Assembly (NCBI GenBank): GCA_020831585.1
Contig: JAFIGE010000008.1
Span: forward strand, 1 to 63,217
Direction of reading: 5' to 3'
DNA: 63,217 nt
Source: Opitutales bacterium
GTDB taxonomy: Bacteria; Verrucomicrobiota; Verrucomicrobiia; Opitutales; Oceanipulchritudinaceae
Shown: positions 1 to 63,217 of the stretch, piece after piece
How the letters are laid out: every line of letters starts with the position of its first letter
Numbering within the stretch: the first letter of the stretch is position 1
Notes under the pieces: generated by a model
The model's database searches: none
What the model was told of the DNA's origin: nothing
The model's input: the letters and a program-made list of their open reading frames with translations, nothing else
Program-made: the position numbers and the translations under genes

Positions 1-282
1 CGCCAAACCCCCCCGCCAATCCCCACATCCGACCCCGCCGCCAATCGGTCGCTGAAGCTGACCGACAACTGCACTGCGCTCAAAATCCACCACTTTCCCC
101 ACCCCATCTCCCGGATCGCTTCTCGTGCAAAATACGTAGACCGCGTAAAGACGGCGTCAAAGCTTCCAGGGCGAAAAAATGGTGAAGATTTTCCTTGCAA
201 TTCGGGGTAAACTCCTCAAACGTGCTTTTCCCGTAATCGGGAAATATCATACATACATTAACAACATCTAGATATAACTGCT
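1..282. other. Intergenic lead-in to prepilin gene
   Basis: No coding frame here can be supported. A short inverted repeat (TTCCCG, 4-nt spacer, CGGGAA) lies near 229-244, and the last 40 bases before the prepilin start are AT-rich, so a promoter is plausible, but no confident -35/-10 pair was identified. Confidence 0.4.
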
Positions 283-681
283 ATGAAAAATCGGAATTCC
301 AAAAAGGGCTTTACGCTCGTCGAAATCATGATCGTGGTCGTCATCATCGGCCTCCTCGCCGCCATGGCCATCCCCGCCTTCCAGAAGGTGCGTGAAAACT
401 CCATCCGCGGAACGATGCGCAACGATGCCCGCCAACTCGCCTCCGCCGCGCAGCAATACATGCTTGAACAAGGCACAACCCAGGTAACTGTGACAGTTGC
501 TAACACAAATACCGGGGATGTCTCTGGTGCGCTTTCGGACTATGTGGCCCGCATTGCACGTGGCATAACTGTTCCCGGAACTATTGATCTGGACGATAAC
601 TTTACTCTTGGGCATGATCAAGGGGGCACACTTGAGTTCACCCCTGAAGGACAGCCGACCGGGGTCATCACGGCTCCCTAA
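283..681 (+). CDS. Prepilin-type N-terminal methylation domain protein (type IV pilin / pseudopilin)
   Basis: A 132-residue prepilin-like protein. It has a short basic leader (MKNRNSKKG), a GFTLVE processing site typical of prepilin peptidase substrates with the conserved Glu at mature position 5, and a hydrophobic helix (IMIVVVIIGLLAAMAIP) followed by a helical stretch rich in Ala and Gln. These are the hallmarks of PulG/PilA-like subunits. The globular C-terminal part (about residues 65-132) is Thr- and Gly-rich and not recognisable. The protein would be inserted in the inner membrane, cleaved and methylated by PilD, then assembled into a pilus or type II secretion pseudopilus. No assembly genes are adjacent. 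A strong terminator follows, so the gene appears monocistronic. A second prepilin-like gene lies convergently 4 kb downstream, with two glycosyltransferases between them. Confidence 0.9.
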   Translation: MKNRNSKKGFTLVEIMIVVVIIGLLAAMAIPAFQKVRENSIRGTMRNDARQLASAAQQYMLEQGTTQVTVTVANTNTGDVSGALSDYVARIARGITVPGTIDLDDNFTLGHDQGGTLEFTPEGQPTGVITAP

Positions 682-700
682 GTATAAGCAACTCCTTTTC

Positions 701-730
701 AAGGCTGCCTCCCGCGAGGCAGCCTTTTTT
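701..730 (+). terminator. Rho-independent terminator after prepilin gene
   Basis: An 11-bp perfect stem (AAGGCTGCCTC / GAGGCAGCCTT) with a 4-nt loop is followed by six T residues. It lies 19 bases after the prepilin stop codon. A possible TTG start for the next gene would fall inside the T-run, which argues that the downstream gene starts at ATG 774. Confidence 0.92.
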
Positions 731-773
731 GTTTGATCAGACAAGAACTATCAAGATATCGAAGAAAATTGCG

Positions 774-2642
774 ATGAGACGTGGCATCTTACCAAACCCT
801 GGCTATTGGCTCTTTGTGTCGATTTTGATGGTCGTTTGCCTTGTCACGACTGCGGCGTTCCTGGGACTGCTTCCATCCTCCGCGTTGATCATCCACGCCG
901 CCTACTATTACCTGTTTATCCTCTTCGCCATCTGGTCAGCCCTTCTTATCAAGTTTATATTGCGAAGACGGCGACTCATAGCGGAAGGATGGCGAAAGCA
1001 CCTTATCCCGGCCTTTTGTATCCTTCTGCTCTCTGCTTATACCCAAGTTCATGAACCGGATGCTTTTCGAATATTTGGGGATGAAAGTGAATTTCTCGTA
1101 CAAGCGCGTTTGATGCACGAGGATCGAATCGCAGGTTTGCCAGCAATGAGTTACAATATTGGAGGACGATCTATCCATTTCTTCCCCGGTGCCTCATTGC
1201 GCCCGCCCTTATTCTCTTTTCTTCTATCAGTTTTTCACGATCTTTTCGGATATCAACCCAACCATGTTTTCCTTCTAAACGCCCTCTTGGGCCTCTGTTT
1301 GCTTTACATTTTGTACGCCTTGTCATTCTTTTGGACGCGTGACCGATGGATCAGCTTAACGCCACCGCTTCTTATAGCCTTTTTTCCTCTTTTCTCTCAG
1401 GTGGTGAATTCCGGGGGATACGATGTTCTTAATGCTCTATTTATCCTCTTCAGCATATACTTTGGGAGTTTGTTTTTGAAGACTAGAACAGAAGAGGCAT
1501 GGGTACTCTTTCTCTATTCAAGCCTAGTTTTATGCCATTGCCGAACGGAATCAAACTTTTTTTTATTGGCTCCAGTTTTCCTATGGATATATTTCTGGTT
1601 CAGGATTAAGCGGAGAAACATTAGCCTTCCGACAGCTATTTCACCAGTGTTTGTTCTTTACCCGTTAATTTGGTTATCGTATTACCGAAATACCCCCAAC
1701 CTGCACTACACGCATCTCCGTGCAGACGGAACTTCATTGTTTGGATTTGAACATTGGCGGTCCAATCTCAGCGAAGCTTTACATTACCTTTTGATTCCCT
1801 CATTGGATAGCACCGCTTCATTCCCTGTTGTAATCCTGTGTGCCCTCGGAATGATAACAATAATTTTTCCAATTATATTTCGTTACAGAAACGCATTTCC
1901 AGAGTCGGCAATTTTCCATTTACTTTACTTTTTCCCCTTTGTGGTCGGCTGTTTTTTGATCACTCAGGCCAATTTTTGGTCCGCCCTGACCGACGCAAGG
2001 GCATCGCGCTTTATTCTCCCTACGCTTTTAGTCGCAACCCTGACGACCCTCCCGATGCTTCTCCTAATCAAAAAGAAAGCTCGGAGATTTGATTATTTCT
2101 TTCTTCCAGCACTGGCATCGATCCTCTTTATCTTCTCGACACCTTCGAGTTCAAGGCAAGTGGCAACACGCCAGCTTATTTGGGCGCTACATCATAATTG
2201 GGCCATTGATGCCCTCAATGAAAGATTTGAGCGGCCTGAACGAATTTTGGTCGTGTCATCCAGCAGCATTCATTTCATCGCCCATCTCTTCTCTGGAACA
2301 ACACCTCAGTGGATTCTTTTAAACCCGGATTCGCTTCCGATTGGCCTCGCACACGGTCTTTTTGAGGCCGTGATTTTTCCTGATTTAGAGCGTAGAAATG
2401 AAGTTACCGGTCAATGGGAGCAGAGACGGGACGATATTAATGAGCTTAGGAAAAAGTATGATTTGGAAATCCTCGATACCATATTGCACCACCATAATTT
2501 GCGCTCTCATCTCTACCTTTTCACCGGCAAAAGAAATCCTGATGGCTCGGTTGAACCAATTGGTCTTGGATATCGAGAATGGCCAAGCGTCGAAACAGCC
2601 CAAGAAAGCCATAGTTATCTGATGAGAGCGTTCGGACTCTAG
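774..2642 (+). CDS. GT-C type membrane glycosyltransferase (ArnT/PMT-like), copy 1
   Basis: A 622-residue polytopic membrane protein with about ten or more hydrophobic segments in its first 480 residues and a soluble C-terminal tail. An Asp-Glu pair (GDESEFL, about D103/E104) sits in the first extramembrane loop after TM2. This is the position of the catalytic acidic motif in GT-C enzymes that use polyprenyl-phosphate sugars (ArnT, protein O-mannosyltransferase). An RPPLFSFLLS stretch follows, as in GT39-like enzymes. The next gene is a full-length paralogue with the same DE and RPPLF landmarks. Both are clearly AT-richer than the surrounding genes, which suggests horizontal acquisition. A TTG at 729 is in frame but lies inside the preceding terminator, so ATG 774 is preferred. 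Acceptor unknown; flanking prepilin genes make a pilin or another surface protein or glycan possible. Confidence 0.75.
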   Translation: MRRGILPNPGYWLFVSILMVVCLVTTAAFLGLLPSSALIIHAAYYYLFILFAIWSALLIKFILRRRRLIAEGWRKHLIPAFCILLLSAYTQVHEPDAFRIFGDESEFLVQARLMHEDRIAGLPAMSYNIGGRSIHFFPGASLRPPLFSFLLSVFHDLFGYQPNHVFLLNALLGLCLLYILYALSFFWTRDRWISLTPPLLIAFFPLFSQVVNSGGYDVLNALFILFSIYFGSLFLKTRTEEAWVLFLYSSLVLCHCRTESNFFLLAPVFLWIYFWFRIKRRNISLPTAISPVFVLYPLIWLSYYRNTPNLHYTHLRADGTSLFGFEHWRSNLSEALHYLLIPSLDSTASFPVVILCALGMITIIFPIIFRYRNAFPESAIFHLLYFFPFVVGCFLITQANFWSALTDARASRFILPTLLVATLTTLPMLLLIKKKARRFDYFFLPALASILFIFSTPSSSRQVATRQLIWALHHNWAIDALNERFERPERILVVSSSSIHFIAHLFSGTTPQWILLNPDSLPIGLAHGLFEAVIFPDLERRNEVTGQWEQRRDDINELRKKYDLEILDTILHHHNLRSHLYLFTGKRNPDGSVEPIGLGYREWPSVETAQESHSYLMRAFGL

Positions 2643-2761
2643 AGAATTATCGCTTTTCTTCCTTCTGAATAAGTCACCACACTCTTTCCATCTGTCAATA
2701 GCCCAAGTAGCGTAAGCCTTATTCGCTCGACTCTCTTGGAGTTGAAAAACCCTCTTTACAC

Positions 2762-4651
2762 ATGACACCGTCCCACGGGATAATTTCTCTATCAAAATCG
2801 AAGACTTTCTGGATCGCTCTGATTTCGATCTTAGCGCTGTTGTCGGTCCGTATCTTCGATTTCCTGACAACAGAGACACTTGTGCGTTTTTTGACGAAGG
2901 GAGGGTATGTGTATCTACTCGTCCTCTCCGCCCTCTTCCTTTACACGCTTTGGCGTTTCCTGAAAATCCATGGTCGAGTCGCTAACTTGAAACAACGTGT
3001 GAGTTTTCACCGCTTTCAAATCGCGGCGCTTTTTGTTTTGGCGTTCTTAGCGCATCAACATGAACCCCACATTTTCAGAGTGTTTTACGATGAAGCCGAA
3101 TTTCTCGGGCAGGCAAGGATCATGCATTTGGAAAGGCTGGCTGGAGTTCCCGGCCAATACCACACATTCGACGGCAACGCCTTTCCTGTGGCGGTCAACC
3201 CGGCCCTCCGGCCTCCCCTCTTTTCCTTCGTCCTTTCTCTAGTTCACGATGCAGTTGGCTATCGTCCTGAAAACGTTTTTTTTCTCAATGCTTTTTTCTC
3301 CCTCATCTGTTTATTCTTGAGCTACTCATTGTCGTTTATGCTGACCGGAAGTCGCCTCCTTGCGCTGCTGCCGCCAATCGGACTGTTCGCCTTCCCCTTG
3401 TTTGCACAAGTCTCGAGTAGCGGCGGCTATGATCTCTTTAACCTCACTCTCCTTCTCCAACTGCTCCTTTCGGGAGTCTTCTACTTTCGCAAGCAAGACG
3501 AAGAGACATGGAGATGGTTCCTCTTTTCATCCCTTCTCTTGGTTCATTGTCGGAACGAATCCGTTTTATACGTCCTGGTTCCGGTCCTCGCGTGGATGAT
3601 TGTCTCTGCAAAAACGAACACGTGGAAACTCTCCGGATTTACAGCCGCATCTCCCCTCTTTCTGAGTTACCCGATTCTCTGGAATCTCTACTTTTCAAAG
3701 AATCCTGGATTCCAGTATGAGCACATGCGGGAGGATGGTCAGGCTTTTTTCAGCATAGCCTACTTGCCGGAGCACCTCCAAGACGCTCTTGTTTATTTAC
3801 TCACACCTTCTCTTGATTCGACAAACTCTCTCATTATCGCTATCTGCGTTCTCACCGGCCTTGCCTTTATTCTTTTCTGCTTCCCGATCCGTTTGGTCAG
3901 AGGAATCTCTCAGGAAAGTGAAGTGCTCGTTCTTCTAGGCACGGTAGTTGCCTTGGCAGGCTTCCTCACAATTCAATCTGTCTTCTGGGGAGGCCTCACA
4001 GACGTCCTGGCCTCTCGGTTTTTCCTTCCCCTCCTTCTCATGGGATTGATTGGTTTCCTCCTTCTTTTACACGAGATCCCGAATGACCGGAAACGTTTCC
4101 TAGCTCCTGCAGCTCTCCTTCTTTTCGTGGGTGCGGGCTTATTGGAGTCCCTGCCCAGCCAAGCCAGACATCATGCGACGCGGTCCATGCCCGGGGCTCA
4201 GCACTACGAAGTTCTGGTTGAATTCCTGTCCCACCAAAGCATCGACAAAAGTCGGTCTCTCTTCACTGGGACGGGCAGCACGTTTTTCTTCGCCCACGGA
4301 TTTAATGCGGTGCCTTTCGATGCGCTGCAAAGACGACCCGAACGAATCGATCAGATGATCGGGCACGACCTCTACGAAAATATCTTCATCTCGGTGCTCG
4401 AAATTGATGGCCACACAGCCTCGATGGGCGGAACGATTGCCGCTGATTTGCGTGCCTTGTTCGTCTTGGAAGAAGTCTTTCAGCATCGGCACCATCGAAA
4501 CATGCAATCCACCCTCTATCGCATTGTTGGTCGTCTTGATAATGAAGGGAATCCGGTCGTGCTGCAACCCGGATCGCTGGCTCTGCCTTCATTCACGGAC
4601 ATGGACGCCAAGACGGCCTACTTACTTCACGCGCTGGGTATCCAGCAGTAA
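2762..4651 (+). CDS. GT-C type membrane glycosyltransferase, copy 2 (paralogue of preceding gene)
   Basis: A 629-residue polytopic membrane protein, colinear with the gene upstream. It shares a HEPHIFRVFYDEAEF block (D110/E111, the putative catalytic loop) aligned with HEPDAFRIFGDESEF of copy 1, RPPLFSFVLS, an SSGGYDLFN stretch, a CRNES motif, the LLTPSLDST segment, and a C-terminal soluble region ending in a similar AYLLHALG. The pattern indicates an old tandem duplication with substantial divergence. The 119-base gap from copy 1 contains no obvious terminator, so co-transcription is possible. The protein should sit in the inner membrane and transfer a sugar from a polyprenyl-phosphate donor to a periplasmic acceptor. 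The substrate cannot be deduced. Confidence 0.75.
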   Translation: MTPSHGIISLSKSKTFWIALISILALLSVRIFDFLTTETLVRFLTKGGYVYLLVLSALFLYTLWRFLKIHGRVANLKQRVSFHRFQIAALFVLAFLAHQHEPHIFRVFYDEAEFLGQARIMHLERLAGVPGQYHTFDGNAFPVAVNPALRPPLFSFVLSLVHDAVGYRPENVFFLNAFFSLICLFLSYSLSFMLTGSRLLALLPPIGLFAFPLFAQVSSSGGYDLFNLTLLLQLLLSGVFYFRKQDEETWRWFLFSSLLLVHCRNESVLYVLVPVLAWMIVSAKTNTWKLSGFTAASPLFLSYPILWNLYFSKNPGFQYEHMREDGQAFFSIAYLPEHLQDALVYLLTPSLDSTNSLIIAICVLTGLAFILFCFPIRLVRGISQESEVLVLLGTVVALAGFLTIQSVFWGGLTDVLASRFFLPLLLMGLIGFLLLLHEIPNDRKRFLAPAALLLFVGAGLLESLPSQARHHATRSMPGAQHYEVLVEFLSHQSIDKSRSLFTGTGSTFFFAHGFNAVPFDALQRRPERIDQMIGHDLYENIFISVLEIDGHTASMGGTIAADLRALFVLEEVFQHRHHRNMQSTLYRIVGRLDNEGNPVVLQPGSLALPSFTDMDAKTAYLLHALGIQQ

Positions 4652-4670
4652 CCTCTTCAAAAGGGAGTAT

Positions 4671-5033
4671 TCAGCGTACATCGTAGACGACGTCGCCAAA
4701 AACAGCACCCGTTGCCACGATGAAGGTGTCCTCGTAGAGAATGATCAGGGGATACTCCTCCCCGGCCACCGGATCGAGATTACGAATGAAACGCCCCTCG
4801 CCGACGAGGTCGGCTAACCGCGCCTCGTTCGACATGGACTCCATAAAATACACTTGGGCCGCATCAGAGAGAAGTCGTAGATTTTGCAAAATCAAGCGCT
4901 CCTTCGCCCGGTTACCAAAGGCTGAAATTACGGGAATAGCAATCGCTGCCAACAACCCGATGATCACGATCACCACCATGATCTCAACCAGGGTGAAGGC
5001 GCGCCGATTTCGGCATGGAGACGGGCCGGTCAT
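4671..5033 (-). CDS. Prepilin-type N-terminal methylation domain protein (second copy)
   Basis: A 120-residue protein with a basic leader (MTGPSPCRNRR), prepilin peptidase site AFTLVE and hydrophobic helix (IMVVIVIIGLLAAIAIPVI). It then has an Arg/Gln-rich amphipathic stretch including LILQNLRLLSDAAQVYF, which resembles the first prepilin-like protein (res ~45-60) although the remainder differs. It ends with a short beta-rich domain. It is convergent with the glycosyltransferase pair; the gap to the second glycosyltransferase stop is 19 bases. A PulG-like pseudopilin role is expected from the family; no secretion ATPase or secretin is in the window. Confidence 0.88.
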   Translation of the reverse strand: MTGPSPCRNRRAFTLVEIMVVIVIIGLLAAIAIPVISAFGNRAKERLILQNLRLLSDAAQVYFMESMSNEARLADLVGEGRFIRNLDPVAGEEYPLIILYEDTFIVATGAVFGDVVYDVR

Positions 5034-5247
5034 AAAAGATCCTGTTTATCTAAGGTTGAATAGCGTAGGAACAAAATGGAACACAGAGAGCAACTTGCTC
5101 TGAAAACTCCCCATAGCCAAAAGGAAAACACCCGACAATGCAAACGGAAAGCCCCCGTAGGCAACTTTTGACACATGCATTACAGAAGAAAGCCCCGTTA
5201 GATCGGCCACCCTCACGCAGAAGGCGGCAAAACATTCCGCTCACCCA

Positions 5248-6093
5248 TCAATTCGGCAAAGCGACCACATTGATCGACCCGTTCCGGGGAATGCGGTGTC
5301 TGATCGAAGCGGCGTCTCTGGGTAGGGGGCGGGCTTGAGAAAGATCGAAAGAGGCATAACCCCGATCCAGAAAGAATCCAAGCATGTCCGCAAAGTGAGC
5401 CGGGTCGCAATCGGGGGCCAGTTCGAGAAGGACGGTTGGCCGATGCGTTTCAATCGTCTGCCGCGCACCCTGAAGAATGGGCCATTCATAACCATCCACG
5501 TCCAACTTCACAAAATCGACGCGCTCCAGCCCTTCCGAAGCCAAAAGGCTGTCGAGGGACGCCCTTTTTGCCGCTCCGAGTCCTTCCGCTTCGCCCCCGT
5601 GAGCGGACACGCGGGAGGCTATGCTCGCATCCAGAGGCCAGCGGCTCTCTATGGCGTGAACTCCGTCAAAGCGGTCGCTCCCATCCGTAAGCAGGGCATG
5701 AACCACCTTGACCCGATCCCGCACCAGGGGATTGAGATCGATGTTTCTCCGAAGCCGTCCAACCGCGTATTCAGTGGCCTCGAAGCAGTAGACCCGTCCA
5801 GCCGGGCCAACCAGATACGCAAAAGGAAGCGAGTGGGCTCCAATGTTCGCACCTATGTCTAAAACGGTATAACCCTTCTGAATCCGGCGGGTGTAATAGC
5901 GGCGGGTGCCCGGCTCGAAGGCTCCAAAAAGAAAAATCGCAAAATCGATTCCCTCATTCAGATCCAACCACCAATGGATACCCCGCCTTCGAAAGACCCC
6001 TTCTGACTTCAGGCCGCCCAGCGCGCGTCCGCGGACAAAAGCCTTGGACAGGGCGTTGGCTATCTTTAGTTTCGTCTTGGTGGAAAGCGGCAT
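5248..6093 (-). CDS. FkbM family SAM-dependent methyltransferase
   Basis: A 281-residue methyltransferase with a Rossmann core. Motif I is VLDIGANIGAHSLPFA (about residue 95), the acidic loop after beta-2 is CFEATEYAV, and the characteristic FkbM signature KLDVDGYEWPILQGA lies near residue 200. FkbM-type enzymes O-methylate sugars or polyketides and are common in polysaccharide and glycan-modification loci. The gene lies downstream of the second prepilin gene in the same orientation (it is transcribed first, 214 bases ahead of it). This supports a surface-glycan decoration cluster with the two glycosyltransferases, but the specific substrate is unknown. Confidence 0.85.
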   Translation of the reverse strand: MPLSTKTKLKIANALSKAFVRGRALGGLKSEGVFRRRGIHWWLDLNEGIDFAIFLFGAFEPGTRRYYTRRIQKGYTVLDIGANIGAHSLPFAYLVGPAGRVYCFEATEYAVGRLRRNIDLNPLVRDRVKVVHALLTDGSDRFDGVHAIESRWPLDASIASRVSAHGGEAEGLGAAKRASLDSLLASEGLERVDFVKLDVDGYEWPILQGARQTIETHRPTVLLELAPDCDPAHFADMLGFFLDRGYASFDLSQARPLPRDAASIRHRIPRNGSINVVALPN

Positions 6094-6124
6094 GGGAAAA
6101 CTCTTTTAGTAAATCAGTCCTTTC

Positions 6125-6145
6125 CGTTCGGCTTCAAGCCGAACG
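6125..6145. promoter_or_regulatory. Perfect 21-bp palindrome upstream of fkbM-like gene
   Basis: CGTTCGGCTT and AAGCCGAACG flank a single central C, about 30 bases upstream of the FkbM-family start codon. It could be an operator or a REP-like hairpin. There is no T-run on either side, so it is not a standard terminator. Confidence 0.4.
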
Positions 6146-6324
6146 AGCATCCCTATCAAAAAAAGCGGCACAACAAAAATGCTAAACGGTATTATTACTT
6201 GCTTTCAGAGTGCCCACACCTCTTGCGCTGGATGAAAAGAAACACCCGGAGGCGCGAGGCGGTCCCGCAGCACACTTTGGGGATTGCAAGGGCCGGCGAC
6301 GGATGAAGGATACGGAGGAATCTC

Positions 6325-7101
6325 ATGCTCGGCAGTCGGCTCCTGCGGACCCGCCCATCTGAACGAACCACCTCCCTCCCTCCTTCCGTGCCACCCTCTC
6401 CCGGACCGCATCCACCCGACTCCCCAACCAAGGGTGTAGGCCGATTTTGGCATCATCTGCGACAGCCTGGCCCGGAAAAAAACCTTCGGCGCCTGCTCGT
6501 TTATGCCGTTATCGGCCTGGCCGGGTTTTTCCTCCTCTTCGCTCTGCTCCGCTATCTCCCCACCGAGGCACTGATCGAAGAGCTCCGCGGCTGGGGAATC
6601 GTTCCTTTCTTCATCGGGTTTACCCTGCTTCCGCTTGTGGGCTTTCCGACCACGCCGTTTTACCTTGTCGCCGGCGCAACTTTCGGGACCCTTGCCAGCA
6701 TTATCGGGGCTTCGCTGGGGCTGGCGGTTCAGTTCGCCCTCGCCTACTGGCTTGCGAGCAGATTTCTGCGAAATTGGATCGGGTGGCTCGTTCGCCGCGC
6801 CGGCTATACCATTCCGGAGGTCAAGCCGGCTCACCATCTGCGCGTCACCCTTATCGTCAAAGTCACGCCAGGTCCGCCCACTTTCCTAAAGAGTTACATC
6901 CTGGGATTGGCGAAAATCCCGTTTTCGACGTTCTTCCTTGTGTCGTGGACGTTCTCCACCGCCTACGCTCTCAGCTTCATCCTACTGGGCGAGTCTCTCA
7001 TCGAAGGTGACTTGAGACAAGGCCTCCTCGGCCTACTGATCCTGGCGGCAACGGTCGGCGTCGTCTTTCTCTTGCGCAAGCGCTTCCCAAAGAAGACCTG
7101 A
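6325..7101 (+). CDS. TVP38/TMEM64 (DedA-like, SNARE-associated) family membrane protein
   Basis: A 258-residue protein with a proline/serine-rich N-terminus of about 45 residues, then a membrane domain. TM1 is at about 53-74. The family core follows: GFTLLPLVGFPTTPFYLVAGATFG (re-entrant loop with FPTTPF) and a ~90-residue domain ending in a GLAKIPFSTFFLV block and two C-terminal TMs. VTPGPPTFLKSYILG matches the conserved F/V-P-x(n)-N/Y-x-x-x-G element of TVP38 proteins. The family moves lipids across membranes and works as half-transporters in the inner membrane. The N-terminal ATG is uncertain: the rich Pro/Ser leader may be non-native and starts nearer the membrane domain exist. The 3' end of the gene is part of a 285-bp tandem duplication. 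Confidence 0.8.
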   Translation: MLGSRLLRTRPSERTTSLPPSVPPSPGPHPPDSPTKGVGRFWHHLRQPGPEKNLRRLLVYAVIGLAGFFLLFALLRYLPTEALIEELRGWGIVPFFIGFTLLPLVGFPTTPFYLVAGATFGTLASIIGASLGLAVQFALAYWLASRFLRNWIGWLVRRAGYTIPEVKPAHHLRVTLIVKVTPGPPTFLKSYILGLAKIPFSTFFLVSWTFSTAYALSFILLGESLIEGDLRQGLLGLLILAATVGVVFLLRKRFPKKT

Positions 7102-7555
7102 GTAAATCTAATTAATCTGGACACCCACTCCCCGCTCGCCAAACGCTCTGCCGTCAAGTTTATTTACGCGGTTCGCAGTTTTTGATTTCCAGTTTATTCT
7201 CGCTTCATCCCCCCCCGCCATCGCCACTCGTGAGGGCGTCAATTATATTTTGCGCGGTAGCGGTTGTGTGTGGGCGAGTCTCTCATCGAAGGTGACTTGA
7301 GACAAGGCCTCCTCGGCCTACTGATCCTGGCGGCAACGGTCGGCGTCGTCTTTCTCTTGCGCAAGCGCTTCCCAAAGAAGACCTGAGTAAATCTAATTAA
7401 TCTGGACACCCACTCCCCGCTCGCCAAACGCTCTGCCGTCAAGTTTATTTACGCGGTTCGCAGTTTTTGATTTCCAGTTTATTCTCGCTTCATCCCCCCC
7501 CGCCATCGCCACTCGTGAGGGCGTCAATTATATTTTGCGCGGTAGCGGTTGTGTG
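6986..7555. repeat. 285-bp direct tandem duplication (two units: 6986-7270 and 7271-7555)
   Basis: The last ~116 bases of the TVP38-like gene plus 169 bases of downstream sequence are repeated head-to-tail with a period of exactly 285. No mismatch was seen on reading both units, including a C8 tract and the segment CGGTTGTGTGTG. The unit boundaries share only the dinucleotide TG. The second unit therefore carries a headless copy of the gene's C-terminal codons and supplies the immediate upstream region of argG. It is either a very recent duplication by slippage or end-joining, or an assembly artefact. Confidence 0.95.
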
Positions 7556-7608
7556 TGAAAGAAGGACTTGCCGCCGGTAGGTGAGCGTCTAGCGTTCGTG
7601 GTTTTACC

Positions 7609-8862
7609 ATGAAGATCGTTCTCGCGTATTCCGGGGGGTTGGACACCTCCGTTCTTGTTAACTGGTTGAAGCAGCACTTTGGTGCGGAGATCATCACCTT
7701 TGCGGCCAATATTGGCCAGGAGGAGGAGCTGGATGGTCTTGCCGAAAAGGCGAAGAAGACGGGTGCCAGCGCGCACTATACGGTGGACCTGACGGACGAG
7801 TTTGCGAGTGAGTTCATCAACCCGATGATGCGGGCGAATGCGGTTTACGAGGGCCAGTATTACCTGGGCACCTCGATTGCGCGGCCCCTGATTGCGAAGG
7901 CGCAGATCGCGATTGCGCGGGCCGAAGGGGCCGATGCCCTGGCCCACGGAGCCACCGGCAAGGGAAATGACCAGGTGCGTTTTGAGCTGACTTACGCGGC
8001 CCTGGCCCCGGACCTGAAAGTCATCTCGCCCTGGCGCATGGAGGTCTTCCGCAAGGCCTTTCCCGGTCGCAAGGAAATGATCGATTATTGCCAGCGCGAG
8101 GGTGTGCCCGTGGAGGCTTCGGCGAAAAAGCCTTACTCCATGGACCGCAACCTTTTGCACATTTCGTATGAGGCCGGCATTCTGGAGGATCCGTGGTTTG
8201 ACCCGACCGCTCCGGAAAACCGCGACATGTTCAAGCTCACGGTGGACCCGACCGAGGCGCCGAATGAACCCGAATACATTGAGCTGGATTTTGCCAACGG
8301 CGACTGTGTGGCCCTCAACGGCGAGAAGCTGGCTCCGGCTCCGCTGCTCAAGAAACTGAACAAGCTGGCCGGTAAGCACGGCATCGGGCGCGTCGACCTG
8401 GTGGAAAACCGCTTTGTCGGGATGAAGAGCCGCGGGGTCTATGAGACGCCGGGGGGCACCCTTCTCCTGCACGGACGCAAGCAGGTGGAAACGCTCACCC
8501 TTGACCGCGATCTGGAGCACCTGCGCGACAGCCTCATCCCGAAATACGCCGAACTGGTCTACAATGGCTTCTGGTATGCGCCCGAGCGTGAGGCGCTCCA
8601 GGCTTTCTTTGACAAGAGCCAGGAGTCCGTCACGGGCACGGTGCGGCTGAAGCTCTACAAGGGCAACGTCATCACGGTCGGGCGCAAATCGCCGCTCTCG
8701 CTCTATGAGGAGGACGTGGCCTCGATGGAAGGCGTGCAGAGTGCCTACAACCCGGACGACGCGAGCGGTTTCATCCGCCTGCAGGGCCTGCGGCTGCGGG
8801 CCCGCCGCCAGCACCAGGACCTCCCAAAAGTGGACCTGACGACGAAACTCACGCGGGAATAG
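7609..8862 (+). CDS. argG: Argininosuccinate synthase
   Basis: Catalyses ATP-dependent condensation of citrulline and aspartate to argininosuccinate, the penultimate step of arginine synthesis, in the cytosol. The 417-residue length is close to the usual ~400. The N-terminal PP-loop [15 protein letters not shown] binds [31 protein letters not shown] (citrulline/aspartate site) and [11 protein letters not shown] are family blocks, and [15 protein letters not shown] is a C-terminal signature. Start ATG 7609 gives [12 protein letters not shown], the normal N-terminus. It appears to be transcribed alone; its upstream region lies within the second unit of the 285-bp duplication. Confidence 0.98.
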
Positions 8863-8909
8863 CGCCGAAATCGGCGGCAGTGGTCTGCATGCGCACCCGG
8901 ACCAAGAAG

Positions 8910-8935
8910 GTAGTCCGGATGATTCATCGCCGGAC
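8910..8935. repeat. 26-bp intergenic repeat, copy 1 (inverted mate at 14402-14427)
   Basis: The sequence around TCCGGATGATTCATCGCCGG reappears in reverse complement at 14402-14427 with a single mismatch. Both copies lie in non-coding DNA between unrelated genes. It contains the internal imperfect palindrome GTCCGG...CCGGAC, in keeping with REP-like elements. Confidence 0.8.
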
Positions 8936-9085
8936 CGCGACGGAAAAGCGGCTACCACCTTCCGCGCGCCTTGAGCGACGAGGCCCGCGCGCGTAGGGCT
9001 GACCGCGCGCCGCCGCCACGGGTCTACCGGTGAACCCTGGCCGACGACTCAAGCGCTTCCTGTCCTTGGGGTTCTCCGCACCTTT

Positions 9086-9481
9086 TCAATAAGTGATCAG
9101 GGAAAGACCCGGCACGCGCTTGAAGTCGCTTTCGTTTCGGCTCACCAGAGCAAGCCCGCTGGCCATGGCGTGACAGGCAATCCAAAGGTCATTGGCTCCG
9201 ATGAGGTTACCATTCATTTTGAGATACCGGTAGATCCGTTGGTAAACCGAGGCCGCCTCAACGGGAAGAGCGACCTGATCCAGCCGATCCTCGGCGAATT
9301 TCACGTAAGGATGATCCACGCTTTCAAAGCCCGCCAAAAACTCTCCCCACGCAATCGGCGAAACCTGTAACCTGGCGTTTCGGTGAGCACCCAGAAAGGA
9401 GGCAACCGCCCCGGGATGCTTCGACTTTACTTCCCGCTGATAATCGATGAGCAGGCAGGTATCGATCATGAGCGTCACCAT
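9086..9481 (-). CDS. VapC-like PIN-domain toxin
   Basis: A 131-residue PIN ribonuclease-type protein. The N-terminal MIDTCLLIDY carries the first catalytic Asp. AWGEFLAGFE holds the conserved Glu after strand 2. IGANDLWIACHAMASGL carries the third Asp (ND-x-x-IA), and LVSRNESDFKRVPGL the last acidic residues. VapC toxins cleave tRNA or rRNA when released from VapB. The start is ATG 9481, which overlaps the stop of the antitoxin gene (ATGGTGA), implying translational coupling. ATG 9469 (MIDTC) is an alternative start. Every catalytic landmark is intact, so the module looks functional. Confidence 0.85.
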   Translation of the reverse strand: MVTLMIDTCLLIDYQREVKSKHPGAVASFLGAHRNARLQVSPIAWGEFLAGFESVDHPYVKFAEDRLDQVALPVEAASVYQRIYRYLKMNGNLIGANDLWIACHAMASGLALVSRNESDFKRVPGLSLITY

Positions 9482-9717
9482 TTGTCTTCGGGCGGGCGGT
9501 CTGCGACCTGATGGGCTTCCAACATTTCCATCTGTGTTTCGCTTATCTCCGGAACCTGCGGAAAGGCCTCGAGCCAGGCCGCCGCTGTCGGGCTCTCTTC
9601 CTCCCACCGGCCCCGGCGAATAACCTGGGAAAAGGACTCCTTGGCATGTCGACGCGCCCGCCGCAGACGGTTATACGCATCCTCCGAAATAGAAATGTTT
9701 TTGGAACCCATACCCAT
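9475..9717 (-). CDS. VapB-like ribbon-helix-helix antitoxin
   Basis: An 80-residue protein. The N-terminal SKNISISEDAYNRLRRAR block is typical of RHH antitoxins whose first strand contacts DNA and whose following helices dimerise. The C-terminal acidic half would wrap the PIN toxin. It is the first gene of a two-gene operon with vapC (overlapping stop/start). A perfect 8-bp inverted repeat overlaps the start codons (ATG 9717 or ATG 9711), which suggests auto-repression. Confidence 0.82.
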   Translation of the reverse strand: MGMGSKNISISEDAYNRLRRARRHAKESFSQVIRRGRWEEESPTAAAWLEAFPQVPEISETQMEMLEAHQVADRPPEDKW

Positions 9718-9729
9718 ATATGTATGGGT
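9706..9729. promoter_or_regulatory. Operator-like inverted repeat at vapBC start
   Basis: ACCCATAC and GTATGGGT form a perfect 8-bp inverted repeat with an 8-nt AT-rich spacer, directly over the two candidate vapB start codons. Position and symmetry fit binding by the RHH antitoxin for autoregulation (inference). Confidence 0.6.
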
Positions 9730-10014
9730 GATTATCGTCTGAGGTCAAGGACCGGGAAATCTTGAAGGCGGCATCCCTCCCATCTTCCACAAAACTCTCC
9801 AAACGGCCTTAACCTCGAATCCTCTCGGAGAAAAACGGGGACAAGTCTTTTCCAAGGGTGTCCTTTTTTTTTCCGATTTTCACTGATCTTTACAGGGTGG
9901 CTTTTGACCGTGGTTTTCTTGCTTGGATGGGCATGGGTGGGAATCTATGCCATTCATGGCTAAACGCAGATCCTGAGCGCCGGGGGTTCCCCATCGCCAA
10001 GGCCTACCCCTCTC
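9730..10014. other. Intergenic region, nothing recognised
   Basis: Non-coding. It contains a T9 tract near 9865 and no supported frame, terminator or repeat shared with the rest of the window. Confidence 0.4.
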
Positions 10015-10215
10015 TCAAAGGTCGCGGAATTTCTGGTCGCGGTCGCGCTCGATGGCGATGCTTTCAAGGCTGGCGATGCGCTTCTCCAACTCCGCAAGCT
10101 TGGCGGTGGTGGACTCGTTTTTCTTGCGCTCCTTTTTGCTGGCGACCATCGGGCGGAGGGTTTCCGCGAGGAAGATGATCAGAATGATGAGAACGATGGC
10201 GGTCCAAAAGCTCAT
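10015..10215 (-). CDS. Small membrane protein with coiled coil (PspB-like architecture)
   Basis: A 66-residue protein: one N-terminal transmembrane helix (WTAIVLIILIIFLAETL, residues ~4-20), a basic stretch (KKERKK), then a heptad-rich helix (AKLAELEKRIASLESIA) predicted to form a coiled coil. This is the layout of the phage-shock protein PspB (~75 residues), which with PspC signals inner-membrane stress. No pspA or pspC lies nearby, so only the architecture is supported. It is co-oriented with the upstream secreted protein gene (41-base gap). Confidence 0.6.
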   Translation of the reverse strand: MSFWTAIVLIILIIFLAETLRPMVASKKERKKNESTTAKLAELEKRIASLESIAIERDRDQKFRDL

Positions 10216-10256
10216 GGGATAGCGTGGGGGAGTGAAATGAAGAACGTTGAAACCGG

Positions 10257-10820
10257 CTATTCCACGCGGCGCACCCGGACGGTCGAGCCGTAGCCATCCA
10301 CACTGAGAAGGTAGGAGCCCATGGTGGCCCGGCGGATACGGACAACCGGATCTTCAAGGCGGACGACAAACTCGCCGGGGGCCGCTTGCCGCCAGACCTG
10401 CCCATTCTCCAAACGGAAAACGGTATTGCCGCGCCAGCCCCGGAATTCCCCGACAATGCGGCTTTCGATCGTGGAGGGGGTGTCGCGTTGGAAGATGGCC
10501 GCGACCCGAGTGGTGACCTGCTCCAAGCCGAAGGACGGTTCGCCCGATGGAATGGCCTCCTCGACCGCTTCGCGACGCTCGACCTCGATGTAGCCGTAGA
10601 GCCATGAGTTGAGCACTTCGAGCTCTTCGGAAGAAAGGCGGTGCAAACCGGCCGCGCGAAAGTCATCGGCGGACATGAGCGTCTGGATCTCCTGCCTGGG
10701 CCGGGTTTCCGGCTCACCGCTGGCAGAAGCCAGCGGGAGGGCGAATGCGGCAAAAAAAAGGACCGGTCGAAAGTCAAAGGTCGGGCATCGCCCGGGAAAT
10801 AAAGCGTTCAATGCGTTCAT
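10257..10820 (-). CDS. Hypothetical secreted/periplasmic protein
   Basis: A 187-residue protein with a hydrophobic N-terminal segment (PVLFFAAFALPLASAS, residues ~19-34) ending in a plausible signal peptidase site (ASA|SG). The mature part starts with a helical acidic region (TLMSADDFRAAGLHRLSSEELEVLNSWL), which resembles the F-x-x-x-GL-x-KL-x-x-x-EL-x-L-x-x-W pattern seen in many Gram-negative periplasmic hypotheticals. It ends with a beta-rich domain (GWRGNTVFRLENGQVWRQ; GSYLLSVDGYGSTVRVRRV) that would fit a small SH3-like or OB-like fold. The function is unknown. It probably forms a two-gene unit with the small membrane protein downstream. Confidence 0.7.
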   Translation of the reverse strand: MNALNALFPGRCPTFDFRPVLFFAAFALPLASASGEPETRPRQEIQTLMSADDFRAAGLHRLSSEELEVLNSWLYGYIEVERREAVEEAIPSGEPSFGLEQVTTRVAAIFQRDTPSTIESRIVGEFRGWRGNTVFRLENGQVWRQAAPGEFVVRLEDPVVRIRRATMGSYLLSVDGYGSTVRVRRVE

Positions 10821-10904
10821 AGAGACAGTCTTATTTTACTAGTTATCAAACTTATACTCTTCATACCAGCTGTCCTGAACTTGTGTGAACGGACACGGAT
10901 TTAG

Positions 10905-10938
10905 AAAAAAAAGCACTCCGAAACGAATCTCGGAGTGC
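10905..10938 (-). terminator. Rho-independent terminator of the TonB-receptor gene
   Basis: Read on the minus strand, GCACTCCGA pairs with TCGGAGTGC across an 8-nt loop and is followed by eight T residues. It lies 28 bases after the stop codon of the TonB-dependent receptor. Confidence 0.92.
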
Positions 10939-10966
10939 CGGGTATCTTGTTCAAAATGCAAAGCTA

Positions 10967-13699
10967 TCAAAAAGAGAAACTAATTTGTGAATAGACAAAC
11001 CGTCCAGTCGGATCGTAGAGTCCGCCAACATAGCCCTCGCTTTGATTCTGATTGATTGACAAGGGGGGATCACGGTCAAAGAGGTTTCTAACCCCCACAG
11101 TTATAACTCCTCCATACCAGGGAAGATTGTAACTGCCTTGAAGATCGAGAGTAATGTGCTTATTGACATCCCTATCATCAAACCCTGTAGGAACGGAATC
11201 CCGGAACTTGCCCATGTAATTCACCGTCCCAACCAAGGAATAGTCACCCTGCGTCCAAGAAAGCCGACTGTAGCCCTTCCAGCGAACAAATGCGTCAGAA
11301 GCGGTTGATTGCCCTGTGAACTCTTCGAGATCACTATCGGGATCGAACGACTCCTGGTATCTGAGAAGGCGTGATGCAACAAAACGCAAATCGAACCTGC
11401 CCATATTTGCCGTTTCCCACTCGTACCGAACCTCAAAATCGAGGCCGGAAACCTTAATCTCGCCCACGTTGTCTAAAGTAACGTCAAAGAAAAGAATTGT
11501 ATCATCAGCACCACGAATGATTCTTGGATCATTCGGATTTCCGTCTACAATACTCTGCGCACTCGGTCTTCCAGCAATCCCCTTTCGGCTAATTCGCCAA
11601 TAGTCGGTCGAGAATGTCAAACCGCGAACCGCTTCTGGACTGAGAACAATGCCTGCAAAATACTGCTCTGACGTTTCCGGATCGAGGTCTGCTGTTCCTC
11701 TCGTCACCAAAGAAGTCTCAAGACCCTCGTTTCCAGTTAGGGGATCGTCGATGAATGCACCGAACGTTGTCTGATACTCCGGATTCACCTGCCAAAGAGA
11801 CGGTGCGCGAAAGCCCTCCGAGTATCCAGCCCTGAGAAGAAGCTGTTGATTAACCTGAAGCAATGCCGCGATTTTCGGAACAAACTTATCTCCAACATCG
11901 CTGTATTTTTCGTAGCGTCCAGCAAGCTGGATCTCAAGAGAGTCAGCAAAGTCAAATCCTTGATTTCTTCCGATGACTGGAATTGCAACTTCACCAAATA
12001 CAGACCTAACATTCCGATTCAATAGTGTTTGAGAAACTGGCGACGGATCGAACTGGAACCGACCAGCAACATCACCGCTTGTTAGGGCCGGTGAGGGGTC
12101 GTCGTTAACCGATTCGCGACGATACTCAATTCCCAAGGCATAACCCAAATCTCCTCCAGGCAAGGAAAATGCAGCACCATCAATCTTCGCATCGAATACC
12201 TGCATAGTTGAGCCATAAAGAGATTTGGCACGCAGAACAGCATTCGCCGCTTCGATCGCAGCAGCGTTGCCCGGGTCGATTTCGTCAACATTGTCGAACG
12301 GATTATAAGCATCCGTTCCATCGAAGTTAAGGGCACGGTTGAATCCTGAGCGCAATAAAGCAGTATTCACTTCACTGGTGTTGGATGAACTGTAGAGTGC
12401 ACCAACTTCCCAGTTAATCGGCACATCAACAAACGATCCTCTGAGACCTGCAACATAACGCTCAAAATCGGTTCGTGCGATGGAAAGCCTGGGCCCGGAG
12501 AGAAGGTCGCGGTAGCGTGAGGATCCCGAGATGTCCACTCCAAAGGGGTTATATACATTTGAAGAAGGAATGGTGAGTCGCTCTAACCCAAAATTGAACA
12601 AGGGTGCAGGAGCCAAAGCTGTCTCGGACTCATTTCGATTAAAGGTAATCTCGGCAAAAGCTTCCAGAGATTGGTTGATCTCGTGGTTCACGAACAATGA
12701 TATGGCATGGCGTTCGGTAGGAGGCACGGCAATCGTGAAGGGATTATAGTTGAAAAATTGATAGGCGGGGTCGCCAAAAGCGGCACCTTGAGTTGCCCAA
12801 TAATTGAAATCGTTAGGAGTCAACTGAAAACCTGTCGCCGTCGCCTTGCGCTGAGCGAACACAAAATCACCAACACCATCGGGCAAAGTGACGCCAACCA
12901 ACCCAGGAGCAGTTACCGGAATTTGAAAGAGCCCTGGGATTCCAGAGGGACTGCCCGCATCTACTCCACCGCGTGGGCTCTGATCTGCGTCCCGGGAAAA
13001 TCCACGGTCTGCATTGAAAAGCGCATTTCGTTTAAAATAAGAAACGTTTCCAAAGATTGAAGTGCCGCCTGATCGTGCTCCGAAGCTAAGGCTTGCCCAA
13101 AACTGGCCTTCATCTGTGGATGCCGTCGAATTACCATAGCCGACTTGGGTCTCGAACCCTTCATAATCCTTACGCAAGATGACATTGACGACCCCGCCAA
13201 TCGCATCCGATCCGTAAATGGCACCAGCCCCATCCTTCAATATTTCAATCCGTTCAATGGCGGCCTGGGGGATTGAGTTCAGATCAAAGAAAGTGTCCGT
13301 TCCACCTAACGCAAAACCATAACTAGCTGATCGCCTCCCATTTACAAGAATCAGAGTTGCATCAGCACCCACTCCCCGGAGTGAAACTGCCGTTGCCCCA
13401 GTATTGCCGGTAGTGTTTTCTTGGTTTCCACTGAGACCACCGAAACCTGAAAAAGGCTGGTTTCTGATGAAATCGGAAACGGTTTGGAAACCACTTTTAT
13501 CGATATCAGCGCGGGTGACGGAGAAAACCGGATTCGGCCCTTCCAGATTGATACGCGCAATGCGGGAACCCGTTACCGTGAAGGCTTCCAGTTCCTCATC
13601 CTCTTGAGCATGCAAATTTCCTGCGGCGACAACAGTCACGGCAAGAAACGCAGATGTCAGGCCGCGAGCAGCCCTCCAGTTTGGTTTTTTGTTAAACAT
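10967..13699 (-). CDS. TonB-dependent outer-membrane receptor
   Basis: A 910-residue outer-membrane protein with a signal peptide (cleavage near VVAAGNLHA|QED). A TonB-box-like stretch (EELEAFTVTGSRI) is followed by the plug domain with its FQTVSDFIRNQP, GATAVSLRGVGADATLILVNGRR and IERIEILKDGAGAIYGSDAIGGVVNVILRKDYEG-like segments. A large beta-barrel follows (residues ~190-910), ending in YSQISFSF with the terminal aromatic typical of BAM substrates. The GAIYGSDAIGGVVN pattern places it with receptors having the N-P-(S/D)x-I-x-R variant common in Bacteroidota and Verrucomicrobiota. The cargo is unknown. The energising TonB operon lies 800 bases upstream in the same orientation. The coding sequence is less GC-rich than its neighbours. 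Confidence 0.95.
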   Translation of the reverse strand: MFNKKPNWRAARGLTSAFLAVTVVAAGNLHAQEDEELEAFTVTGSRIARINLEGPNPVFSVTRADIDKSGFQTVSDFIRNQPFSGFGGLSGNQENTTGNTGATAVSLRGVGADATLILVNGRRSASYGFALGGTDTFFDLNSIPQAAIERIEILKDGAGAIYGSDAIGGVVNVILRKDYEGFETQVGYGNSTASTDEGQFWASLSFGARSGGTSIFGNVSYFKRNALFNADRGFSRDADQSPRGGVDAGSPSGIPGLFQIPVTAPGLVGVTLPDGVGDFVFAQRKATATGFQLTPNDFNYWATQGAAFGDPAYQFFNYNPFTIAVPPTERHAISLFVNHEINQSLEAFAEITFNRNESETALAPAPLFNFGLERLTIPSSNVYNPFGVDISGSSRYRDLLSGPRLSIARTDFERYVAGLRGSFVDVPINWEVGALYSSSNTSEVNTALLRSGFNRALNFDGTDAYNPFDNVDEIDPGNAAAIEAANAVLRAKSLYGSTMQVFDAKIDGAAFSLPGGDLGYALGIEYRRESVNDDPSPALTSGDVAGRFQFDPSPVSQTLLNRNVRSVFGEVAIPVIGRNQGFDFADSLEIQLAGRYEKYSDVGDKFVPKIAALLQVNQQLLLRAGYSEGFRAPSLWQVNPEYQTTFGAFIDDPLTGNEGLETSLVTRGTADLDPETSEQYFAGIVLSPEAVRGLTFSTDYWRISRKGIAGRPSAQSIVDGNPNDPRIIRGADDTILFFDVTLDNVGEIKVSGLDFEVRYEWETANMGRFDLRFVASRLLRYQESFDPDSDLEEFTGQSTASDAFVRWKGYSRLSWTQGDYSLVGTVNYMGKFRDSVPTGFDDRDVNKHITLDLQGSYNLPWYGGVITVGVRNLFDRDPPLSINQNQSEGYVGGLYDPTGRFVYSQISFSF

Positions 13700-14493
13700 C
13701 TTGTTAGGTTGAATTTTGATTTACTTGGGCCAACCGGTCTTTTGACCGTGGCAAAACACCTTATGACGGTGGATTTTTTTGAACGTTTTTCAAGCCTTTT
13801 GTTGAGCACTGTTAAAATCACATTACAAGCAAGCTATCCTTTTGATTTGCAAGCGTTTAGGTACCTCTATCAGGCGATTTTTCTGCGGAACGCCCCTTTC
13901 AAAGCTCACTTTCGGCACCGTTATTTTTGAATGGCGGGACTTTTTTTGAACATTCCGGTGCGGGCGGGTGGGGACTCGGGGAATCGGCTTAAATCGTCGC
14001 CAGTAGAGCGTGCCAGCTGTGATTCTGCGCTCGCTGGGATGCTTCCACGCTGGAAGCGTGAGCCCCTTGACTGCACGGGCAACGGCTCCGTTTGGGGCAA
14101 TGGACTTTTCGCAGAATGCGGATGTCAATCGGTGAACACCTCGGCGAGGGTTTTCGCTTCGAGGGCTTTTCGGTCAAGTGTCTTCCCAGCTTCAATCAGG
14201 TAGGTCAGGCTGGGCCGCAGGAAAGTTTGCTGGTCTGCTGGTCGGGTGTGGTTTCGAGAATCAAGGAGGGGTTTGCAGGACCGGGGGGGCGCGTTGGGCG
14301 TAGCGAGGCCTTGTCCGAAGCGGCAAACATAATCCGGATGGCCGAACGGTCACGGCCTCGCAGAAAGCGACTGGGAATGGCGCGCGGTGGGCCGCCGCGC
14401 TGTCCGGCGATGAATCACCCGGACTACTTTTTGGCCTTCGGCGCGCCAGCCGAAGGCGAATGCGTTCACGCTGGAAGCGTCCGCCCCTCCGCC
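13700..14493. other. Intergenic region with REP-like hairpins
   Basis: No convincing gene. The AT-rich stretch 13720-13830 probably holds the receptor promoter (minus strand). Further along are ACGCTGGAAGCGT hairpins at about 14047-14059 and 14467-14479, the 26-bp repeat at 14402-14427, and an 8-bp inverted repeat GCCTTCGG/CCGAAGGC at 14434-14457. Confidence 0.5.
14402..14427. repeat. 26-bp intergenic repeat, copy 2
   Basis: Reverse complement of 8910-8935 with one mismatch. It is followed directly by another hairpin (14434-14457). Non-coding, REP-like. Confidence 0.8.
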
Positions 14494-15867
14494 TCAGCGG
14501 GTGGCTTCGTAAGCGTTGCGAACGGCGTTGAGATAACGCTCCAACTCCGGGGAGGGGCGTGTCCGCAAGGCATCGGCGAGGATGGGGAGGGCGCTGCCGA
14601 AATCGCGGAGGCCCACGAGGAGGCGACCGTGTTGCACAAGGGCGTCGTAGCGGACTTCGTCGATGGTCTGCGCGCGTTCGTAAAAGAAGACGGCTTGGGC
14701 GGTGTCACCCATGTTGGCGTAATGGTCGCCCAAGAGGAGGAGCGTGCGCCCGTTAAGAGGGTCGATTTCGAGGGACTCTTCGAGGAGGGCGGCGGCTTCA
14801 TCGCTGGCTCCGCGGGCAAGGGCGATCTGTGCGCGGAAGGTGATGGTATCGAGGCGCTGGCGGTCGGTCAGTTGCGACCCGTGCACCCGGTTGAGAGCTT
14901 CGAGGAAGACCTCGGCCTCGTCGAAAGCGCCGAACATGAGCAGGTTGCGGGACACGGTGAGAGCGGTGGCAACCGGAAGGCTCTGCTCCAGATTCAACGC
15001 TTCCAAATAAATAACGTTGGCAAGGAAAGGCAGTTGGAGGTTCAGGTAGATATCACCAAGCAAACGGAGGGCGGAGGCATCCGCGCGGCCCATCCGGCGG
15101 ACAATTTCCAGCTGATGGGCGGCATTTTCTTCCTGGCCCAGGGCAACCATGGAGTTCGCCCGGGCAAGCCAGAGGTTTGTTTGCAAGGGGTCGTCGGCAA
15201 GGAGTTCGCCGAAGAGGGCGATGGCTTCGGGATGGCGGTTGGTGCGCGTGGCGGCCTGGGCCTTGCCGACTTTCCAGTCGCGGTTCGCGGGCTGGAGAAC
15301 ATAGGCGATCCGGTAGGCATCCATGGCCGACTGGGGGCGCTCGGTGTTGAGGTAAGCGAATCCGAGAAGCCCCCAAAGGATGGCATCGTTATCGCCCAGC
15401 TCAATGGCTTTCACAAGCATGGGAATGGCATCGGCAAACTGGTTTTGCTGGAGAAGAACGAGGCCGAGGTTGCGGTAAGCGCGTGTGAAGTTGGGGAACT
15501 TGCGGATGGCATCGCGGTAGTGGCGGGCGGCCGCGTTGAGATCGCCGGTCTGGAAGAGAATGCTTCCGAGCGTGAAATCGAGAGCGGCGCTGGACTCCGG
15601 AACAAGAGCGGCCCGTAAGCGGCGCGCGGCTTCGTTCGGATTGGTGCCGATGATATTGGCCAGCTCCTGGAAGAGCTGTCCTTCCTCCCGGCTGACCTCC
15701 GGCTCGGTGCGCGTGTTCACGCCGAATGTACCGAGAAAGCGCGCGCGGAACTCCGGATTGGTCCACGTGTTTTCACTCAGCGGAAAGATCTGCGCCGAGG
15801 TCACAGGGGGCGTGCTGAAGACGCACGCAAAGACAATCGGAAGGAAAAGAAAGGTTCGTCTGAACAT
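14494..15867 (-). CDS. Secreted tetratricopeptide-repeat protein of the TonB operon
   Basis: A 457-residue protein. A signal peptide (FLFLPIVFACVFSTPPVTSA) is followed by a helical solenoid of about ten TPR-like units, e.g. SAALDFTLGSILFQTGDLNA, RAYRNLGLVLLQQNQFADAI, AILWGLLGFAYLNTERPQSA and GRTLLLLGDHYANMGDTAQA. TPR arrays are protein-protein interaction scaffolds. It is the last gene of a six-gene minus-strand operon, 5 bases after the tonB stop. TPR partners of TonB2-type systems are known from Vibrio (TtpB-like and other components); by analogy this one may organise the periplasmic TonB complex. Confidence 0.85.
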   Translation of the reverse strand: MFRRTFLFLPIVFACVFSTPPVTSAQIFPLSENTWTNPEFRARFLGTFGVNTRTEPEVSREEGQLFQELANIIGTNPNEAARRLRAALVPESSAALDFTLGSILFQTGDLNAAARHYRDAIRKFPNFTRAYRNLGLVLLQQNQFADAIPMLVKAIELGDNDAILWGLLGFAYLNTERPQSAMDAYRIAYVLQPANRDWKVGKAQAATRTNRHPEAIALFGELLADDPLQTNLWLARANSMVALGQEENAAHQLEIVRRMGRADASALRLLGDIYLNLQLPFLANVIYLEALNLEQSLPVATALTVSRNLLMFGAFDEAEVFLEALNRVHGSQLTDRQRLDTITFRAQIALARGASDEAAALLEESLEIDPLNGRTLLLLGDHYANMGDTAQAVFFYERAQTIDEVRYDALVQHGRLLVGLRDFGSALPILADALRTRPSPELERYLNAVRNAYEATR

Positions 15868-15872
15868 GTGGA

Positions 15873-16565
15873 TTACCTCGAAAAGTCGTAGGGAATGGGT
15901 TGAATGTAAGATGCGCGGACGGCCTGACCATCGCGGCGGGGCGGCTCAAAGCGCCAGCGGGCGAGAGCCTGGCGAACCGGTTGCACGGCTTCGCGGTGAG
16001 TGGAGCTGATGATCTCCATGACGGAGACGTTGCCCTGCTCGTCGATGAGGATGCGCGCCCGCACTTCACCAACCCAGCCGTTGACGGCAAACTCGGGTGG
16101 GAACTGCGGTGTGACGGTGGTCAGGCGCCGGGGACGTTCGTCGAGATCGCGGAGGGAGAAAATTTGCATGTCGGAAGCCGCATCCGGGCCCATGCCGAAG
16201 GCGTCGAAGTCGACTCCGGCGATGCCCGCCCCGCCCATACCCGGGTTAAGAGAGGCTTCGAGTTGGCTGAGATTGATGGGGGGCGGGGGCATATCGAGGT
16301 CGCGGACTTCCTCCTGGCGTTCCTCTTCGGGTGGAGGGGGCGGCTCAGGGGGCGGGGGCTCCGGAGGCGGGAGGACGGCTTCAATGGCAAGGATCCGGTG
16401 TGTGTCGCGCGGGTCCCCCGAAATCACCTGACTGATCGGCAAAATGGTGAGAACGAGCAGGGTGAGCAACGCCGTGCCCATGACCAAGCGAACGGAAAAG
16501 CCGCTGGTCTTGGGAACTTGAAAGCCCGATGTGGGCGTTTGGCGCGGGGAACCTGGCATGATCAA
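15873..16565 (-). CDS. tonB: TonB family energy transducer
   Basis: A 230-residue protein. One N-terminal TM helix (residues ~25-47, [20 protein letters not shown]) anchors it in the inner membrane. A Pro-rich spacer ([17 protein letters not shown], ~66-82) spans the periplasm. The C-terminal TonB domain starts near residue 145 ([55 protein letters not shown]) and is complete. It couples proton-motive force from ExbB/ExbD to outer-membrane receptors such as the one at 10967-13699. Its start overlaps the exbD stop by 4 bases (ATGA), so the genes are translationally coupled. The spacer is short relative to E. coli TonB, like TonB2-type proteins. Confidence 0.93.
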
Positions 16566-16969
16566 CGCATGTCGGTGGAGATGCTCACGGAGATCGCTCC
16601 GCCGAGCTTGGCTTCGTCGAGCACCCGGACGAGGGTGCGGGTGGGGACGTTTTCATCAGCCTGAATGATCACGGGCATGCGGGGATCTTCCTGGACGAGG
16701 CGGCGGACTTGCGCGCGCACGCCATTGATACCGATTTCGCGCCCGCCATAGACGACGTTGCCGTTAGCCGTAATGGCGATAAGGATGGAATTCTTTTCCA
16801 GATCCATCTGCGTGGCGGCCTCCGGCTTGGTGATCTCCACTCCAGTCTCTTCGACGAAGACGGTCGTGACGATGAAAAAGATGAGGAGGATGAAGACCAT
16901 GTCGATGAGGGGCGACATGTTGATATCCTCGCCCTTGGAGGGGGCGGAAAATACGCGGCGGTTTCTCAT
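16562..16969 (-). CDS. exbD: ExbD/TolR family biopolymer transport protein
   Basis: A 135-residue protein with a short cytosolic N-terminus and one TM helix ([21 protein letters not shown]) carrying the conserved Asp that conducts protons. A periplasmic ExbD domain follows, including the [24 protein letters not shown]-like block. With ExbB it forms the proton-driven motor that energises TonB. The start ATG overlaps the exbB stop by 4 bases and its own stop overlaps tonB, a tight exbB-exbD-tonB unit. Confidence 0.95.
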
Positions 16970-17604
16970 GAAGCTTCCCGGGTGGCTTTTTCAGATTGCC
17001 AACCTTCGACCAGTTGGACGGTTAGGGTTTCGAGGGTGTTCAACGTGCCCTCCAAATCATTTCGCCGCCGCCGGATCATGGATACCATAACGTATCCCGG
17101 AATAGCGATGATGAGACCGGTCTGCGTCGTGATAAGGGCCTCGGAGATGCCCCCCGCAATGAGGTCCACGGTGCGCCCGCCAACGGCGAGGGCGAGCCCC
17201 TCGAAGGTCGTGAGCATGCCCATGACCGTGCCGAGGAGACCCGTCAGGGGCGCGGCGCTGACAAGAGTCAGGAGCACGTTGTTGCGGCTGTCGACGGGGG
17301 CGAGATAGGCATTGCGAATCTCGGCAAACCGGCTGCGGACCTCGTGTGTGGAGCTGATGGCGGCGTCTTGCGTGTAGTCGAGGATCTGCCGCAGCTCGCC
17401 ATGGGCGAGAACCGGATTGAAGACGTAGTTGGCCAGCTTCTGGCGCTTTATCCGGTAGAAGCCGTGCGCGTGCAGAAAGAACAATTGGTAAAGCGCAAGG
17501 GCGAAGATGCCCATCGCCAGAAACGTCAGGGGCACCATGAGCACGCCCCCGCTGAGGATGATATCAACGAACTCGGCGCTAAACTGTTGGAAAAGATCCC
17601 TCAC
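16966..17604 (-). CDS. exbB: MotA/TolQ/ExbB proton channel family protein
   Basis: A 212-residue protein with three TM helices (about 18-38, 105-130 and 145-170). The conserved MotA/TolQ/ExbB core reads [25 protein letters not shown] and [22 protein letters not shown]. It is the second ExbB-type subunit of the operon, of standard ExbB2 length, and would pentamerise around ExbD dimers in the inner membrane. It sits 13 bases after the long ExbB-like gene. Confidence 0.93.
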
Positions 17605-17617
17605 TCGGCTAGATTTC

Positions 17618-19069
17618 TTATTCCGAAGCCTTCGAATCCGGGGTGCGCTGCACAGCCAGCCCGTTGACGAAGGAAACGGCCATGCGTTCCATGTTGGCCA
17701 TCACGCCCTGCGCGCGGCGGTTGAGGAGGGCATGCATGATGAGCGATGGGATGGCCACGATGAGGCCGAACTCCGTTGTCACAAGGGCCTCGGAGATACC
17801 GCCGGAAAGGCGGCGGGCATCCCCGGTGCCGAAAATCGTGATGAGTTTGAAGGTGTTAATCATGCCGGTGACCGTTCCCAAAAGTCCCATGAGCGGGGCG
17901 GTGGCAGCGGTCACGGCAATAAAGGGAAGGAGACGCTCCAGTTTGGGCTGAAGCTCAATCATGCGCTCATACATGATTTCCTCGATGAGTTCCTTGCGTT
18001 CGTCGGAGTGCTCGACGGCATCCACGAGCATGAGCTGCGCCGGTCCGCGGACCTGTTTGGCCAGCTGAAGGGCTTTTTCTTTATCGCCTGAATTCAGGGC
18101 GGCGAGAATGCCGTGGAGGGCTCCGGGCTCCGGCATCTTCACGGAATAGATTTCAAAGGTCTTGTAGGCCGCAGTCAGAAATGCAAGGAGGGCAAAGCCG
18201 AGAATAGGCCAGATCCAAATACCTCCTTTTTGAATGTGTTCGAAGAGGGTATCGCGCTCGGCATCAAGGGCGAAGGCGTTACCCAGGGAGGGGTCGATGG
18301 GCAGAACTCCGCGGCTATTCTCGGCCACCGCGCGGATGTTGGCATCGGCTTCCCGGTTGATGGAAAAAACGGCCGGGGATGTGCCCGTGCGGAGGGAAAG
18401 GCCGGCGACCGGCGACTCAGAGCTGGCGAAAAAGCTCGCAGGGCCGTAAAGAATGAAGCGGCCATTTTCGAGTTCGCCAGTCGGGCCAACCGCCTGGCCT
18501 TCAAAGATGTCGCCCCCGAGAAGGCGGTCGAACCGGTCAATCGCCAGTTCCAAGATGAAGATTTGCTCAAGGACCCGCTGAATGCGCTGATTGCCCTCTT
18601 CGCCTTCGGCGGAAAGCGCGGCGCGGTCGTCCGCAGCCTGGAAGTCAAGCAGCTCCTGGCGGTAGATTTGGCGCTCGCTTACGTCCAAATCGCGCTCGAA
18701 TCGCTGGCCGTAGTCGGTGATGAGGTTGGCCACGAAGTCGAGCTGCTCCTGGCGGCGCACAACCCGCTCGCGCAGGGCGTTGAGGTCGACTTGGCGGTTG
18801 TCGCGCAGGCGCTGGGCGCGATCCGCCTCACGGCGGGCTTCGCGCAGCTCCGATTGCAACTCGTTCAACTGCCGGTCCAAGGGGACTTTTTCGTCACGGA
18901 TTTCCGCTTGAAGCGCGGCATAACGGCGAAGGGCGTCTTCCAGATCGCTTTGAATACTGGAAACGGCCCGGTCAAACTGCCCCCAGGCGGGTGCGCCCAG
19001 AAGGAGGAAGAGAGGAAGAAGGATGCGTGTGCTCACTTTGAGGACGGAAATGCGCTTGGATGAATTCAT
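17618..19069 (-). CDS. Long ExbB-like protein with periplasmic coiled-coil domain (TtpC-type)
   Basis: A 483-residue protein. The signal peptide (ILLPLFLLLGAPAWG) leads into a long coiled-coil periplasmic region (residues ~35-150, rich in Arg, Glu and Gln heptads) and a linker. TM segments begin near 285 (GGIWIWPILGFALLAFLTAAY), and the ExbB core is AATAPLMGLLGTVTGMINTF and GGISEALVTTEFGLIVAIPSL. This layout matches TtpC of Vibrio TonB2 systems, where the extra domain is required for TonB2 function. In the operon it precedes the standard ExbB, as in TtpC-ExbB2-ExbD2-TonB2 clusters. Confidence 0.9.
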   Translation of the reverse strand: MNSSKRISVLKVSTRILLPLFLLLGAPAWGQFDRAVSSIQSDLEDALRRYAALQAEIRDEKVPLDRQLNELQSELREARREADRAQRLRDNRQVDLNALRERVVRRQEQLDFVANLITDYGQRFERDLDVSERQIYRQELLDFQAADDRAALSAEGEEGNQRIQRVLEQIFILELAIDRFDRLLGGDIFEGQAVGPTGELENGRFILYGPASFFASSESPVAGLSLRTGTSPAVFSINREADANIRAVAENSRGVLPIDPSLGNAFALDAERDTLFEHIQKGGIWIWPILGFALLAFLTAAYKTFEIYSVKMPEPGALHGILAALNSGDKEKALQLAKQVRGPAQLMLVDAVEHSDERKELIEEIMYERMIELQPKLERLLPFIAVTAATAPLMGLLGTVTGMINTFKLITIFGTGDARRLSGGISEALVTTEFGLIVAIPSLIMHALLNRRAQGVMANMERMAVSFVNGLAVQRTPDSKASE

Positions 19070-19075
19070 GGGTGC

Positions 19076-19846
19076 TTAGCGGATTTCCACAGGAAGATTG
19101 ATGTAGCGGGCCTGTTCTGTGCCACGGTAAATTGTAATGAATGACTGCACGGCGGGTGCCATTTCCGGCTGCTCGGTCCACTCCCACCCGCTGGCTCCGG
19201 GCCGTCCGTGCCCGGCATGGCGCCCGGCCGAGTCCACGTAGTAGGCGGCCGCCAGGCCAAAATAGATTGTCTGCGTCTGCACCGGATTACCCGCCTCAAA
19301 TTCGCGAAACTCATCAACAATCGTAACGACCTGATTGAAACGCTGAATGAGAGTGAGGATACCCATGACCGGCTGGATGCGCTGAGCAATCGCGCGTGTG
19401 GATGACTGCCCGGGCTCCGGCAATGCGTTGTAAAGGGAACGGGCTTCCTCCTGAAGCGGCGGAGGGAGACGCGGGCGCAGACGCTGAAGAGCTTGCTCGG
19501 CCCCTCCAATGCGCTCGGCGACGGCGGCATCCGAAGTCCGGAGAAACTGGTCGCGCTCAGTCAACTCGCCGCGCTCCCGTTCGGCTGCGCCGATATCTTC
19601 CTCGGATGCGGCAATGCGCTCCTGAAGGGCCTCCAGTTCCTGCATCTGGACCTCGATTAGGTGTTCGACCGAAAGGCGTTGCGATTCCCAAGCGGCACGT
19701 TCCCGCGCTATCCGGCGCTCAGTCTCAACCCACTCACGCAGGGTCTCGGAGGCCGTTTCCATCTGATTGGCGGTGTTGGAAAAGCTGGTCGGCGCGGCCA
19801 TCAACGCGACGACCGCGATGATCCCAGTAAATTTGCACAATTTCAT
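19076..19846 (-). CDS. DUF3450 family periplasmic coiled-coil protein
   Basis: A 256-residue protein with a signal peptide (IIAVVALMAAPTSFS) and a long coiled coil (residues ~30-120: WVETERRIARERAAWESQRL, LIEVQMQELEALQERI). A C-terminal domain has the family landmarks QPVMGILTLIQRFNQVVTIVDEFREF and YFGLAAAYYVDSAGRHAG. DUF3450 genes are regularly first in TtpC/TonB2-type operons, as here (7 bases upstream of the ttpC-like gene). The likely role is an accessory factor of the TonB complex in the periplasm; the molecular activity is unknown. Confidence 0.88.
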   Translation of the reverse strand: MKLCKFTGIIAVVALMAAPTSFSNTANQMETASETLREWVETERRIARERAAWESQRLSVEHLIEVQMQELEALQERIAASEEDIGAAERERGELTERDQFLRTSDAAVAERIGGAEQALQRLRPRLPPPLQEEARSLYNALPEPGQSSTRAIAQRIQPVMGILTLIQRFNQVVTIVDEFREFEAGNPVQTQTIYFGLAAAYYVDSAGRHAGHGRPGASGWEWTEQPEMAPAVQSFITIYRGTEQARYINLPVEIR

Positions 19847-20166
19847 TCTGGCTTTGAGTTAATATCCGAACCCTCTCACTAGGATTGGGGGGAAAGCGGC
19901 CCAACGTTTTCTCGTGAGGTTCACTTTTCTAAGGTTCTTGATGGTTTGTGGACTAATCTTTTGGGGGAAGATTCAATTTTTCTCTGTTGATGCAAGCAGA
20001 ACTTGTGCCGCCAGCGTGTTCGGATGCGTTAACTCAATCGGATGCGGACATCCGACAACATTCGCCCCCCCGCGCCAAGGGTCCAGGGGGAAAACCGGCG
20101 CTTGCTGCTTGCATGCGGTATCGGAAATGGCGATCTTACAGAAGATCCAAATCTCTTCAGCCTCCC

Positions 20167-20586
20167 ATGACCGACAAAACCGCCAGTCCGTCGCCGGCTA
20201 ACCAGACGCTTAACCGCCGGGCGCGTTCCCTTTATCAAGTAACCTTCAGTGATCAGAGCATGGCCGCACTCAACAAGTTGCCGGTGGAAGATCAACTGAA
20301 GCTGGTTGACCGCATCAGCAACCTTTCGCCGCATCAGCTTGAGAATCCGGATGACTCGATTGGCAGCTTTCAGCGAGACGGGCGGACTTACTATCGGGTG
20401 CGCGCGGGAGAATTCCGCTGCTATTTCGAGATCAACGGCAATACGCTCTTTAGCCACTACATCCTGCACCGCAATTCTCTCACCGATTTCATCTACCGCA
20501 ACAAACTGCCGGTCACCGAGGAAACCATGGCTGAGGAACACACCTCTTTCTGGAAATATTTGGAGTCCCTCAAAAAGAACGATTGA
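20167..20586 (+). CDS. RelE/ParE-superfamily toxin-like protein without adjacent antitoxin
   Basis: A 139-residue protein. After a ~35-residue N-terminal leader it has the RelE/ParE fold sequence pattern: YQVTFSDQSMAALNKLPVEDQLKLVDRISNL, then FQRDGRTYYRVRAGEFRCYFEINGNTLFSHYILHRNSL with the central R-x-R-x-G-x-x-R strand. It extends beyond the usual ~90 residues with a C-terminal EEHTSFWKYLESLKKN helix. No antitoxin gene is recognisable on either side. It lies ~35-105 bases upstream of pssA in the same direction, so it may be a domesticated housekeeping protein rather than a toxin. ATG 20167 is chosen because the family block begins soon after it. Confidence 0.65.
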   Translation: MTDKTASPSPANQTLNRRARSLYQVTFSDQSMAALNKLPVEDQLKLVDRISNLSPHQLENPDDSIGSFQRDGRTYYRVRAGEFRCYFEINGNTLFSHYILHRNSLTDFIYRNKLPVTEETMAEEHTSFWKYLESLKKND

Positions 20587-20632
20587 GGCGCGGCGGAGAA
20601 ACCCCATCCTCCGGCATACGATGACCGTTTCG

Positions 20633-20643
20633 CCCCCCCCCCC
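20633..20643 (+). other. C11 homopolymer disrupting the pssA start
   Basis: Eleven consecutive C residues lie 12 bases after an ATG at 20621. With 12 (or 9) C residues that ATG would read MTVSPPPPYSNAEE and continue in frame through KIYFLPNL into the pssA reading frame. With 11 it terminates at 20693-20695. Either a homopolymer sequencing error or a slippage-prone contingency tract. Confidence 0.8.
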
Positions 20644-20691
20644 TACTCCAACGCGGAGGAAGCGAGCAAAATCTACTTCCTGCCCAACCTC

Positions 20692-21465
20692 ATGACAGCG
20701 GGAAACCTCTTTTGTGGTTTTGTGGCCGTCATCCGCTGTATTCAGGCGAAGTTCGCCTCCACGGCAGAGGGGGCCGATACCCTTGTCGACACGATCGCCC
20801 GCACCCCCGAGCAACTCTATGAACAGGCTGTGTGGTTCATTCTCGCGGCCGTGGTCTTCGATATTCTCGACGGTCGCATGGCCCGCCTGACAAAGAAAGA
20901 GTCGCTCTTTGGAAAGGAATTTGATTCGCTTGCGGATATTGTTTCCTTCGGGATGGCTCCGGCGCTGCTGGTGTTCTTCCTCCTTCTCTCACCCACTGCG
21001 GATTTTCCGCTGGTGCGCACGCTGGGGGGGCTGGTCGGCTTTTTCTATCTACTCTGTGCGGCCATGCGTCTGGCACGCTATAACGTCATCACTTCCCCGC
21101 TCCTTAAACCCTCGGAGAATTTCCCCAAGCATGATTTTGTCGGCCTCCCGGTTCCGGCCGCCGCTGGCATGATTTCCTCGCTGGTGCTCGTGATCAACCG
21201 TGCGGAAACGCCGACCCTCACTTTTATCCTACCGGTATTTCTGGTCCTCATCGCCCTGCTGATGATGAGCCGGGTGCGTTATCCCAGCCTAAAGTCCATC
21301 GGCGTGCGCACGAAAATGGACCTGGGCACCTTCGCCGCCGTTATTCTTGTCCTTGTAGGGACCTATGTCTTCCACTATTTCGCCATCGCCGTCCTCTTCG
21401 CCGGATATATCCTCTATGGACTGATCAGGCATTGGTTTCCAAAGCGATCAAAGGCGGCGAACTGA
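20692..21465 (+). CDS. pssA: CDP-diacylglycerol--serine O-phosphatidyltransferase
   Basis: Transfers the phosphatidyl group from CDP-diacylglycerol to serine, making phosphatidylserine in the inner membrane. The CDP-alcohol phosphatidyltransferase signature DG-x2-AR-x8-G-x3-D-x3-D is complete in DGRMARLTKKESLFGKEFD and the following SLAD. About seven hydrophobic helices follow. The usual N-terminal block FLPNLMTAGNLFCGF is encoded, but its first part lies upstream of ATG 20692, in a frame open from 20587 with no in-frame start. The natural start is very probably ATG 20621, disconnected by the C11 tract. From 20692 the protein would have 257 residues and lack the first ~24. Confidence 0.9.
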   Translation: MTAGNLFCGFVAVIRCIQAKFASTAEGADTLVDTIARTPEQLYEQAVWFILAAVVFDILDGRMARLTKKESLFGKEFDSLADIVSFGMAPALLVFFLLLSPTADFPLVRTLGGLVGFFYLLCAAMRLARYNVITSPLLKPSENFPKHDFVGLPVPAAAGMISSLVLVINRAETPTLTFILPVFLVLIALLMMSRVRYPSLKSIGVRTKMDLGTFAAVILVLVGTYVFHYFAIAVLFAGYILYGLIRHWFPKRSKAAN

Positions 21466-21570
21466 AGCGACCCCCATCCACCATCCATCCACATCACACA
21501 AAGATTACAAAGATTAATATGTTCTGAATATTTACATTGACATTCATGCTGATACCCTTGGAATGGCAGG

Positions 21571-22572
21571 ATGAGCATGAGTAGGAGATATTCTCGTCGA
21601 TTACGGTATCCACGATTAGCTTGTCACCACCTTATTTCGAGGGTGGTGCAGAAAAGGTGGCTGATGGATGAGGAGGCGATGGAGGCGATGAGGCATATCA
21701 TGCGCTCGCAGGCGGCGTTTGCGGGGATGGAGGTGCTGACGTATTGCTTCTTGGCGAATCACTTTCACATCTTCGTACGACTGGATCCGAAGGAGACGGA
21801 GGATTTGGACGATGCGGGGCTGGTGGGGCGGTTTCGGGCGCTCTATGGGGGGACACGCTGCGCTTCGCTGGGCTTGGATGCAAAGGATTTGGAGGTGATT
21901 CTGAGGAAGAACGGGGGCTCCGCAGAAGGAATACGTCGACGCCTGAAGGCGCGGATGGGGGATGTGTCGGTCTTTATGCGGGAAGTGAAGACGCGCTTTA
22001 CCTTCTGGTATAATCAGAAGTGCGGGACGGTGGGCACCTTTTGGGCGGAGCGTTTCCGCAGTGTAGTGGTGGAGGCAGATACGGCGGCGCAAAGGATGGT
22101 GGCCGCCTACATCGACTTGAATCCGGTGCGGGCAGGCTTGGTTGCGGATGCGGGCGACTATGGTTTCAGTGGTTTTGGGGAGGCTTGCGCGGGTGGCTCG
22201 GCGGCGCGGCGGGGAATCGCGAGGATCGAGGGAAGTGCGTCCTGGACGACGAAATGGCACGAGCGCTACCGGGCGCGGTTGTGTAGCCGGATGGCGCCGG
22301 GAGAGTGCTCTCGCCAGGGAGCCGACCGGAAGCCTTCCGAGGGGGCGAAGGGCGAGAATAGGGGAAGCGCCGTTGCGGCCGAAGGATCCCGGCTTCTCTC
22401 GAAGATCCGCGCTTTCAGTGAGAGCTGGGTGGTTGGGTCGGTTGCATGGGTGGAGAGCTTCTGCGGGGCAAATGGTTGGCTGGGCTTTCGGAAGGGAAGA
22501 AGGGCCAAACCGGCCGTTCAGAACGGAGGGGATGATTTCGAAAAGATCGCGACTGCCGCAAAACGACGCTGA
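21571..22572 (+). CDS. REP-associated tyrosine transposase (RAYT, Y1_Tnp family), copy 1
   Basis: A 333-residue protein with a single-strand transposase (HUH/Y1) domain. The N-terminal RYPRLACHHLISRVVQKRWL is the usual RAYT beta-strand. ANHFHIFVRL contains the metal-binding HFH, and the FTFWYN helix carries a candidate catalytic Tyr in the family position before GTVGTFWAERF. AAYIDLNPVRAGLV is the conserved RAYT C-terminal helix. The remaining ~120 residues are lineage-specific. RAYTs are thought to mobilise or process REP palindromes, which are plentiful in this window. A second copy starts at 62736 with a similar upstream block (TGTTCTGAAnATTT...CATTGACA). Alternative ATG 21577. Confidence 0.88.
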   Translation: MSMSRRYSRRLRYPRLACHHLISRVVQKRWLMDEEAMEAMRHIMRSQAAFAGMEVLTYCFLANHFHIFVRLDPKETEDLDDAGLVGRFRALYGGTRCASLGLDAKDLEVILRKNGGSAEGIRRRLKARMGDVSVFMREVKTRFTFWYNQKCGTVGTFWAERFRSVVVEADTAAQRMVAAYIDLNPVRAGLVADAGDYGFSGFGEACAGGSAARRGIARIEGSASWTTKWHERYRARLCSRMAPGECSRQGADRKPSEGAKGENRGSAVAAEGSRLLSKIRAFSESWVVGSVAWVESFCGANGWLGFRKGRRAKPAVQNGGDDFEKIATAAKRR

Positions 22573-23123
22573 GGACGACTTAAAGCGGGGATGCGTCGTG
22601 TTGACTTCGTGTTCCTTGCTCCATTGAAGATCATTGAAGATCTCTCCCGGTCCAATCGGAGGTTCGGATAAGGTTTCACCAGATCCCTATAAATCGCCGA
22701 ATGGCGGTGGATTTTTCTGAATCGGCTTCCGCTTGCGGGATGTTCTCGAAGCTGGCCTCGGGAATGAAGGCGACAAAGACCCTCCAAGGCGCTCGACCAA
22801 CCACCTTGCCGCCCTCCGAAAAAGTTCTTCGCAGGACGGCGGGATAAGCCACGCACAAGCGGGGAATATCCTGTGAATAAACGGGGGGTTGTTCTTGTGC
22901 CCAAAGTCGCTGGTCCCGCAGGCACACCTTGCCCCCATCGAAAGAGACCGTTAAGTTTCTCCAAGGCAATCGATTGCGGAGTGATCCCGCTTATTCACAG
23001 GGAAGAAGAAGAGTATGTTCTTTATTTAATATATACACTCTCTTCTCTAATCAGGCAGGTGCACGGTCTGTTGGTGAAAATGTTTTGCCTTGCCGGAAGC
23101 GAACCCTTGAATCGCGCTTATCC
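22573..23123. other. Intergenic region between RAYT and dnaN
   Basis: About 550 bases. A minus-strand frame at 22676-22969 (97 codons, reading [20 protein letters not shown]...) is open but matches no family I know and has no clear RBS. I treat it as unproven. The last 120 bases are AT-rich and hold DnaA-box-like sites, suggesting an origin or dnaN promoter. Confidence 0.4.
22870..23001. promoter_or_regulatory. Inverted pair of DnaA-box-like sites upstream of dnaN
   Basis: CCTGTGAATAA at 22870-22880 and TTATTCACAGG at 22991-23001 are exact reverse complements of 11 bp. Each contains TTATTCACA, one mismatch from the consensus DnaA box TTATCCACA. An AT-rich stretch (TTATTTAATATATACAC, near 23022-23038) follows. 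Candidate replication-origin or dnaN-regulatory module; dnaA is not in the window. Confidence 0.5.
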
Positions 23124-24254
23124 ATGAAGTTCAAAATCAACCGGGACCATTTTTCGAGCGGGCTACAGCAAGTGCTCAACGTTGTAGGATCACGGGCCAC
23201 GATGCCCATCCTGAGCAATGTCCTCATTGAGGCGAAGGACGGCTTTATTTCCCTCACGACGACAAATCTGGACCTCGGAATCCGTTGTCGGGTGGTGGCG
23301 GAGATCCAGGAAAGCGGGGCTCTCACCCTGCCCGTCCGCAAGCTGTTTAGCATCGTCAAGGATCTGCCGAGCTTGGAGGTTGAGCTGGAATCGCACACCA
23401 ACCACCAAGCGAAAATCACCTCCGGGACGAGTATTTTCCGCATCATGGGCATTGGTGCCGATGAATTTCCGCCGCTGCCGGACTTTGCCGACGAGCACAG
23501 TTTCGTTCTTCCTCAGGGAGATTTGCTGCGTATGCTCAAGAGCGTTTCCTACGCTCAGTCGACGGACGAGACACGGTTCATTATGAACGGGGTCTACTTC
23601 AATTTTGAGGAAGGGAAGCTTACCCTGGCGGCTACGGACGGTCGGCGCCTCGCGGTCACGAGCCGGGAAATGGAGGTCTCCCCTGACAATCTCGGCAGCC
23701 TCATCCTCCCGGCGAAGACCGTCGGCGAGGTGGAGCGGTTGCTTGGTCAGGGCGACCAGGTGCGCATCGCTTTCAACGAGCGCCAAGTGGCCTTTGAAAT
23801 CAGCGTCGGCGGCGAAGGCAAAGAAGGCGGGCTCAGCGAGAGCATTTACCTCGTTTCCAAGATCGTGGAAGGGAATTATCCGAACTACCGTCAGGTGATC
23901 CCGAAGGAGACCGACCTCCACGTGAAGCTGAACCGCGAGTCTTTTGCCAATTGCGTTCGCCGCGCCGCTCTGGTGACGAGCGAAAAGAGCAACTCCATCA
24001 AGGTGCGGGTACACGATAACCTCATGGAGGTCACCGGTTCGAGCAGCGAAGTCGGCGAGGCGAATGTTTCGCTCGCCATCGACTACAGCGGGCCGGATGT
24101 GACCGTTGCCTTCAATCCGGGGTTTCTCATCGATCCGCTCAAAGCCCTCTCCCGCGACGAGATCATCTTTGAGTTTAAAGACGAACTCAGCCCCGGCGTA
24201 ATCCGCACGCAGGACAGCTTCCTTTGCGTGGTGATGCCTTTGCGGCTCAATTGA
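23124..24254 (+). CDS. dnaN: DNA polymerase III beta subunit (sliding clamp)
   Basis: A 376-residue clamp, the usual length. Three repeated clamp domains are visible: an N-terminal [20 protein letters not shown] with [13 protein letters not shown], a central [22 protein letters not shown] and [22 protein letters not shown], and a C-terminal [10 protein letters not shown] with the [24 protein letters not shown] block ending in VVMPLRLN. It encircles DNA and tethers polymerases. ATG 23124 is preferred over upstream in-frame starts because it gives the conserved N-terminus. The stop is followed within a few bases by the next gene. Confidence 0.97.
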
Positions 24255-24257
24255 TTG

Positions 24258-25139
24258 ATGGATCACCTTTGGGGAATAGCTTGGTTGGGGAGCGGTGTCT
24301 TCACCGTTCTGATGCTTTGGGGTGCGTTGCGCACCGGCAGCCCCCTGGCGTCCATTGCGGCCCGCTGGAGCCGGTGGGCTTTCCTCAGCCTCTCCATCTT
24401 TTGGGTGCTTGATCAGGTGATCCTTCCCGGGTATCCGCCGGGCGTCCTTCTCGTGGTCTCGGCGTTGGTCTGGTTTCTCGTCGAAAGCATGGTGACACAC
24501 TTCGCGGTGATCAGCCTGAGCCGGAGTGAATGGCCCCTCTTTCCCCGCTTCAAAGTCGCGGAATCCAGTGAAATCTGGCCCAATGGGACACGGTTTATCC
24601 GTCTCCGCGATGCGATTCGCCGCCACGGTTTCAAGCGGGTGCAGACGCTGGTCTCGGATCTGGCCGAGGAAATCCACGTGCGCCTGGCGATCTTTCAAAA
24701 CGAAGACAAGACGGTGCAGTTGAATGTCTACTTCATCCCTTCCTTGCGCGGAACACTCCGTGTTTCCCTCGCCCTCCAATCGGAGACCGTGCATGGCCGC
24801 CGCGTGGTCACGGATAACGTCGGCCTGCCCTTCGGCGGGTTTTACCCCGATGCCTGGTGGGTCGAACGGCGCCCCCTCATGCGCAGTTTTGAACAGCTGC
24901 TCAGCCGCCACCTCGCCCGTCTGGATGCTTGGGGCGACGAACTGGCTCCACAGGAAACCGATCCCCTCAGCCGCCTGAACGACGACCAGAGCCGCATCGA
25001 GCGCCTCAACCGCGAACTCGGATTCCTTCATCAAACAGCGGATGACGAAATTCCCGACCGGATCACCGCGCCCGGACGCTATCGCATCTGGAAGGAAATC
25101 TGGACACTCGGCTATCTCGGCCGCTCGCGGCGCTATTGA
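24258..25139 (+). CDS. Hypothetical membrane protein downstream of dnaN
   Basis: A 293-residue protein. Three N-terminal hydrophobic helices lie at ~5-22 (WGIAWLGSGVFTVLMLWGAL), ~38-56 (WAFLSLSIFWVLDQVIL) and ~62-88 (GVLLVVSALVWFLVESMVTH). A cytosolic domain of about 200 residues follows, with VAESSEIWPNGTRFIRLRDA and VQLNVYFIPSLRGTLRVSLA strands and acidic/basic C-terminal helices (DDQSRIERLNRELGFLHQ). I do not recognise the family. The start is 3 bases after the dnaN stop (a TTG three bases earlier is also in frame), so it is co-transcribed with dnaN. Confidence 0.75.
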   Translation: MDHLWGIAWLGSGVFTVLMLWGALRTGSPLASIAARWSRWAFLSLSIFWVLDQVILPGYPPGVLLVVSALVWFLVESMVTHFAVISLSRSEWPLFPRFKVAESSEIWPNGTRFIRLRDAIRRHGFKRVQTLVSDLAEEIHVRLAIFQNEDKTVQLNVYFIPSLRGTLRVSLALQSETVHGRRVVTDNVGLPFGGFYPDAWWVERRPLMRSFEQLLSRHLARLDAWGDELAPQETDPLSRLNDDQSRIERLNRELGFLHQTADDEIPDRITAPGRYRIWKEIWTLGYLGRSRRY

Positions 25140-25194
25140 GGGCCGATTAAAGGGCCTTGCTTGCGCTTGCTGTCCGCCGTGATAGCCTGCGGTC

Positions 25195-25704
25195 ATGGAA
25201 GCTACCGACTACAAAGACATGTTGCGGGCGGCGGACCCGGCCAAATATGGCACGCCCGAAGCAGGCTCGTCGCTCGAAGAAGAAGCCATTCAACGCTTCT
25301 CCGCCTTTTTCCGCGATATGACGGTCGAGCGTGTGCGGGCCGACACCGCGCGCGTTTACGCGGAAGGGGCCATCCTCCACGACACCTTGAAGACGCACAC
25401 CGGTCTGGCCGATATCCAGGCGTATTTTGAGAAAACCGCCGCCCGCGCCAAAGGCGTGCAGGTGGAAATCCTCAAAGTTGTGCGGGAGAGCCCCGACTAT
25501 TACTTCATCTGGTCCATGGACATCACCTGGAGCGCTTTTTCAAAGAAGGGCCAAACCACGCGATCCTTCGGTATTTCCCACCTCCGCTTCGACCGCGAAG
25601 GCAAAGTCACCCTCCACCACGACTTTTGGGACTCTGCCTCCGGCTTCTTCGAACACCTCCCCCTCGCCGGCCCTCTCATCCGCTTGATCAAATCCCGCGT
25701 CTGA
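25195..25704 (+). CDS. SnoaL-like / NTF2-fold protein
   Basis: A 169-residue protein with an NTF2-like cone-fold pattern: an N-terminal helix (EEEAIQRFSAFFRDMTVERVRA), the IYAEGAILHDTLKTH-like strand, the TGLADIQAYFEKTAAR helix, and long C-terminal strands (YYFIWSMDITW, FGISHLRFDREGKVTLHHDFWD). Such proteins are small-molecule binders, isomerases or dimerisation modules. In bacteria the variant with HHDFWD and a C-terminal helix ending near the membrane is usually annotated as a nuclear transport factor 2 family protein. Substrate unknown. The gene follows the membrane protein by 55 bases. Confidence 0.75.
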   Translation: MEATDYKDMLRAADPAKYGTPEAGSSLEEEAIQRFSAFFRDMTVERVRADTARVYAEGAILHDTLKTHTGLADIQAYFEKTAARAKGVQVEILKVVRESPDYYFIWSMDITWSAFSKKGQTTRSFGISHLRFDREGKVTLHHDFWDSASGFFEHLPLAGPLIRLIKSRV

Positions 25705-25930
25705 GGGGCTCTTACCCAAAAATCCCCGTCTCTACGAAAATCCCCGTCTCTACTAAACTCTACCGTATAGTTTAATGTTGAGGGAAGTGGGTTTTCCAGA
25801 CCGGAGAGGTGTGAAGAAATACACGCAGGTTTTTTAACTATAACCATCGTTGATAGTAATTAACCGCATAGTTAAATATTGCGCGATTGACCGTTCCCGC
25901 CTTGGCCCGGTGTTTGTCGAGATATACAGG

Positions 25931-27301
25931 TTATTGGTAGTAACGGGCGACGCGCGCGGCGGTGTCGCGGTAGGCGACGTCGGCGGTGTAGAGGGCCTTG
26001 AAATGGGTGGCGGCGGTTGGGGCGTCGGCGAGTTTTTCGCAGGCGTCGGCAAGGGCGTAGCGCAGTTCTTTGCCGAAGTCGTCGAGTTGGGGATGGTCGG
26101 CGAGGAGGCTTTCGAACTGGGCGCGGGCCAGGTCGGGTTTGCCGGAGAGGAGAAAGGCTTCGCCCACGCGCAGGCTGGCGCGACGGCGGACGCGGGGATC
26201 CCGCTGGGCGGCTTGGAGGTGGGGCGCGGCTTCGTCGCCACGGCCGAGTTGGATGAGGGTTTCGCCCATCTGCAAGCGGAGATCGGCGTCGCCAGGGTAG
26301 CGTTCGAGGAGGGCGCTGAGGGCTCCGGCCCGATAGGTTTGGTGGGCGTGCCGGACCGATTCACGGTCGGCCTCGCGCGTTTCTTCCACGCGGGCGCGCC
26401 AAAGGGCGTCTTCGTAGGTGAAGGCGAGCCGTTCGAGGGCGGGATCGTCGGTTCCAGCGGGGGTGGCGCGGGCCTGGCGGAGGGCCTCGACGGCGGCCGC
26501 TCCTTCGCCGAGGCGATGATGATCGGCGGCGATTTGCTTGAGAAGGGTGAAGTCGCCGGGTTGGTCGGCGAGGAGCGCGGTATTTTTCTCCAGGCGGAGG
26601 CGGACTTGGGCGGGGTCGTCGAGGAGGCGCGTTTCCTTTGGGGTGGCCGGGTCACTTTCGGAGGCTGCGGCTGCGGCGGCGGGAGCGTCGGTGCCTTCGG
26701 CGGCGGCCTGCCAGGAGCCGGAACCAAGTGTTTGCGCGACGGAAGCGGTTTTTAAGAGAGCTTGGGCGGTGCTGGCTGAGGGGTCGATTTGCAGAGCCTT
26801 TTCGGCGACGCGGACGGCATCGGGCGAGCGGTTTGCCAGGATCAGGGCATTGCCAAGGAGGACCCAGCTCTCGACTTTGTTGGGGGATTGCTCGCAGAGA
26901 CCTTCGAAGGCGAAGACGGCGGTGTGTGGGAGGTTTTGCTCAAGGGCGACTTCTCCGAGCAACCGGTGGGCCGGTGCGTGGGTGGGCGCGGCGGTGAGGG
27001 CGCGTTCAATCTCGACAAGCGCGCGGGGGGCATCGCTTTTGCGCAGGCGGCCGGCTTTGGTGAGCTGCACGGCGGCGGTGAGGCCCCCGGTGAGCTTTTT
27101 CCACCCGCCGCCGGCGGCTTTGCGCTTTTGCGATTCACGCAGGGACGAGCGGATTTCGAGGCATCCGGGATGCTGTTGTAGGAGGGTTTCACACAGACTG
27201 ATGGCGTAATCGGGATCGCCCGATTGCGCAGCGGCGCGCGCTTTTTCGGCGTGTTTGCGCACGCGTTCCGGAAGAGATGGGAGGGGAGCGTCCGAGTGCA
27301 T
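25931..27301 (-). CDS. Tetratricopeptide-repeat protein
   Basis: A 456-residue, Ala-rich cytosolic-looking helical repeat protein with no signal peptide. TPR units are visible: KARAAAQSGDPDYAISLCETLLQ near the N-terminus, RALTAAPTHAPAHRLLGEVALE, PNKVESWVLLGNALILANRSPDAV, GDADLRLQMGETLIQLGRGDEAA and DFGKELRYALADACEKLADAP toward the C-terminus. A low-complexity Ala/Ser linker (residues ~200-225) divides two TPR arrays. It is the last gene of the trpD-glmM unit. ATG 27301 lies 15 bases downstream of the glmM stop; a TTG overlapping that stop is an alternative. Function unknown beyond scaffold. Confidence 0.85.
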   Translation of the reverse strand: MHSDAPLPSLPERVRKHAEKARAAAQSGDPDYAISLCETLLQQHPGCLEIRSSLRESQKRKAAGGGWKKLTGGLTAAVQLTKAGRLRKSDAPRALVEIERALTAAPTHAPAHRLLGEVALEQNLPHTAVFAFEGLCEQSPNKVESWVLLGNALILANRSPDAVRVAEKALQIDPSASTAQALLKTASVAQTLGSGSWQAAAEGTDAPAAAAAASESDPATPKETRLLDDPAQVRLRLEKNTALLADQPGDFTLLKQIAADHHRLGEGAAAVEALRQARATPAGTDDPALERLAFTYEDALWRARVEETREADRESVRHAHQTYRAGALSALLERYPGDADLRLQMGETLIQLGRGDEAAPHLQAAQRDPRVRRRASLRVGEAFLLSGKPDLARAQFESLLADHPQLDDFGKELRYALADACEKLADAPTAATHFKALYTADVAYRDTAARVARYYQ

Positions 27302-27315
27302 AGCCACCCTTCCAA

Positions 27316-28665
27316 TCAAAGCAAGGGGAGGTGACGGGCAACTGTCTTTTGCAATTCGTCCAAAGTTTGGTCGACGAGTTCGGGGGTGGACGCTTCCACA
27401 AGGAGGCGGATTTTGGGTTCGGTCCCGGAGTAGCGCAGGAGAATGCGGCCGCTCTTGCCGAGGTTCGTTTCCAAGGCGACCAATTCGTTTTGCAGCCCGG
27501 CGTGCCCTTCCAGGGGAACTTTTTCGCGCACCCTCAGGTTGATCAGTTTTTGGGGGAAGAGGGTGATGGCCTTGCGCGCTTGGGAGAGGGGCTCACCGCG
27601 CCGGAGGAGGCAGGCAAGCAGTTCCAGGGCACCGATACAGCCGTCGCCGGCGGGAAGCCGGTCGGTGACGATGAGGTGCCCGCTGTTTTCTCCGCCGAGT
27701 TGAAAGCCTCCTTCGAGGAGGCGGTGCAGCACGTTCCGGTCTCCCACCGGGGTGCGTTCGAGACGAAGATTCTGTTTTTCGAGAAATGCGGCGAGGCCGG
27801 CATTGCTCATAACCGTGGTGACGACCGTGTCGCCCGGAAGGCGACCTTCGACGTGCAGATGCTGAGCGAGGAGCCCGATGAGGCAATCGCCGTCGACTGT
27901 TGCGCCGGTTTCGTCGATCACGATGAGGCGGTCGCCATCGCCATCGTGGGCAATTCCGATGTTGGCGCCGTGTGTGCGGACGGTTTCGGCTAGAATCGCG
28001 GGGTATTCGCTGCCGCAGTTGGCGTTGATATTGTGGCCGTCAGGGAGGGCACCCAGGCGGATGACGCGGGCACCGAGGGCTTCGAGGATCTCCGGGGAGG
28101 TGTAGGCGGTGGCTCCATTGGCCGCATCCACACAGATGGTCCAGCCGACGAGCGCATTGGGCGGGAGAATACCGGTGACAAACTGTTTGTAGTGGCGGCG
28201 GGCATCCAGACCGAAGGAGGCCGGTGGGCGCGCGGGCCGGGGCAAATCCGGGGTCTCTTCGAGGCGCTTCTCAATGATGGCTTCTTCCGCTGTGGTGAGC
28301 TTGAGACCGCCTGGGCCAAACAGCTTGATGCCGTTGTCCGTGGCAGGGTTGTGGGAAGCCGTGACGACGAGGCCACCGTCCAGATCAAGTTGCCGGACAG
28401 CCAAAGCGACGGCCGGCGTGGGGACGATGCCGCCGTCGAAGACCTTCACTCCAGCCGCATCGAGCCCCTCGGTGAGCCAGGTGCTGAGGGCGCTGCCGGA
28501 GGCGCGGGTGTCTCTGCCGATGACCACATGCAGCGGCTTGTTGGGCGAGCTTTCGCGGATGTGATTGCCATAGGCGTAGCCGAGACGGCGGACGAAGTTT
28601 TCGGCGAGCAGCGGCCCGTCAACCGCATCGCGGATGCCGTCGGTGCCAAAGTATGGAGGTTTCAT
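27316..28665 (-). CDS. glmM: Phosphoglucosamine mutase
   Basis: Converts glucosamine-6-phosphate to glucosamine-1-phosphate for UDP-GlcNAc, peptidoglycan and LPS synthesis. The 449-residue length is standard. The N-terminus is YFGTDGIRDAVDGPLL. The catalytic phosphoserine loop is TASHNPATDNGIKLFG (Ser ~100), the metal loop is HDGDGDRLIVIDE, the sugar-binding loop is GGENSGHLI, and the phosphate-binding loop is RYSGTEPKIRLLVE. The start ATG overlaps the trpD stop (ATGA), so translation is coupled. Confidence 0.96.
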   Translation of the reverse strand: MKPPYFGTDGIRDAVDGPLLAENFVRRLGYAYGNHIRESSPNKPLHVVIGRDTRASGSALSTWLTEGLDAAGVKVFDGGIVPTPAVALAVRQLDLDGGLVVTASHNPATDNGIKLFGPGGLKLTTAEEAIIEKRLEETPDLPRPARPPASFGLDARRHYKQFVTGILPPNALVGWTICVDAANGATAYTSPEILEALGARVIRLGALPDGHNINANCGSEYPAILAETVRTHGANIGIAHDGDGDRLIVIDETGATVDGDCLIGLLAQHLHVEGRLPGDTVVTTVMSNAGLAAFLEKQNLRLERTPVGDRNVLHRLLEGGFQLGGENSGHLIVTDRLPAGDGCIGALELLACLLRRGEPLSQARKAITLFPQKLINLRVREKVPLEGHAGLQNELVALETNLGKSGRILLRYSGTEPKIRLLVEASTPELVDQTLDELQKTVARHLPLL

Positions 28666-29714
28666 GAAGCGGAAGGCTGAAAATGTGCGCGGGCGCGGGC
28701 GATCCAATCGGCCAGAGCGGGGCCGCGGAGGATTTCGCGGGCACGGTCGATGCCGGCTTGGGCGGTCGTGGTGTTGCCCGCGATGTAAAGGGCCACTCCG
28801 GCATTGAGGCAGATGGTGTCCTCCAGCCCACGGGGTGCCTGACCGGTGCACAATCGCTCAAAGAGGGCGAGGTTTTCCTCTGCATCGCCCCCGGCGAGGT
28901 CGCTTTCGGGACAACAGAGGAGGCCGTAATCGGTGAGTTCGCCCGAGGGCGGCTGAGCGGCAAGGTGACCGATGCCCCGGATCTCGTTGCGCCCGGCGGT
29001 GGTGAACTCATCAACGCATTTGCCCCCCGGCAAGACGGAGGATACCGCCACACCGGCGCGCAGGCCCAGAGCGGTGAGGGCATCGCCCAACGGCCCGACC
29101 CACTGTGGATGAAAGACGCCAAGAAGCTGGTGAGCGGGGCGGGCGGGGTTGATGAGGGGACCGAGAATGTTGAAAATCGTCCGCCGTCCCTCTTCGGCAA
29201 GGGCCTTTCGCACGGGCATGATACTCTTGAATGCCGGGTGAAAGGACGGGGCGAAAAAGAAGCAGAAATTCAGCGCTTCGACCGACGCCCGGAGGTCGTC
29301 CGGTTCCGTGAGCATGGGAATGCCGAGGGCCCCGAGAAAGTCGGCTGAGCCGCTGCGGGAGGTGATGGCGCGGTTACCGTGCTTGAGCACCGGAACACCG
29401 GCTGCAGCGGTGATGAGCGCGGCCACGCTGGAAACATTGTAGCCGCCAAACCCCGTCCCGCCCGTGCCGACGATATCAATCGCCCGCTCCCGCCACGAGT
29501 CCAAGCCGGGATCGCGGGCGAGCCCGCGGAAAGTTTGCGCAAAGGCGGTCACCTCTTCGACCGTTTCCCCCTTTTTGGAGAGGGCGATGAGCAAAGCTTT
29601 TTTTGCCTCTGGATCGAGGCCCTCCTCGGCGAGAAGACCGGCAGCCTTGGCCGCCTCGGTGGGAGACAGGTCCTCCCCGGCGGCCAGTTTTTCCGTGTAA
29701 GCGTGCAAAGCCAT
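28662..29714 (-). CDS. trpD: Anthranilate phosphoribosyltransferase
   Basis: Second step of tryptophan synthesis, transferring anthranilate to PRPP. A 350-residue protein with the N-terminal helical domain (TEKLAAGEDLSPTEAAKA) and the PRPP/anthranilate sites: VGTGGTGFGGYNVSS, KHGNRAITSRSGSADFLGALG, and RRTIFNILGPLINPA. The usual V-H-G-x-x-G-x-DE loop is altered to SSVLPGGKCVDEF. No other trp genes are in the window, so it is separated from a canonical trp operon. The start at ATG 29714 gives the family N-terminus; upstream in-frame codons are not needed. Confidence 0.93.
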   Translation of the reverse strand: MALHAYTEKLAAGEDLSPTEAAKAAGLLAEEGLDPEAKKALLIALSKKGETVEEVTAFAQTFRGLARDPGLDSWRERAIDIVGTGGTGFGGYNVSSVAALITAAAGVPVLKHGNRAITSRSGSADFLGALGIPMLTEPDDLRASVEALNFCFFFAPSFHPAFKSIMPVRKALAEEGRRTIFNILGPLINPARPAHQLLGVFHPQWVGPLGDALTALGLRAGVAVSSVLPGGKCVDEFTTAGRNEIRGIGHLAAQPPSGELTDYGLLCCPESDLAGGDAEENLALFERLCTGQAPRGLEDTICLNAGVALYIAGNTTTAQAGIDRAREILRGPALADWIARARAHFQPSAS

Positions 29715-29776
29715 TCCTTTGGAGAGAAGGCGGTTAGGGCATCTCAGCAAGAAAAATGTGGCGATCCCAAAACCTC

Positions 29777-30490
29777 TTAACGGCGCACGAGCGCGCTGAG
29801 GTCCCCGGCTCCGCTGGCGAGAAACGCCGACCGCACCTGCCCGAAGGCCGTGAAGATTTCGGTCGGCCCGTGCAGCCCGGGGAACCGCAGGGCGAGGGAG
29901 TGGCCGTTGCAGATGGCTTCGGCAGCGACGCCGGGCACACGGATGGTGCACTCCCGGCAGTCCGGGGGGTAATCGACGGTAAGGGGGCTGTTTTCATCCA
30001 GCGCCTCCACGCCATCAATCAAACCTTCCACGGAAACCGCTTCATCCAGAGGAAAAAGAAGCGTCGAGAACAGGGCCGGAAAAAGGGCGTCCAACTTTGC
30101 CGGGAGATCCGGATCGGCTCCCCGCAATTGTGCAAGGCGGTGGGTGAGCAGATAGAGGGAAGGATCGCTGGGATCGAGGGCATAGGTTTTCTCCAAAGTG
30201 AAGTGCCTCGCCGCAAGCATTCCGGTCGGGCCGGAAACCGAGAACGACAGATCCCTCCGCTTGTAGCCAAACGTGGCCCGGGCCTCGCGAAAAAGCGCCT
30301 CCCCCTCCCCTTCCAGCTCTGGCGCACACAGTTTCCCCAAAAAAGCCTCGGTCGTCGGCGTCACACGGTCGGGAACCGTATGCAGTCCCTTCCGAAAACC
30401 CGGCAAGCGCCGAACCTCGCCCGATTGCACCCCCTCCAAAACAAGCCGCGCCAACTGCCCCTCCGGCAGCGGTCCCTCTCCCTCATTCAT
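29777..30490 (-). CDS. Hypothetical protein upstream of trpD
   Basis: A 237-residue soluble protein that I do not recognise. Visible features are an N-terminal acidic helix (GQLARLVLEGVQSGEVRRLPG), a block with aromatic/basic alternation (EARATFGYKRRDLSFSVSGP), a central helix-rich portion (LTHRLAQLRGADPDLPAKL), and a C-terminal beta-like region (TVDYPPDCRECTIRVPG, AICNGHSLALRFPGL). It has no signal peptide or TM. It is co-oriented with trpD (62-base gap), probably first in the trpD-glmM-TPR transcript. Function unknown. Confidence 0.7.
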   Translation of the reverse strand: MNEGEGPLPEGQLARLVLEGVQSGEVRRLPGFRKGLHTVPDRVTPTTEAFLGKLCAPELEGEGEALFREARATFGYKRRDLSFSVSGPTGMLAARHFTLEKTYALDPSDPSLYLLTHRLAQLRGADPDLPAKLDALFPALFSTLLFPLDEAVSVEGLIDGVEALDENSPLTVDYPPDCRECTIRVPGVAAEAICNGHSLALRFPGLHGPTEIFTAFGQVRSAFLASGAGDLSALVRR

Positions 30491-30699
30491 TGCCCGGCTT
30501 CGCCCCTTTCATCCGCGCCAACACACGTTTCCCTCAGACAATTGTCAAAATCAGAAAAAAAATGTTCAGAAATAAAATATTGCCATAACCTTCGGCCTCC
30601 TCTCGCAGGGAGATGAAGAGATACATGCTTAGTTGGATTTTGGTCATACGATTTACGCAACCAACAGAGAGGGGGTTTGACCGATGAGGGAGGGTTGAT

Positions 30700-32622
30700 T
30701 TGAAGTGGGGGGCAGTGGCGGCGTTGGATGATAACTTTGTGCATGAATTGAAGGCGCGGGTCCCGATTGAGGATCTGGCGGGACGCTACACGCAGTTGAA
30801 ACGGGCGGGGCGGAACTGGGTGGGGCTCAGCCCGTTCACAAATGAGAAAACGCCGTCCTTCAACGTCTTGCCGGAGAAGGGTATTTTCAAATGTTTCTCT
30901 TCGGGGATAGCGGGGGACGCGATCTCCCTGGTGCGGGAGAAGGAGAAGATGGAGTTTGTTGAGGCGGTGGAATACATCGCCAAGCTCTACAACATCCCCG
31001 TGCGCTATCGGGAGGGAAGCCCGGCAGCGCCGGTGGTCAACCGCACCCTGCGCCGCGAGATCGAGGAGATTCACGAATACGCGGCGGAGTTTTTTCATCG
31101 CACCCTCATGGGAGAATCGGCGGAGGCCGATGCTGTGCGGCAATATTGGGTGGATGCGCGCAAGTTCGATTTGGAAGTGGCGCGGGCTTTTCGGATCGGC
31201 TTCTCACCGGTTTCCGGATTCGATCTCAACAAGCTCCTCATTGACAAGGGCTTCTCTGTGGAAGGGCTCGCCCAATGCGGTCTCTTTTACGTGAATGAGC
31301 GGGACCGCAACGCCAACCGCTTCCGTCCGCGTTTTCGCGGGCGCCTGATGATTCCGATCCGCGACGCACAGAATCAGATCGTCGCTTTCACCGCCCGGCA
31401 ATTGCCGCAAACGCCCGAGGACGACCCCACCGTCAAGGCGAAATACGTCAACTCGCCGGAGAGCCCGGTTTTTCACAAGAGCCGCCTGCTTTTCAATCTT
31501 GAGCGCGCCCGTGAGGCCGTGGACGACGATACGCCCTTTCTCATGGTGGAGGGCCAGCTCGATGCCATCCGCTGCTGGACCCTGGGGTTCCGGGCCGCCG
31601 TGGCCCCCCAAGGCACCTCGGTCACGGAAGAGCAACTCCGCCTCCTGCGCCGCTACCAACCCCGGGTCGACATTCTCCTCGACGGCGATGCCGCCGGCCA
31701 AAAGGCTGCCCTCCGCATTGTGCCCCTCGCCTTCGCCGCCCAAATCGAGCCGCGTTTTGTGAGCCTGCCCAAAGGAGCGGATCCCGACAGCTTTCTTCTC
31801 GAGAAAGGTCCCGATGCTCTGAAAGCCCTCTGCGCCGGGGGAGTGCCGATTATTCCGTTCGCCGTGGGTGCGCTCACCGGTGATTCCACGCCGAGCGCCA
31901 CCGAGCGCGGAGTCATCATCCGCACCCTTGCCGATTATCTGAAATCCTGTGAATCGCAGGTCGCGCGGGCGGCCTATCTTGAAGAAGCCGCCGAACTTCT
32001 CGGCGCGGATCCGTTGGCCGCCCTGGCCGACGCCCGCCGCCTATGGAGCCGTCGCGCGCTGGGTCCGGCAGCCACCGGTGCGAGCGCCGCCCCTCAGCCG
32101 GATGAACCGCAAAACCCCGAAAGGCCCGGATTCGTCAAAAAACGCTTGACGGAAGTGGAGGAAGGTCTACTTTGGATCATTTTGTTGGATGCGCGCTGGG
32201 CTCCACTCCTGGCCGAAACTATTCACCACGAATGGTTGGATGTTTCGTCTCCCGTAGGGCGCATTCTCGGACGAATTTTCGCAGAGGTGGAAGAGGGAAA
32301 CTGGGAAGGATTGCAGCAAGTCGACGCGCTCTTGGAAACCTCCGAAGAGCGCTCCGCTTTCTATGATCTGCAATTCCGCGAACCGCCGGAAGATTTTGAC
32401 GCCAGCCTGCACGCGCGCGAATGTGTGCGGTTGCTCCTGCAGCAGTTTATTCGCCGCCGCCGCCAAGTCCTCACGCAGGCGGTCGCCCAAGTGGGGCAAG
32501 ATGCCCGCGAAGTGGGCCGCCTTCTCCGCGAACGAAAAGAACTCGTGAATCTCGCCCAAACCCTTCCCTCTCTGGACCACCTCCACCTTGAACCGGAAAA
32601 CGGTTCAGTCGTTCCTTCATGA
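30700..32622 (+). CDS. dnaG: DNA primase with degenerate zinc-binding domain
   Basis: Synthesises RNA primers at replication forks. A 640-residue protein: N-terminal CHC2-type domain (residues ~25-90), the primase core/TOPRIM ([14 protein letters not shown] near residue 285, [12 protein letters not shown] near 330), and a helical DnaB-binding C-terminus. The zinc site normally reads C-P-F-H ... C-x-x-C. Here it is [11 protein letters not shown] ... KCFSSG, so three of four ligands are replaced (S44, T47, S68; only C65 retained) although the EKTPSF and GD-x-I motifs are kept. No ATG start exists. TTG 30700, GTG 30715 and TTG 30724 (giving [10 protein letters not shown]) are candidates. Overlaps rpoD by ATGA. 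Confidence 0.95.
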
Positions 32623-34712
32623 TCGGATTGAATCATCCCCCCGCATCCATGCCCACAGCCAAAAAAATCTCCAAAGCCCCCGCTTCCAAAAAAGCGGCCA
32701 AGAAATCGACCACAGCCGCCAAGAAGCCCGCCAAGGCACCGGCGAAAAAGGCAGTCAAAGCCACTGGCGCGGCCTCGGCCAAATCCGGGGCAAAAGCCAA
32801 GACCGCTGCAAAAACTTCGGCAAAAACAAAGGTGAAAAAGGCCGCCGCCAAGACCCCTCAATCCGCTGAAGCGCCCGCCGCTCCGGAAGCCGAAGAGAGC
32901 AAAATCAAAAAGACCCCGGGTGCCAAAAAAGCCGCTGCCAAGCCCCTGAGCAAAAAAGCCGCCAAGGAAGAGGAAAAGCGCAAGGCAGCGGAGAAGAAAA
33001 AGAGCGTGGCCGTGAAGGCGATCGCCGCCCTCGCGAAGAGCGACGACGAGGACAGCGGCGACAAAGGCGGCGAGGTCAACGACCGCATCCGCCTCCTCAT
33101 CCGCAAATCCAAGGAGCAGGGTTACCTCACCTACCAGGATATCAATGACGAGCTGCCGGAGACCGTCGACAGCCCCTCCGAGATCGAAAACGTCATCACC
33201 ATTCTCGAAAATCTCGACATCGACATCATCGATTCCGAGGAGGTCGAGCTCTACAAGCAGCGCCTCGAAGAGCACACGGAGGAAGAGATGCGGACGGCCC
33301 AGGCCGACATCCTCGACGACCCCGTGCGCATGTATCTCAAGCAGATGGGCCAGGTGCCGCTGCTCACGAGGGAAGAGGAAGTGGCCATCTCCAAGCGCAT
33401 CGAAGAGGCCGAGATGCGCGCCACGGAGCATCTCTTTTCCATCGCCTTCACCAAGGAGTTTCAAAAGGACCTCGCCCAGCGCCTCATCTCCCGCGAGGAA
33501 CGCTTCGACCGGGTGGTGCTCGACAAAAAAGTCGATAGCCGCGAAGGCTACTACAAGCTCCTCCCCAAGCTCATTGAGCAAATTGAGGGCCTCGAAAAGC
33601 GCCTCGACAAAGCCTGGATTGAAAGCCGCACGAGTGAAGACGAAGCCGTTCAACTGCGCGCGGGCAAACGCTACAAGAAGATCGAGAGCGAGCTTCCCGA
33701 TGTCTTCCGCAAGTTCTGTTTCAAGCTGAAGGTCTTTGAGGAGTATCTCGAAACCCTGGAGCCCATGATCCGCGAAATCCAAGACCTCGTGGACAGCATC
33801 GACATGGCCTCGCGCGCCAACGTGCGCAAGCGCCGCCATGTCGACGTGGCCCGCGTGCAGCGCCGTCTCGACGAAGTTCACACGCAGCTGCGTATTGCCC
33901 CGGCGGATTTTCTCGCCGTCATCCGCGAGACCCGCAAAGCCATGCGCCAAGCGCACCGCGCGAAGACCGAGATGGTCGAAGCCAATCTTCGCCTCGTCAT
34001 CTCCATCGCCAAAAAATACACCAACCGTGGTCTCTCCTTCCTCGACCTCATCCAGGAGGGCAACATGGGCCTGATGAAGGCCGTGGAGAAATTCGAATAC
34101 CGCCGCGGCTACAAATTCTCCACCTACGCCACCTGGTGGATTCGCCAGGCCATCACCCGCTCCATCGCGGATCAGGCGCGCACCATCCGCATCCCCGTGC
34201 ACATGATCGAGACCCTCAACAAGGTCATGCAGGTGCAAAAACAACTCCTCCAGGAACTCGGCCACGAACCAACCGCCGAGGAAGTTGCGGACGAAATGGA
34301 ACTCCCCGTGGACCGCGTGCAGCAGATCATGAAGATGGCGCAGCAGCCCATCTCCCTGCAAAGCCCGGTGGGCGATAGCGACGACACCAACTTCGGCGAC
34401 TTCATCGAAGACAAGGGCGCGGAGAATCCCTACGACATGACCGCCTTCAGCCTCCTGCGGGAGAAGATCATGGACGTGCTCGACTCCCTCACCGACCGCG
34501 AACGCCGCGTCCTCAGCCTGCGTTTCGGCCTCGTCGACGGCTACAGCCGCACGCTCGAAGAAGTCGGCAAGCAATTCAACGTCACCCGCGAACGCATTCG
34601 CCAAATTGAAGCCAAGGCCCTGCGCAAGATGCGGCACCCGACGCGCATCCGCCAACTCCACGGCTTCTTCGAACCGGATGGCGGCAAGGCCCCGGCCAAC
34701 GGCGAAAGCTGA
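32619..34712 (+). CDS. rpoD: RNA polymerase primary sigma factor with Lys/Ala-rich N-terminal extension
   Basis: The housekeeping sigma-70. Residues ~11-140 form a Lys/Ala/Pro low-complexity leader reminiscent of histone H1 tails ([26 protein letters not shown]). Region 1.1 follows ([20 protein letters not shown]), then 1.2 ([21 protein letters not shown]), the non-conserved region, region 2 ([37 protein letters not shown]), region 3 ([18 protein letters not shown]) and region 4 ([39 protein letters not shown]). The 697 residues exceed typical RpoD because of the leader. ATG 32619 overlaps the dnaG stop (ATGA); ATG 32649 (MPTAKK) is an alternative. dnaG-rpoD is the classical macromolecular-synthesis pairing. 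Confidence 0.97.
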
Positions 34713-34725
34713 ATCGCGCCACCGA

Positions 34726-35100
34726 ATGGGCTCCGGCCCGCTGGTGGCGGTCGTGACGGCGGCCCTTTGCCTGGCCGTTCTCCCTGCCTGCCAAGCGCCC
34801 GGCACCACCGCCGATACGCGACCGGCGGCGGGTCCGCGCATGGGACCGTTTGAAGGCCGCCTCCTCGACATGGAAATCCTCGGCCGGTTGCTCTGGCTGG
34901 ATGCGGATCGCGGGATCGGGGTCATGGAGTTCACGCACCCGCGCTTCGACCCCGCGCCCGGACTGCGTTTGCACAGCTATGATCCGGAAAACCTTGCCCG
35001 CACGGGCACCTGGGAAATTTCCGCCCACCAGCAATCCGCCGCCATCGGGCTCCGCCTGGTCTCCGGCAATCCGGCCGTGGGGGACGTCTTGGCTCCGTAG
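34726..35100 (+). CDS. Putative lipoprotein
   Basis: A 124-residue protein with a type II signal peptide: VAVVTAALCLAVLPAC with the lipobox Leu-Pro-Ala-Cys (Cys ~22). The mature part is small and beta-rich (GRLLWLDADRGIGVMEFTHP, LRLHSYDPENLARTGTWEIS, AIGLRLVSGNPAVGDVLAP). It could be an envelope-anchored hypothetical; no family is recognised. It lies 13 bases after the rpoD stop and is likely co-transcribed. The final codons abut a dispersed intergenic repeat. Confidence 0.7.
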   Translation: MGSGPLVAVVTAALCLAVLPACQAPGTTADTRPAAGPRMGPFEGRLLDMEILGRLLWLDADRGIGVMEFTHPRFDPAPGLRLHSYDPENLARTGTWEISAHQQSAAIGLRLVSGNPAVGDVLAP

Positions 35101-35222
35101 CAGCGCGGCCATCTTGGCCCCCTGCTCCGCAGGCTGCGAAAGGTCGGGGGCCGCCGACAATGACGCACGGCCTCGGCAAGTAGCACCTCCCACAGCGCTG
35201 ACCCCAAATGGGATCGCGCTAC
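35101..35222. repeat. ~125-bp dispersed repeat, inverted copy (mate at 45629-45752)
   Basis: Read on the minus strand it begins GTAGCGCGATCCCATTTGGGG and ends GGGGCCAAGATGGCC. The plus strand at 45629-45752 carries the same landmarks in the same order (GTAGCGCGACCCCATCTTGG ... GGGGCCAAAATGGCC) with divergence in the middle. Both copies are intergenic. The ends contain short hairpins (e.g. GACCCCA/TGGGGTC-like). Confidence 0.7.
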
Positions 35223-35310
35223 GGTCTTTTCCGCATACCATTCATTCCGCTGGGTAATATCTTCCCCACCGGATAGCGTTTTGGGGAATCCTGTGCAAAA
35301 ACTCTCCGGC

Positions 35311-36336
35311 ATGGGAGCAATTGACTGGGCTGAACGGGGGAAACTCCCCGATTTTTTGATCCGCTGGGGCATTCGCCGCCTTCTTGCCAAACGCCTCCGC
35401 GATGAAGCGGCGGCGGGCAAGGACTCATCCATCGACGCCTTCGTCGAGGAACTCAAGGCCCTCCCCATCGCCATCGAAACCGGTGCCGCCAACGAGCAAC
35501 ACTACGAAGTCCCCACAGGCTACTTCCTCCGTGTCCTCGGCAAGCACCTCAAATACAGCTGCACCTGGTGGGAGCCCGGCCAGATGGATCTCGACGCTTC
35601 CGAGGCCGCCATGCTCCGCCTCACGGCGGAGCGGGCCGCCATCGAAGACGGTCACCGCATCCTCGAACTCGGCTGCGGCTGGGGCAGCTTCTCCCTCTGG
35701 ACGGCGGAAAACTTTCCCAAGAGTGAGATTGTTGCCGTCTCCAACTCCCGCACCCAGCGCGCCCACATCGAAACGGAGGCGGCCCGGCGCGGACTCGCCA
35801 ACCTCTCCGTCATCACCGCTGACATGAACGGCTTTGTCCCGCCCGGCACCTTCGACCGCGTCGTTTCGATCGAGATGTTTGAGCACATGAAAAACTACCA
35901 AGCCCTCCTTGCCCGCATCGCCGGTTGGCTAAATCCGGGGGGCTGCCTCTTCGTGCACATCTTTGTCCACCGCACCTACGCCTATCCCTTCGACGACGAG
36001 GGCTCGGAGGACGATTGGATGGCCCGCTACTTTTTCACCGGGGGTAACATGCCCAGCGACGACCTCCTCCTGCGCTTTCAGGACGACCTCCGCGTGGAAA
36101 AGCACTGGCGTGTGAACGGCAACCACTACAGCCAAACCCTCGAAGCCTGGCTCCGCAAACAGGATGCCGCCACCGCCGAGCTCCAGCCTCTCTTCGAAAA
36201 AACCTACGGTTCCCCTGAAGCCGCCCGCCTCTGGCTCAACCGCTGGCGCATCTTCTATTTGGCCTGCTCCGAACTCTTCCGCTACGGCGACGGCTGGGAG
36301 TGGTTCGTCGCCCACTACCGCTTCCGCAAGCCGTGA
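35311..36336 (+). CDS. Cyclopropane-fatty-acyl-phospholipid synthase / coclaurine N-methyltransferase-like SAM methyltransferase
   Basis: A 341-residue protein from ATG 35311 ([21 protein letters not shown]); TTG 35281 and GTG 35293 are in-frame alternatives. The N-terminal helical region is followed by [24 protein letters not shown], the family entry block. The SAM motif is [13 protein letters not shown] (residue ~120), with [13 protein letters not shown] (motif IV) and [21 protein letters not shown]. The C-terminus contains the [27 protein letters not shown] block. This subgroup is closer to plant coclaurine N-methyltransferases and bacterial homologues than to E. coli Cfa, so the methyl acceptor (lipid or amine) is unclear. 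Confidence 0.85.
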
Positions 36337-36478
36337 GGCGTGCACTGTCCGTCGGTGGACGATCCGTCGCCCCCCAGCGTTCCGCGCACCCCATACGTGA
36401 CACAAAGCTGTTCTCCCACGATGGATTTCTCAGGTGAATCGCCTTGCGCCGGGGCTACGCTACGCCATCTTAAGATCC

Positions 36479-36892
36479 GTGAAGAGTCTCCCTGTTAAGT
36501 CCTTATCCCTTTCCGGGCAAGAGACCGCAAGGAAGCTTTTTGCGTGTGAACCGAGGGTGCGACTAGCCTTTCTTTTCGGCAGCCGGGCTAAACAAATACC
36601 GGGTGCACGCGATTGGGACTTTGCGGTTTCCTTTGCCGGGGAGGAGACGCCCCGCGCGGAACACTTGGGAGATCTGGAGCGATTGCGCCAGCGCCTCGGC
36701 GAGAGTCTGTGCTGTGGGGCGAATGAAATTGATCTAGTTGACCTGCGTCATGCCAGCCTCGGGATGCTCGCCACCGTTGCCGAGGAGGGCATACTTTTGA
36801 AGGGAGCGGACACCTTGGAGGCTTTCCAGTTTTACCAGCGCGCGTGGCGGGGCCTCGAAGAGTTTCATTTCCGGAAAAGCCATGGATTATGA
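36479..36892 (+). CDS. MntA-like minimal nucleotidyltransferase (antitoxin of MntA-HepT)
   Basis: A 137-residue protein from GTG 36479 (GTG 36434 also possible). The minimal nucleotidyltransferase core reads [26 protein letters not shown] and the D-x-D metal pair are present, spaced nine rather than the usual ten residues. [11 protein letters not shown] supplies the third acidic strand. MntA proteins AMPylate or polyadenylate the HepT Tyr, neutralising the toxin. Its stop lies 11 bases inside the hepT frame, so the two are coupled. Confidence 0.85.
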
Positions 36893-37445
36893 TGTCTACC
36901 ACGAGGCCACCCTCTCGATGCTCCGAAGGCAGGAGGCTGCTTTATCGGAAGTGAGGACGCGCCTCGCGAAGGGCGAAACATTGAGCGAGTTGGAGTGGAA
37001 TGGGCTCGAACACACCCTGCAGTTGCTGGTCGAAAATGCCATTGGCAAGGCCAAGCACCTTCTCCGGAATCTCGGCCAATCGCCTCCGGTAAGCGCCTAC
37101 GATGCCTTCAGCGCTCTTGCTGAAGCCAGACTTATCTCCGACACAGAGATGGACCAATGGGCCAAAGCCATCGGTATGCGCAACGCCATTGTTCATGATT
37201 ACCTCAACATTGACCGGCATCTTGTGCGCAGAGTCGTCGAAAGCGGTTCTGATCGGCTCCTGTCGGAATTCCTTGCAAAACCTTTCGAGGCGTTTTTTCA
37301 GGAGTCCGCTGAATCGGGGGGGGGGGCCCCGGAAGAGCGAAACGTGAGCTTCCGGCGGTGCCCGCTTCACCCTCCCCTTTCGGGTGCGGAAACCCGCCGC
37401 CTTGTCGACGTCCTCAAGAGCCACCACTTGACCGTCGTCGCATGA
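36882..37445 (+). CDS. HepT-like ribonuclease toxin (C-terminus altered after a G11 tract)
   Basis: A four-helix HEPN-domain protein. The catalytic R-x4-H-x-Y motif is intact (RNAIVHDY: R100, H105, Y107). HepT toxins are RNases whose Tyr is modified by the MntA partner upstream. The HEPN core ends by residue ~143, which is the usual full length. After G11 at 37316-37326 the frame continues for ~43 extra residues of low plausibility (Pro/Arg/Leu-rich). With ten G residues the frame would close after 9 codons, giving a normal ~154-residue protein. The tail is therefore probably caused by a homopolymer indel. Confidence 0.85.
37316..37326 (+). other. G11 homopolymer near the hepT 3' end
   Basis: Eleven consecutive G residues followed by four C. 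One G fewer closes the hepT frame at TGA 9 codons later; the present length extends it to 37445. Same run length as the C11 tract in pssA. Confidence 0.85.
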
Positions 37446-37563
37446 TGGCCACACGCAGGCAACCCCAGGCAAATCGACCCCGCCCCACGTAATATCGAGC
37501 CCCCGTCCCCCGTCCCATCGTGGCCTGGCCTCGTGCCAAGCCAAAACGGAGCCTGCGGAACAC

Positions 37564-37653
37564 AACGCTGCGTTTAACATACGGCATAAACCACCCCATA
37601 CTAAACGCTGCGTTTAACATGGAGGCTTTTTTCTCGTATACTCAACGCAGCGT
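37564..37653. promoter_or_regulatory. Repeated ACGCTGCGT operator-like sites
   Basis: AACGCTGCGTTTAACAT occurs exactly twice, at 37564-37580 and 37604-37620 (40-bp spacing, about four helical turns). An inverted ACGCAGCGT follows at 37645-37653. Such arrays usually bind a local regulator, often a toxin-antitoxin complex. The only gene remnant downstream is the end of a Fic protein. Confidence 0.6.
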
Positions 37654-37764
37654 ATCGTACCGGAAGCCCGTCTCTCCGATTTGGGTATCCTCCAGGAGAT
37701 CACCGGTCAAAAGCGGCACCGCATCTTTCGCTACGCCCCCTACCTGAACCTCTTCAGCGACTGA
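37636..37764 (+). pseudogene. C-terminal remnant of a Fic family protein
   Basis: In the frame ending at TGA 37762-37764 the last ~35 codons read TQRIVPEARLSDLGILQEIT then GQKRHRIFRYAPYLNLFSD. This matches the C-terminal winged-helix tail of Fic/DOC proteins (pattern LxxLGIL.E.TG.kR.R.y.Y..YL.LL). No Fic HPFxxGNGR core is present anywhere nearby, so this is a truncated leftover. The operator-like repeats directly upstream may be what remains of its control region. Confidence 0.7.
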
Positions 37765-37886
37765 CGGGAGCACCGCAGCTATACTCCACCCCTCCATTTC
37801 CGCTTTCTCCCTGCATGGCACACCGCAAGCGGCGGCCCTACGTGCCCCACTCCCCAACTCCACCACTCCAAATCCCCCCTTCACCT

Positions 37887-38693
37887 CTACCCCCCGCTCT
37901 TCTTCGGAAACCACGGCACAAACGCGCTCACTTCCCGCTGGTAGCGCGCATAATCCTCCCCGCGGCTGCGCAGGGCTTGCTTTTCCGTGTAGGGGATGCC
38001 CGTTCCCCGCAGCAAGAGCGCGAGCATGACGAGCGCCGGGATAACCGTCACGGCAATCCACCCGCCGGACCCCGTTCCCCACAGATCCAGCGCCATCACC
38101 GGGTAGCCCAGCCAATGCGCCCATTCAAAAAAATAGTTCGGGTGCCGCGAATACCGCCAGAGCCCGGTGCGGCAGGTGCGACCGCGGTTGGCGCGGTTCA
38201 AGCGCCAGCGGTGCAGTTGCGCATCCGCCCGCCACTCCCCGACGACCGCCCCAAGGATGAGGATCGCGCCCGCCCACGTCCAAATGCCCGGGGGTTCCGC
38301 GAAGAGGAAGAGCGGCAGCAGCGGCGCCGTGAGCAAAACCGCCGCGAGGGCCTGCCCCTGAAAAAACCAGAAAAACTTCGCCCCCGCCGCCTTGCCCCAA
38401 TGCTCCCGCAGATGGCGGTAGCGGCGGTCCTCTTTGGTTTCGGTGAGATACCGCTGGAGAATGTGCATTCCCAGACGCAGGGACCAAAAACCCCCACACG
38501 CCACGATCACCGCCTGACGCCAACCGTTGCCGGGGACAATCAAGGCATAGGCGAACAACAGCGCCCCCACCGCATAAGCCCAGCCCACATCGACAATCCC
38601 CGCGTTTTGCGTTTGCTGCTGCCGCGCCCACAGCGCGCCGAAAACACCCCCGCAGCCCACGGCCAAAAGGCACATCGAAAGAAAGAGATCCAT
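37887..38693 (-). CDS. DUF1295 family membrane protein (steroid 5-alpha-reductase-like)
   Basis: A 268-residue integral membrane protein with about six helices (CLLAVGCGGVFGALWA; AYAVGALLFAYALIV; FFQGQALAAVLLTAPLLPLFLF; AGAILILGAVVGEW; AVTVIPALVMLALLL). Conserved family motifs are NAGIVDVGWA at the first loop, KEDRRYRHLREHWG, GRTCRTGLWRYSRHPNYFFEW (NADPH/steroid-reductase-like C-terminal motif) and ARYQREVSAFVPWFPK. The family resembles 3-oxo-5-alpha-steroid 4-dehydrogenases and isoprenylcysteine methyltransferases; the bacterial substrate is not established. Monocistronic, minus strand. Confidence 0.88.
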   Translation of the reverse strand: MDLFLSMCLLAVGCGGVFGALWARQQQTQNAGIVDVGWAYAVGALLFAYALIVPGNGWRQAVIVACGGFWSLRLGMHILQRYLTETKEDRRYRHLREHWGKAAGAKFFWFFQGQALAAVLLTAPLLPLFLFAEPPGIWTWAGAILILGAVVGEWRADAQLHRWRLNRANRGRTCRTGLWRYSRHPNYFFEWAHWLGYPVMALDLWGTGSGGWIAVTVIPALVMLALLLRGTGIPYTEKQALRSRGEDYARYQREVSAFVPWFPKKSGG

Positions 38694-38743
38694 TGGCGGA
38701 GGCTACCCTCGCCTGCATCCGGCGGCAAGCCACCCCCGGAAAA

Positions 38744-38768
38744 TAAAAAACCCACCGAACGGTGGGTT
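38744..38768 (-). terminator. Rho-independent terminator after tRNA-Gln
   Basis: On the minus strand, AACCCACCG and CGGTGGGTT form a 9-bp stem with a tight TT loop and run into TTTTTTATTTT. It is placed a few bases beyond the tRNA 3' end. Confidence 0.9.
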
Positions 38769-38772
38769 AAAG

Positions 38773-38847
38773 TGGCAGGCCTACTAGGACTCGAACCTAG
38801 AAAGACTGAACCAAAATCAGTTGTGTTGCCAATTACACCATAGGCCT
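38773..38847 (-). tRNA. tRNA-Gln (anticodon UUG)
   Basis: A 75-nt cloverleaf on the minus strand. The acceptor stem is AGGCCTA/TAGGCCT with G73 and an encoded CCA. The D-arm contains GTGTAATTGGCAACAC. The anticodon stem ACTGA/TCAGT has loop TTTTGGT (anticodon TTG). The T-arm is CTAGG/CCTAG with loop TTCGAGT. A terminator follows directly. Confidence 0.97.
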
Positions 38848-38899
38848 TCCAAAAGAGGAGAGAAAAGAGGAGACGACCGACCAAAGTCAAGCCCACTCC

Positions 38900-39772
38900 T
38901 CAATCGAAAACAACCGTCTTGTTCCCATAGACCAAGACCCGCCGTTCCAAATGCCAGCGAACCGCTTGCGCGAGCACACTCTTCTCAAGGTCACGCCCCT
39001 TGCGCACGAGGTCCGGTACCCCATGCCGGTGATTCACCGCCGCCACATCCTGTTGAATAATGGGCCCGTCATCGAGCACGGCCGTGGCGTAGTGCGCCGT
39101 CGCCCCGATCAGTTTCACGCCGCGCGCATGCGCCTGGTGATAGGGCCGGGCACCGGCGAAAGCCGGCAGGAAGCTGTGATGGATGTTGATCACCGGACAG
39201 CCGCAACGCTCCAGGAAATCCCCCGAGAGCACCTGCATATAACGCGCCATGATCACCAGCTCCACCCCGTTGCGCCGCAGAATCGCCAGCTGCTCTGCTT
39301 CCGCATCCGCCTTGTTTGCCCGCGTTACCTCGATGTGGTGGAAGGGAATTCCAAAATACGTCGCATCCGCTTCCAGTTCACGGTGATTCGAAATCACACA
39401 CACCAGCCGCCCCCGAAACTCCCCCATACGCCACCGGGCCAGCAAATCGTGAAAACAGTGCGGAATCTTCGACACAAAAATCGCCACCGGCGGGGCCTCC
39501 CGAGCCGCCCCCACCGTCACCTGCATCCCCAGCTCTTTCCCGGCAAAATCCGCGAAGAACCCGGCCTCCACCTCTGCATCTCCCGCAGGCAGCCACTCAA
39601 TTCGCTGAAAAAACACCCCCGAGCCGTCATCCCGGTGCTGGTCGGCATGGAGAATGTTGCCCCCCCGCTCATAAATCCAGCCAGCCGTGCGGGCGACCAG
39701 ACCCACCCGGTCGGGACCATGCAAAAGCGCCACCAATCCGGACGATTCTTCACTCTGCTCAGGGTTCAGCAT
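38900..39772 (-). CDS. purU: Formyltetrahydrofolate deformylase
   Basis: Hydrolyses 10-formyl-THF to formate and THF, balancing one-carbon pools for purine synthesis. A 290-residue protein from ATG 39772: an N-terminal ACT-like domain (LVALLHGPDRVGLVARTAGWIYERGG) and a C-terminal formyltransferase domain. Catalytic residues are visible in PVINIHHSFLPAFAGARPY (Asn, His) and ATAHYATAVLDDGPII (Asp). VIMARYMQVLSGDFL is also a family block. The length is typical. It lies 52 bases upstream of the tRNA-Gln gene on the same strand. Confidence 0.96.
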   Translation of the reverse strand: MLNPEQSEESSGLVALLHGPDRVGLVARTAGWIYERGGNILHADQHRDDGSGVFFQRIEWLPAGDAEVEAGFFADFAGKELGMQVTVGAAREAPPVAIFVSKIPHCFHDLLARWRMGEFRGRLVCVISNHRELEADATYFGIPFHHIEVTRANKADAEAEQLAILRRNGVELVIMARYMQVLSGDFLERCGCPVINIHHSFLPAFAGARPYHQAHARGVKLIGATAHYATAVLDDGPIIQQDVAAVNHRHGVPDLVRKGRDLEKSVLAQAVRWHLERRVLVYGNKTVVFD

Positions 39773-39855
39773 AACCCTTGTCTCCAGCAAAGCCCCCGTC
39801 GAATCAACACAAATGGACTTGCCCACCCGACACCCTCCGCACCTTTCTCGTCAGC

Positions 39856-40578
39856 GTGTGCGGACGATACACCCTCAAAACCAAAGCCACCGATATTGCG
39901 CGGCGCTTCCACTTTGACCTCAACCCCGGCCTCGAAGACGCCTTCCGCCCCCGCTACAACATCTCCCCGGGCCAGGGTATCTCCGCCGTCATCGACGACC
40001 GCGACAAAGACCGCCGCGTCCCCGAAATCCTCCACTGGGGCCTTGTCCCCTCCTGGGCCGATGACCCCGCCATCGCCCGCAACCTCAGCAACGCCCGCCT
40101 CGAAACCGTCGACGCCAAACCCTCCTTTCGCGACGCCCTGCGCTACCGGCGCTGCCTCATCCCCGCCGACGGCTTCTACGAATGGAAAAGCACCGCCGGT
40201 GGCGGCAAAGCCCCCCATTATTTTGAAGTCGAAGACGGGGCTCTCTTCGGTTTCGCCGCCATCTGGGAGCACTGGGCCCACCCCGACGGCTCCGAAATCC
40301 TCTCCTGCGCCCTCCTCACGACCCGCCCCAACGCCCTCATGGCCCCCATCCACGACCGCATGCCCGTCATCCTCCCCCCCGAACTCGAAGCGGCCTGGCT
40401 CGATCCCCGCATCATCAACCCCGCCCCTCTCCTCCCCCACCTCCAGCCCTATCCCGCCGAAAAAATGCGCGCCCGCCCCTTCTCCCCAAAAGTCAACAAC
40501 GCCCGCCTCGACGACCCCTCTCTCCTCTCCGACCCACCCCCACCGCAGGAAATAGCCTTCTTTGATAAGCTGCTCTGA
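39856..40578 (+). CDS. SOS response-associated peptidase (SRAP / YedK-HMCES family)
   Basis: Crosslinks to abasic sites in single-stranded DNA through its N-terminal Cys and protects them during replication. The frame has ~26 codons before a GTG that is followed directly by TGC-GGA-CGA-TAC (Cys-Gly-Arg-Tyr). Because the active Cys must be residue 2, GTG 39856 is the true start (240 residues). Conserved elements: C2, RYNISPGQ (Asn), HWGLVPSWA, NARLETV, RCLIPADGFYEWK (Glu), and HDRMPVIL (His). The enzyme is complete. Divergent from purU. Confidence 0.93.
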   Translation: MCGRYTLKTKATDIARRFHFDLNPGLEDAFRPRYNISPGQGISAVIDDRDKDRRVPEILHWGLVPSWADDPAIARNLSNARLETVDAKPSFRDALRYRRCLIPADGFYEWKSTAGGGKAPHYFEVEDGALFGFAAIWEHWAHPDGSEILSCALLTTRPNALMAPIHDRMPVILPPELEAAWLDPRIINPAPLLPHLQPYPAEKMRARPFSPKVNNARLDDPSLLSDPPPPQEIAFFDKLL

Positions 40579-40610
40579 TTGCCCACCCACCCGTCGTCCC
40601 TCGCCTCTTG

Positions 40611-41103
40611 GTCAAGTATTAATGACCAGGTAAATGCCTGATCAACCGCAACGCCACACGCCCCCGGCGATCCACGCGCGTCCCGCCGTTGCCGCTAAAG
40701 TAGGCGGTCTGCTTCAGCGTCCGCCACGAGACAGCCACAGCCCCCGGCACACCCGCCAAAATGGCGCGGGTCAAGTATCAACGACCAGGTAAATGTTTGA
40801 TCGTAAATGTTTGATCAACCGCGACGCCACACGCCCCCGGCCATCCACGCGCGTCCCGCCGTCGCCGCTAAAGTAAGCGGTCTGCTTCAGCGTCCGCCCC
40901 AAGACGGACACAACCCCCGGCACACCCGCCAAAATGGCGCGGGTCAAGTATTAATGACCAGGTAAATGCTTGATCAACCGCAACGCCACACGCCTCCGGC
41001 CATCCACGCGCGTCCCGCCGTCGCCGCTAAAGTAGGCGGACTGCTTCAGCGTCCGCCACGAGACGGACACAACCCCCGGCACACCCGCCAAAATGGCGCG
41101 GGA
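40611..41103. repeat. Three-copy tandem repeat (units start 40611, 40770 and 40943)
   Basis: Three successive, nearly identical units of 159, 173 and ~160 bp begin with GTCAAGTATyAAyGACCAGG and end with CCAAAATGGCGCGG. The middle unit has an extra 14-bp internal duplication (AAATGTTTGATCGT). On the minus strand each unit carries an open frame of about 45 codons with a conserved tail (SWRTLKQ.AYFSG.GGTRVD.R.RVALRLI.HLPG then stop). The repeats may therefore be amplified 3' ends of an unknown gene. Confidence 0.9.
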
Positions 41104-41137
41104 CGACACTTGTTCCGTCGGCCGGGTCAGAAACGGG

Positions 41138-41594
41138 TCAGAAAAGTTCGCCTGCCCACAGCGCCCGCAGAAATTCATCCGGGCTGAAGATGGTGATCCC
41201 GTCTTCCGTCTTCCGTGTTGTTGGCTCGAGGCTGACGACCATCCGCCGCTTGATCCGGCTGTGCTCTTTGGCAAGTTCCCGCAAACCTTTCAGATGGTCC
41301 GCGCGGATTCTCGGCGAGGCCTTGCATTCGATGGCGCACTCCAAGTCATTGACGATAAAATCAACCTCCACGCCCGTGCTCAGCCGCCAGAAACTGAAAT
41401 CGGCAAACCGCTCGCGATAAGCATTATATGAACGGAGTTCGTGGAATAACCAATTTTCGAAGGCCTTTCCAGCCACTTCGCCCCGGGTAGCACTCCCGTA
41501 ACCAGGTGCTCTTTCCCGTTTGCCGCGCACCCCACAAAAAAAACATCTCCCCGCCCATTTTCGGAAGACGAATCCATCTCCTGTATAATACCAT
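41138..41594 (-). pseudogene. Truncated AAA ATPase (DUF4143), internally deleted
   Basis: The N-terminal piece (41594 down to ~41460) reads MVLYRRWIRLPKMGGEMFFL and WGARQTGKSTWLRECYPG, a Walker A. After a frameshift the downstream frame reads EVAGKAFENWLFHELRSYNA, FADFSFWRLSTGVEVDFIVN and ends EFLRALWAGELF, the DUF4143 nuclease-like C-terminal domain. The ~200 central residues (Walker B, helical lid) are missing. This is an internal deletion plus frame change, so the gene is dead. It is oriented head-to-head with an intact homologue at 41876-43201. Confidence 0.8.
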
Positions 41595-41845
41595 ATTAAG
41601 GTGCAGATTACATGAAAAACGCAATTTGCCAATGCTTTATGCAGCGAAGCGGGCGGCCCCTCCAGCGCGGAACAGCGCCCCCGGTTAAGCTCTACGGTCG
41701 GTATCGAAATCGGTATCGAAAATCGAAAAAGCGCGATAGCGGGGTCATTCTGGTTGGAGACCCGGTATCGATTTGCTCGCGCCGTCTCCGCTTCCGTCGA
41801 TACCGCAAACGAATCGAGACCTCATTAGAATTTTTATCCTTTTCA

Positions 41846-41875
41846 AAAGGAGAAAAACTTCATTATCTCTCCTTT
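41846..41875. promoter_or_regulatory. Inverted repeat immediately before the ATPase start
   Basis: AAAGGAGA (41846-41853) and TCTCCTTT (41868-41875) form a perfect 8-bp inverted repeat ending at the ATG. The first arm also contains AGGAG, but too far (~24 bases) to be the RBS. The hairpin could occlude translation initiation or act as an operator. Confidence 0.45.
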
Positions 41876-43201
41876 ATGCAAGGAGAAATAAAGAGAATCC
41901 TGCAAGAAAAGCTGGCCAGCGGGCTGTCGGCCTCCGTTCCTTCGCTGACCCGACGGGAGATTCGTCTCCCCCAAGTCCCCGGCAAAGCGCTCGCGGTTGT
42001 GGGGATGCGGCGCAGTGGAAAAACCAGTTTCCTCTGGCAGTGCCTCAGCGACCTTCTCGATGCCGGTGTCCCACGCGAGACCCTTCTCTATCTGAATTTT
42101 GAGGATGAGCGCCTGGCGGAGATGGACGTGACCGGACTCAGCTTTGTGCTCGAGGAGTATTATCGGCTCTACCCGGCATTCCGTGATCGCGAGACGGTGA
42201 CGCTCTTCCTCGATGAGATCCAACTTGTGAGTGGGTGGGAGTCCTTTACCCGCCGCATCCTCGACAGCGAGAAAGTGCGCCTCTTCCTATCGGGTTCGTC
42301 TGCCACGATGCTCAGTCGGGAAGTGGCTACGAGCATGCGGGGCCGCGCGCTGGAGGTCACTGTTTTCCCCTTTAGCTTTCGCGAGGCTCTGGCGCATCGC
42401 GGTGAGCTGCCCGCAAAACCGTGGGGGCTCCTGCCGAAAAATCGACGGTCGGCCCTTGAGCGGGCCTTTCATGACTACCTGCAAACCGGTGGATTCCCCG
42501 AAGCACAGGGTGTCGCCGACCGCGACCGACGCCCTCTCCTGCAAAGCTATGTGGACGTGGCTGTGTTGCGCGATGTCATTGATCGCCACGGTGTCTCCAA
42601 TCCCGTCGCTCTGCGCTGGCTCCAACGCCACTTGCTGGGATCGCCCACTGCACCCTTCAGCATCCAAAAATTCTACGATTCCCTGAAATCGCAGGGGATT
42701 CCCATCGGCAAAGATACGTTGCACGCTTTTCTCGGCTATTTGGAAGATGCTTTCCTTATTCGCACGACCGCTATGCTCGCTGCGTCCGAGCGTCAGCGTA
42801 TGGTTAATCCCCGTAAAGCCTACCCCATCGACACCGGCCTCATCCCCCTCTACGAACGCACCGGGCGCGCCAACACCGGACATGCGCTGGAAACGGCGGT
42901 GTTTCTGGAACTCCAGCGGCGCGGGTGTGAAGTTCACTACCTGCGCACACCGGGTGGATTTGAGATCGACTTCCATGCAACCGATCCTGAAGGCCGCAGG
43001 TTTCTCATCCAAGTGTGTGCCGATGCTTCCGACCCGGCCACCTTCGAGCGGGAAGTGCGGGCCCTTGCGGAAGCCCATGTCCGCTTTCCGGAAGCCCGCC
43101 CGCTTCTTCTCCTGCTCAATCCGCCCGGGCCTTCCGCAACCCCACCGAGCCCCGTCGAAATTGTTTCCGCCTTACCCTGGTTCCTTGACCGCGCCGCCTG
43201 A
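41876..43201 (+). CDS. ATP-binding protein, AAA ATPase with DUF4143 C-terminal domain
   Basis: A 441-residue protein. Walker A is AVVGMRRSGKTSFLW (residue ~38), Walker B VTLFLDEIQLVSGW (~105), sensor LFLSGSSATML. A helical region follows (FREALAHRGELP), with YLQTGGFPEA and SYVDVAVLRDVIDRHG, then the DUF4143 domain: GHALETAVFLELQRRGCEVHYL and GGFEIDF (PD-(D/E)XK-like). These ATPases are widespread in mobile and toxin-antitoxin-rich regions of prokaryotes; their biochemical role is unsettled. ATG 41876 is chosen because upstream in-frame codons are low-complexity. It is intact, unlike the divergent truncated relative. Confidence 0.88.
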   Translation: MQGEIKRILQEKLASGLSASVPSLTRREIRLPQVPGKALAVVGMRRSGKTSFLWQCLSDLLDAGVPRETLLYLNFEDERLAEMDVTGLSFVLEEYYRLYPAFRDRETVTLFLDEIQLVSGWESFTRRILDSEKVRLFLSGSSATMLSREVATSMRGRALEVTVFPFSFREALAHRGELPAKPWGLLPKNRRSALERAFHDYLQTGGFPEAQGVADRDRRPLLQSYVDVAVLRDVIDRHGVSNPVALRWLQRHLLGSPTAPFSIQKFYDSLKSQGIPIGKDTLHAFLGYLEDAFLIRTTAMLAASERQRMVNPRKAYPIDTGLIPLYERTGRANTGHALETAVFLELQRRGCEVHYLRTPGGFEIDFHATDPEGRRFLIQVCADASDPATFEREVRALAEAHVRFPEARPLLLLLNPPGPSATPPSPVEIVSALPWFLDRAA

Positions 43202-43318
43202 ACACGGCGCTGCGGTCGATTCCTGAGAGATCGTGAACCCAATGGGGCGATAAATTTCAGGACCGTCTCAGCCATAAATGCCAGCAACCCTCACCCGCCC
43301 GCGCAGGAGCGCGATTCC

Positions 43319-44164
43319 TCAGATCAAGGACAGGTGCCGGAACAACGTGGCTTTGTCCGCAAAGGGAGGGTGCTCCCGCAGATGATGCCGAATCTTTGCT
43401 TCAATATCCGTCCGCAGCATTTGGTCCTCCGTCGTATCGGCAGCCCAATGGCGACCGGGATGAAGGGTATCCCAGGGAGAGCGTTTGTTCGCCCGGGTCG
43501 TTGCCCGATCACCATGTTTACCCAAACCGAAACAGATCTTCGTCTGCTTGTTCCAGATCGGACGGAACAACCGGATCATAAAATCCTCCACGGCCATTTG
43601 CATACCCGATTGAATGGGGGATGCGCGGTAGCGGAAGTCTTCCAAGCGCAAATCGGTCTTCGCAATGTTCTTGGCATGCTCCCGTAGGCGCGAATAGAGG
43701 GCCACGCCTTGTTCCTCGGTTGATTCAGCCTGCGGGTTTTTCGGATCGGCCTTTCCCACGTAAAGAGGCGTTTCGCTGCCGGAAAGCGGCTGGTAAACGG
43801 GCATGCCCCCGCCAACAAAATAAACCGCATAGACGCCCGATCCGTAGAAAGGACAGGTCTCCAACTCCACGAGCGGCCGCATTTCCTGATTGCAGAAGCT
43901 AAAGGCAAAGAAGCGGGCAATGCTATCGGAGCGACCGAGCGTGATACCCAGGCTCCCGATGGAGACCGCCGAAAAGGTTTCCCGGAAGGACCGCAATGCT
44001 TCCACCAGTTCGCCCGCAGAGGAAACGGCTTTTTGAACGGCTGGGGAAGTTCGGTTGGTTTCCGCGTGCTTCTCCCGAACTGTTCGGCTCAGTAGGCGGT
44101 TCAGCTCCTTTATCTGCCGCTCTATGCCTTGAAAGGAAGGATGCGGTTGATCGGAGCCGCTCAT
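43319..44164 (-). CDS. Eco29kI-family GIY-YIG type II restriction endonuclease
   Basis: A 281-residue protein. A GIY-YIG nuclease core is visible: CPFYGSGVYAVYFVGG with, downstream, ETPLYVGKADP (the YIG strand), followed by the ALYSRLREHAKNIAKT helix with a catalytic Arg and an AVEDFMIRLFRPIWNKQTKIC block with the conserved Glu. The C-terminal GKHGDRATTRANKRSPWDTLHPGR is typical of Eco29kI/Cfr42I-type enzymes, which cut CCGCGG. The start ATG overlaps the methyltransferase stop (ATGA), so expression follows the methylase. CCGCGG occurs in this window (e.g. 8430-8435, 38182-38187). Confidence 0.88.
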   Translation of the reverse strand: MSGSDQPHPSFQGIERQIKELNRLLSRTVREKHAETNRTSPAVQKAVSSAGELVEALRSFRETFSAVSIGSLGITLGRSDSIARFFAFSFCNQEMRPLVELETCPFYGSGVYAVYFVGGGMPVYQPLSGSETPLYVGKADPKNPQAESTEEQGVALYSRLREHAKNIAKTDLRLEDFRYRASPIQSGMQMAVEDFMIRLFRPIWNKQTKICFGLGKHGDRATTRANKRSPWDTLHPGRHWAADTTEDQMLRTDIEAKIRHHLREHPPFADKATLFRHLSLI

Positions 44165-45354
44165 CGAAGAGATGTGGCCGAGGCTACGTGTTTGCCAACG
44201 CATCGGCGGCGAAATTGGGCCGTCTGGAGACGGGCTGCAATAGAGCGGCCGACCGCCTCCGCAAGTTTGACCGGGACGGCATTGCCCAGTTGGCGCATGC
44301 TCTCCGTCCAGGAACCGGAAAAACAAAAGTTGTCCGGAAAGGTCTGGATGCGTGCCGACTCGCGCACAGTGAAATACCGCACCTGGCCATCGGCATGGCG
44401 GAGCATGTTTTCTCCCCCGGGGACACCATGGTCGCCCGCCTTGAGCGCCTTCGCGGGCTCATCCAGGGGGCTGCCGGTGTGGCCGGGATAGCTGCGTGCG
44501 CCCGGCTGGAAAACATGATTCGTTTCCGGCGAGGATGCCTCGCGCGGATCGGGGAGCCCGCTCAGCGCATCCCGCACGGTCCGCCACCGCGCCGTCGGGC
44601 GGAGGAGTTCGCCCGTGGCCAGGCGCGACAGCCGACGCGCCATCGAACCCGGAGGCTCATCGGGGGATAGGCCGAATTCACGCCAATAATCCCCCGAGAC
44701 ATACTTTGCCACAAGCAGGTCGTCCTGCGTGTGCGTGGCGGGTGGAAAAGACCAGCCCACGTCGAGGTCGTTGCGAAAACCGACAAAAAACACGCGGTGG
44801 CGGCGCTGCGGCACCCCGTAATTGGCCGCATCCGCCAAATGAACCATGACCGCGTAGCTCGCGCCTGCTTCATCGCGCGCTGACGAATGAAAGCGCTGCA
44901 AGCGACGCAGGTTCGTCGTCCAATCAACATTTTGGGAAACGGGAAAGGTCGGATGGGCGAGTTGCAGGCGGATATACTCAACGTAGTTTGCAAAAGCCGA
45001 GCGCAGAAGCCCCCGCACATTTTCAAAGAGGAAGGCGGGCGGGAGCAACTCCCGCACGGCACGGACCGCCTGGGGGAACATATCGCGCGTGTCCTCGTAA
45101 CCCCGCGCCTTTCCACCCATGGAGAAGGGCTGGCAGGGAGGTCCGCCCGCGACCAGATCCACCGGGCCTACCCCCGGAAAATCAACATCCCGCACATCCC
45201 CCTCGACCACCGTCCATTCGGGGCGGTTCAGGCGCAGCGTCCCACAGGCATCGGCATTGCGCTCGTAGAGAGCCACGGAAGCAAACCCGGCCCGCTCCAG
45301 ACCGAGAGCCATCCCTCCCGCTCCCGCAAACAGCTCAATTGAACGCATGATCAC
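44161..45354 (-). CDS. DNA (cytosine-5-)-methyltransferase of the Eco29kI-like system
   Basis: A 397-residue C5 methylase with all key motifs: I (IELFAGAGGMALGLERAGF), IV (VAGGPPCQPFS, catalytic Cys74), VI (FLFENVRGLL, Glu111), VIII (NYGVPQRRHRVFFVGFRN) and the C-terminal IX/X (ESARIQTFPDNF; RQLGNAVPVKLAEAV). A variable target-recognition region lies between VIII and IX. It protects host DNA from the cognate endonuclease encoded downstream. First of a two-gene operon. Starts ATG 45354 or ATG 45348. The pair appears complete and could be active. Confidence 0.95.
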   Translation of the reverse strand: MIMRSIELFAGAGGMALGLERAGFASVALYERNADACGTLRLNRPEWTVVEGDVRDVDFPGVGPVDLVAGGPPCQPFSMGGKARGYEDTRDMFPQAVRAVRELLPPAFLFENVRGLLRSAFANYVEYIRLQLAHPTFPVSQNVDWTTNLRRLQRFHSSARDEAGASYAVMVHLADAANYGVPQRRHRVFFVGFRNDLDVGWSFPPATHTQDDLLVAKYVSGDYWREFGLSPDEPPGSMARRLSRLATGELLRPTARWRTVRDALSGLPDPREASSPETNHVFQPGARSYPGHTGSPLDEPAKALKAGDHGVPGGENMLRHADGQVRYFTVRESARIQTFPDNFCFSGSWTESMRQLGNAVPVKLAEAVGRSIAARLQTAQFRRRCVGKHVASATSLR

Positions 45355-45471
45355 ACATTGGGTGAGCGCATGGATGCTGTAAAGTCCGAAGGGATGAAAG
45401 TGCCAAATCGTGCAGAATCACTCGAAAAGTGGATCCGACCGGACAGATCGACCGCCGGTGACCTCTCGCAA

Positions 45472-45510
45472 TGTATCCTCGAATCTCGGATTCGGGGCGG
45501 CCGGACCCCC
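45472..45510. repeat. REP-like palindromic repeat, family A, copy 1
   Basis: TATCCTCGAATCTCGGATTCGG followed by GGCGGCCGGACCCCC. The core CGAATC-TCG-GATTCG is a 6-bp hairpin. The same element recurs at 46336, 47324, 57930 and, truncated, at 48061. Confidence 0.85.
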
Positions 45511-45628
45511 GGACTATTCCCGCAGACGCTCTTTGTCAGTGGTTCGCCATCGCACCCGCTCATGCGGTGGGGCTCCGTCTTGTGAAGGCAAGTTCGACGC
45601 GGTTTCTTTATCCCGCGACCGGCTCGCC

Positions 45629-45752
45629 CCGTAGCGCGACCCCATCTTGGGGGTCAGCGCGTTGCGCCTGCGGCTTTTCGGGGCCGTGCGTGAAGTTCCG
45701 CGACCTCCGCCTTTCCCACGCCACGGAGCCGGGGGCCAAAATGGCCACCCTG
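45629..45752. repeat. ~125-bp dispersed repeat, direct copy (mate at 35101-35222)
   Basis: Starts GTAGCGCGACCCCATCTTGG, ends GGGGGCCAAAATGGCC. Corresponds in reverse complement to 35101-35222. Intergenic in both places. Confidence 0.7.
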
Positions 45753-45833
45753 CGACGGAAGATAGATCGCTTCACCGGAGGAAGGAGTCCTCAGAATGCG
45801 CCCACACTCACCGCCCCCGGATCCGGACGACCA

Positions 45834-46059
45834 CTACCGCACCTGATCAAGGAAGGCATCGACGCTCATGCCGCTGGCTCGAACGAGGCTGCGCAAGGTG
45901 CCTCGGGCCACCTCCTTATGGTCCGGCACCGACAGCGTCGCCATTTCACCGGCCTTGACATGTTGATATGGCTGCCGCGCTCTGGCGAGCCACCATTCAC
46001 CCGTTCCGCTCAAAAGCTTTGACCACCACCCGGCCACTCAAAACAGGCAGCGAGGGCAT
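45834..46059 (-). pseudogene. hicA: hicA-like toxin gene disrupted by frameshifts
   Basis: It starts as MPSLPVLSGRVVVKAFERNG from ATG 46059, then meets TGA. The C-terminal part in another frame reads VKAGEMATLSVPDHKEVARG then TLRSLVRASGMSVDAFLDQVR, the standard HicA tail. Between them a third frame encodes an RQSxGSHINM-like block (the HicA R-G-S-H catalytic strand). At least two indels are therefore needed to restore an ~80-residue HicA. The HicA mRNA interferase is inactive unless these are sequence errors. Confidence 0.8.
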
Positions 46060-46266
46060 CAGGTCACGACTTCCACCTGCCGGGTTTCTATCGTCAAGGG
46101 CAACCCTTGCTCGGCCCGCACCTCCAGGCACAACGCGATGGCTTCCTGAAGGTTCTGCAAGGCCCCTTCCTTGGTCTCTCCCAGGCTGACACAGCCGGGA
46201 ATCGAAGGACATTTCCGCGATCCAAACGCCATCCTCATCCCGGTCCAGTGTGGCGATAAATTTCAT
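46059..46266 (-). pseudogene. hicB: hicB-like antitoxin gene with one-base frameshift
   Basis: It starts MKFIATLDRDEDGVWIAE at ATG 46266. One extra A around 46217 (GAAATGTCC instead of GAATGTCC) shifts the frame. Removing it gives CPSIPGCVSLGETKEGALQN LQEAIALCLEVRAEQGLP and then ...RQVEVVT, a complete HicB of about 68 codons whose stop overlaps the hicA start (TGATG). HicB normally blocks HicA and represses the operon. Confidence 0.8.
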
Positions 46267-46335
46267 GACCGGCACCCTAGCCCTTCCACGCATTCCGTCA
46301 AACCTCCCAACCGGACTCTTCTTCGCCCGTTAAGT

Positions 46336-46370
46336 CCCCGAATCTCTCATTCGGGGCGGCCGGACCCCCC
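46336..46370. repeat. REP-like palindromic repeat, family A, copy 2
   Basis: CCCCGAAT-CTCTC-ATTCGGGG is a perfect 8-bp hairpin, followed by CGGCCGGACCCCCC as in the other copies. Confidence 0.85.
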
Positions 46371-46508
46371 GGAAGGCGAAGCGGTCCCGGAAAGACGGGC
46401 AGCGGCGGCGGACGATCAATCTACCCGCACACGAGGCATTCCCGCATCCGGATTCCAGCGCCCCCGCGCATGAAGCGAGTTGACGCGGCGGCACAAAAAG
46501 GCACTATC

Positions 46509-46533
46509 ATTGCTCAAGCATTAATTAAGCAAT
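46509..46533. promoter_or_regulatory. Operator-like imperfect palindrome upstream of relB-like gene
   Basis: ATTGCT (46509) and AGCAAT (46533) bracket an AT-rich CAAGCATTAATTA centre, 10 bases before the antitoxin start. The position fits autoregulation by the RelB/DinJ protein. Confidence 0.5.
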
Positions 46534-46542
46534 CGTATAGCA

Positions 46543-46788
46543 ATGAAAACATTACAAATCAGGGTGCCCAATGAGCTGCGGGAGGATGCCGATCAGGTCT
46601 TGGAGGAGATCGGCATGGATATGTCCACGGCTATTCGGGTCTACCTCAAGAAAATCGTGCAAAGCCGCAGCATCCCTTTTGCCCTCGAAGCCGCCCAACC
46701 GTGGGTTGCCGAACCGGTTTCGGTTGATGACGAGACCCAGCGCAGGATGGACCAAGTGGCCGAGACCTGGAAGACGGCTCGCCGCTGA
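46543..46788 (+). CDS. RelB/DinJ family antitoxin
   Basis: An 81-residue protein. The N-terminal MKTLQIRVPNELREDADQVLEEIGMDMSTAI is a ribbon-helix-helix of the RelB/DinJ type, with the conserved G-x-D-x-S-x-A-I/V-x-x-x-L pattern (GMDMSTAIRVYLKKIV). The C-terminal acidic tail would inhibit a RelE/YafQ-type toxin. The following gene (46795-47168) is a frameshifted reading frame in the toxin position, so the antitoxin may now be an orphan. Confidence 0.85.
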   Translation: MKTLQIRVPNELREDADQVLEEIGMDMSTAIRVYLKKIVQSRSIPFALEAAQPWVAEPVSVDDETQRRMDQVAETWKTARR

Positions 46789-46794
46789 TGCGTC

Positions 46795-47168
46795 ATGCGT
46801 CTGGTTCTGTCCAAGGCTATCTGCAAGGCGGAGTTTGGGGAATCCACTGTCCCAGAGCTTCATAGGGAGCCCTTGAAGCGTTCGTGCAGCGCTGAGCTTA
46901 CTGCACCGATCAAGGGCGAGGGCCTCCCTGAAGGCACCCGTCTCCTGAAAGTTTACGCGACCTCGGTCGAAGGTGCCCGGCGATCGTGCATCTCCTGGCA
47001 GTCGCAGAAGATACCCTCTTTCTGCTCTTCTATCGCGATAAGAAGGATTCCGTCGGGGCCAACATCACAATAAAAAATCCGGCTTTTCGAAGGCAGTTGC
47101 ACAAACACCTCGCACTTCTCCAGAAAGACCTCGAAATGGGAGCCTTTGAGGTCTGGGAAGAGGCTTAG
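46795..47168 (+). pseudogene. Frameshifted toxin-position gene downstream of relB-like antitoxin
   Basis: From ATG 46795 the frame reads to about 46980 (EGTRLLKVYATSVEGARR). The natural continuation is in the next frame: IVHLLAVAEDTLFLLFYRDKKDSV and PAFRRQLHKHLALLQKDLEMGAFEVWEEA, ending at 47168. One missing base at ~46981 (in CCCGGCGATCGTG) explains the break. The joined protein (~125 residues) has the K-V-Y-x..R..hhL..h..D..FLhF.RDKKD shape of a small RelE-superfamily toxin, but I cannot assign a family firmly. Confidence 0.55.
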
Positions 47169-47323
47169 GTTTCTGCCGAATTCCATCATTCCGATACCGA
47201 CTAGCGCTTCCGACCGCACCAGCCCCGCCAATCTCGGCCCTGCCACCTGGGAAAGCATTCTGCACGAATGCACCCGCAAGGACAATCCGCCGAAAAGATC
47301 GACTGATGGGTGACTCCTCCCGC

Positions 47324-47370
47324 CGTATCCTCGAATCTCTGATTCGGGGCGGCCGGACCTCCAAACTGCG
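47324..47370. repeat. REP-like palindromic repeat, family A, copy 3
   Basis: CGTATCCTCGAATCTCTGATTC followed by GGGGCGGCCGGACC. Downstream CTGCGCCCACCCTCACCG and CGTCCGAGGTTACGGGAA parallel the sequence after copy 4 at 57930. Confidence 0.85.
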
Positions 47371-47512
47371 CCCACCCTCACCGTCTCCGGACGCACGTCC
47401 GAGGTTACGGGAAAACAAAATTTCATCCACCCACGTTTCCCCCGCCCGCCCATCTATGTGATGACACCCAGGTGCAGCAGGGCGAAGGTCGCGGACTCGA
47501 CACCCCGCCCCC

Positions 47513-47536
47513 TTGTGACATAAATTTGTGTCACAA
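47513..47536. promoter_or_regulatory. Operator-like inverted repeat at phd-like start
   Basis: TTGTGACA and TGTCACAA (perfect 8-bp arms, 8-nt spacer) end at the A of the ATG start codon, an expected operator for Phd/YefM-type autoregulation. Confidence 0.65.
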
Positions 47537-47775
47537 TGAAATCTGTCACCATCCGTAGCCTCAAGCATGAAACCGGTGCCATCATGGAACGTGTCGCCCT
47601 GGGGGAGACGGTGGAGATTCTTCGGCGCAACCAACCCATTGCCATCTTAAAGCCGGTGGAAAAACCCGGAAGGGCTCGACCGGATTTCATGAAACGGCTC
47701 GAGGGGATTTATGGGGATCGTGTGCTTCCAACCACCGCCACAGAGTTGCTGGCGGCGGACCGCGGAGAGCGATGA
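47536..47775 (+). CDS. Phd/YefM-type antitoxin
   Basis: A 79-residue protein: MKSVTIRSLKHETGAIMERVALGETVEI is the Phd/YefM dimerisation and DNA-binding fold, RRNQPIAILKPV completes the core, and the C-terminal helix (TATELLAADRGER) would bind a toxin. The stop overlaps the start of a PIN toxin gene (ATGA), but that gene is internally deleted, leaving the antitoxin without an intact partner. An inverted repeat overlaps its start. Confidence 0.85.
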   Translation: MKSVTIRSLKHETGAIMERVALGETVEILRRNQPIAILKPVEKPGRARPDFMKRLEGIYGDRVLPTTATELLAADRGER

Positions 47776-47965
47776 AGGACTATGCCGACACCGGCTTCAT
47801 CTGTTCGCTGTATGCACCCGACGCGAACTCGGGGCAGGCTTGCCGGTTTATGCAGAGGCAGGAGCGCGCGATCGGTTTTTCCTGGCTCCGAACGCTTCAT
47901 CCGTTTCGACCATCGTCCAGTGAAACTCGCCAAAGCCGTTGGCCTGAAGGTGGCTAAACTCCAGG
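47772..47965 (+). pseudogene. Internally deleted VapC-like PIN toxin
   Basis: The N-terminus MKDYADTGFICSLYAPDANSG with QACRFMQRQ is a PIN first strand and helix with its Asp. The frame then runs into a shifted segment (SWLRTLHPF), and another frame encodes the C-terminal PIN motif SERFIRFDHRPVKLAKAVGLKV (F-D-x-R-x-x-x-LA-x-x-x-GL). About 60 central residues, including the middle acidic residues, are missing. The toxin cannot be functional. Confidence 0.75.
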
Positions 47966-48060
47966 CCTTCCGGACGCACGGGGCAGGAATGGGTGGAACG
48001 CGATGGGAACTTCCTGGCCGAGCGCCAACACTTGCCGTGGCCGCCAGATGACTCCCCGCC

Positions 48061-48075
48061 CCGTATCCTCGAATA
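48061..48075. repeat. Truncated family-A REP element
   Basis: CCGTATCCTCGAATA matches the first part of the family-A repeat and then diverges before the second hairpin arm. Confidence 0.5.
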
Positions 48076-48240
48076 ACTACATCTGGCGCATGGCTTCCCG
48101 CCTGACCCAAACCCGCGCCCGACCAAGCAGGCGATCACTTCGTAAGCATCTTTGCCTTCACGGGTCCGCTGCTTGGACATTTGGCAGATCCGGATGACCT
48201 GCGTTGCATGATCCCAGGCTGCTCCGTCATCTTCCGTCAG

Positions 48241-48501
48241 TTAAACCTTCAGAATCTCCGTGATCTGGACTTCCTTTGAGGCGTGATCGATCCAGTAAGT
48301 AAATAAAAACTCCTCCAACAAAAGGTTGTCGATTGGGCGGCCCTTTGCATCCGTCGTCCGATAATCGCTGATGAACTCCGGGGACGCGGCGATTCGCTCG
48401 ACCAACCCAAAGACTTTCCGCTGTTTGTCCTTGGGCAGCCCAATTACGAAAGAAACCACCTCGGCTGATAAGTAACAGGTATAGTCGGGGAGTTCAGGCA
48501 C
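48241..48501 (-). CDS. RelE/ParE-like toxin
   Basis: An 86-residue protein with GTG start 48501. The RelE/ParE fold is suggested by an N-terminal strand and helices (YLSAEVVSFVIGLPKDKQRKVFGLVERI) and C-terminal strands (NLLLEEFLFTYWIDHASKEVQITEILKV). The usual R-x-L-x-x-x-I-W-E block is replaced by GRPIDNLLLEEFLFTYWID. Its start lies within the antitoxin 3' end (8-base overlap). Part of its N-terminal coding region, with the antitoxin 3' half, is duplicated at 49348-49546. Confidence 0.75.
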   Translation of the reverse strand: MPELPDYTCYLSAEVVSFVIGLPKDKQRKVFGLVERIAASPEFISDYRTTDAKGRPIDNLLLEEFLFTYWIDHASKEVQITEILKV

Positions 48502-48640
48502 GATTGATTTGGCCCTTCAGCTCCGAGAGGGAGAATTTATTGCCGGTTCCCATCTCGTCCAGTCGGCGGGCGGTCTCCTCCTTCCACTCTTTCGACTCCT
48601 GCCCCAGCCGAACAAGAAAGGCGGACACCTCCCGGCGGTC
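48441..48640. repeat. 200-bp segmental duplication, copy A
   Basis: Matches 49348-49546 almost base for base (a few substitutions and a one-base difference near ACAGGTATAGTC/ACAGGTTAGTC). It spans the 3' half of the antitoxin and 5' part of the RelE-like toxin. Confidence 0.92.
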
Positions 48641-48697
48641 AGCCTCGGAAAGCTTTGTAAGGTGTTGCTTTAGAGTAAGTAATTCGAGGTCGCTCAT
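48494..48697 (-). CDS. Antitoxin of RelE-like pair
   Basis: A 67-residue protein from ATG 48697 (MSDLELLTLKQHLTKLSEAD); a longer frame to 48751 is open. It is a helical, charged protein: RREVSAFLVRLGQESKEWKEET, then ARRLDEMGTGNKFSLSELKGQINRA. I recognise it from context (upstream of and overlapping a RelE-like toxin) rather than from a firm family. The 3' half is duplicated 900 bases away. Confidence 0.65.
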   Translation of the reverse strand: MSDLELLTLKQHLTKLSEADRREVSAFLVRLGQESKEWKEETARRLDEMGTGNKFSLSELKGQINRA

Positions 48698-48874
48698 ACT
48701 AAAATACATTTCAGGTAACACTTCGGCATCGAGTCTGTCAAACCCCGCCAAGGGAGCGGCTCACCTGCAGGTGTGATCAACGACGGTTGTTACCCACATC
48801 CGATGCGCCTGGGTCGTCCCGCAAAAAGGGGTCTGGGTCTTCCGTAGTCGGGAGAGATTTATCGCCCGACATCA

Positions 48875-48985
48875 TTACGGTGGGATTGCCGCGCACAACG
48901 GCCGTTCCACAGACGCCGCACGCGCTCGTTCGTTCTCACTCGGGCAAATCGCATAGAGGAAAACGTTGGTATCCACAAACGTCAT
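48875..48985 (-). pseudogene. N-terminal stub of a VapC-like PIN toxin
   Basis: From ATG 48985 it reads MTFVDTNVFLYAICPSENER, a classic PIN N-terminus with catalytic Asp5, then degenerates and stops at TAA after 36 codons. It overlaps the antitoxin stop (ATGA), as intact vapBC operons do. No remaining PIN core is found downstream. Confidence 0.7.
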
Positions 48986-49227
48986 GAGCGCTCGTGGAGA
49001 GCCTCCCGCGAAAGGTTTTCGGAGGAAGAGAAGTTAGGATGGCGTTGCCAGATGGAGTCGAGCAGGGCCTCCTGCTCCTCTTTGAGATCTTGGTGGCCGG
49101 GCGTTTCCACGTTGAGGCTAAGGAGAAACTCCTTCACGAGCGCCGAGACGGAAGTGTCGCGCTCGGCGGCCGTAATACGGGCTTTACGATAGATTTCGTC
49201 ATCAACAGAGACCGTAATATTTTTCAT
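48982..49227 (-). CDS. Ribbon-helix-helix antitoxin (VapB/DUF6364-like)
   Basis: An 81-residue protein: MKNITVSVDDEIYRKARITAAERDTSVSALV is an RHH DNA-binding domain typical of VapB-type antitoxins. The C-terminal half (LNVETPGHQDLKEEQEALLDSIWQRHP) is a toxin-binding tail. It is now followed by only a 36-codon PIN stub, so it appears to be an orphan antitoxin. Confidence 0.8.
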   Translation of the reverse strand: MKNITVSVDDEIYRKARITAAERDTSVSALVKEFLLSLNVETPGHQDLKEEQEALLDSIWQRHPNFSSSENLSREALHERS

Positions 49228-49651
49228 GACACCACTGAATCACATTTTCACAGTTTCACAAGGCAATGCTTTGATCAAAACGCTTCTTCAGGCCAGGAAA
49301 TGGGCACCGTCCGAGGGTCAAAACGCCAAATGGGGGTCCTGTGTTTTCAATTACGAAAGAAACCACCTCGGCCGACAGGTAACAGGTTAGTCGGGGAGTT
49401 CAGGCACGATTGATTTGGCCCTTCAGCTCCGAGAGGGAGAATTTATTGCCGGTTCCCATCTCGTCCAGTCGGCGGGCGGTCTCCTCCTTCCACTCTTTCG
49501 ACTCCTGCCCCAGCCGAACAAGAAAGGCGGACACCTCCCGGCGGTCGTAGATTTCGTGTCCCACCAGGAAGACCCGTCGCTGGAGGGCCATGCTCCGTCA
49601 TGGCCGCTGAGGAACGCCCGGCAACTTCCGTCATATCCGTTCCCAACGCCT
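49228..49651. other. Non-coding stretch with toxin-antitoxin debris
   Basis: Contains the partial duplicate (49348-49546). At about 49570 it has CTGGAGGGCCATGCTCCGTC, which recurs at about 59006 and is a likely REP-like element. No gene is supported. Confidence 0.5.
49348..49546. repeat. 200-bp segmental duplication, copy B
   Basis: Partial copy of 48441-48640, carrying the antitoxin 3' half and the first codons of the RelE-like toxin. The copied antitoxin end is joined at 49547 to unrelated sequence, so it cannot make a normal protein. Confidence 0.92.
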
Positions 49652-50068
49652 TTACTTCGGCAGGATCGCGCCCGGCAATTTGGCGGCCGCTTTTTCAAAG
49701 GTCAGCATTCCGCCGGTCTCACGGAGATAATGAGCATGGATGAGCCGATCCACAAATCCCGGCTTCGCCTTGCCCAAGTTGGGTTGAGATAGGATGGAGG
49801 GTGCCTCCCCGGTGGCAAGGATCTCGGGTGACTCGAAAAACTCGCGCAAGTGGTCGAGAGCGATCTGCTTGGGCACATCGTAGTGGTGCTGGAGGGCGAA
49901 ATAGGCTTCACTCACGACCAGATCGCAGACTACGGCCTGTTGGCCATTGGTTCGGATCTCATCCAGTTGAGCGACCGCTTTCTTCGCCTGAGTTTCGGGC
50001 TCGCCCAAGAGGAGCCGCAGAACAATCGAGGTGTCGAGGCCGATGCATCGGGACCGGTTGCGCTTCAT
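49652..50068 (-). CDS. PIN-domain toxin (VapC family)
   Basis: A 138-residue protein: IGLDTSIVLRLLLGEPETQ carries the first Asp (residue 12). VVCDLVVSEAYFALQHHYDVPK has the conserved Glu. KPGFVDRLIHAHYLRETGG supplies the third Asp (VDRLIHAHY), and LTFEKAAAKLPGA replaces the usual T-F-D final motif with F-E. Most catalytic residues are present. It follows its AbrB-type antitoxin with a 4-base overlap (ATGA). Likely functional. Confidence 0.82.
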   Translation of the reverse strand: MKRNRSRCIGLDTSIVLRLLLGEPETQAKKAVAQLDEIRTNGQQAVVCDLVVSEAYFALQHHYDVPKQIALDHLREFFESPEILATGEAPSILSQPNLGKAKPGFVDRLIHAHYLRETGGMLTFEKAAAKLPGAILPK

Positions 50069-50322
50069 CGATTATCTTCCCGGGCCTTGGCGATACTTTC
50101 TCGTATGCTTTCCATTCCGTGATCTTTACCAGCAGCGTATTTGCGCAAACTTCCAAGCCACGGCCGCGAAACGTCCTTGGCCGGCCTGAGAACCCAGACG
50201 CTTTTATCGGATTCTTCGCGTCGATCAAGCAACAGGTCGTCGCCCGGCTCGACACCGAGAGATTCGCACACCTGTTTCGGAAAAGTGGCCTGCCGCTTGG
50301 CTGAAACCTTGATTCTCAACAT
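50065..50322 (-). CDS. AbrB/MazE-type antitoxin
   Basis: An 85-residue protein with a SpoVT-AbrB swapped-hairpin domain: MLRIKVSAKRQATFPKQVCESLGVEPGDDLLL. The usual G-R-x-x-I-P is replaced by KRQATFP. The C-terminal acidic helix (GMESIRESIAKAREDNR) is the toxin-binding part. It is the first gene of an AbrB-VapC operon with overlapping stop/start. Confidence 0.82.
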   Translation of the reverse strand: MLRIKVSAKRQATFPKQVCESLGVEPGDDLLLDRREESDKSVWVLRPAKDVSRPWLGSLRKYAAGKDHGMESIRESIAKAREDNR

Positions 50323-50634
50323 AAGGCTACCTTGACCCGCCTCGCCTTACCTGTCAATGACTTCGTAAAGTGATCCTTCGGCTCCGCGCTTGATGCACAG
50401 TGCGGGAATTTTGTTGTATTTCCGGACTTCGGCGAGCTCAGTCGAGGCGCTTTAGCCGGTCCCGCTGCCCATCGTTCGCGCCCACCCGCCGGGACCGCAT
50501 AAATGCGGGACTCCAACGCTTACAAGCCGCCGAGGCAGACCCCGCACTTTTAATCACACCGTTCGGCTTCCTCCAGATGCTCCGCGTCCACTGGCGCGGG
50601 TGGAAATTGGCCTGATTTCCGCTGAACCGCGTCC
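50323..50634. other. Intergenic region with a possible gene remnant
   Basis: On the minus strand (about 50440 to 50346) a frame ends ELAEVRKYNKIPALCIKRGA and EGSLYEVIDR then stop. It looks like the C-terminus of a real but unidentified protein; no upstream part was found. Otherwise nothing recognised. Confidence 0.35.
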
Positions 50635-51549
50635 GTGGAATACGGCACCCTGATTTTGATGACCTCGCTATTGGGCGACAGCCTCGCGCTCGGCGGGCAC
50701 TGGCTCTACAACCAAGACGAGATCGCCGCCCAGATCGGGCCTGAGCTGCGCTTGAGCGCCCCGCTCTCGCGCTACCATCCCGGAAAGGGACCGGGTGATC
50801 ACACCCACTACGGAGACCAAACCCTCATCCTCCTCGAGAGCGTGGTCTCCCAGGGAACTTTTGACCCGGAGGATTTCCTCCAAAGTTGGCGAGCCTACTG
50901 GGCTGATCCCGACACGCTCAGCTACCGCGATGGTGCCACCCGCACAACCCTCGCGAATCTCGCTCAGGGAACGGCCCCGTCTGAGGCGGGGTCGGCCTCC
51001 TCCGACATCGCCGGGGCGGCCCGCATCGGTCCCTTGTTTCTCCTTGAATGGGAGAATGCGGACGCCCTCGCCAAGGCTGCCCGCGCTCAAACCGCGCTCA
51101 CCCACAACCATGCGGCGGTGATGGAGGCAGCGGATTTCTTCGCCCGGGTCACCCTCAAGGTGGCCGACGGTATGCCCGTGCCCACCGCATTGGCCACCGT
51201 TGCCGACGAGGGCGCATGGGAAACCTTGTCCCCTTGGTGGGACGCTGCCCGCGCCTCCGCTGCTGACACCGGTCTCGGCGATACGGAGGCGGCCCTGCAT
51301 CATGGCCAAAGTTGTGCTGTTGACGGGGCCTTCCCTCTCATCTGCCACCTCTTGCTCCGCTATCCCGACGATGCCATTGCCGGATGGTCCGCCAACCAAA
51401 TGGCCGGAGGGGATACTGCCGCCCGCGCTCTCCTCATGGGGCTGGTCTATGGAGCGCGACCGGACGCGCCGCCCCTCCCCGCCGACTGGCTCACCACCTG
51501 GACCGCCCGCCCTCAGGTCGAAGCCGCTGCCCGCGCCCTGGCGAACTGA
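50635..51549 (+). CDS. ADP-ribosylglycohydrolase family protein
   Basis: A 304-residue helical protein, GTG start. LLGDSLALGGHWLYNQDEI is the N-terminal metal-site helix (GD-x-LA-x-G). HYGDQTLILLESVV is the next metal-binding element, and NQMAGGDTAARALLMGLVYGA corresponds to the C-terminal G-G-D-T-x-x-x-A block. The family removes ADP-ribose from proteins or nucleic acids, or acts on related substrates. In defence-rich regions such enzymes may counteract ADP-ribosylating toxins. A copy of its last ~20 codons plus downstream bases is found at 53090-53180. Confidence 0.85.
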   Translation: MEYGTLILMTSLLGDSLALGGHWLYNQDEIAAQIGPELRLSAPLSRYHPGKGPGDHTHYGDQTLILLESVVSQGTFDPEDFLQSWRAYWADPDTLSYRDGATRTTLANLAQGTAPSEAGSASSDIAGAARIGPLFLLEWENADALAKAARAQTALTHNHAAVMEAADFFARVTLKVADGMPVPTALATVADEGAWETLSPWWDAARASAADTGLGDTEAALHHGQSCAVDGAFPLICHLLLRYPDDAIAGWSANQMAGGDTAARALLMGLVYGARPDAPPLPADWLTTWTARPQVEAAARALAN

Positions 51550-51684
51550 GGAGGGCTTTGGCTCTCTCTCTGGCTCGGCAGTCAAGTAAATTATACCAGA
51601 AAAAATCTTTGGCTAAAGGGGCACGAAACAGTGGATTGCAAAAGCCTTTTGATTTCTATCACTGGAGGTTTGTTGTTACCCGAA

Positions 51685-52506
51685 ATGGAAATCATTTCCG
51701 TGATTGTGTCCTGCTTCAATAACTGGCGGACGGTGCAGCTGACGCTGTTTTCGCTGGAGGTACAGACGGATCGCTGCTTTCAGGTAACTCTGGCGGACGA
51801 CGGCTCCAACGAAGCCTTCCGCCGGGAAGTTGAGCAGTTTCGGGCGACGACCGTCCTGCCCATCGAACATGTCTGGCATCCGGACCAGGGTTTCCGAAAA
51901 GCGTCTATTCTCAACAAGGCGTTATGGGGGGCAAAGTGCCGATATCTGTTGTTCACCGATGGAGATATCGTCCTGCGGGCAGACTGGGTTTTCCAGCACC
52001 GGTTGGCCGCCCGGCGAAATACGTTCATGGCAGGCGGGAGCCATATCAATATTCCAAAGGACCTGCAACAGCGCATTACCCGTTCAGAAATCCAACAACA
52101 GTGTTTGTTTGATTATCGGTGGCTTTCCGATAATGGCGTATCATCGGCCCGGCGCATTCGGCTTCGGCTGGGCACTTATGGGTGGAGAGCCCGATTGCTG
52201 GACGCCTTGACCGCGTGTCGCGACAGCTTTGTGGGCTGCAGTACAGGTTGCTGGAAAGAAGATGTCGAGCGGGTGGGCGGCTTTGATGAAACGTTTGGCT
52301 ACGGCGGGGAAGACCGCGATCTCGGCATCCGATTGGCAAACGCCGGGGTTCGTGGCGTTCGTAAAAGGTATAGCTTCGCCTGCGTGCACATGGATCACTC
52401 CCGCCCATACAGCGATCCGGTGGAAGTAGCGCGTTGCAAGGCACTGTTGAAGGAGAGACGGCGGCGGGGAATCACCCACCTCGCCCGGAAACCGGAGGCA
52501 TCATGA
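51685..52506 (+). CDS. Family 2 glycosyltransferase with galactosyltransferase-like C-terminal motif
   Basis: A 273-residue protein from ATG 51685 (MEIISVIVSCFNNWRTVQLT). The GT-A fold is shown by IISVIVSCFNNW at the N-terminus, CRYLLFTDGDIVLRADWV (DxD-type metal site) at about residue 90, and YGGEDRDLGIRLANAGVRG (GT7-type ED motif) near residue 215. It is a soluble cytosolic transferase, usually for polysaccharide chain extension. It is isolated here between an ADP-ribosylglycohydrolase and methylase debris, with no other polysaccharide genes close by. Confidence 0.88.
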   Translation: MEIISVIVSCFNNWRTVQLTLFSLEVQTDRCFQVTLADDGSNEAFRREVEQFRATTVLPIEHVWHPDQGFRKASILNKALWGAKCRYLLFTDGDIVLRADWVFQHRLAARRNTFMAGGSHINIPKDLQQRITRSEIQQQCLFDYRWLSDNGVSSARRIRLRLGTYGWRARLLDALTACRDSFVGCSTGCWKEDVERVGGFDETFGYGGEDRDLGIRLANAGVRGVRKRYSFACVHMDHSRPYSDPVEVARCKALLKERRRRGITHLARKPEAS

Positions 52507-52901
52507 CCGTCTATTCGTTTCATTTTCCCGGGCTTGATTGCCCCTGGACCAGCAAGCGGACGATGGCGCGGCGAAATCAGCCGTCTGCGCGAAGCTCACC
52601 CAACCGAGCCCGCGACAAACTGAACGGCCTGCACCCAAACAACTTATGACCCGGCATGTTCTATTGTGAGGCGGATGAAATCTGTCGTGCCGGCAATGAA
52701 GACCGCCCAAAAGGCGGCACTCCCGTCGAGACGGGCAGTCCAAAGCTGGATGACCAAGCTGACTGGTGCCGTCGGAAAGATGTGTCAACGGCACCCTGAC
52801 TCCGTTCCTATCGTATTCGCTAATTTTGGCTCGGGTGTTGTGCTCTTTGCGAAAAGCCCTCGGCTTGACGGAGTTCAGTGCTGCGGACAACTTGAGAAAC
52901 T
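52507..52901. other. Non-coding stretch preceding methylase stub 1
   Basis: No gene supported. The last ~80 bases resemble the region before stub 2 (54520-54605), including CTCTTTnCGnAAAnCC and CGGCTTGACGGAGT, so the duplicated segment begins upstream of the stub start codon. Confidence 0.5.
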
Positions 52902-53090
52902 ATGGAACTGGCTTCATTAGAATTGTGCGCCGGTGCAGGAGGCCAGGCAATCGGATTGGAACGCGCGGGCTTCGCGTGTGCCGCAGCGGTCGAGTTGGAT
53001 CACCATGCCTGCGCGACCTTGCGCGCGAATCGCCCTCATTGGGAGATTCTTGAGCAGGATGTGCGCGATCTGGATGGAAGGGCCTTCCGG
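52902..53090 (+). pseudogene. 5' stub of a C5 DNA methyltransferase, copy 1
   Basis: ATG 52902 opens MELASLELCAGAGGQAIGLER, with AGFACAAAVELDHHACATLR and WEILEQDVRDLDGRAFR: motif I, the acidic loop and motif III of a cytosine-5 methylase. The sequence stops matching after ~62 codons and joins DNA derived from the end of the ADP-ribosylglycohydrolase gene. The catalytic PPCQ and all later motifs are absent, so it is non-functional. Confidence 0.85.
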
Positions 53091-53180
53091 CTGGCTCACC
53101 AACTGGACCGCCCGCCCACAGGTCGAAGGCGCTGCCCGCGCGCTGGCAAACTGAGGAGGGGTTTGGCCCTGGGTGCCCCC
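53090..53180 (+). pseudogene. 3'-end fragment of the ADP-ribosylglycohydrolase gene
   Basis: GGCTCACCAACTGGACCGCC and onward reproduces 51489-51560 with a handful of substitutions, including the TGA stop and the following AGGAGGGnTTTGGC. It encodes WTARPQV.GAARALAN in the frame of the original gene but is fused to a methylase stub in a different frame. Confidence 0.88.
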
Positions 53181-53581
53181 TCGCCGGTTCCTCCGCGAGA
53201 AATGCCTGTTGCTAAAGTGTAGTTGGGTCGGCCTTGGCCCCCAACACCAGTTTGATGGCCTGTTCATCCGCATCCAGCGAGGTTTTCGAAGGCTGTTACT
53301 GGCCAGTGGGCTGCCTGTACGAGTCAGCCCCCATCCCTATTGCCGCTAGCTCCGGCATGGCGGTCAGTTAGTTATGATCACGCAGTGGTTGGCCCAATTT
53401 TCCAGGCTACTGTTTTTTACAAAAATCATTAAATTCAAGCGCAGACCCTTCTGAGCATGACTGTAATCAAGCACGATATTTCTCCCGTGCTGTTCTAATA
53501 TAGAACACGAACTCCACCAAAATCAGTTATGTTACGTGAATGGAGTCAGGTGATCCTGAAAGGCGTGAATATCGTGGATCG
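53181..53581. other. Intergenic region before the XRE-HNH pair
   Basis: No gene supported. AT-rich stretches around 53395-53530 (e.g. CTGTTCTAATATAGAACACG near 53490, with inverted GTTCTA/TAGAAC arms) may be the promoter/operator for the XRE regulator. Confidence 0.45.
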
Positions 53582-53806
53582 ATGAACATTGTCGGCGGGC
53601 GTGTGAGGCTGGCCCGGCGCCAACTAAAGCCGCCATTGACACAAGACCAATTATCCGGACGCCTTGCCGGACATCGCGTTTCATTAGACCGCGCCGCCAT
53701 AGCAAAAATTGAATTAGGCCTTCGCCGGGTGACTGATTTTGAGACCGTGGCCCTAGCTCAGGTCTTGAAAGTCGATGTGACTTGGCTCCTTGGGATTCAC
53801 TCATGA
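53582..53806 (+). CDS. XRE-family helix-turn-helix regulator (C-protein-like)
   Basis: A 74-residue single-domain HTH protein. Residues from ATG 53582 (MNIVGGRVRLARRQL) lead into LTQDQLSGRLAGHRVSLDRAA, IAKIELGLRRVTDFETVALA and VLKVDVTWLLG, a complete lambda-repressor-like fold. The size and its position immediately before a nuclease gene, with a 4-base ATGA overlap, resemble controller (C) proteins of restriction-modification systems, which delay endonuclease expression. A TTCTA..TAGAA palindrome ~90 bases upstream is a candidate binding site. Confidence 0.8.
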   Translation: MNIVGGRVRLARRQLKPPLTQDQLSGRLAGHRVSLDRAAIAKIELGLRRVTDFETVALAQVLKVDVTWLLGIHS

Positions 53807-54486
53807 GTTTCGATCCCGGTTTGCTTTTGAGAAAGGCGACTGCCCGCGCGAAATCGGATGTCGCCAACAAAATGGTCTCGATGCTCCTGCATGAGCTGAG
53901 TCGTTTTATTTGTCTGGAGACGAAGTTTTTTATCAAAAGCCCTCCCTACATTGAGCTGACAATAGATTTCTTCGGGACTTTGTGCCCATATTGTCGGAGG
54001 GAACTCATTAAAGGCCAGTGCGTTGTCGAGCACCTTGAAGGTATGAATCGATACCGCGCGGGCCTGCACACACCCGGAAATGTTCTTGTCTCCTGCTCAG
54101 AATGTAATCGTGAGAAACGCCGGGACGACCAACGAAAAGACCTTCGGCTGGCACCGACGGGGTGGGGTTCATTCCTTCGACATGACGGTATACTGTGCAG
54201 CTCAATGGCTTGCAAATCTTGTGCCTATTGGGCAGGGTTATTTCCATCGTTCGTCGACAGGGCTGACCACCTCGCCAACGCCCGAAGGCGAATTCAATCC
54301 TTTCACGAAACTGAAGAAATCCGGCAAGTGATGCTTTTTTCGGAGCCCCTTCGATGTTCAGCAAAGAGTCTCCTAGAGGACTTTTATACGAATGCGCAGA
54401 ATGACGCTCGGGAGAGAGTATTCAACGCGCTGAGGGCCTTGCAGGCGAACGAGGGAAGCGGGCAGTGTAAGGAGCTGGATAAGTAG
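53803..54486 (+). CDS. HNH-family endonuclease, possible restriction enzyme
   Basis: A 227-residue protein. A zinc-bound HNH module is centred at residues ~65-115: CPYCRRELIKGQCVVEHLEG (first Cys pair and catalytic His), LHTPGNVLVSCSECNREKRR (second Cys pair and the conserved Asn). An N-terminal helical region (residues 1-60) and a C-terminal region with another Cys set (CSSMACKSCAYW) would give target binding. It is translationally coupled to an XRE regulator, which suggests a C-R arrangement, but no intact methylase is adjacent (only a stub lies on either side). A stand-alone or orphan nuclease is also possible. Confidence 0.75.
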   Translation: MSFDPGLLLRKATARAKSDVANKMVSMLLHELSRFICLETKFFIKSPPYIELTIDFFGTLCPYCRRELIKGQCVVEHLEGMNRYRAGLHTPGNVLVSCSECNREKRRDDQRKDLRLAPTGWGSFLRHDGILCSSMACKSCAYWAGLFPSFVDRADHLANARRRIQSFHETEEIRQVMLFSEPLRCSAKSLLEDFYTNAQNDARERVFNALRALQANEGSGQCKELDK

Positions 54487-54618
54487 ATGATGTTGGGTTC
54501 TCCGCGCGCTTGTAGGCTCTCTTTTGCGCCATAATCGGCGAAGATTGAGCGGATAAGCGCTCTTTACGGAAAACCATCGGCTTGACGGAGTGCAGAATTG
54601 CGGACAACTTGAGAAAGC

Positions 54619-54810
54619 ATGGAGTTTGCATCAGCACAATTGCCTGCGGGTGCAGGAGGCCCGGCAATCGGATTGGAACGCGCCGGCTTTGATCGCGCTG
54701 CAACAAAGGTTGAATTGGATCGCCGCGCCTGCCCAACCATACTCGTAAACCACCCCCGATGGCAGATTCTTGAGCAGGATGTGCGCGATCTGAATGGAAG
54801 GGCCTTCCGG
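54619..54810 (+). pseudogene. 5' stub of a C5 DNA methyltransferase, copy 2
   Basis: ATG 54619 opens MEFASAQLPAGAGGPAIGLE, with AGFDRAATKVELDRRACPT and WQILEQDVRDLNGRAFR, clearly the same protein start as stub 1 but already degenerate (C8 to P in motif I). It diverges at the same codon (GRAF) as stub 1. The upstream ~80 bases are also shared. It lies directly in front of the NgoMIV-like restriction gene, where the cognate methylase would be expected. Confidence 0.85.
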
Positions 54811-54848
54811 GGAGTGGATTTGTATGTCTTCGAAAGTGCCCCTTCTCC

Positions 54849-55709
54849 ATGAACGCCTCCGCCTTCGCCCACCTTCGTGCCAGCTTTTTTGAAAGCCTCC
54901 TGGATTCGGTTTTGACGACCGACAGCAACGGCATCCCCAGCATCGCGGATCGAAACCAGAAATCGAGTATCGCCATCTCACAGGGCATCGTTCGCCGACT
55001 CGGCGAGATCCAAATGGCGACAAAAGTTGCCGGGCAGATTTCCGGAAACTCATTTGAAACCAACTGCCTGGAATTCATTGAAAAAGCCTTTGGCCTGCTC
55101 TCTCATCTGCGGCCCGGGAATTGGGGAATCGAACGGGTGACGAATCCTCGCTCTGATGGCGTTGCCCGCTTCGAACAATATGCCCACCTGACCGCGCTGA
55201 AGAGACTGGCAAAAGTCGATGCCGATTTGGCCGCCTCCCTCGGCAATGATTATGCCGTTCTGCCCGATATTCTCCTCTTCCGCTGGCCCGAAGAAGACGC
55301 GGACATCAACCGGCACTCACCCCTTGTCGATGAATCGTTAGCCCGGCAAACGGGCCTGCGCCGGATAAACAACCCCCTTCCTCTCATCCACGCCAGTGTA
55401 TCCTGCAAGTGGACACTCCGCAGTGACCGCGCGCAAAACGCGCGTTCCGAAGCCCTTCATCTTATCCGCAACCGCAAAGGGGGGTGTCCGCACATTCTTT
55501 TTGTCACGGCCGAGCCGTCCCCCAGTCGGCTTTCTCCGCTGGCCCTTGGAACGGGCGACATTGATTGCGTCTATCACGTTGCTCTCCCCGAGTTGATCGA
55601 GAGCGTCCGTGAAATCGATAATGATGAGGCCCTTGCTATGCTCATGATGATGGTCGAGGGCAAACGCCTCAAGGATCTCACCGACCTTCCGCTGGACCTT
55701 GCCGTATAG
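54849..55709 (+). CDS. NgoMIV-family type II restriction endonuclease
   Basis: A 286-residue protein, the same length as NgoMIV. The known NgoMIV active-site residues fall at identical positions: E70 (GNSFE), D140 (YAVLPDILLF) and S185-C186-K187 (ASVSCKWTLRS), followed by DRAQNARSEALHLIRNRKGG. NgoMIV is a tetrameric enzyme that cuts GCCGGC in two copies. The gene appears intact with no frameshift. The cognate methylase is reduced to a 62-codon stub, although GCCGGC is present in the window (e.g. 6670-6675, 6799-6804). Protection must come from elsewhere or the enzyme is unexpressed or inactive. Confidence 0.92.
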   Translation: MNASAFAHLRASFFESLLDSVLTTDSNGIPSIADRNQKSSIAISQGIVRRLGEIQMATKVAGQISGNSFETNCLEFIEKAFGLLSHLRPGNWGIERVTNPRSDGVARFEQYAHLTALKRLAKVDADLAASLGNDYAVLPDILLFRWPEEDADINRHSPLVDESLARQTGLRRINNPLPLIHASVSCKWTLRSDRAQNARSEALHLIRNRKGGCPHILFVTAEPSPSRLSPLALGTGDIDCVYHVALPELIESVREIDNDEALAMLMMMVEGKRLKDLTDLPLDLAV

Positions 55710-56549
55710 ACCCCTCGCCTCGTTTAAGCAATTTTGGCCAAGTATTAAATTTACCACTCGGGCACAAGCCACCCGGCAATCAGTGAACTCCAAAACGGCT
55801 CATCTCATTTTTCCAGGGGGAAAAAGACATAATCCAGCACGGCGGTCCGGCCCGCACGGAGGGCGGTGCGGCGGGAGGCTACATTCAATCGATCAATGGT
55901 GCCGATGAACAGGCGGTTGCGCTCGCGGTGGGGCCGGTGGGCCCAAGCCCTCTGCGCGGAAGCAGCGAAGCCATGACCATTGAAAGCAGACAAGACCACC
56001 TCTTCGATCACCTCGCCCCGAACAACCGATTCGCGAGCACCCCTTGAAACGCCAGAGATGACCAGTCCGATGGATTCACGACAAAATTTGCGTGGAATCC
56101 GGTCGCTTGGTCAACCCATCATCCGCGACGCTACCTGACCCGAGGTGCGGGATTTCGACTACCGCGAGGCTCCATTGGCGCGGTTAAGTTGCTCGCTCGC
56201 CGGAGCCGCGTTCTTCAGACGCGGTTTGCGAGGGCCGCTTGCCGGGTTTGCGGCGGTAAAGGATTCCTTTTGCTCCGTTTTTCCAGCGGAGCTGGCCTGT
56301 TCTGAGAGGGTGGGAAAGGCGGCGGAGGGGGAATCCTCCGCGCAGGTGGACGAAGGCGGCGGGCAGCGGGACCGCCTAAAGGCGGGACTTGTCCAACAAG
56401 TCACTTGCTTAACGGAGCGCCATTGGGGCGCAAGCCCTCCGCTCCGAAGCTGGGCTTTCGTCCGGGATGTTGTGTTGAGCTTAACTGGTTGGAGTTGTGA
56501 CAGCGCAAAAGGCTTTGCATGGATCGGACAGATTGCTAGATTTTGGCGT
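55710..56549. other. Non-coding stretch with gene debris
   Basis: No supported gene. The minus strand near 55805-56030 ends a frame reading RNRLFIGTIDRLNVASRRTA then LDYVFFPLEK, possibly the tail of an unknown protein. Bases 56126-56165 resemble 57715-57753 of the metallopeptidase-like gene (CGCTACCTGACC...GAGGTGCGGGA) with an extra C, another partial copy. Confidence 0.4.
56126..56165 (+). pseudogene. Fragment copied from the HExxH protein gene
   Basis: CGCTACCTGACCCGAGGTGC and the following GGGATTTCGACTACC match the 3' part of the gene at 57309-57812 (codons for RYLTEVRDFGY), with one inserted C and a few substitutions. Confidence 0.6.
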
Positions 56550-56795
56550 ATGAAAGAAGAATTCAAACGACGGATTTCGATCAATCCCTCCGTGTGTTTC
56601 GGAAAACCGTGTATCCGCGGTCATCGGATTTGGGTATCCCTCATTCTGGACATGCTGACGGAGGGAATGATGATCGACGAGGTTCTGGCCGAGTATCCGC
56701 AATTGGAGAGAGAGGACGTTCTCGCGTGCCTTGCTTATGGCGCGGAGATGTCGCGCGAGCGTTACGTTGAAATTCCAGCGAGACAGATTGTTTAG
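56550..56795 (+). CDS. DUF433 antitoxin (VapB45-like)
   Basis: An 81-residue protein from ATG 56550. RISINPSVCFGKPCIRGHRIWVSLILDML is the DUF433 signature (P-x-I-x-x-G-x-P-x-I-x-G-T/H-R-I), with the C-terminal helix-turn-helix-like LAEYPQLEREDVLACLAYGAEMS. DUF433 proteins are the antitoxins of DUF5615 PIN-like toxins. The gap to the toxin gene is 22 bases. Confidence 0.88.
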   Translation: MKEEFKRRISINPSVCFGKPCIRGHRIWVSLILDMLTEGMMIDEVLAEYPQLEREDVLACLAYGAEMSRERYVEIPARQIV

Positions 56796-56817
56796 CGCGT
56801 AAGCCCCTCAAAACCCC

Positions 56818-57192
56818 ATGAAGTTTAAGTTGGATGAGAACCTGGGTGAAAGCGGGTTCAGCCTGCTGGCAAAAGCCGGTTACGACGTCAGCACGGTCGC
56901 AAAACAAAATCTCGAAGGAGCCGCAGACGATGTCCTCATTGAGGTTGCAAGGATAGAAGGCCGCTGCCTGATCACCCTGGATCTGGATTTCTCCAATCCG
57001 ATTCAATATCCACCGCAACGCTACGCTGGAATTGTTGTCCTGCGCCTGCCCAAGCCCTCGGGCTACCCAGAACTTTTGGAGTGCCTGCAAGTTTTGCTCC
57101 GCGGTCTGTCCAAAGTCGATAGCTTGGTTGGCAAACTGTGGATCGTGAGCCCATCCCAGATCCGGGAATATGCGCCGCTTGCGGATGATTAA
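56818..57192 (+). CDS. DUF5615 PIN-like toxin
   Basis: A 124-residue Mut7-C/PIN-like protein: FKLDENLGESGFSLLAKAGYDV starts with the K-x-D-E-N-L motif. ARIEGRCLITLDLDFSNPIQYPP carries the L-x-T-x-D-x-D-F acidic motif. GIVVLRLPKPSG is also a family landmark. It forms a standard DUF433-DUF5615 module with the gene upstream. The motifs are intact, so it may be an active ribonuclease toxin. Confidence 0.88.
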   Translation: MKFKLDENLGESGFSLLAKAGYDVSTVAKQNLEGAADDVLIEVARIEGRCLITLDLDFSNPIQYPPQRYAGIVVLRLPKPSGYPELLECLQVLLRGLSKVDSLVGKLWIVSPSQIREYAPLADD

Positions 57193-57308
57193 TCTCCCAC
57201 CTTCGAGTTGCCATGCCGCTGTGGCCTCTGACGCGCGCGAATCTCCTCATCACTATCTGTCTGGACCCCTTGCCCAAGTTGGGGCAGCTTACGAAAAGAA
57301 ACTGAGCA

Positions 57309-57812
57309 ATGGCTTCGGAAGACACTCAAGGAATAGATGATACAGCGACCTTCGCGCGCTTTGCGGCGCTGTTTTCGGCCTGGTCGGCGGAGATTGAACG
57401 GGCGGCGCACGTGCATGGGGCTCCGCTCGATGCACAAATGGCCGACGTGGCGCGGGCTGTGGGTGTGCGCCATCCGGAACGGATCCGCTTGCAGATCGTG
57501 GACGAGATTCCCTTCCCGTGGCACGATCCCGAACTGACCAAACTGGGCAAGCAACTCGGCCTCGTCGGCGAGGGGGTGCGGGGAAACGCGCAAATTTTCG
57601 GCTATGCCGTCTTGAGTGTGCCGGAATACGCCTGCTCGGTGGAAAAAATGGCCCACGAATTTGTCCATGTCATGCAAGTTGAACGGGAAGGGTCGTTCGA
57701 AGCCTTCGTCCGGCGCTACCTGACCGAGGTGCGGGACTTCGGCTACCATCACGCTCCCCTAGAGCTGGAAGCCTACGCGGCCAACGAGCGCTTCTCCCCT
57801 CCAGCGACCTGA
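57309..57812 (+). CDS. Putative HExxH zinc metallopeptidase-like protein
   Basis: A 167-residue protein with a central KMAHEFVHVMQVEREGSFEA helix (HExxH zincin motif) and a downstream Glu-containing helix (HHAPLELEAYAANE) that could supply the third zinc ligand, ending in Pro-rich residues. The first half has a helical region and an EIPFPWHDPEL...GLVGEGVRGNAQIFGYAV stretch. There is no signal peptide. The family is common as hypothetical proteins; the protease substrate is unknown. A partial copy of its 3' region lies at 56126-56165. Confidence 0.7.
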   Translation: MASEDTQGIDDTATFARFAALFSAWSAEIERAAHVHGAPLDAQMADVARAVGVRHPERIRLQIVDEIPFPWHDPELTKLGKQLGLVGEGVRGNAQIFGYAVLSVPEYACSVEKMAHEFVHVMQVEREGSFEAFVRRYLTEVRDFGYHHAPLELEAYAANERFSPPAT

Positions 57813-57929
57813 TCGCTGCGATTCGACACGACGGAGAATTAATCAGGAACATCCCCGGGAAGCGCTCTGCACGAATGCCTGCATGGCGGTAGCGCGCCGC
57901 AGCTATTGCCAAGCAGGCCAACCGCGCGT

Positions 57930-57967
57930 CCGTATCCTCGAATCTCTGATTCAGGGCGACCAGACCC
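57930..57967. repeat. REP-like palindromic repeat, family A, copy 4
   Basis: CCGTATCCTCGAATCTCTGATT followed by CAGGGCGACCAGACC. A diverged family member. The downstream GCGCCCCGCAGCCCCCGGAC...CGTCCACGGTTGCGGAA parallels copy 3. Confidence 0.8.
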
Positions 57968-58078
57968 TTGAAATGCGCCCCGCAGCCCCCGGACTAACGT
58001 CCACGGTTGCGGAATAGAAGATCTTTACCGGGCGTTCACTTTTGACGCGGCGGTCCGGCGCTACCGCCACGCATCCCG

Positions 58079-58480
58079 TCACCAACAGACACGCAACCCA
58101 TAATCAGCATAGTGCCCGGCGGCGGCATCGCGGGAGACGAAATGGTATCCCTCCCGAATGGCGATATGGATCAAGAGGCGACCAAAGGGATCTTTATGTC
58201 CGGAAACCCGTGACAGCGCGCAGAAGGCGGCGGCGGCTTCGGCATTGAGCGGTTCGATGTGCCAACCCTCGTCGCGGACAAACTGGGGAAAGTCCCCGGG
58301 GACCGCATTTTCCAGCGTCAGCTTGCCCAGGGAAAATTTGAGACTAATCTCCCAAAAAGAGACCGTGCTCACGTGGATCGGATTGGACGGATTGAGAAGG
58401 GCCCGGCGAGCCTTCAAAGAAAGGTGATCGGGTGCCTGCAAAGCCCACAGGAGTGCACAGGTATCCAAGAGCAGATTCAT
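58079..58480 (-). CDS. PIN-domain toxin with a missing catalytic Asp
   Basis: A 133-residue VapC/PhoH-like PIN protein. NLLLDTCALLWAL (Asp6), VSTVSFWEISLKFSLGKL (Glu44), and HKDPFGRLLIHIAIREGYHFVSRDAA (D118 at the end). The third acidic position in this subfamily is the second Asp of DPFDRLL, here Gly100 (DPFGRLL). The first Asp of the motif (D97) remains. The toxin may therefore be catalytically impaired. It is preceded by a Phd-type antitoxin with an ATGA overlap. Confidence 0.85.
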   Translation of the reverse strand: MNLLLDTCALLWALQAPDHLSLKARRALLNPSNPIHVSTVSFWEISLKFSLGKLTLENAVPGDFPQFVRDEGWHIEPLNAEAAAAFCALSRVSGHKDPFGRLLIHIAIREGYHFVSRDAAAGHYADYGLRVCW

Positions 58481-58713
58481 GAATCCAGAAACGAGGCATC
58501 ATCCAGTTTCCAGTCGTCCGCCACACCGACTTTGATCTTGCCCCGCAGACGTCCCAGTTTACGCGCCTGTTTTTGCGCCGGTGGCGGAGACAAAACGGCA
58601 ACCGTCCGGCGTCCGCGGCCGTAGGTGATCTCCACCCGCTCTCCACGCCGAACCGCTTCCAGGGCTTCCGGGAACCGCGCTTTGAATTCCCCTACCGTGT
58701 AAACCTTATCCAT
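58477..58713 (-). CDS. Phd/YefM-type antitoxin
   Basis: A 78-residue protein: MDKVYTVGEFKARFPEALEAVRRGERVEITYGRGRRTVAVLSPP is the Phd/YefM fold (dimerising helix then beta-hairpin). The C-terminal half (KLGRLRGKIKVGVADDWKLDD) ends in the D-D-W-K-L-D motif typical of PIN-partnered antitoxins. The stop overlaps the toxin start. Confidence 0.88.
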   Translation of the reverse strand: MDKVYTVGEFKARFPEALEAVRRGERVEITYGRGRRTVAVLSPPPAQKQARKLGRLRGKIKVGVADDWKLDDASFLDS

Positions 58714-59172
58714 CCCTCAAGGCTCTGGTTATCGAGACAACTTGTCAAGATGCTTGATCACGGCTCTTTCATGGGTCGCCACACCGGATACGATCACGAT
58801 CAAATTTCGCCATTGATAGCGGAATCGGGGTCGCCACCGCCTCCACTTGCGGGGTCGAGAGAAACGACACGGATTATTTCACCAACGCATGGTAGAAGGG
58901 CTGGATCAGGGAGGACAAACCGGGCAATCTGGAGTAACTCCAGACGCAGGGAAACCGCGCGGATGATTGTGGAATCGAAGCCCGCGTCGACAAACCGAAA
59001 ACACGCTGGAGGGCCATGCTCCGTCCACGGCCGTGGAAGGCAGGTCTCTTGCGTTGGCTGTTGCCTTGACGCCGGACGGGGGGAAGATGAACAACACGAC
59101 TTGTGCTGCACAACCGGTCACCGTCGGCGGACAAGATTGCTTGTTTCCGCACCCTCTTCCGGGGGCGGAGTG
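58714..59172. other. Non-coding stretch before the helicase fragment
   Basis: No support for coding: the open plus-strand frame here has no recognisable composition. A REP-like element (CTGGAGGGCCATGCTCCGTC) lies at about 59006-59025 and matches 49571-49590. The N-terminal half of the helicase was evidently lost from this region or replaced. Confidence 0.5.
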
Positions 59173-60129
59173 ATGTGTATCCGATTCGTTTTGAGAGCCG
59201 GAAGACATCCCCTCGTCCTCACCGAACGCACCGAGCACCTTGAATCCCTCCGAGCCCTCTTTTGCGAGGCAGGCATCCCCACAGTCATCCTGCGCGGCGG
59301 CCTTTCCAAGAGCGAACTTGCGGCAGCGCTGGACGCCCTCAATACACCGGACAAACCGCAACCCGTCGTTCTCGCTACCGGACGGTTTGTGGGAGAGGGC
59401 TTTGACTGCCCCCGTCTCGATACGCTCTTTGTCACCCTGCCTGTCTCCTGGCGGGGCACAATCGCCCAATACGCAGGTCGTCTCCACCGGATGCATGAAA
59501 GCAAACGCGAGGTGCGCATCTTCGATTACGCCGACCTCAACATCCCGATGTTCGCGCGCATGTTCGACAAGCGTTGCGCTGGATACGAGGCGGTTGGATA
59601 CAGCATTCTCCTCCCCGCCAGCGCGCTGCCCGGTTGGCCGCAGAGCGTGCCGCTACCCGTCGATCCGGCTTGGAAACGCGACTACGCCGCGAGCGTTCGC
59701 CGCCTCCTGCGCGACGGTGTCGAGACCCCGCTGGCCGAACTCTTCGTGCAAACGACCCGCCCGCCTTCTGAAGCGATTCACGCCCACAGCGCCTCCGAAG
59801 CGTTCTTCTTTAAGCGCCTGGAAACGCTTGAAGCAACCAGTGGGCGGTTTGTCCCCAACCACGAGCTGCCCATCTCCTTCAATCAAAAAGGGTCCATGGA
59901 AGTCGATTTTCTGTGTGCCGAACTCAAACTCGTCGTCGAATTAGACGGCCCTCAGCACCTCGGCGACGAAGCGGCCTGGCGGAGCGATCGCGCCAAAGAC
60001 GCCCTCCTCCAGCGCCACGGCTACTTCGTCCTTCGCTTCCTCGCCACGGACCTCGCGGAAAACCTCGACCACGTGCTCGATAGCGTCCTGGCGACCATGG
60101 CTTTTCTTCAACGAAGGGGTCCCGCTTAA
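59173..60129 (+). pseudogene. C-terminal half of a TOTE-like SF2 helicase fused to a DUF559-type nuclease domain
   Basis: From ATG 59173 (318 residues): HPLVLTERTEHLESLRALFC (start of RecA2), VVLATGRFVGEGFDCPRLDT (motif V), LPVSWRGTIAQYAGRLHRMH (motif VI, Q-Y-x-G-R-x-x-R) and VRIFDYADLNIPMFARMFDKR. The RecA1 half with Walker A and DEAD/H box is absent. The C-terminal ~90 residues contain FNQKGSMEVDFLC and LKLVVELDGPQHLGD, a Vsr/DUF559-like PD-(D/E)XK nuclease. The motif V-VI region strongly resembles helicases of the TOTE conflict systems. Without the ATPase half it cannot unwind; the nuclease domain alone could still fold. Confidence 0.75.
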
Positions 60130-60309
60130 ATGGAATCAACGGTGCGGAAGGCTATTTGAGTGAACCCTGTCGGCCCCCTTCGGCAATTGGCCACTTTCAC
60201 GAGTCATGCAGATCGCAACGCGTGGCCCTTGAGCGACGTCAATATATTTTACCACACAAATCTATTTTGGGACACCGCATCCTTGCACTCCCGGACGTTC
60301 GCACAAAAG

Positions 60310-61701
60310 ATGGCGTCCATGTCTCCGGAATCCACCTTTGCCCATACCGGCAGCGACCCGCTGACCGGGGAGCTTTCTTCAGATTCTTTCCGTGCGTTCA
60401 TCAAGGGATTCGACCGGTTCGGCAAGGAGAGCGTGGAGACTTTTACCGCTCTTGGAAACGGGGAGCGTGTGCCGGTCTACGTGAACGAATACTGGACGGC
60501 CCGCCAAAGACAGGGCCACTCGCTGCACGAGGTTTCCTACCGTGCCTGCTTCAAACCACAGCTGCCCCGGTTCTTCATTGAGCTTCTCACGCGCCCCGGG
60601 GACACCGTGTATGACCCGTTTATGGGCCGCGGCACTACGCTGTTGGAGGCGGCTTTGTGCGGTAGGCGACCCGTCGGGAACGACATCAATCCCCTCGCGC
60701 AGCGGCTGCTTCGTCCGCGCTTGCAACCGCCTCTTCTGGAAGTCGTGGAGGAACGGCTCCGCGGGATACCCTGGCAGTGCGCGGAAGAGGAACCGCTCGA
60801 CGAGGATCTCCTCGTTTTCTTTCACCCGGAAACATTGCGGCAAATCCTCTCCCTGCGGCGCTACCTGGAGAATCAAGAGGAAGCGGGGGCGTCGGATGCG
60901 GTGGATGATTGGATACGAATGGTGGCAACCAATCGCCTCACGGGGCACTCACCTGGTTTTTTCTCCGTCTACACGCTTCCTCCCAATCAGGCGGTTCGCC
61001 CCAATCGGCAGCGGCTGATCAATGAGAAAAGGAAGCAAACGCCTCCGCCACGGGATGTAACCAGCATCATCCTGAAGAAGAGTCGCCAACTCCTGGGTGA
61101 CCTCACGCCGGAGGAGCGTGCCACCCTCAAGGAGGTCAGCGCCGACGCGATCCTCCTGACCGGTTCGGCAGACGCGACAAAGCCTTTGGCGACGGACTCG
61201 GTGGACCTTCTCGTGACCTCGCCACCTTTTCTCAAGGTGATCGATTACGAGACCGACAATTGGATGCGCAGTTGGTTTAACGGTATTGATCCGAAAGGCG
61301 TCCATCTGTGGCAGGCAGGCAAACTCCACAAATGGGAGGAACTGATGGCGCGCGCCTTTGCGGAGTTTTTCCGTATCTTGAAACCGGGTGCCTGGATTGC
61401 CTTTGAGGTCGGGGAGGTTTCCAAGGGAAAAGTGAATTTGGACGAAGCGGTCCTGCCGGTGGCAAAGGCCGCCGGTTTGACCCCCGTGTGCACACTCATC
61501 AACCAGCAAGACTTCACCAAGACCGCCAACTGTTGGGGCGTGGACAATCAAAGCAAGGGCACAAACACCAACCGGATCGTGGTTGCCCGCAAGCCGGGGG
61601 CTTCTCCGGGAAAGACGCTTCCGGCACCCCGCATCCTCCGCCAGACCGCAAAACCTCCAACAACCCGGACACCCACTCAAATCAACCTCAACTTCGACTG
61701 A
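60310..61701 (+). CDS. DNA N4-cytosine/N6-adenine methyltransferase
   Basis: A 463-residue protein from ATG 60310 (GTG 60160 and ATG 60319 also possible). The SAM-binding motif TVYDPFMGRGTTLLEAALCG (F-M-G-x-G) is followed, far downstream, by the catalytic LLVTSPPFLKVIDYE (S-P-P-F, typical of N4-cytosine class) and IAFEVGEVSKGKVNLDE. Order I then IV indicates the beta-like permutation seen in type II and orphan methylases. A ~200-residue insertion between them is probably the target-recognition domain. No dedicated endonuclease is adjacent. It lies 180 bases after the truncated helicase-nuclease, which could be the remains of a linked defence system. Confidence 0.85.
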   Translation: MASMSPESTFAHTGSDPLTGELSSDSFRAFIKGFDRFGKESVETFTALGNGERVPVYVNEYWTARQRQGHSLHEVSYRACFKPQLPRFFIELLTRPGDTVYDPFMGRGTTLLEAALCGRRPVGNDINPLAQRLLRPRLQPPLLEVVEERLRGIPWQCAEEEPLDEDLLVFFHPETLRQILSLRRYLENQEEAGASDAVDDWIRMVATNRLTGHSPGFFSVYTLPPNQAVRPNRQRLINEKRKQTPPPRDVTSIILKKSRQLLGDLTPEERATLKEVSADAILLTGSADATKPLATDSVDLLVTSPPFLKVIDYETDNWMRSWFNGIDPKGVHLWQAGKLHKWEELMARAFAEFFRILKPGAWIAFEVGEVSKGKVNLDEAVLPVAKAAGLTPVCTLINQQDFTKTANCWGVDNQSKGTNTNRIVVARKPGASPGKTLPAPRILRQTAKPPTTRTPTQINLNFD

Positions 61702-61709
61702 CCATCCCG

Positions 61710-62597
61710 ATGCAAATCCTCACCCTCACCGCAAATCTCCTCGCCGAGTTTACCGGTAATTACCCGGCGTTTCTTCCGGAAAAGACGCAACGCGCGCAAC
61801 GGGTTGAATTTCAAGTTGGCGGCAAAGGCATCAACGTGACTAAGGCAGCCCACCGCCTCGGTGTCAAAGCCGAGGCCCTCTATCTTGCCGGCGGTGCGAT
61901 GGGCGATTTGAGCGAGGAGTGGCTCGCCCGTCAGACCTTCGGGAGCCGCGCGGTCAAGGCCCTTCCCGGGACTCGTGCGGGATGGGTCGTCCGCGCACCG
62001 GGTATGGCCGAAACCACCTTTCTTGGGGCCGATATTCCCGTAGAGCCGGCCGCATGGGAAGCGCTGCTTCGCCGATCTGACCAAACGCCCGCCACCCACC
62101 TTGCTCTGTGCGGAAGTGTGCCGGGATGGTCCCCCGCCCACACCGCATTAACCGCCGCCCTCTTCAGGAGGGAGCCGGCACCCTTTCGCGCGCTCGACAC
62201 CTATGGCCCTCCGCTCGCCGATCTTTGGAAGATGCCGTGGGATCTGATCAAAATCAACCGGCAGGAGTTTGACGGCCTCGCGGAACAAGAAGGGACGCAA
62301 CTGCCGGATTTCCCCCATACCTTGCCCGCCCTCGCCGCTGCTTCGGCCGCTCGTTCGTGGATCGTGACCGATGGGGGCGGACCGGTTTATCTTTGGACCG
62401 CTGCTGCGGGCCTTCGCCGCTTCACGCCGCCCCGCGTTGAGGAAGTTTCGCCCACCGGATCAGGCGATGTTTTTCTCGGAGTGTTTCTCGCCCGTCTCGC
62501 GCTCGGTGACGCCCCCGACCAAGCCCTTCCAGTCGCCCTGCACCATGCCGCCCTCAACGCAGGCGACCCCGGTGTGGCCGCCTATGCGCTGCCCTGA
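61710..62597 (+). CDS. PfkB-family sugar kinase (1-phosphofructokinase/tagatose-6-P kinase-like)
   Basis: A 295-residue ribokinase-fold protein. QVGGKGINVTKAAHRLGVKA is the PfkB signature 1, and EVSPTGSGDVFLGVFLARLALG the C-terminal anion hole and catalytic Asp (GSGD). LALCGSVPGWSPAHTALTAALF and DLIKINRQEFDGLAE are also typical of FruK/LacC-like enzymes that phosphorylate fructose-1-P or tagatose-6-P with ATP. The ATG is 8 bases after the methyltransferase stop, but functional linkage is unlikely; it may mark the return to core genome. No PTS genes nearby. Confidence 0.9.
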   Translation: MQILTLTANLLAEFTGNYPAFLPEKTQRAQRVEFQVGGKGINVTKAAHRLGVKAEALYLAGGAMGDLSEEWLARQTFGSRAVKALPGTRAGWVVRAPGMAETTFLGADIPVEPAAWEALLRRSDQTPATHLALCGSVPGWSPAHTALTAALFRREPAPFRALDTYGPPLADLWKMPWDLIKINRQEFDGLAEQEGTQLPDFPHTLPALAAASAARSWIVTDGGGPVYLWTAAAGLRRFTPPRVEEVSPTGSGDVFLGVFLARLALGDAPDQALPVALHHAALNAGDPGVAAYALP

Positions 62598-62735
62598 TGC
62601 GGCGGAACGGCCGTGGTCTAGGCCACAAGGCCATCCGGCGGAAGCCAGACAATGCGTAAATCCTACCAGACTCCATTTTAAATGTTCTGAACATTTCCGC
62701 ATTGACAGGCGGTAACTAGGTGTTTGAGTCGGATC

Positions 62736-63217
62736 ATGAGCAGAAAATTTTGCCGAAGATTGAAGTATCCACGATTGGCTTGCCACCACCTTATTTCGAG
62801 GGTGGTGCAGAAAAGACGATTGATGGATGAGGAGGCGATGGAGGCCATGAGGCATATCATGCGCTCGCAGGCGGCGTTTGCGGGGATGGAGGTGCTGACG
62901 TATTGCTTCTTGGCGAATCACTTTCACATCTTCGTGCGGCTGGATCCGAAGGAGACGGAAGTCCTGGACGACGCAGGGCTGGTGGGTCGCTTTCGGGCGC
63001 TCTATGGGGGGACGCGTTGCGCTTCGCTGGGGCTGGATGCGGATGATTTGGAGGTGATTCTGAGGAAGAACGGGGACTCCGCAGAGGGTATCCGTCGACG
63101 CTTGAAGGCGCGGATGGGGGATGTGTCGGTCTTCATGCGGGAGGTGAAGACGCGCTTTACTTTGTGGTATAACGGGGAGCGCGGGACGGTGGGGACTTTC
63201 TGGGCGGAGCGTTTCCG
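62736..63217 (+). CDS. REP-associated tyrosine transposase (RAYT), copy 2, cut by window end
   Basis: The first ~160 codons of a second RAYT, from ATG 62736. It differs from copy 1 (21571-22572) by about a dozen residues over this length, with the same HFHIFVRL metal motif, MGDVSVFMREVKTRFTLWYN and GTVGTFWAERF blocks. The upstream region shares TGTTCTGAAyATTT and CATTGACA with copy 1. The start at 62736 gives MSRKFCRRLKYPRLACHH. The C-terminus lies beyond the window. Confidence 0.9.
   Translation, partial: MSRKFCRRLKYPRLACHHLISRVVQKRRLMDEEAMEAMRHIMRSQAAFAGMEVLTYCFLANHFHIFVRLDPKETEVLDDAGLVGRFRALYGGTRCASLGLDADDLEVILRKNGDSAEGIRRRLKARMGDVSVFMREVKTRFTLWYNGERGTVGTFWAERF

Follow-up and report, generated by a model that had tools for sequence, protein, structure and literature searches.

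The restriction endonucleases NgoMIV and NaeI, which belong to type II restriction-modification (R-M) systems, both recognise GCCGGC. Because loss of the methylase of an R-M system before loss of its endonuclease should kill the cell, it is an open question how such operons come to be dismantled. Solitary restriction endonuclease genes are known (Ershova 2012, PMC3488263), and passages of PMC3031569 that cite Nobusato 2000 and Furuta 2010 describe the insertion of R-M genes with long and variable target duplications.

Here we analyze a stretch of 63,217 nucleotides from a member of the Opitutales, hereafter the window, which contributes an intact NgoMIV-type endonuclease gene without a linked methylase. 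The locus resembles the NgoMIV and NaeI systems in its 286-aa endonuclease (R), which carries the NgoMIV catalytic residues, in two stubs derived from the cognate family of C5 methylases (M) and in the order of its intact relatives, M followed by R, but it departs from those systems in lacking a working methylase, in holding the M 5′ end twice and in the insertion of two genes encoding an XRE regulator and a predicted HNH nuclease. It shares with the R-M insertions that PMC3031569 attributes to Nobusato 2000 a long direct repeat of local sequence bounding R-M genes; it differs from them in the unequal ends of its repeats, in a reversed order of decay and in that other copies of the XRE-HNH module are not bounded by repeats. 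Compared across genomes, this module looks like a repeated invader of R-M operons rather than a one-off insertion.

Layout of the window locus

The locus (Table 1) lies in a stretch of the window, from 43 to 60 kb, that is dense in R-M genes, toxin-antitoxin genes and repeats. A scan of positions 52500-55900 for promoters and terminators returned nothing above chance.

Table 1. Genes and repeats of the R-M locus and its upstream flank, in window coordinates
Feature	Position	Strand	Evidence
ADP-ribosylglycohydrolase gene, source of the repeated 3′ end	50635..51549	+	Pfam PF03747, E 4e-40
ADP-ribosylglycohydrolase 3′ end, copy 1 (in place)	51482..51565	+	Direct repeat, 90%
Glycosyltransferase family 2 gene, between the repeats	51631..52506	+	Pfam PF00535, E 8e-11
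Methylase repeat copy 1 (stub 1): 60-bp leader and codons 1-62, ATG at 52902	52842..53090	+	PF00145, E 1e-11; family residues kept
ADP-ribosylglycohydrolase 3′ end, copy 2; CCG(G) overlap at the joint with stub 1	53087..53170	+	Direct repeat
Palindrome GTTCTAATATAGAAC, likely XRE operator (predicted)	53492..53506	.	Sole GTTCT-N5-AGAAC in the window
XRE regulator, 74 aa	53582..53806	+	PF12844, E 5e-6, below cut-off
HNH nuclease (predicted), 227 aa	53803..54486	+	Weak Pfam HNH; PtuB-like HNH core, E 1e-8
Methylase repeat copy 2: 60-bp leader and codons 1-64	54559..54810	+	80% to 52842-53090
Stub 2: 77-codon methylase remnant, ATGA overlap with the endonuclease start	54619..54852	+	PF00145, E 1e-4; alignment to intact methylases
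NgoMIV-family restriction endonuclease, intact, 286 aa	54849..55709	+	PF09015, E 2e-102; PDB 1fiu, E 8e-90

As a preliminary description of this DNA had proposed, two diverged stubs of one C5 methylase enclose the XRE and HNH genes. The two methylase repeats align over 252 bases at 80% identity (blastn E 3e-57), both match the Pfam DNA_methylase (C5) family, and methylase 5′ sequence of this kind occurs at these two places only in the 5.28-Mb genome. The upstream sequence common to both copies, put earlier at ~80 bp, is a leader of 60 bp. Because a complete methylase of ~330 aa stands directly 5′ of the endonuclease in 8 of 10 NgoMIV loci from relatives outside the class, we take the stubs to be remains of the cognate methylase's 5′ end.

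The two stubs were also described as truncated at one and the same codon, after the residues GRAF, and here the sequence reads otherwise. Stub 1 ends at 53086-53090 in a junction with an 84-bp filler, which duplicates the 3′ terminus of the ADP-ribosylglycohydrolase gene situated 1.6 kb upstream, and its 106-aa open reading frame is composed of 62 methylase codons and unrelated sequence. Stub 2 extends at least five codons further (RGVDL), possibly up to a decayed PCP motif, and its reading frame closes at a TGA overlapping the ATG of the endonuclease. The methylase copies are probably older than the filler, since they are 80% identical and the filler copies 90%.

In comparison with 14 outgroup methylase sequences, 6-11 changes are private to stub 2 and 0-4 to stub 1; scored jointly against seven of those methylases, the counts are 13 and 1, respectively. 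Divergence between the stubs shows a dN/dS of ~0.29. The larger number of changes in stub 2 suggests that the copy adjacent to the endonuclease lost constraint first and that stub 1 stayed functional for longer.

The XRE-HNH module and its neighbours

XRE-HNH is a conserved two-gene module under purifying selection, with its own palindrome. Among 384 sampled genomes of the class, a strict profile search detected it in 8, a ninth match being a generic HNH only, and a search of two subgroups raised the number of loci to 17, window included; an eighteenth, in genome G496, is cut by a contig end, so that loci other than the window total 17. XRE is directly followed by HNH in all complete loci, and in the window the XRE stop and the HNH start overlap (ATGA). 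The window XRE matches those of seven other loci at 50-66%, the dN/dS of HNH is ~0.06-0.13 where calculable, and a GTTC-N7-GAAC palindrome precedes XRE at 14 of 16 other loci, the window copy being at 53492. Residues 54-113 of the HNH protein match the core of Septu PtuB (E 1e-8), but the similarity is confined to this core, and no PtuA was found among the flanking proteins scanned, which cover a minority of module loci. Single-sequence and profile searches of viral contigs returned no relative, and a phage origin is accordingly rejected; none was found on plasmids. An AlphaFold2 model of the window HNH alone had a pLDDT of 34 and was unusable. A plain type II endonuclease with a methylase of its own is ruled out as the identity of the HNH protein, for an intact methylase of the family stands beside the module at 0 of 18 loci.

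Remnants of R-M systems with the same M family, in the form of M 5′ stubs, endonuclease pieces or Vsr, touch the module at 10 of the 17 other loci (Table 2), and their endonucleases are NgoMIV, NaeI or one of two HNH types. We infer that the methylase family is GCCGGC-specific because its NgoMIV and NaeI partners recognise that site. In the usual layout the module is antiparallel: its HNH end meets an M 5′ stub (or Vsr), and its XRE end meets an endonuclease 3′ piece. Such loci have lost the 3′ portion of M and often also the 5′ portion of R, and their intact relatives read M-R. The remaining seven loci have no detectable GCCGGC-type M or R remnant.

Table 2. R-M remnants adjoining the module in other genomes, oriented with XRE-HNH reading rightwards
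Genome	Left of module	Right of module	Remarks
G882	NaeI residues 180-277	M 3-97	Both on opposite strand
G794	HNH-type endonuclease fragment	M 1-86	
G631	Short HNH-type endonuclease fragment	M 4-19	Short remnants
G946	HNH-type endonuclease	Vsr	
G643	NgoMIV 71-283	Vsr and another C5 methylase	
G680	wHTH-HNH endonuclease, inverted	M 1-131	
G542	Nearly complete NgoMIV gene		
G482	HNH-type endonuclease fragment		
G496		M 1-97	Contig edge
G754			24-codon M remnant, short

At G794 the antisense strand of M supplies the final HNH codons, and the joint is therefore a physical one. The points at which M is truncated vary (about codons 16-19, 86, 97, 97 and 131), and a joint codon is shared only by G882 and G496, two loci of one genus, despite their different M alleles: the G882 stub is 77% identical to the methylase of G596 and 57% to that of G523, and the G496 stub is 80% identical to the methylase of G523 and 57% to that of G596. 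Their common joint could have arisen by co-conversion. On the HNH tree, the R-M-flanked label requires at least three changes.

Intact M-then-R loci without the module were found with NaeI (G199, G523), NgoMIV (G556, G596), HNH-type (G488, G228) and wHTH-HNH (G259) endonucleases; the methylase-NgoMIV locus free of the cassette that the preliminary description had envisaged in relatives thus exists in two genomes. The window is atypical in that its module reads in the same direction as M and R, sits upstream of the second methylase leader and is preceded by an extra M 5′ end. The genus is represented by a single genome, and the locus is absent from the close relatives searched.

Origin of the arrangement

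We interpret the window as a wrecked NgoMIV-type R-M operon beside which the module is lodged, XRE-HNH being an element that may invade such operons in a homing-like manner, and we consider this interpretation about evenly poised between right and wrong. That place and strand order recur across endonucleases and methylase alleles suggests that the module enters operons of this kind, and nuclease-started repair would be the simplest route. The predicted HNH nuclease would open R-M operons or a linked site, repair of the break would copy the module in with R-M genes serving as flanking homology, and XRE would repress the XRE-HNH pair. In the lineage of the window, the event or its aftermath would have duplicated the methylase 5′ end; the endonuclease-adjacent copy would have decayed first, with the upstream copy protecting the cell for a time, and the latter would later have been cut by a microhomology junction with the 84-bp filler templated from the upstream gene. 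The double stub is accordingly taken as a by-product of repair or of local duplication in this lineage.

Like HNH homing endonuclease genes, the module encodes a small predicted HNH nuclease and is found repeatedly within a single family of target genes, flanked by target sequence; unlike them, it includes an XRE gene, replaces part of the target rather than splitting it, lies antiparallel to it and has a variable cut site. As the truncation points of M differ, a single cut site is not evident; no recombinase was found at the loci, nor any pair of empty and occupied sites within one species. The seven remnant-free loci, the shortness of the G631 and G754 remnants, the departure of the window from the usual layout and the inverted R of G680 also count against invasion. 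If the interpretation is true, a nuclease module would constitute a concrete agent dismantling R-M operons, in one strand order and with four endonuclease types, and this dismantling would become testable in the laboratory. A bolder version, in which XRE-HNH is a hitherto undescribed selfish or antagonistic module that homes into GCCGGC-type operons and either removes M and R together or captures a methylase-less R under its own repressor, is possible but doubtful; if true, the window and G542, which hold R without M, would each harbor an endonuclease turned into a repressed suicide nuclease.

It is unlikely, in our assessment, that XRE-HNH is instead an original part of these systems, in a class-specific layout where M and R read in one direction and the HNH and XRE genes between them in the other, with XRE as a C-protein-like controller that faces R and with all examples decaying. 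In 7 of 8 loci R is found at the XRE side, encoded on the opposite strand; it faces XRE in G542 and G643, in the former across the palindrome, and the XRE profile gives a weak match to C.AhdI (E 0.008). The module thus recalls type II R-M systems with C proteins, in that a small XRE with a palindrome is near R in some loci, but its XRE is paired with HNH and is kept where M or R has been destroyed. In the window, a conserved palindrome is present near the XRE start, and R is neither directly behind XRE nor facing it, being 1.0 kb downstream behind HNH and stub 2. Against this layout, not one of the 18 loci keeps an intact M of the family next to the module, whereas at least 10 intact family members occur without it. 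M breaks off abruptly at the 3′ end of HNH, leaving no M 3′ remnant between the two genes, and the R types are four and unrelated. Between XRE and R in G542 and G643, no convincing methylase remnant was found.

A plain partial tandem duplication might also have produced the repeats. Its unit would have extended from the 3′ end of the ADP-ribosylglycohydrolase gene as far as methylase codon 62, one copy would subsequently have lost XRE-HNH from its interior and the other the glycosyltransferase, and the module would just have happened to be nearby. The repeat pairs abut at 53087-53090, as they would at a tandem-duplication junction, and local partial duplications occur elsewhere in the genome, at 0.37 per 10 kb in a 300-kb sample versus ~0.95 in the window. 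The interiors of the two units, however, have no sequence in common, the repeat pairs are unequal in identity (90% versus 80%), and stub 1, which in this model was truncated from birth, is the better conserved stub. We regard this origin as rather unlikely.

The model of the preliminary description, in which insertion of a cassette duplicated the methylase 5′ end as its target, is weakly supported and appears quite improbable. The long, variable duplications that PMC3031569 reports in its passages on R-M gene insertion speak for it, as does an N6-type R-M system in G256 flanked by repeats of ~330 bp with a methylase stub inside them, and in the window a direct repeat is indeed found on each side of the insert. 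The copies are not, however, one segment ending at the insert borders, as stub 1 stops at the filler junction and stub 2 is longer, and the order of decay argues against such an insertion because the truncated left copy should have been dead from birth. A precise target duplication or att site is ruled out by the unequal ends, the filler and the decay order. Furthermore, M repeats bound the module on both sides at 0 of 17 other XRE-HNH loci; the stub-cassette-stub arrangement sought in other genomes did not appear, and seven of these loci have no such M or R remnant at all, which is the outcome that the preliminary description had named as refuting its model. The M repeats therefore reflect a rearrangement at this locus and do not mark an att or target site. 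One element of the earlier model endures, its idea that the module targets the methylase; independent loci, at which this M family is the recurrent neighbour, strengthen this notion, and the intact M-R loci free of the module agree with it.

Chance association of neighbours in a defence-gene boneyard is very improbable, for although the 43-60 kb stretch is rich in R-M genes, toxin-antitoxin genes and repeats, and the repeat density of the window is ~2.5 times that of the genome sample, one methylase family or its partners recur at 10 of 17 other loci in a regular strand order, and NgoMIV and the module, each present in 8 of 384 genomes, occur together in 4 (~1e-4 by a hand hypergeometric estimate excluding the window genome).

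An endonuclease without its methylase

Residues matching E70, D140, S185, K187 and E201 of NgoMIV are all present in the window endonuclease, which is intact, as the endonuclease of a functional NgoMIV-type system would be; of the intact cognate C5 methylase that such a system has in its operon, there are only stubs of 62 and ~77 codons. No NgoMIV-type methylase was found elsewhere in the genome, where four other C5 methylases have at most about 34% identity to the NgoMIV-type methylase over longer alignments. GCCGGC sites are common, with 195 in 377 kb; their observed/expected ratio of 0.59 ranks 13 of 64 palindromes and is not informative on avoidance. Given the abundance of sites and the missing methylase, the window endonuclease may be silent, may lack activity or may be shielded by a methylase whose specificity overlaps its own. 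A GCCGGC-type M was not detected in G542, G631, G482 or G256, and G680 has a stub only. Lacking a linked methylase, the intact endonuclease genes of the window and G542 are akin to the solitary endonucleases of PMC3488263, but the window gene differs from these in its linkage to XRE-HNH and to recognisable methylase stubs.

Endonuclease partners of the methylase family

In this class, a single C5 methylase family is paired with four endonuclease types (NgoMIV, NaeI and two HNH types). NgoMIV-type endonuclease genes are intact both in the window and at sampled locus L073, and no NgoMIV-type methylase was found in the genomes bearing these two genes. In G593, another genome of the class, an intact methylase precedes an NgoMIV gene that is in pieces separated by ~2.8 kb, as though an insert had interrupted it.

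Coordinates of features in the window and in sampled loci (L, own numbering)
Feature	Stretch	Position
One methylase family with four endonuclease types	L090, L091, L170, L171, L172, L173, L175	
Intact NgoMIV-type gene	window	54849-55709
Intact NgoMIV-type gene	L073	10738-11502
Intact methylase with NgoMIV gene in pieces (G593)	L094	6323-9559
Repeat-bounded N6-type pair (G256)	L034	8961-12434
Small genes facing XRE	L034	8425-8877
	L137	1854-2426
	L136	3294-3632
	L071	112-456
C5 methylase	window	44161-45354 (with the adjoining ORF, 43319-45354)
200-bp direct repeat	window	48441-48640, 49348-49546
REP-like palindrome	window	45457, 46316, 47309, 57916
Its half copy	window	48060
Perfect 287-bp tandem duplication	window	6986-7557
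Array at 40.6 kb	window	40610-41102
486-bp repeat	window	21573-22058, 62732-63217 (contig end)

Repeats and small genes in related genomes

In G256, also of this class, direct repeats of ~330 bp, comprising the 5′ stub of another methylase and a family of ~150-bp elements with inverted ends of 30 nt, lie on both sides of an N6-type restriction-modification (R-M) pair, after which more C5-methylase stubs occur; as a query, this locus returned 40 matches within the genome. Several genomes belonging to a single family carry small genes with no assigned gene family, which face the XRE regulator across the palindrome GTTC-N7-GAAC.

Other elements of the window

Another C5 methylase and an adjoining ORF, GIY-YIG-like as judged by eye, constitute a candidate second R-M pair 7 kb from the main locus. 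The copies of the 200-bp repeat (98% identical) contain an antitoxin-like gene end and a RelE-like gene start; between them lies a VapB-like antitoxin, and its VapC partner looks truncated after ~18 codons; these assignments were made by eye. The REP-like palindrome TATCCTCGAATCTCTGATTCGGGGCGGCCGGACC recurs across the defence-rich stretch of the window.

Follow-up and report, generated by a model that had tools for sequence, protein, structure and literature searches.

A putative NgoMIV-family restriction endonuclease gene accompanied by two truncated methylase copies in an Opitutales bacterium

RESULTS

A full-length restriction endonuclease gene of the NgoMIV family

The analyzed window, a stretch of 63,217 nucleotides, is contig C83 of a 5.28-Mb assembly of an Opitutales bacterium (262 contigs, completeness 98.5%). 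A gene for a full-length Type II restriction endonuclease (REase) of the NgoMIV family, with the predicted cleavage site G^CCGGC, is located on its plus strand at positions 54849 to 55709. The open reading frame comprises 286 codons without a stop or frameshift. Its product matched PF09015 (NgoMIV_restric) in a Pfam search with 342.6 bits (cut-off 23.2, E value of 2e-102) over positions 8 to 275 of the 275 positions of the profile, and a phmmer comparison with the NgoMIV structure 1FIU yielded an E value of 8.2e-90 over positions 5 to 286 of the 286-residue chain.

All 11 residues checked in NgoMIV numbering were kept, namely, Q63, E70, D140, S185, C186, K187, R191, D193, R194, E201, and R227. 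The active-site set E70, D140, K187, and E201, with S185 and C186, occurred at the same numbers, and the set for recognition of GCCGGC, consisting of Q63, R191-S192-D193-R194, and R227, was also present. S185, C186, and K187 are taken here to be active-site residues of NgoMIV, and R227 presumably is one of its residues for GCCGGC recognition. The residues E70, D140, E201, Q63, and S192 are named in passages of PMC4652773 and PMC6344858, with the recognition residues Q63 and S192 in PMC4652773. The alignment and the open 286-codon frame bear out the initial annotation of this DNA, which had claimed NgoMIV catalytic residues at identical positions and no frameshift.

When invariance was defined on 16 other members of the family, 71 of the 76 invariant positions were kept, and the five departures were H14F, L180I, S230P, F244V, and I277L. 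The other 16 rows of the alignment departed at none or one of these positions in 15 cases and at five in the remaining row, L010, a locus that has an intact methylase. The region 54849 to 55709 thus encodes an apparently intact NgoMIV-family REase, the activity of which is predicted. No promoter was recognized upstream of the gene, and no relatives of the REase were confirmed in viral contigs. An AlphaFold model of the protein was poor, with a mean pLDDT of 55.8, and no weight was placed on it.

Two remnants of the cognate methylase

No intact cognate methylase adjoins the REase gene. Its place is taken on the plus strand by stub 2 at 54619 to 54852, which contains the first 68 codons of an NgoMIV-type C5 methylase, from the ATG at 54619 through the GVDL motif at 54822, according to the alignment to NgoMIV-associated methylases, followed by nine codons without homology to these enzymes. 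The methylase stub of about 62 codons that had been described for this site does exist, albeit with a longer homologous part. PF00145 gave only 22.3 bits on stub 2. Its TGA overlaps the ATG of the REase gene (ATGA), and the same overlap joins the intact methylase and REase genes in the loci L010, L011, and L018, so that an internal, in-frame deletion within the methylase gene is the simplest reading of how stub 2 may have arisen; the correct frame across such a deletion would be obtained by chance alone in one of three cases. An assembly gap at 54810 to 54849, which would have offered another explanation for the truncation, was not seen, since the assembled sequence contains no N or gap there.

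A second remnant, stub 1, was overlooked in the initial annotation. It is positioned 1.7 kb upstream of stub 2 at 52902 to 53090 (plus strand) and represents, in well-conserved form, codons 1 to 63 of another copy of this methylase (45 bits with PF00145). The two stubs display 80% DNA identity over 252 columns, including a 60-bp leader in front of each of them, at 52842 to 52901 for stub 1 and 54559 to 54618 for stub 2, which differ at 10 of 60 positions. Stub 1 stops at a CCGG, where it is fused to an 84-bp duplicate of the 3'-terminal part of an ADP-ribosylglycohydrolase gene (duplicate at 53087 to 53170, plus strand), which is identical in 76 of 84 positions to 51482 to 51565 at the end of the ADP-ribosylglycohydrolase gene at 50635 to 51549. 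Both stubs stop within 12 bp of each other, and their final 47 bp differ at a single base, compared to about 20% overall; this near-identity may stem from local gene conversion, among other possible causes. A tandem duplication of the 1.6-kb unit from 51482 to 53090 is a possible origin of stub 1. It fits the junction, but the interiors, a glycosyltransferase gene versus the two-gene module described below, share nothing at a blastn word size of 7.

Between the stubs, two overlapping genes on the plus strand form a module composed of an XRE-type helix-turn-helix (HTH) gene at 53540 to 53806 (PF12844/PF13560, below the cut-off) and a gene for an HNH-like nuclease with a CxxC...CxxC pattern at 53782 to 54486, which had weak PtuB matches in PADLOC. 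The same pair occurs in a member of the class, genome G212 (L140, 1441 to 2402), with 43% identity of the HNH nucleases. A function of the module at 53540 to 54486 as the REase of stub 1 was not supported: in the G212 stretch examined, the pair is without a C5 methylase, and the nuclease of the module bears no resemblance to the HNH nuclease beside the methylase of G389 (see below).

Other methylases of the window and the genome

A search of the assembly with PF00145 gave seven matches, all of which could be assigned. The stubs accounted for two of them, an intact gene at 44161 to 45354 (minus strand) was matched in two pieces, and the other three were single genes on the contigs C241, C201, and C43. 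The gene on C241 is located at the contig edge, and that on C201 has its own REase-like neighbor, as judged by likeness to a plasmid-borne pair. A full NgoMIV-type methylase as the query yielded nine pieces, all at the same places as PF00145. The search for a GCCGGC-specific C5 methylase elsewhere in the genome, which had been proposed with the initial annotation, thus revealed no remainder of an NgoMIV-type methylase in the assembly by either query.

The intact gene at 44161 to 45354 (TIGR00675) is part of a separate, intact Eco29kI-type restriction-modification (R-M) pair at 43319 to 45354 on the minus strand, with the REase gene at 43319 to 44326 (PF09517, E value of 1.7e-32). This methylase was discarded as a protector of GCCGGC, because a PF09517 REase already forms its partner and because its site, presumably CCGCGG, would not cover GCCGGC. 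The genome also encodes several N6/N4-type methylases, one of them in the window at 60160 to 61701 (plus strand, PF01555), which is a candidate protector. Strong orthologues of this enzyme, with over 50% identity, were found in about 20 of the 387 genomes of the phylum that were searched.

Methylase partners of related endonucleases

The upstream side of the REase gene was examined in 21 other loci with a full or nearly full-length NgoMIV-family REase, composed of 10 genome contigs, 6 loci from the phylum, and 5 of 16 plasmid records. Outside this count were G096, with a broken REase and an intact methylase, G159, with the REase cut by contig ends, G125, with a 64-residue remnant, G384, with a match below the cut-off, and the other 11 plasmid records. 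In 18 of the 21 loci, the gene directly upstream of the REase encoded an intact NgoMIV-type C5 methylase, and another methylase resided beside the REase in two. In Sulfobacillus (L017, 2640 to 4858), this partner is of the N6_N4 type, and on a Mycobacterium plasmid (L072, 3007 to 5751), it is a different C5 methylase, accompanied by a Vsr gene. These pairings indicate that methylase partners have been exchanged in the NgoMIV REase family.

The remaining locus, L013 of Mangrovicoccus ximenensis, contained only the last 66 residues of the methylase, and the first 276 residues were found 438 kb away in the opposite orientation. The split gene occupies 256790 to 256987 on the plus strand (L013) and 694728 to 695555 on the minus strand (L068) of its contig C1. 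M. ximenensis would thus be a second case in which an NgoMIV-family REase lacks a complete methylase; the split looks like the result of an inversion within the methylase gene or of a misassembly.

Among 89 genomes searched with PF09015, a full REase was present only in the bacterium studied here, and G438 contained a fragment of 33 positions. An NgoMIV-type methylase was sought in 55 genomes, this one and relatives, and six of them matched at an E value of ≤1e-30. G119 and G389, both of the same family, contained a full-length gene and G398 a broken one; the remaining three matches, including the Eco29kI-type gene of this genome, covered only about the first 130 residues. In G389 (L166, 878 to 2430), an HNH nuclease gene follows the methylase gene within a few bases, in place of an NgoMIV REase. 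In the tree, stubs 1 and 2 were sisters (support 99/97), and the pair joined the methylases of G119 and G398 from the same family (support 95/91), with end branches of 0 for stub 1 and 0.68 for stub 2. The nearest relatives of the stubs are these methylases from genomes without the REase; the lineage thus once possessed this methylase, and one half of the system was retained by some members, the other half by others.

Probable order of methylase loss

Evaluation of the substitutions in the two stubs needs to consider that only 63 codons with few sites were available and that parsimony undercounts changes at such a divergence. Under these limits, one amino acid change was assigned to stub 1 and 13 or 14 to stub 2 with G119 or G398 as the outgroup, respectively (binomial P values of 0.002 and 0.001). 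The nucleotide changes in stub 2 were distributed over the three codon positions as 7/7/5 (G119) and 7/8/8 (G398). Those of stub 1 were mostly at the third position, 1/1/7 (G119) and 1/0/4 (G398); this contrast was significant with G119 (P = 0.017) but not with G398 (P = 0.13). Residues invariant in the methylases were kept in 14 of 20 cases in stub 2 and in 16 of 19 in stub 1, and three of the six losses in stub 2 were common to stub 1. Stub 2 seems to have decayed like neutral DNA, and the pattern of stub 1 resembles that of a sequence under selection. The dN/dS ratio across the whole divergence of the stubs was about 0.24 to 0.30, which indicates that selection acted for a long time on at least one of them.

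Drift of the REase gene was simulated at the rate of stub 2, 0.115 per site, derived from 14 to 15 changes at 126 first and second codon positions. None of 3,000 simulated genes remained open with five or fewer losses at invariant positions; this outcome was reached by 5% at 0.05 per site and by 30% at 0.03 per site. The REase appears to have been constrained during most of the time since the linked methylase died, which would have required protection from elsewhere. The most obvious source of such protection in trans would be the full-length parent of stub 1, on which selection apparently acted until a short time ago.

DISCUSSION

Proposed history of the locus

A cell that loses the methylase would be expected to die, and intact REases without a methylase are therefore a test of how R-M systems end. 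The initial annotation had interpreted the locus as an R-M system that lost its methylase partner. The intact REase, the missing remainder of an NgoMIV-type methylase, and the same-type methylase upstream of the REase in most of the other loci agree with this statement, but the loss was not a single one, because there were two methylase copies and the linked one decayed long ago. The two remnants of different decay age beside the REase give an order, first the linked copy and then the second one, with the REase conserved between these events.

The following course of events is proposed. The methylase gene would have been duplicated within an R-M locus of the NgoMIV kind. The REase-linked copy then may have become a pseudogene, with codon 69 to near the end lost by the in-frame deletion that kept the overlap of stop and start codons. 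Purifying selection would have continued to act on the second copy, 1.7 kb upstream, the product of which would have protected GCCGGC in trans, and this may have allowed the REase to remain under selection as well. A more recent deletion or rearrangement at a CCG(G) microhomology could then have joined codon 63 of this copy to the ADP-ribosylglycohydrolase tail, and this fusion would have eliminated the only cognate methylase still left. The cell would survive now because the REase is inactive in vivo, being either not expressed or weakened, for instance, by H14F, S230P, or F244V. This two-step loss of the methylase, the linked copy first and the trans-protecting copy later, with an REase now most likely inactive in vivo, is probable, albeit with considerable doubt. 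Several points count against it, namely, the few sites behind the comparison of rates, the nonsignificant contrast with G398, the dN/dS ratio across the divergence of the stubs, the three losses common to both stubs, and the lack of a recognized promoter upstream of the REase gene. In addition, the ADP-ribosylglycohydrolase tail at stub 1 differs from its neighbor at 8 of 84 positions, so that very recent copying is unlikely unless the source was a second, diverged gene. The proposed history predicts that the REase is still close to an active enzyme and that its present harmlessness has a cause that can be found.

GCCGGC sites and the present state of the endonuclease

GCCGGC sites are present in the window, as had been stated before, with 22 sites compared to 49.6 expected from shuffles. 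A genome sample of 731 kb contained 392 sites, about 0.54 per kb, and by extrapolation the whole genome would hold some 2,800. Avoidance of GCCGGC was rejected as a sign of recent REase activity: the ratio of observed to expected sites was 0.59 here (731 kb) and 0.62 in G119, which has no such REase. Across 12 genomes of the same family, this ratio scattered from 0.20 to 1.05 (samples of 18 to 397 kb each), so that the frequency of GCCGGC is uninformative with respect to cutting or methylation. In the same 731-kb sample, the most underrepresented 6-bp palindrome was GGCGCC (119 seen, 418 expected), and CTCGAG was second.

Most likely, the REase shows no activity in the cell at present, and the main rival to this view is protection by another methylase. 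An active REase with a genome protected by another methylase that covers GCCGGC, for instance, that of C43, that of C241, or that at 60160 to 61701, is possible but rather unlikely. Further C5 and several N6/N4-type methylases are indeed available in the genome, partnerships of NgoMIV-type REases with methylases of other families occur in Sulfobacillus and Mycobacterium, and the N6/N4-type methylase of the window is 28% identical to the Sulfobacillus enzyme over 345 columns. This methylase is common, however, in genomes without an NgoMIV REase, and that of C201 already has an REase-like neighbor of its own. The other C5 methylases are not close to NgoMIV-associated ones, with 34% identity as the best value (C241 versus L010), and they lack the TIVGGSxKHGG motif, which is a weak test since only 5 of 12 NgoMIV-associated methylases checked contain it.

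An artefact of the assembly or of a strain mixture, by which an intact methylase was collapsed or left out, is improbable. Such an error would be in line with the 262 contigs and the completeness of 98.5%, with two related 250-bp stretches 1.7 kb apart that are nearly identical in the last 47 bp, and with the M. ximenensis methylase, which is likewise split over two distant places, possibly by a misassembly there. The stubs are 20% divergent, though, the two ADP-ribosylglycohydrolase tails show a difference of 10%, the intervening sequence is free of N, and a missing insert would not give the old decay of stub 2.

There is very little reason to regard the REase gene as a long-dead relic without selection since the loss of the linked methylase. 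The departure at 5 of 76 invariant positions, where 15 of the 16 other rows depart at none or one, would agree with such a relic, but the other row with five departures, L010, belongs to a locus with an intact methylase, and all checked catalytic and recognition residues were kept. Drift for as long as that of stub 2 is excluded by the simulation, and up to about 0.03 per site would still be compatible. Equally far-fetched would be a working GCCGGC REase under selection without a cognate methylase, with about 2,800 unprotected sites and held in check by expression control, the need for a partner, or repair, that is, an inducible DNA-degrading effector instead of half an R-M system.

Comparison with known systems

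The NgoMIV R-M system (Type IIF, G^CCGGC; PDB 1FIU and 4ABT) resembles the system described here in the 286-amino-acid REase, with its full-length match, active-site residues, and R-S-D-R residues, and in the C5 type of the stubs, as found upstream of NgoMIV-family REases. It differs in that the methylase is represented here by two truncated copies and that the activity of the REase is a predicted one; of a member of this family, cleavage of GCCGGC by a tetramer acting on two sites would be expected. In the REase-less NgoMIV-type methylases of the same family, those of G119 (L167) and G398 (L168, broken), which are closest to the stubs, and that of G389, the half of the system that survived is the methylase, with no NgoMIV REase, whereas in the bacterium studied here it is the REase, with no methylase.

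Solitary REases beside a corrupted methylase have already been described, and REases without a partner form a known class that has seen few tests. In the part of their study considered here, Ershova et al. (2012; PMC3488263) count 74 Type II REases as solitary, with a corrupted methylase close by in 11 of these cases, and give the same explanations for them as discussed above; on the basis of work with PaeR7I, it is stated there that deletion of the methylase need not kill. The system described here agrees with their class ii in the full-length REase, the corrupted methylase within 4 kb, and the intact orthologous systems elsewhere. That class also calls for a genome without any other candidate methylase, whereas further methylases are present here, so that the system is a putative member. 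It is unlike the cases in that part of the study in having two corrupted copies of different decay age, from which an order of loss can be inferred. The particular value of the system lies in this readable history of loss.

The R-M remnants are flanked by two stretches with dispersed repeat pieces, at 50388 to 50563 and about 56172 to 56428, which occur in dozens of copies in the genome (65 matches for a whole 7.8-kb query); parts of one stretch are inverted repeats of parts of the other.
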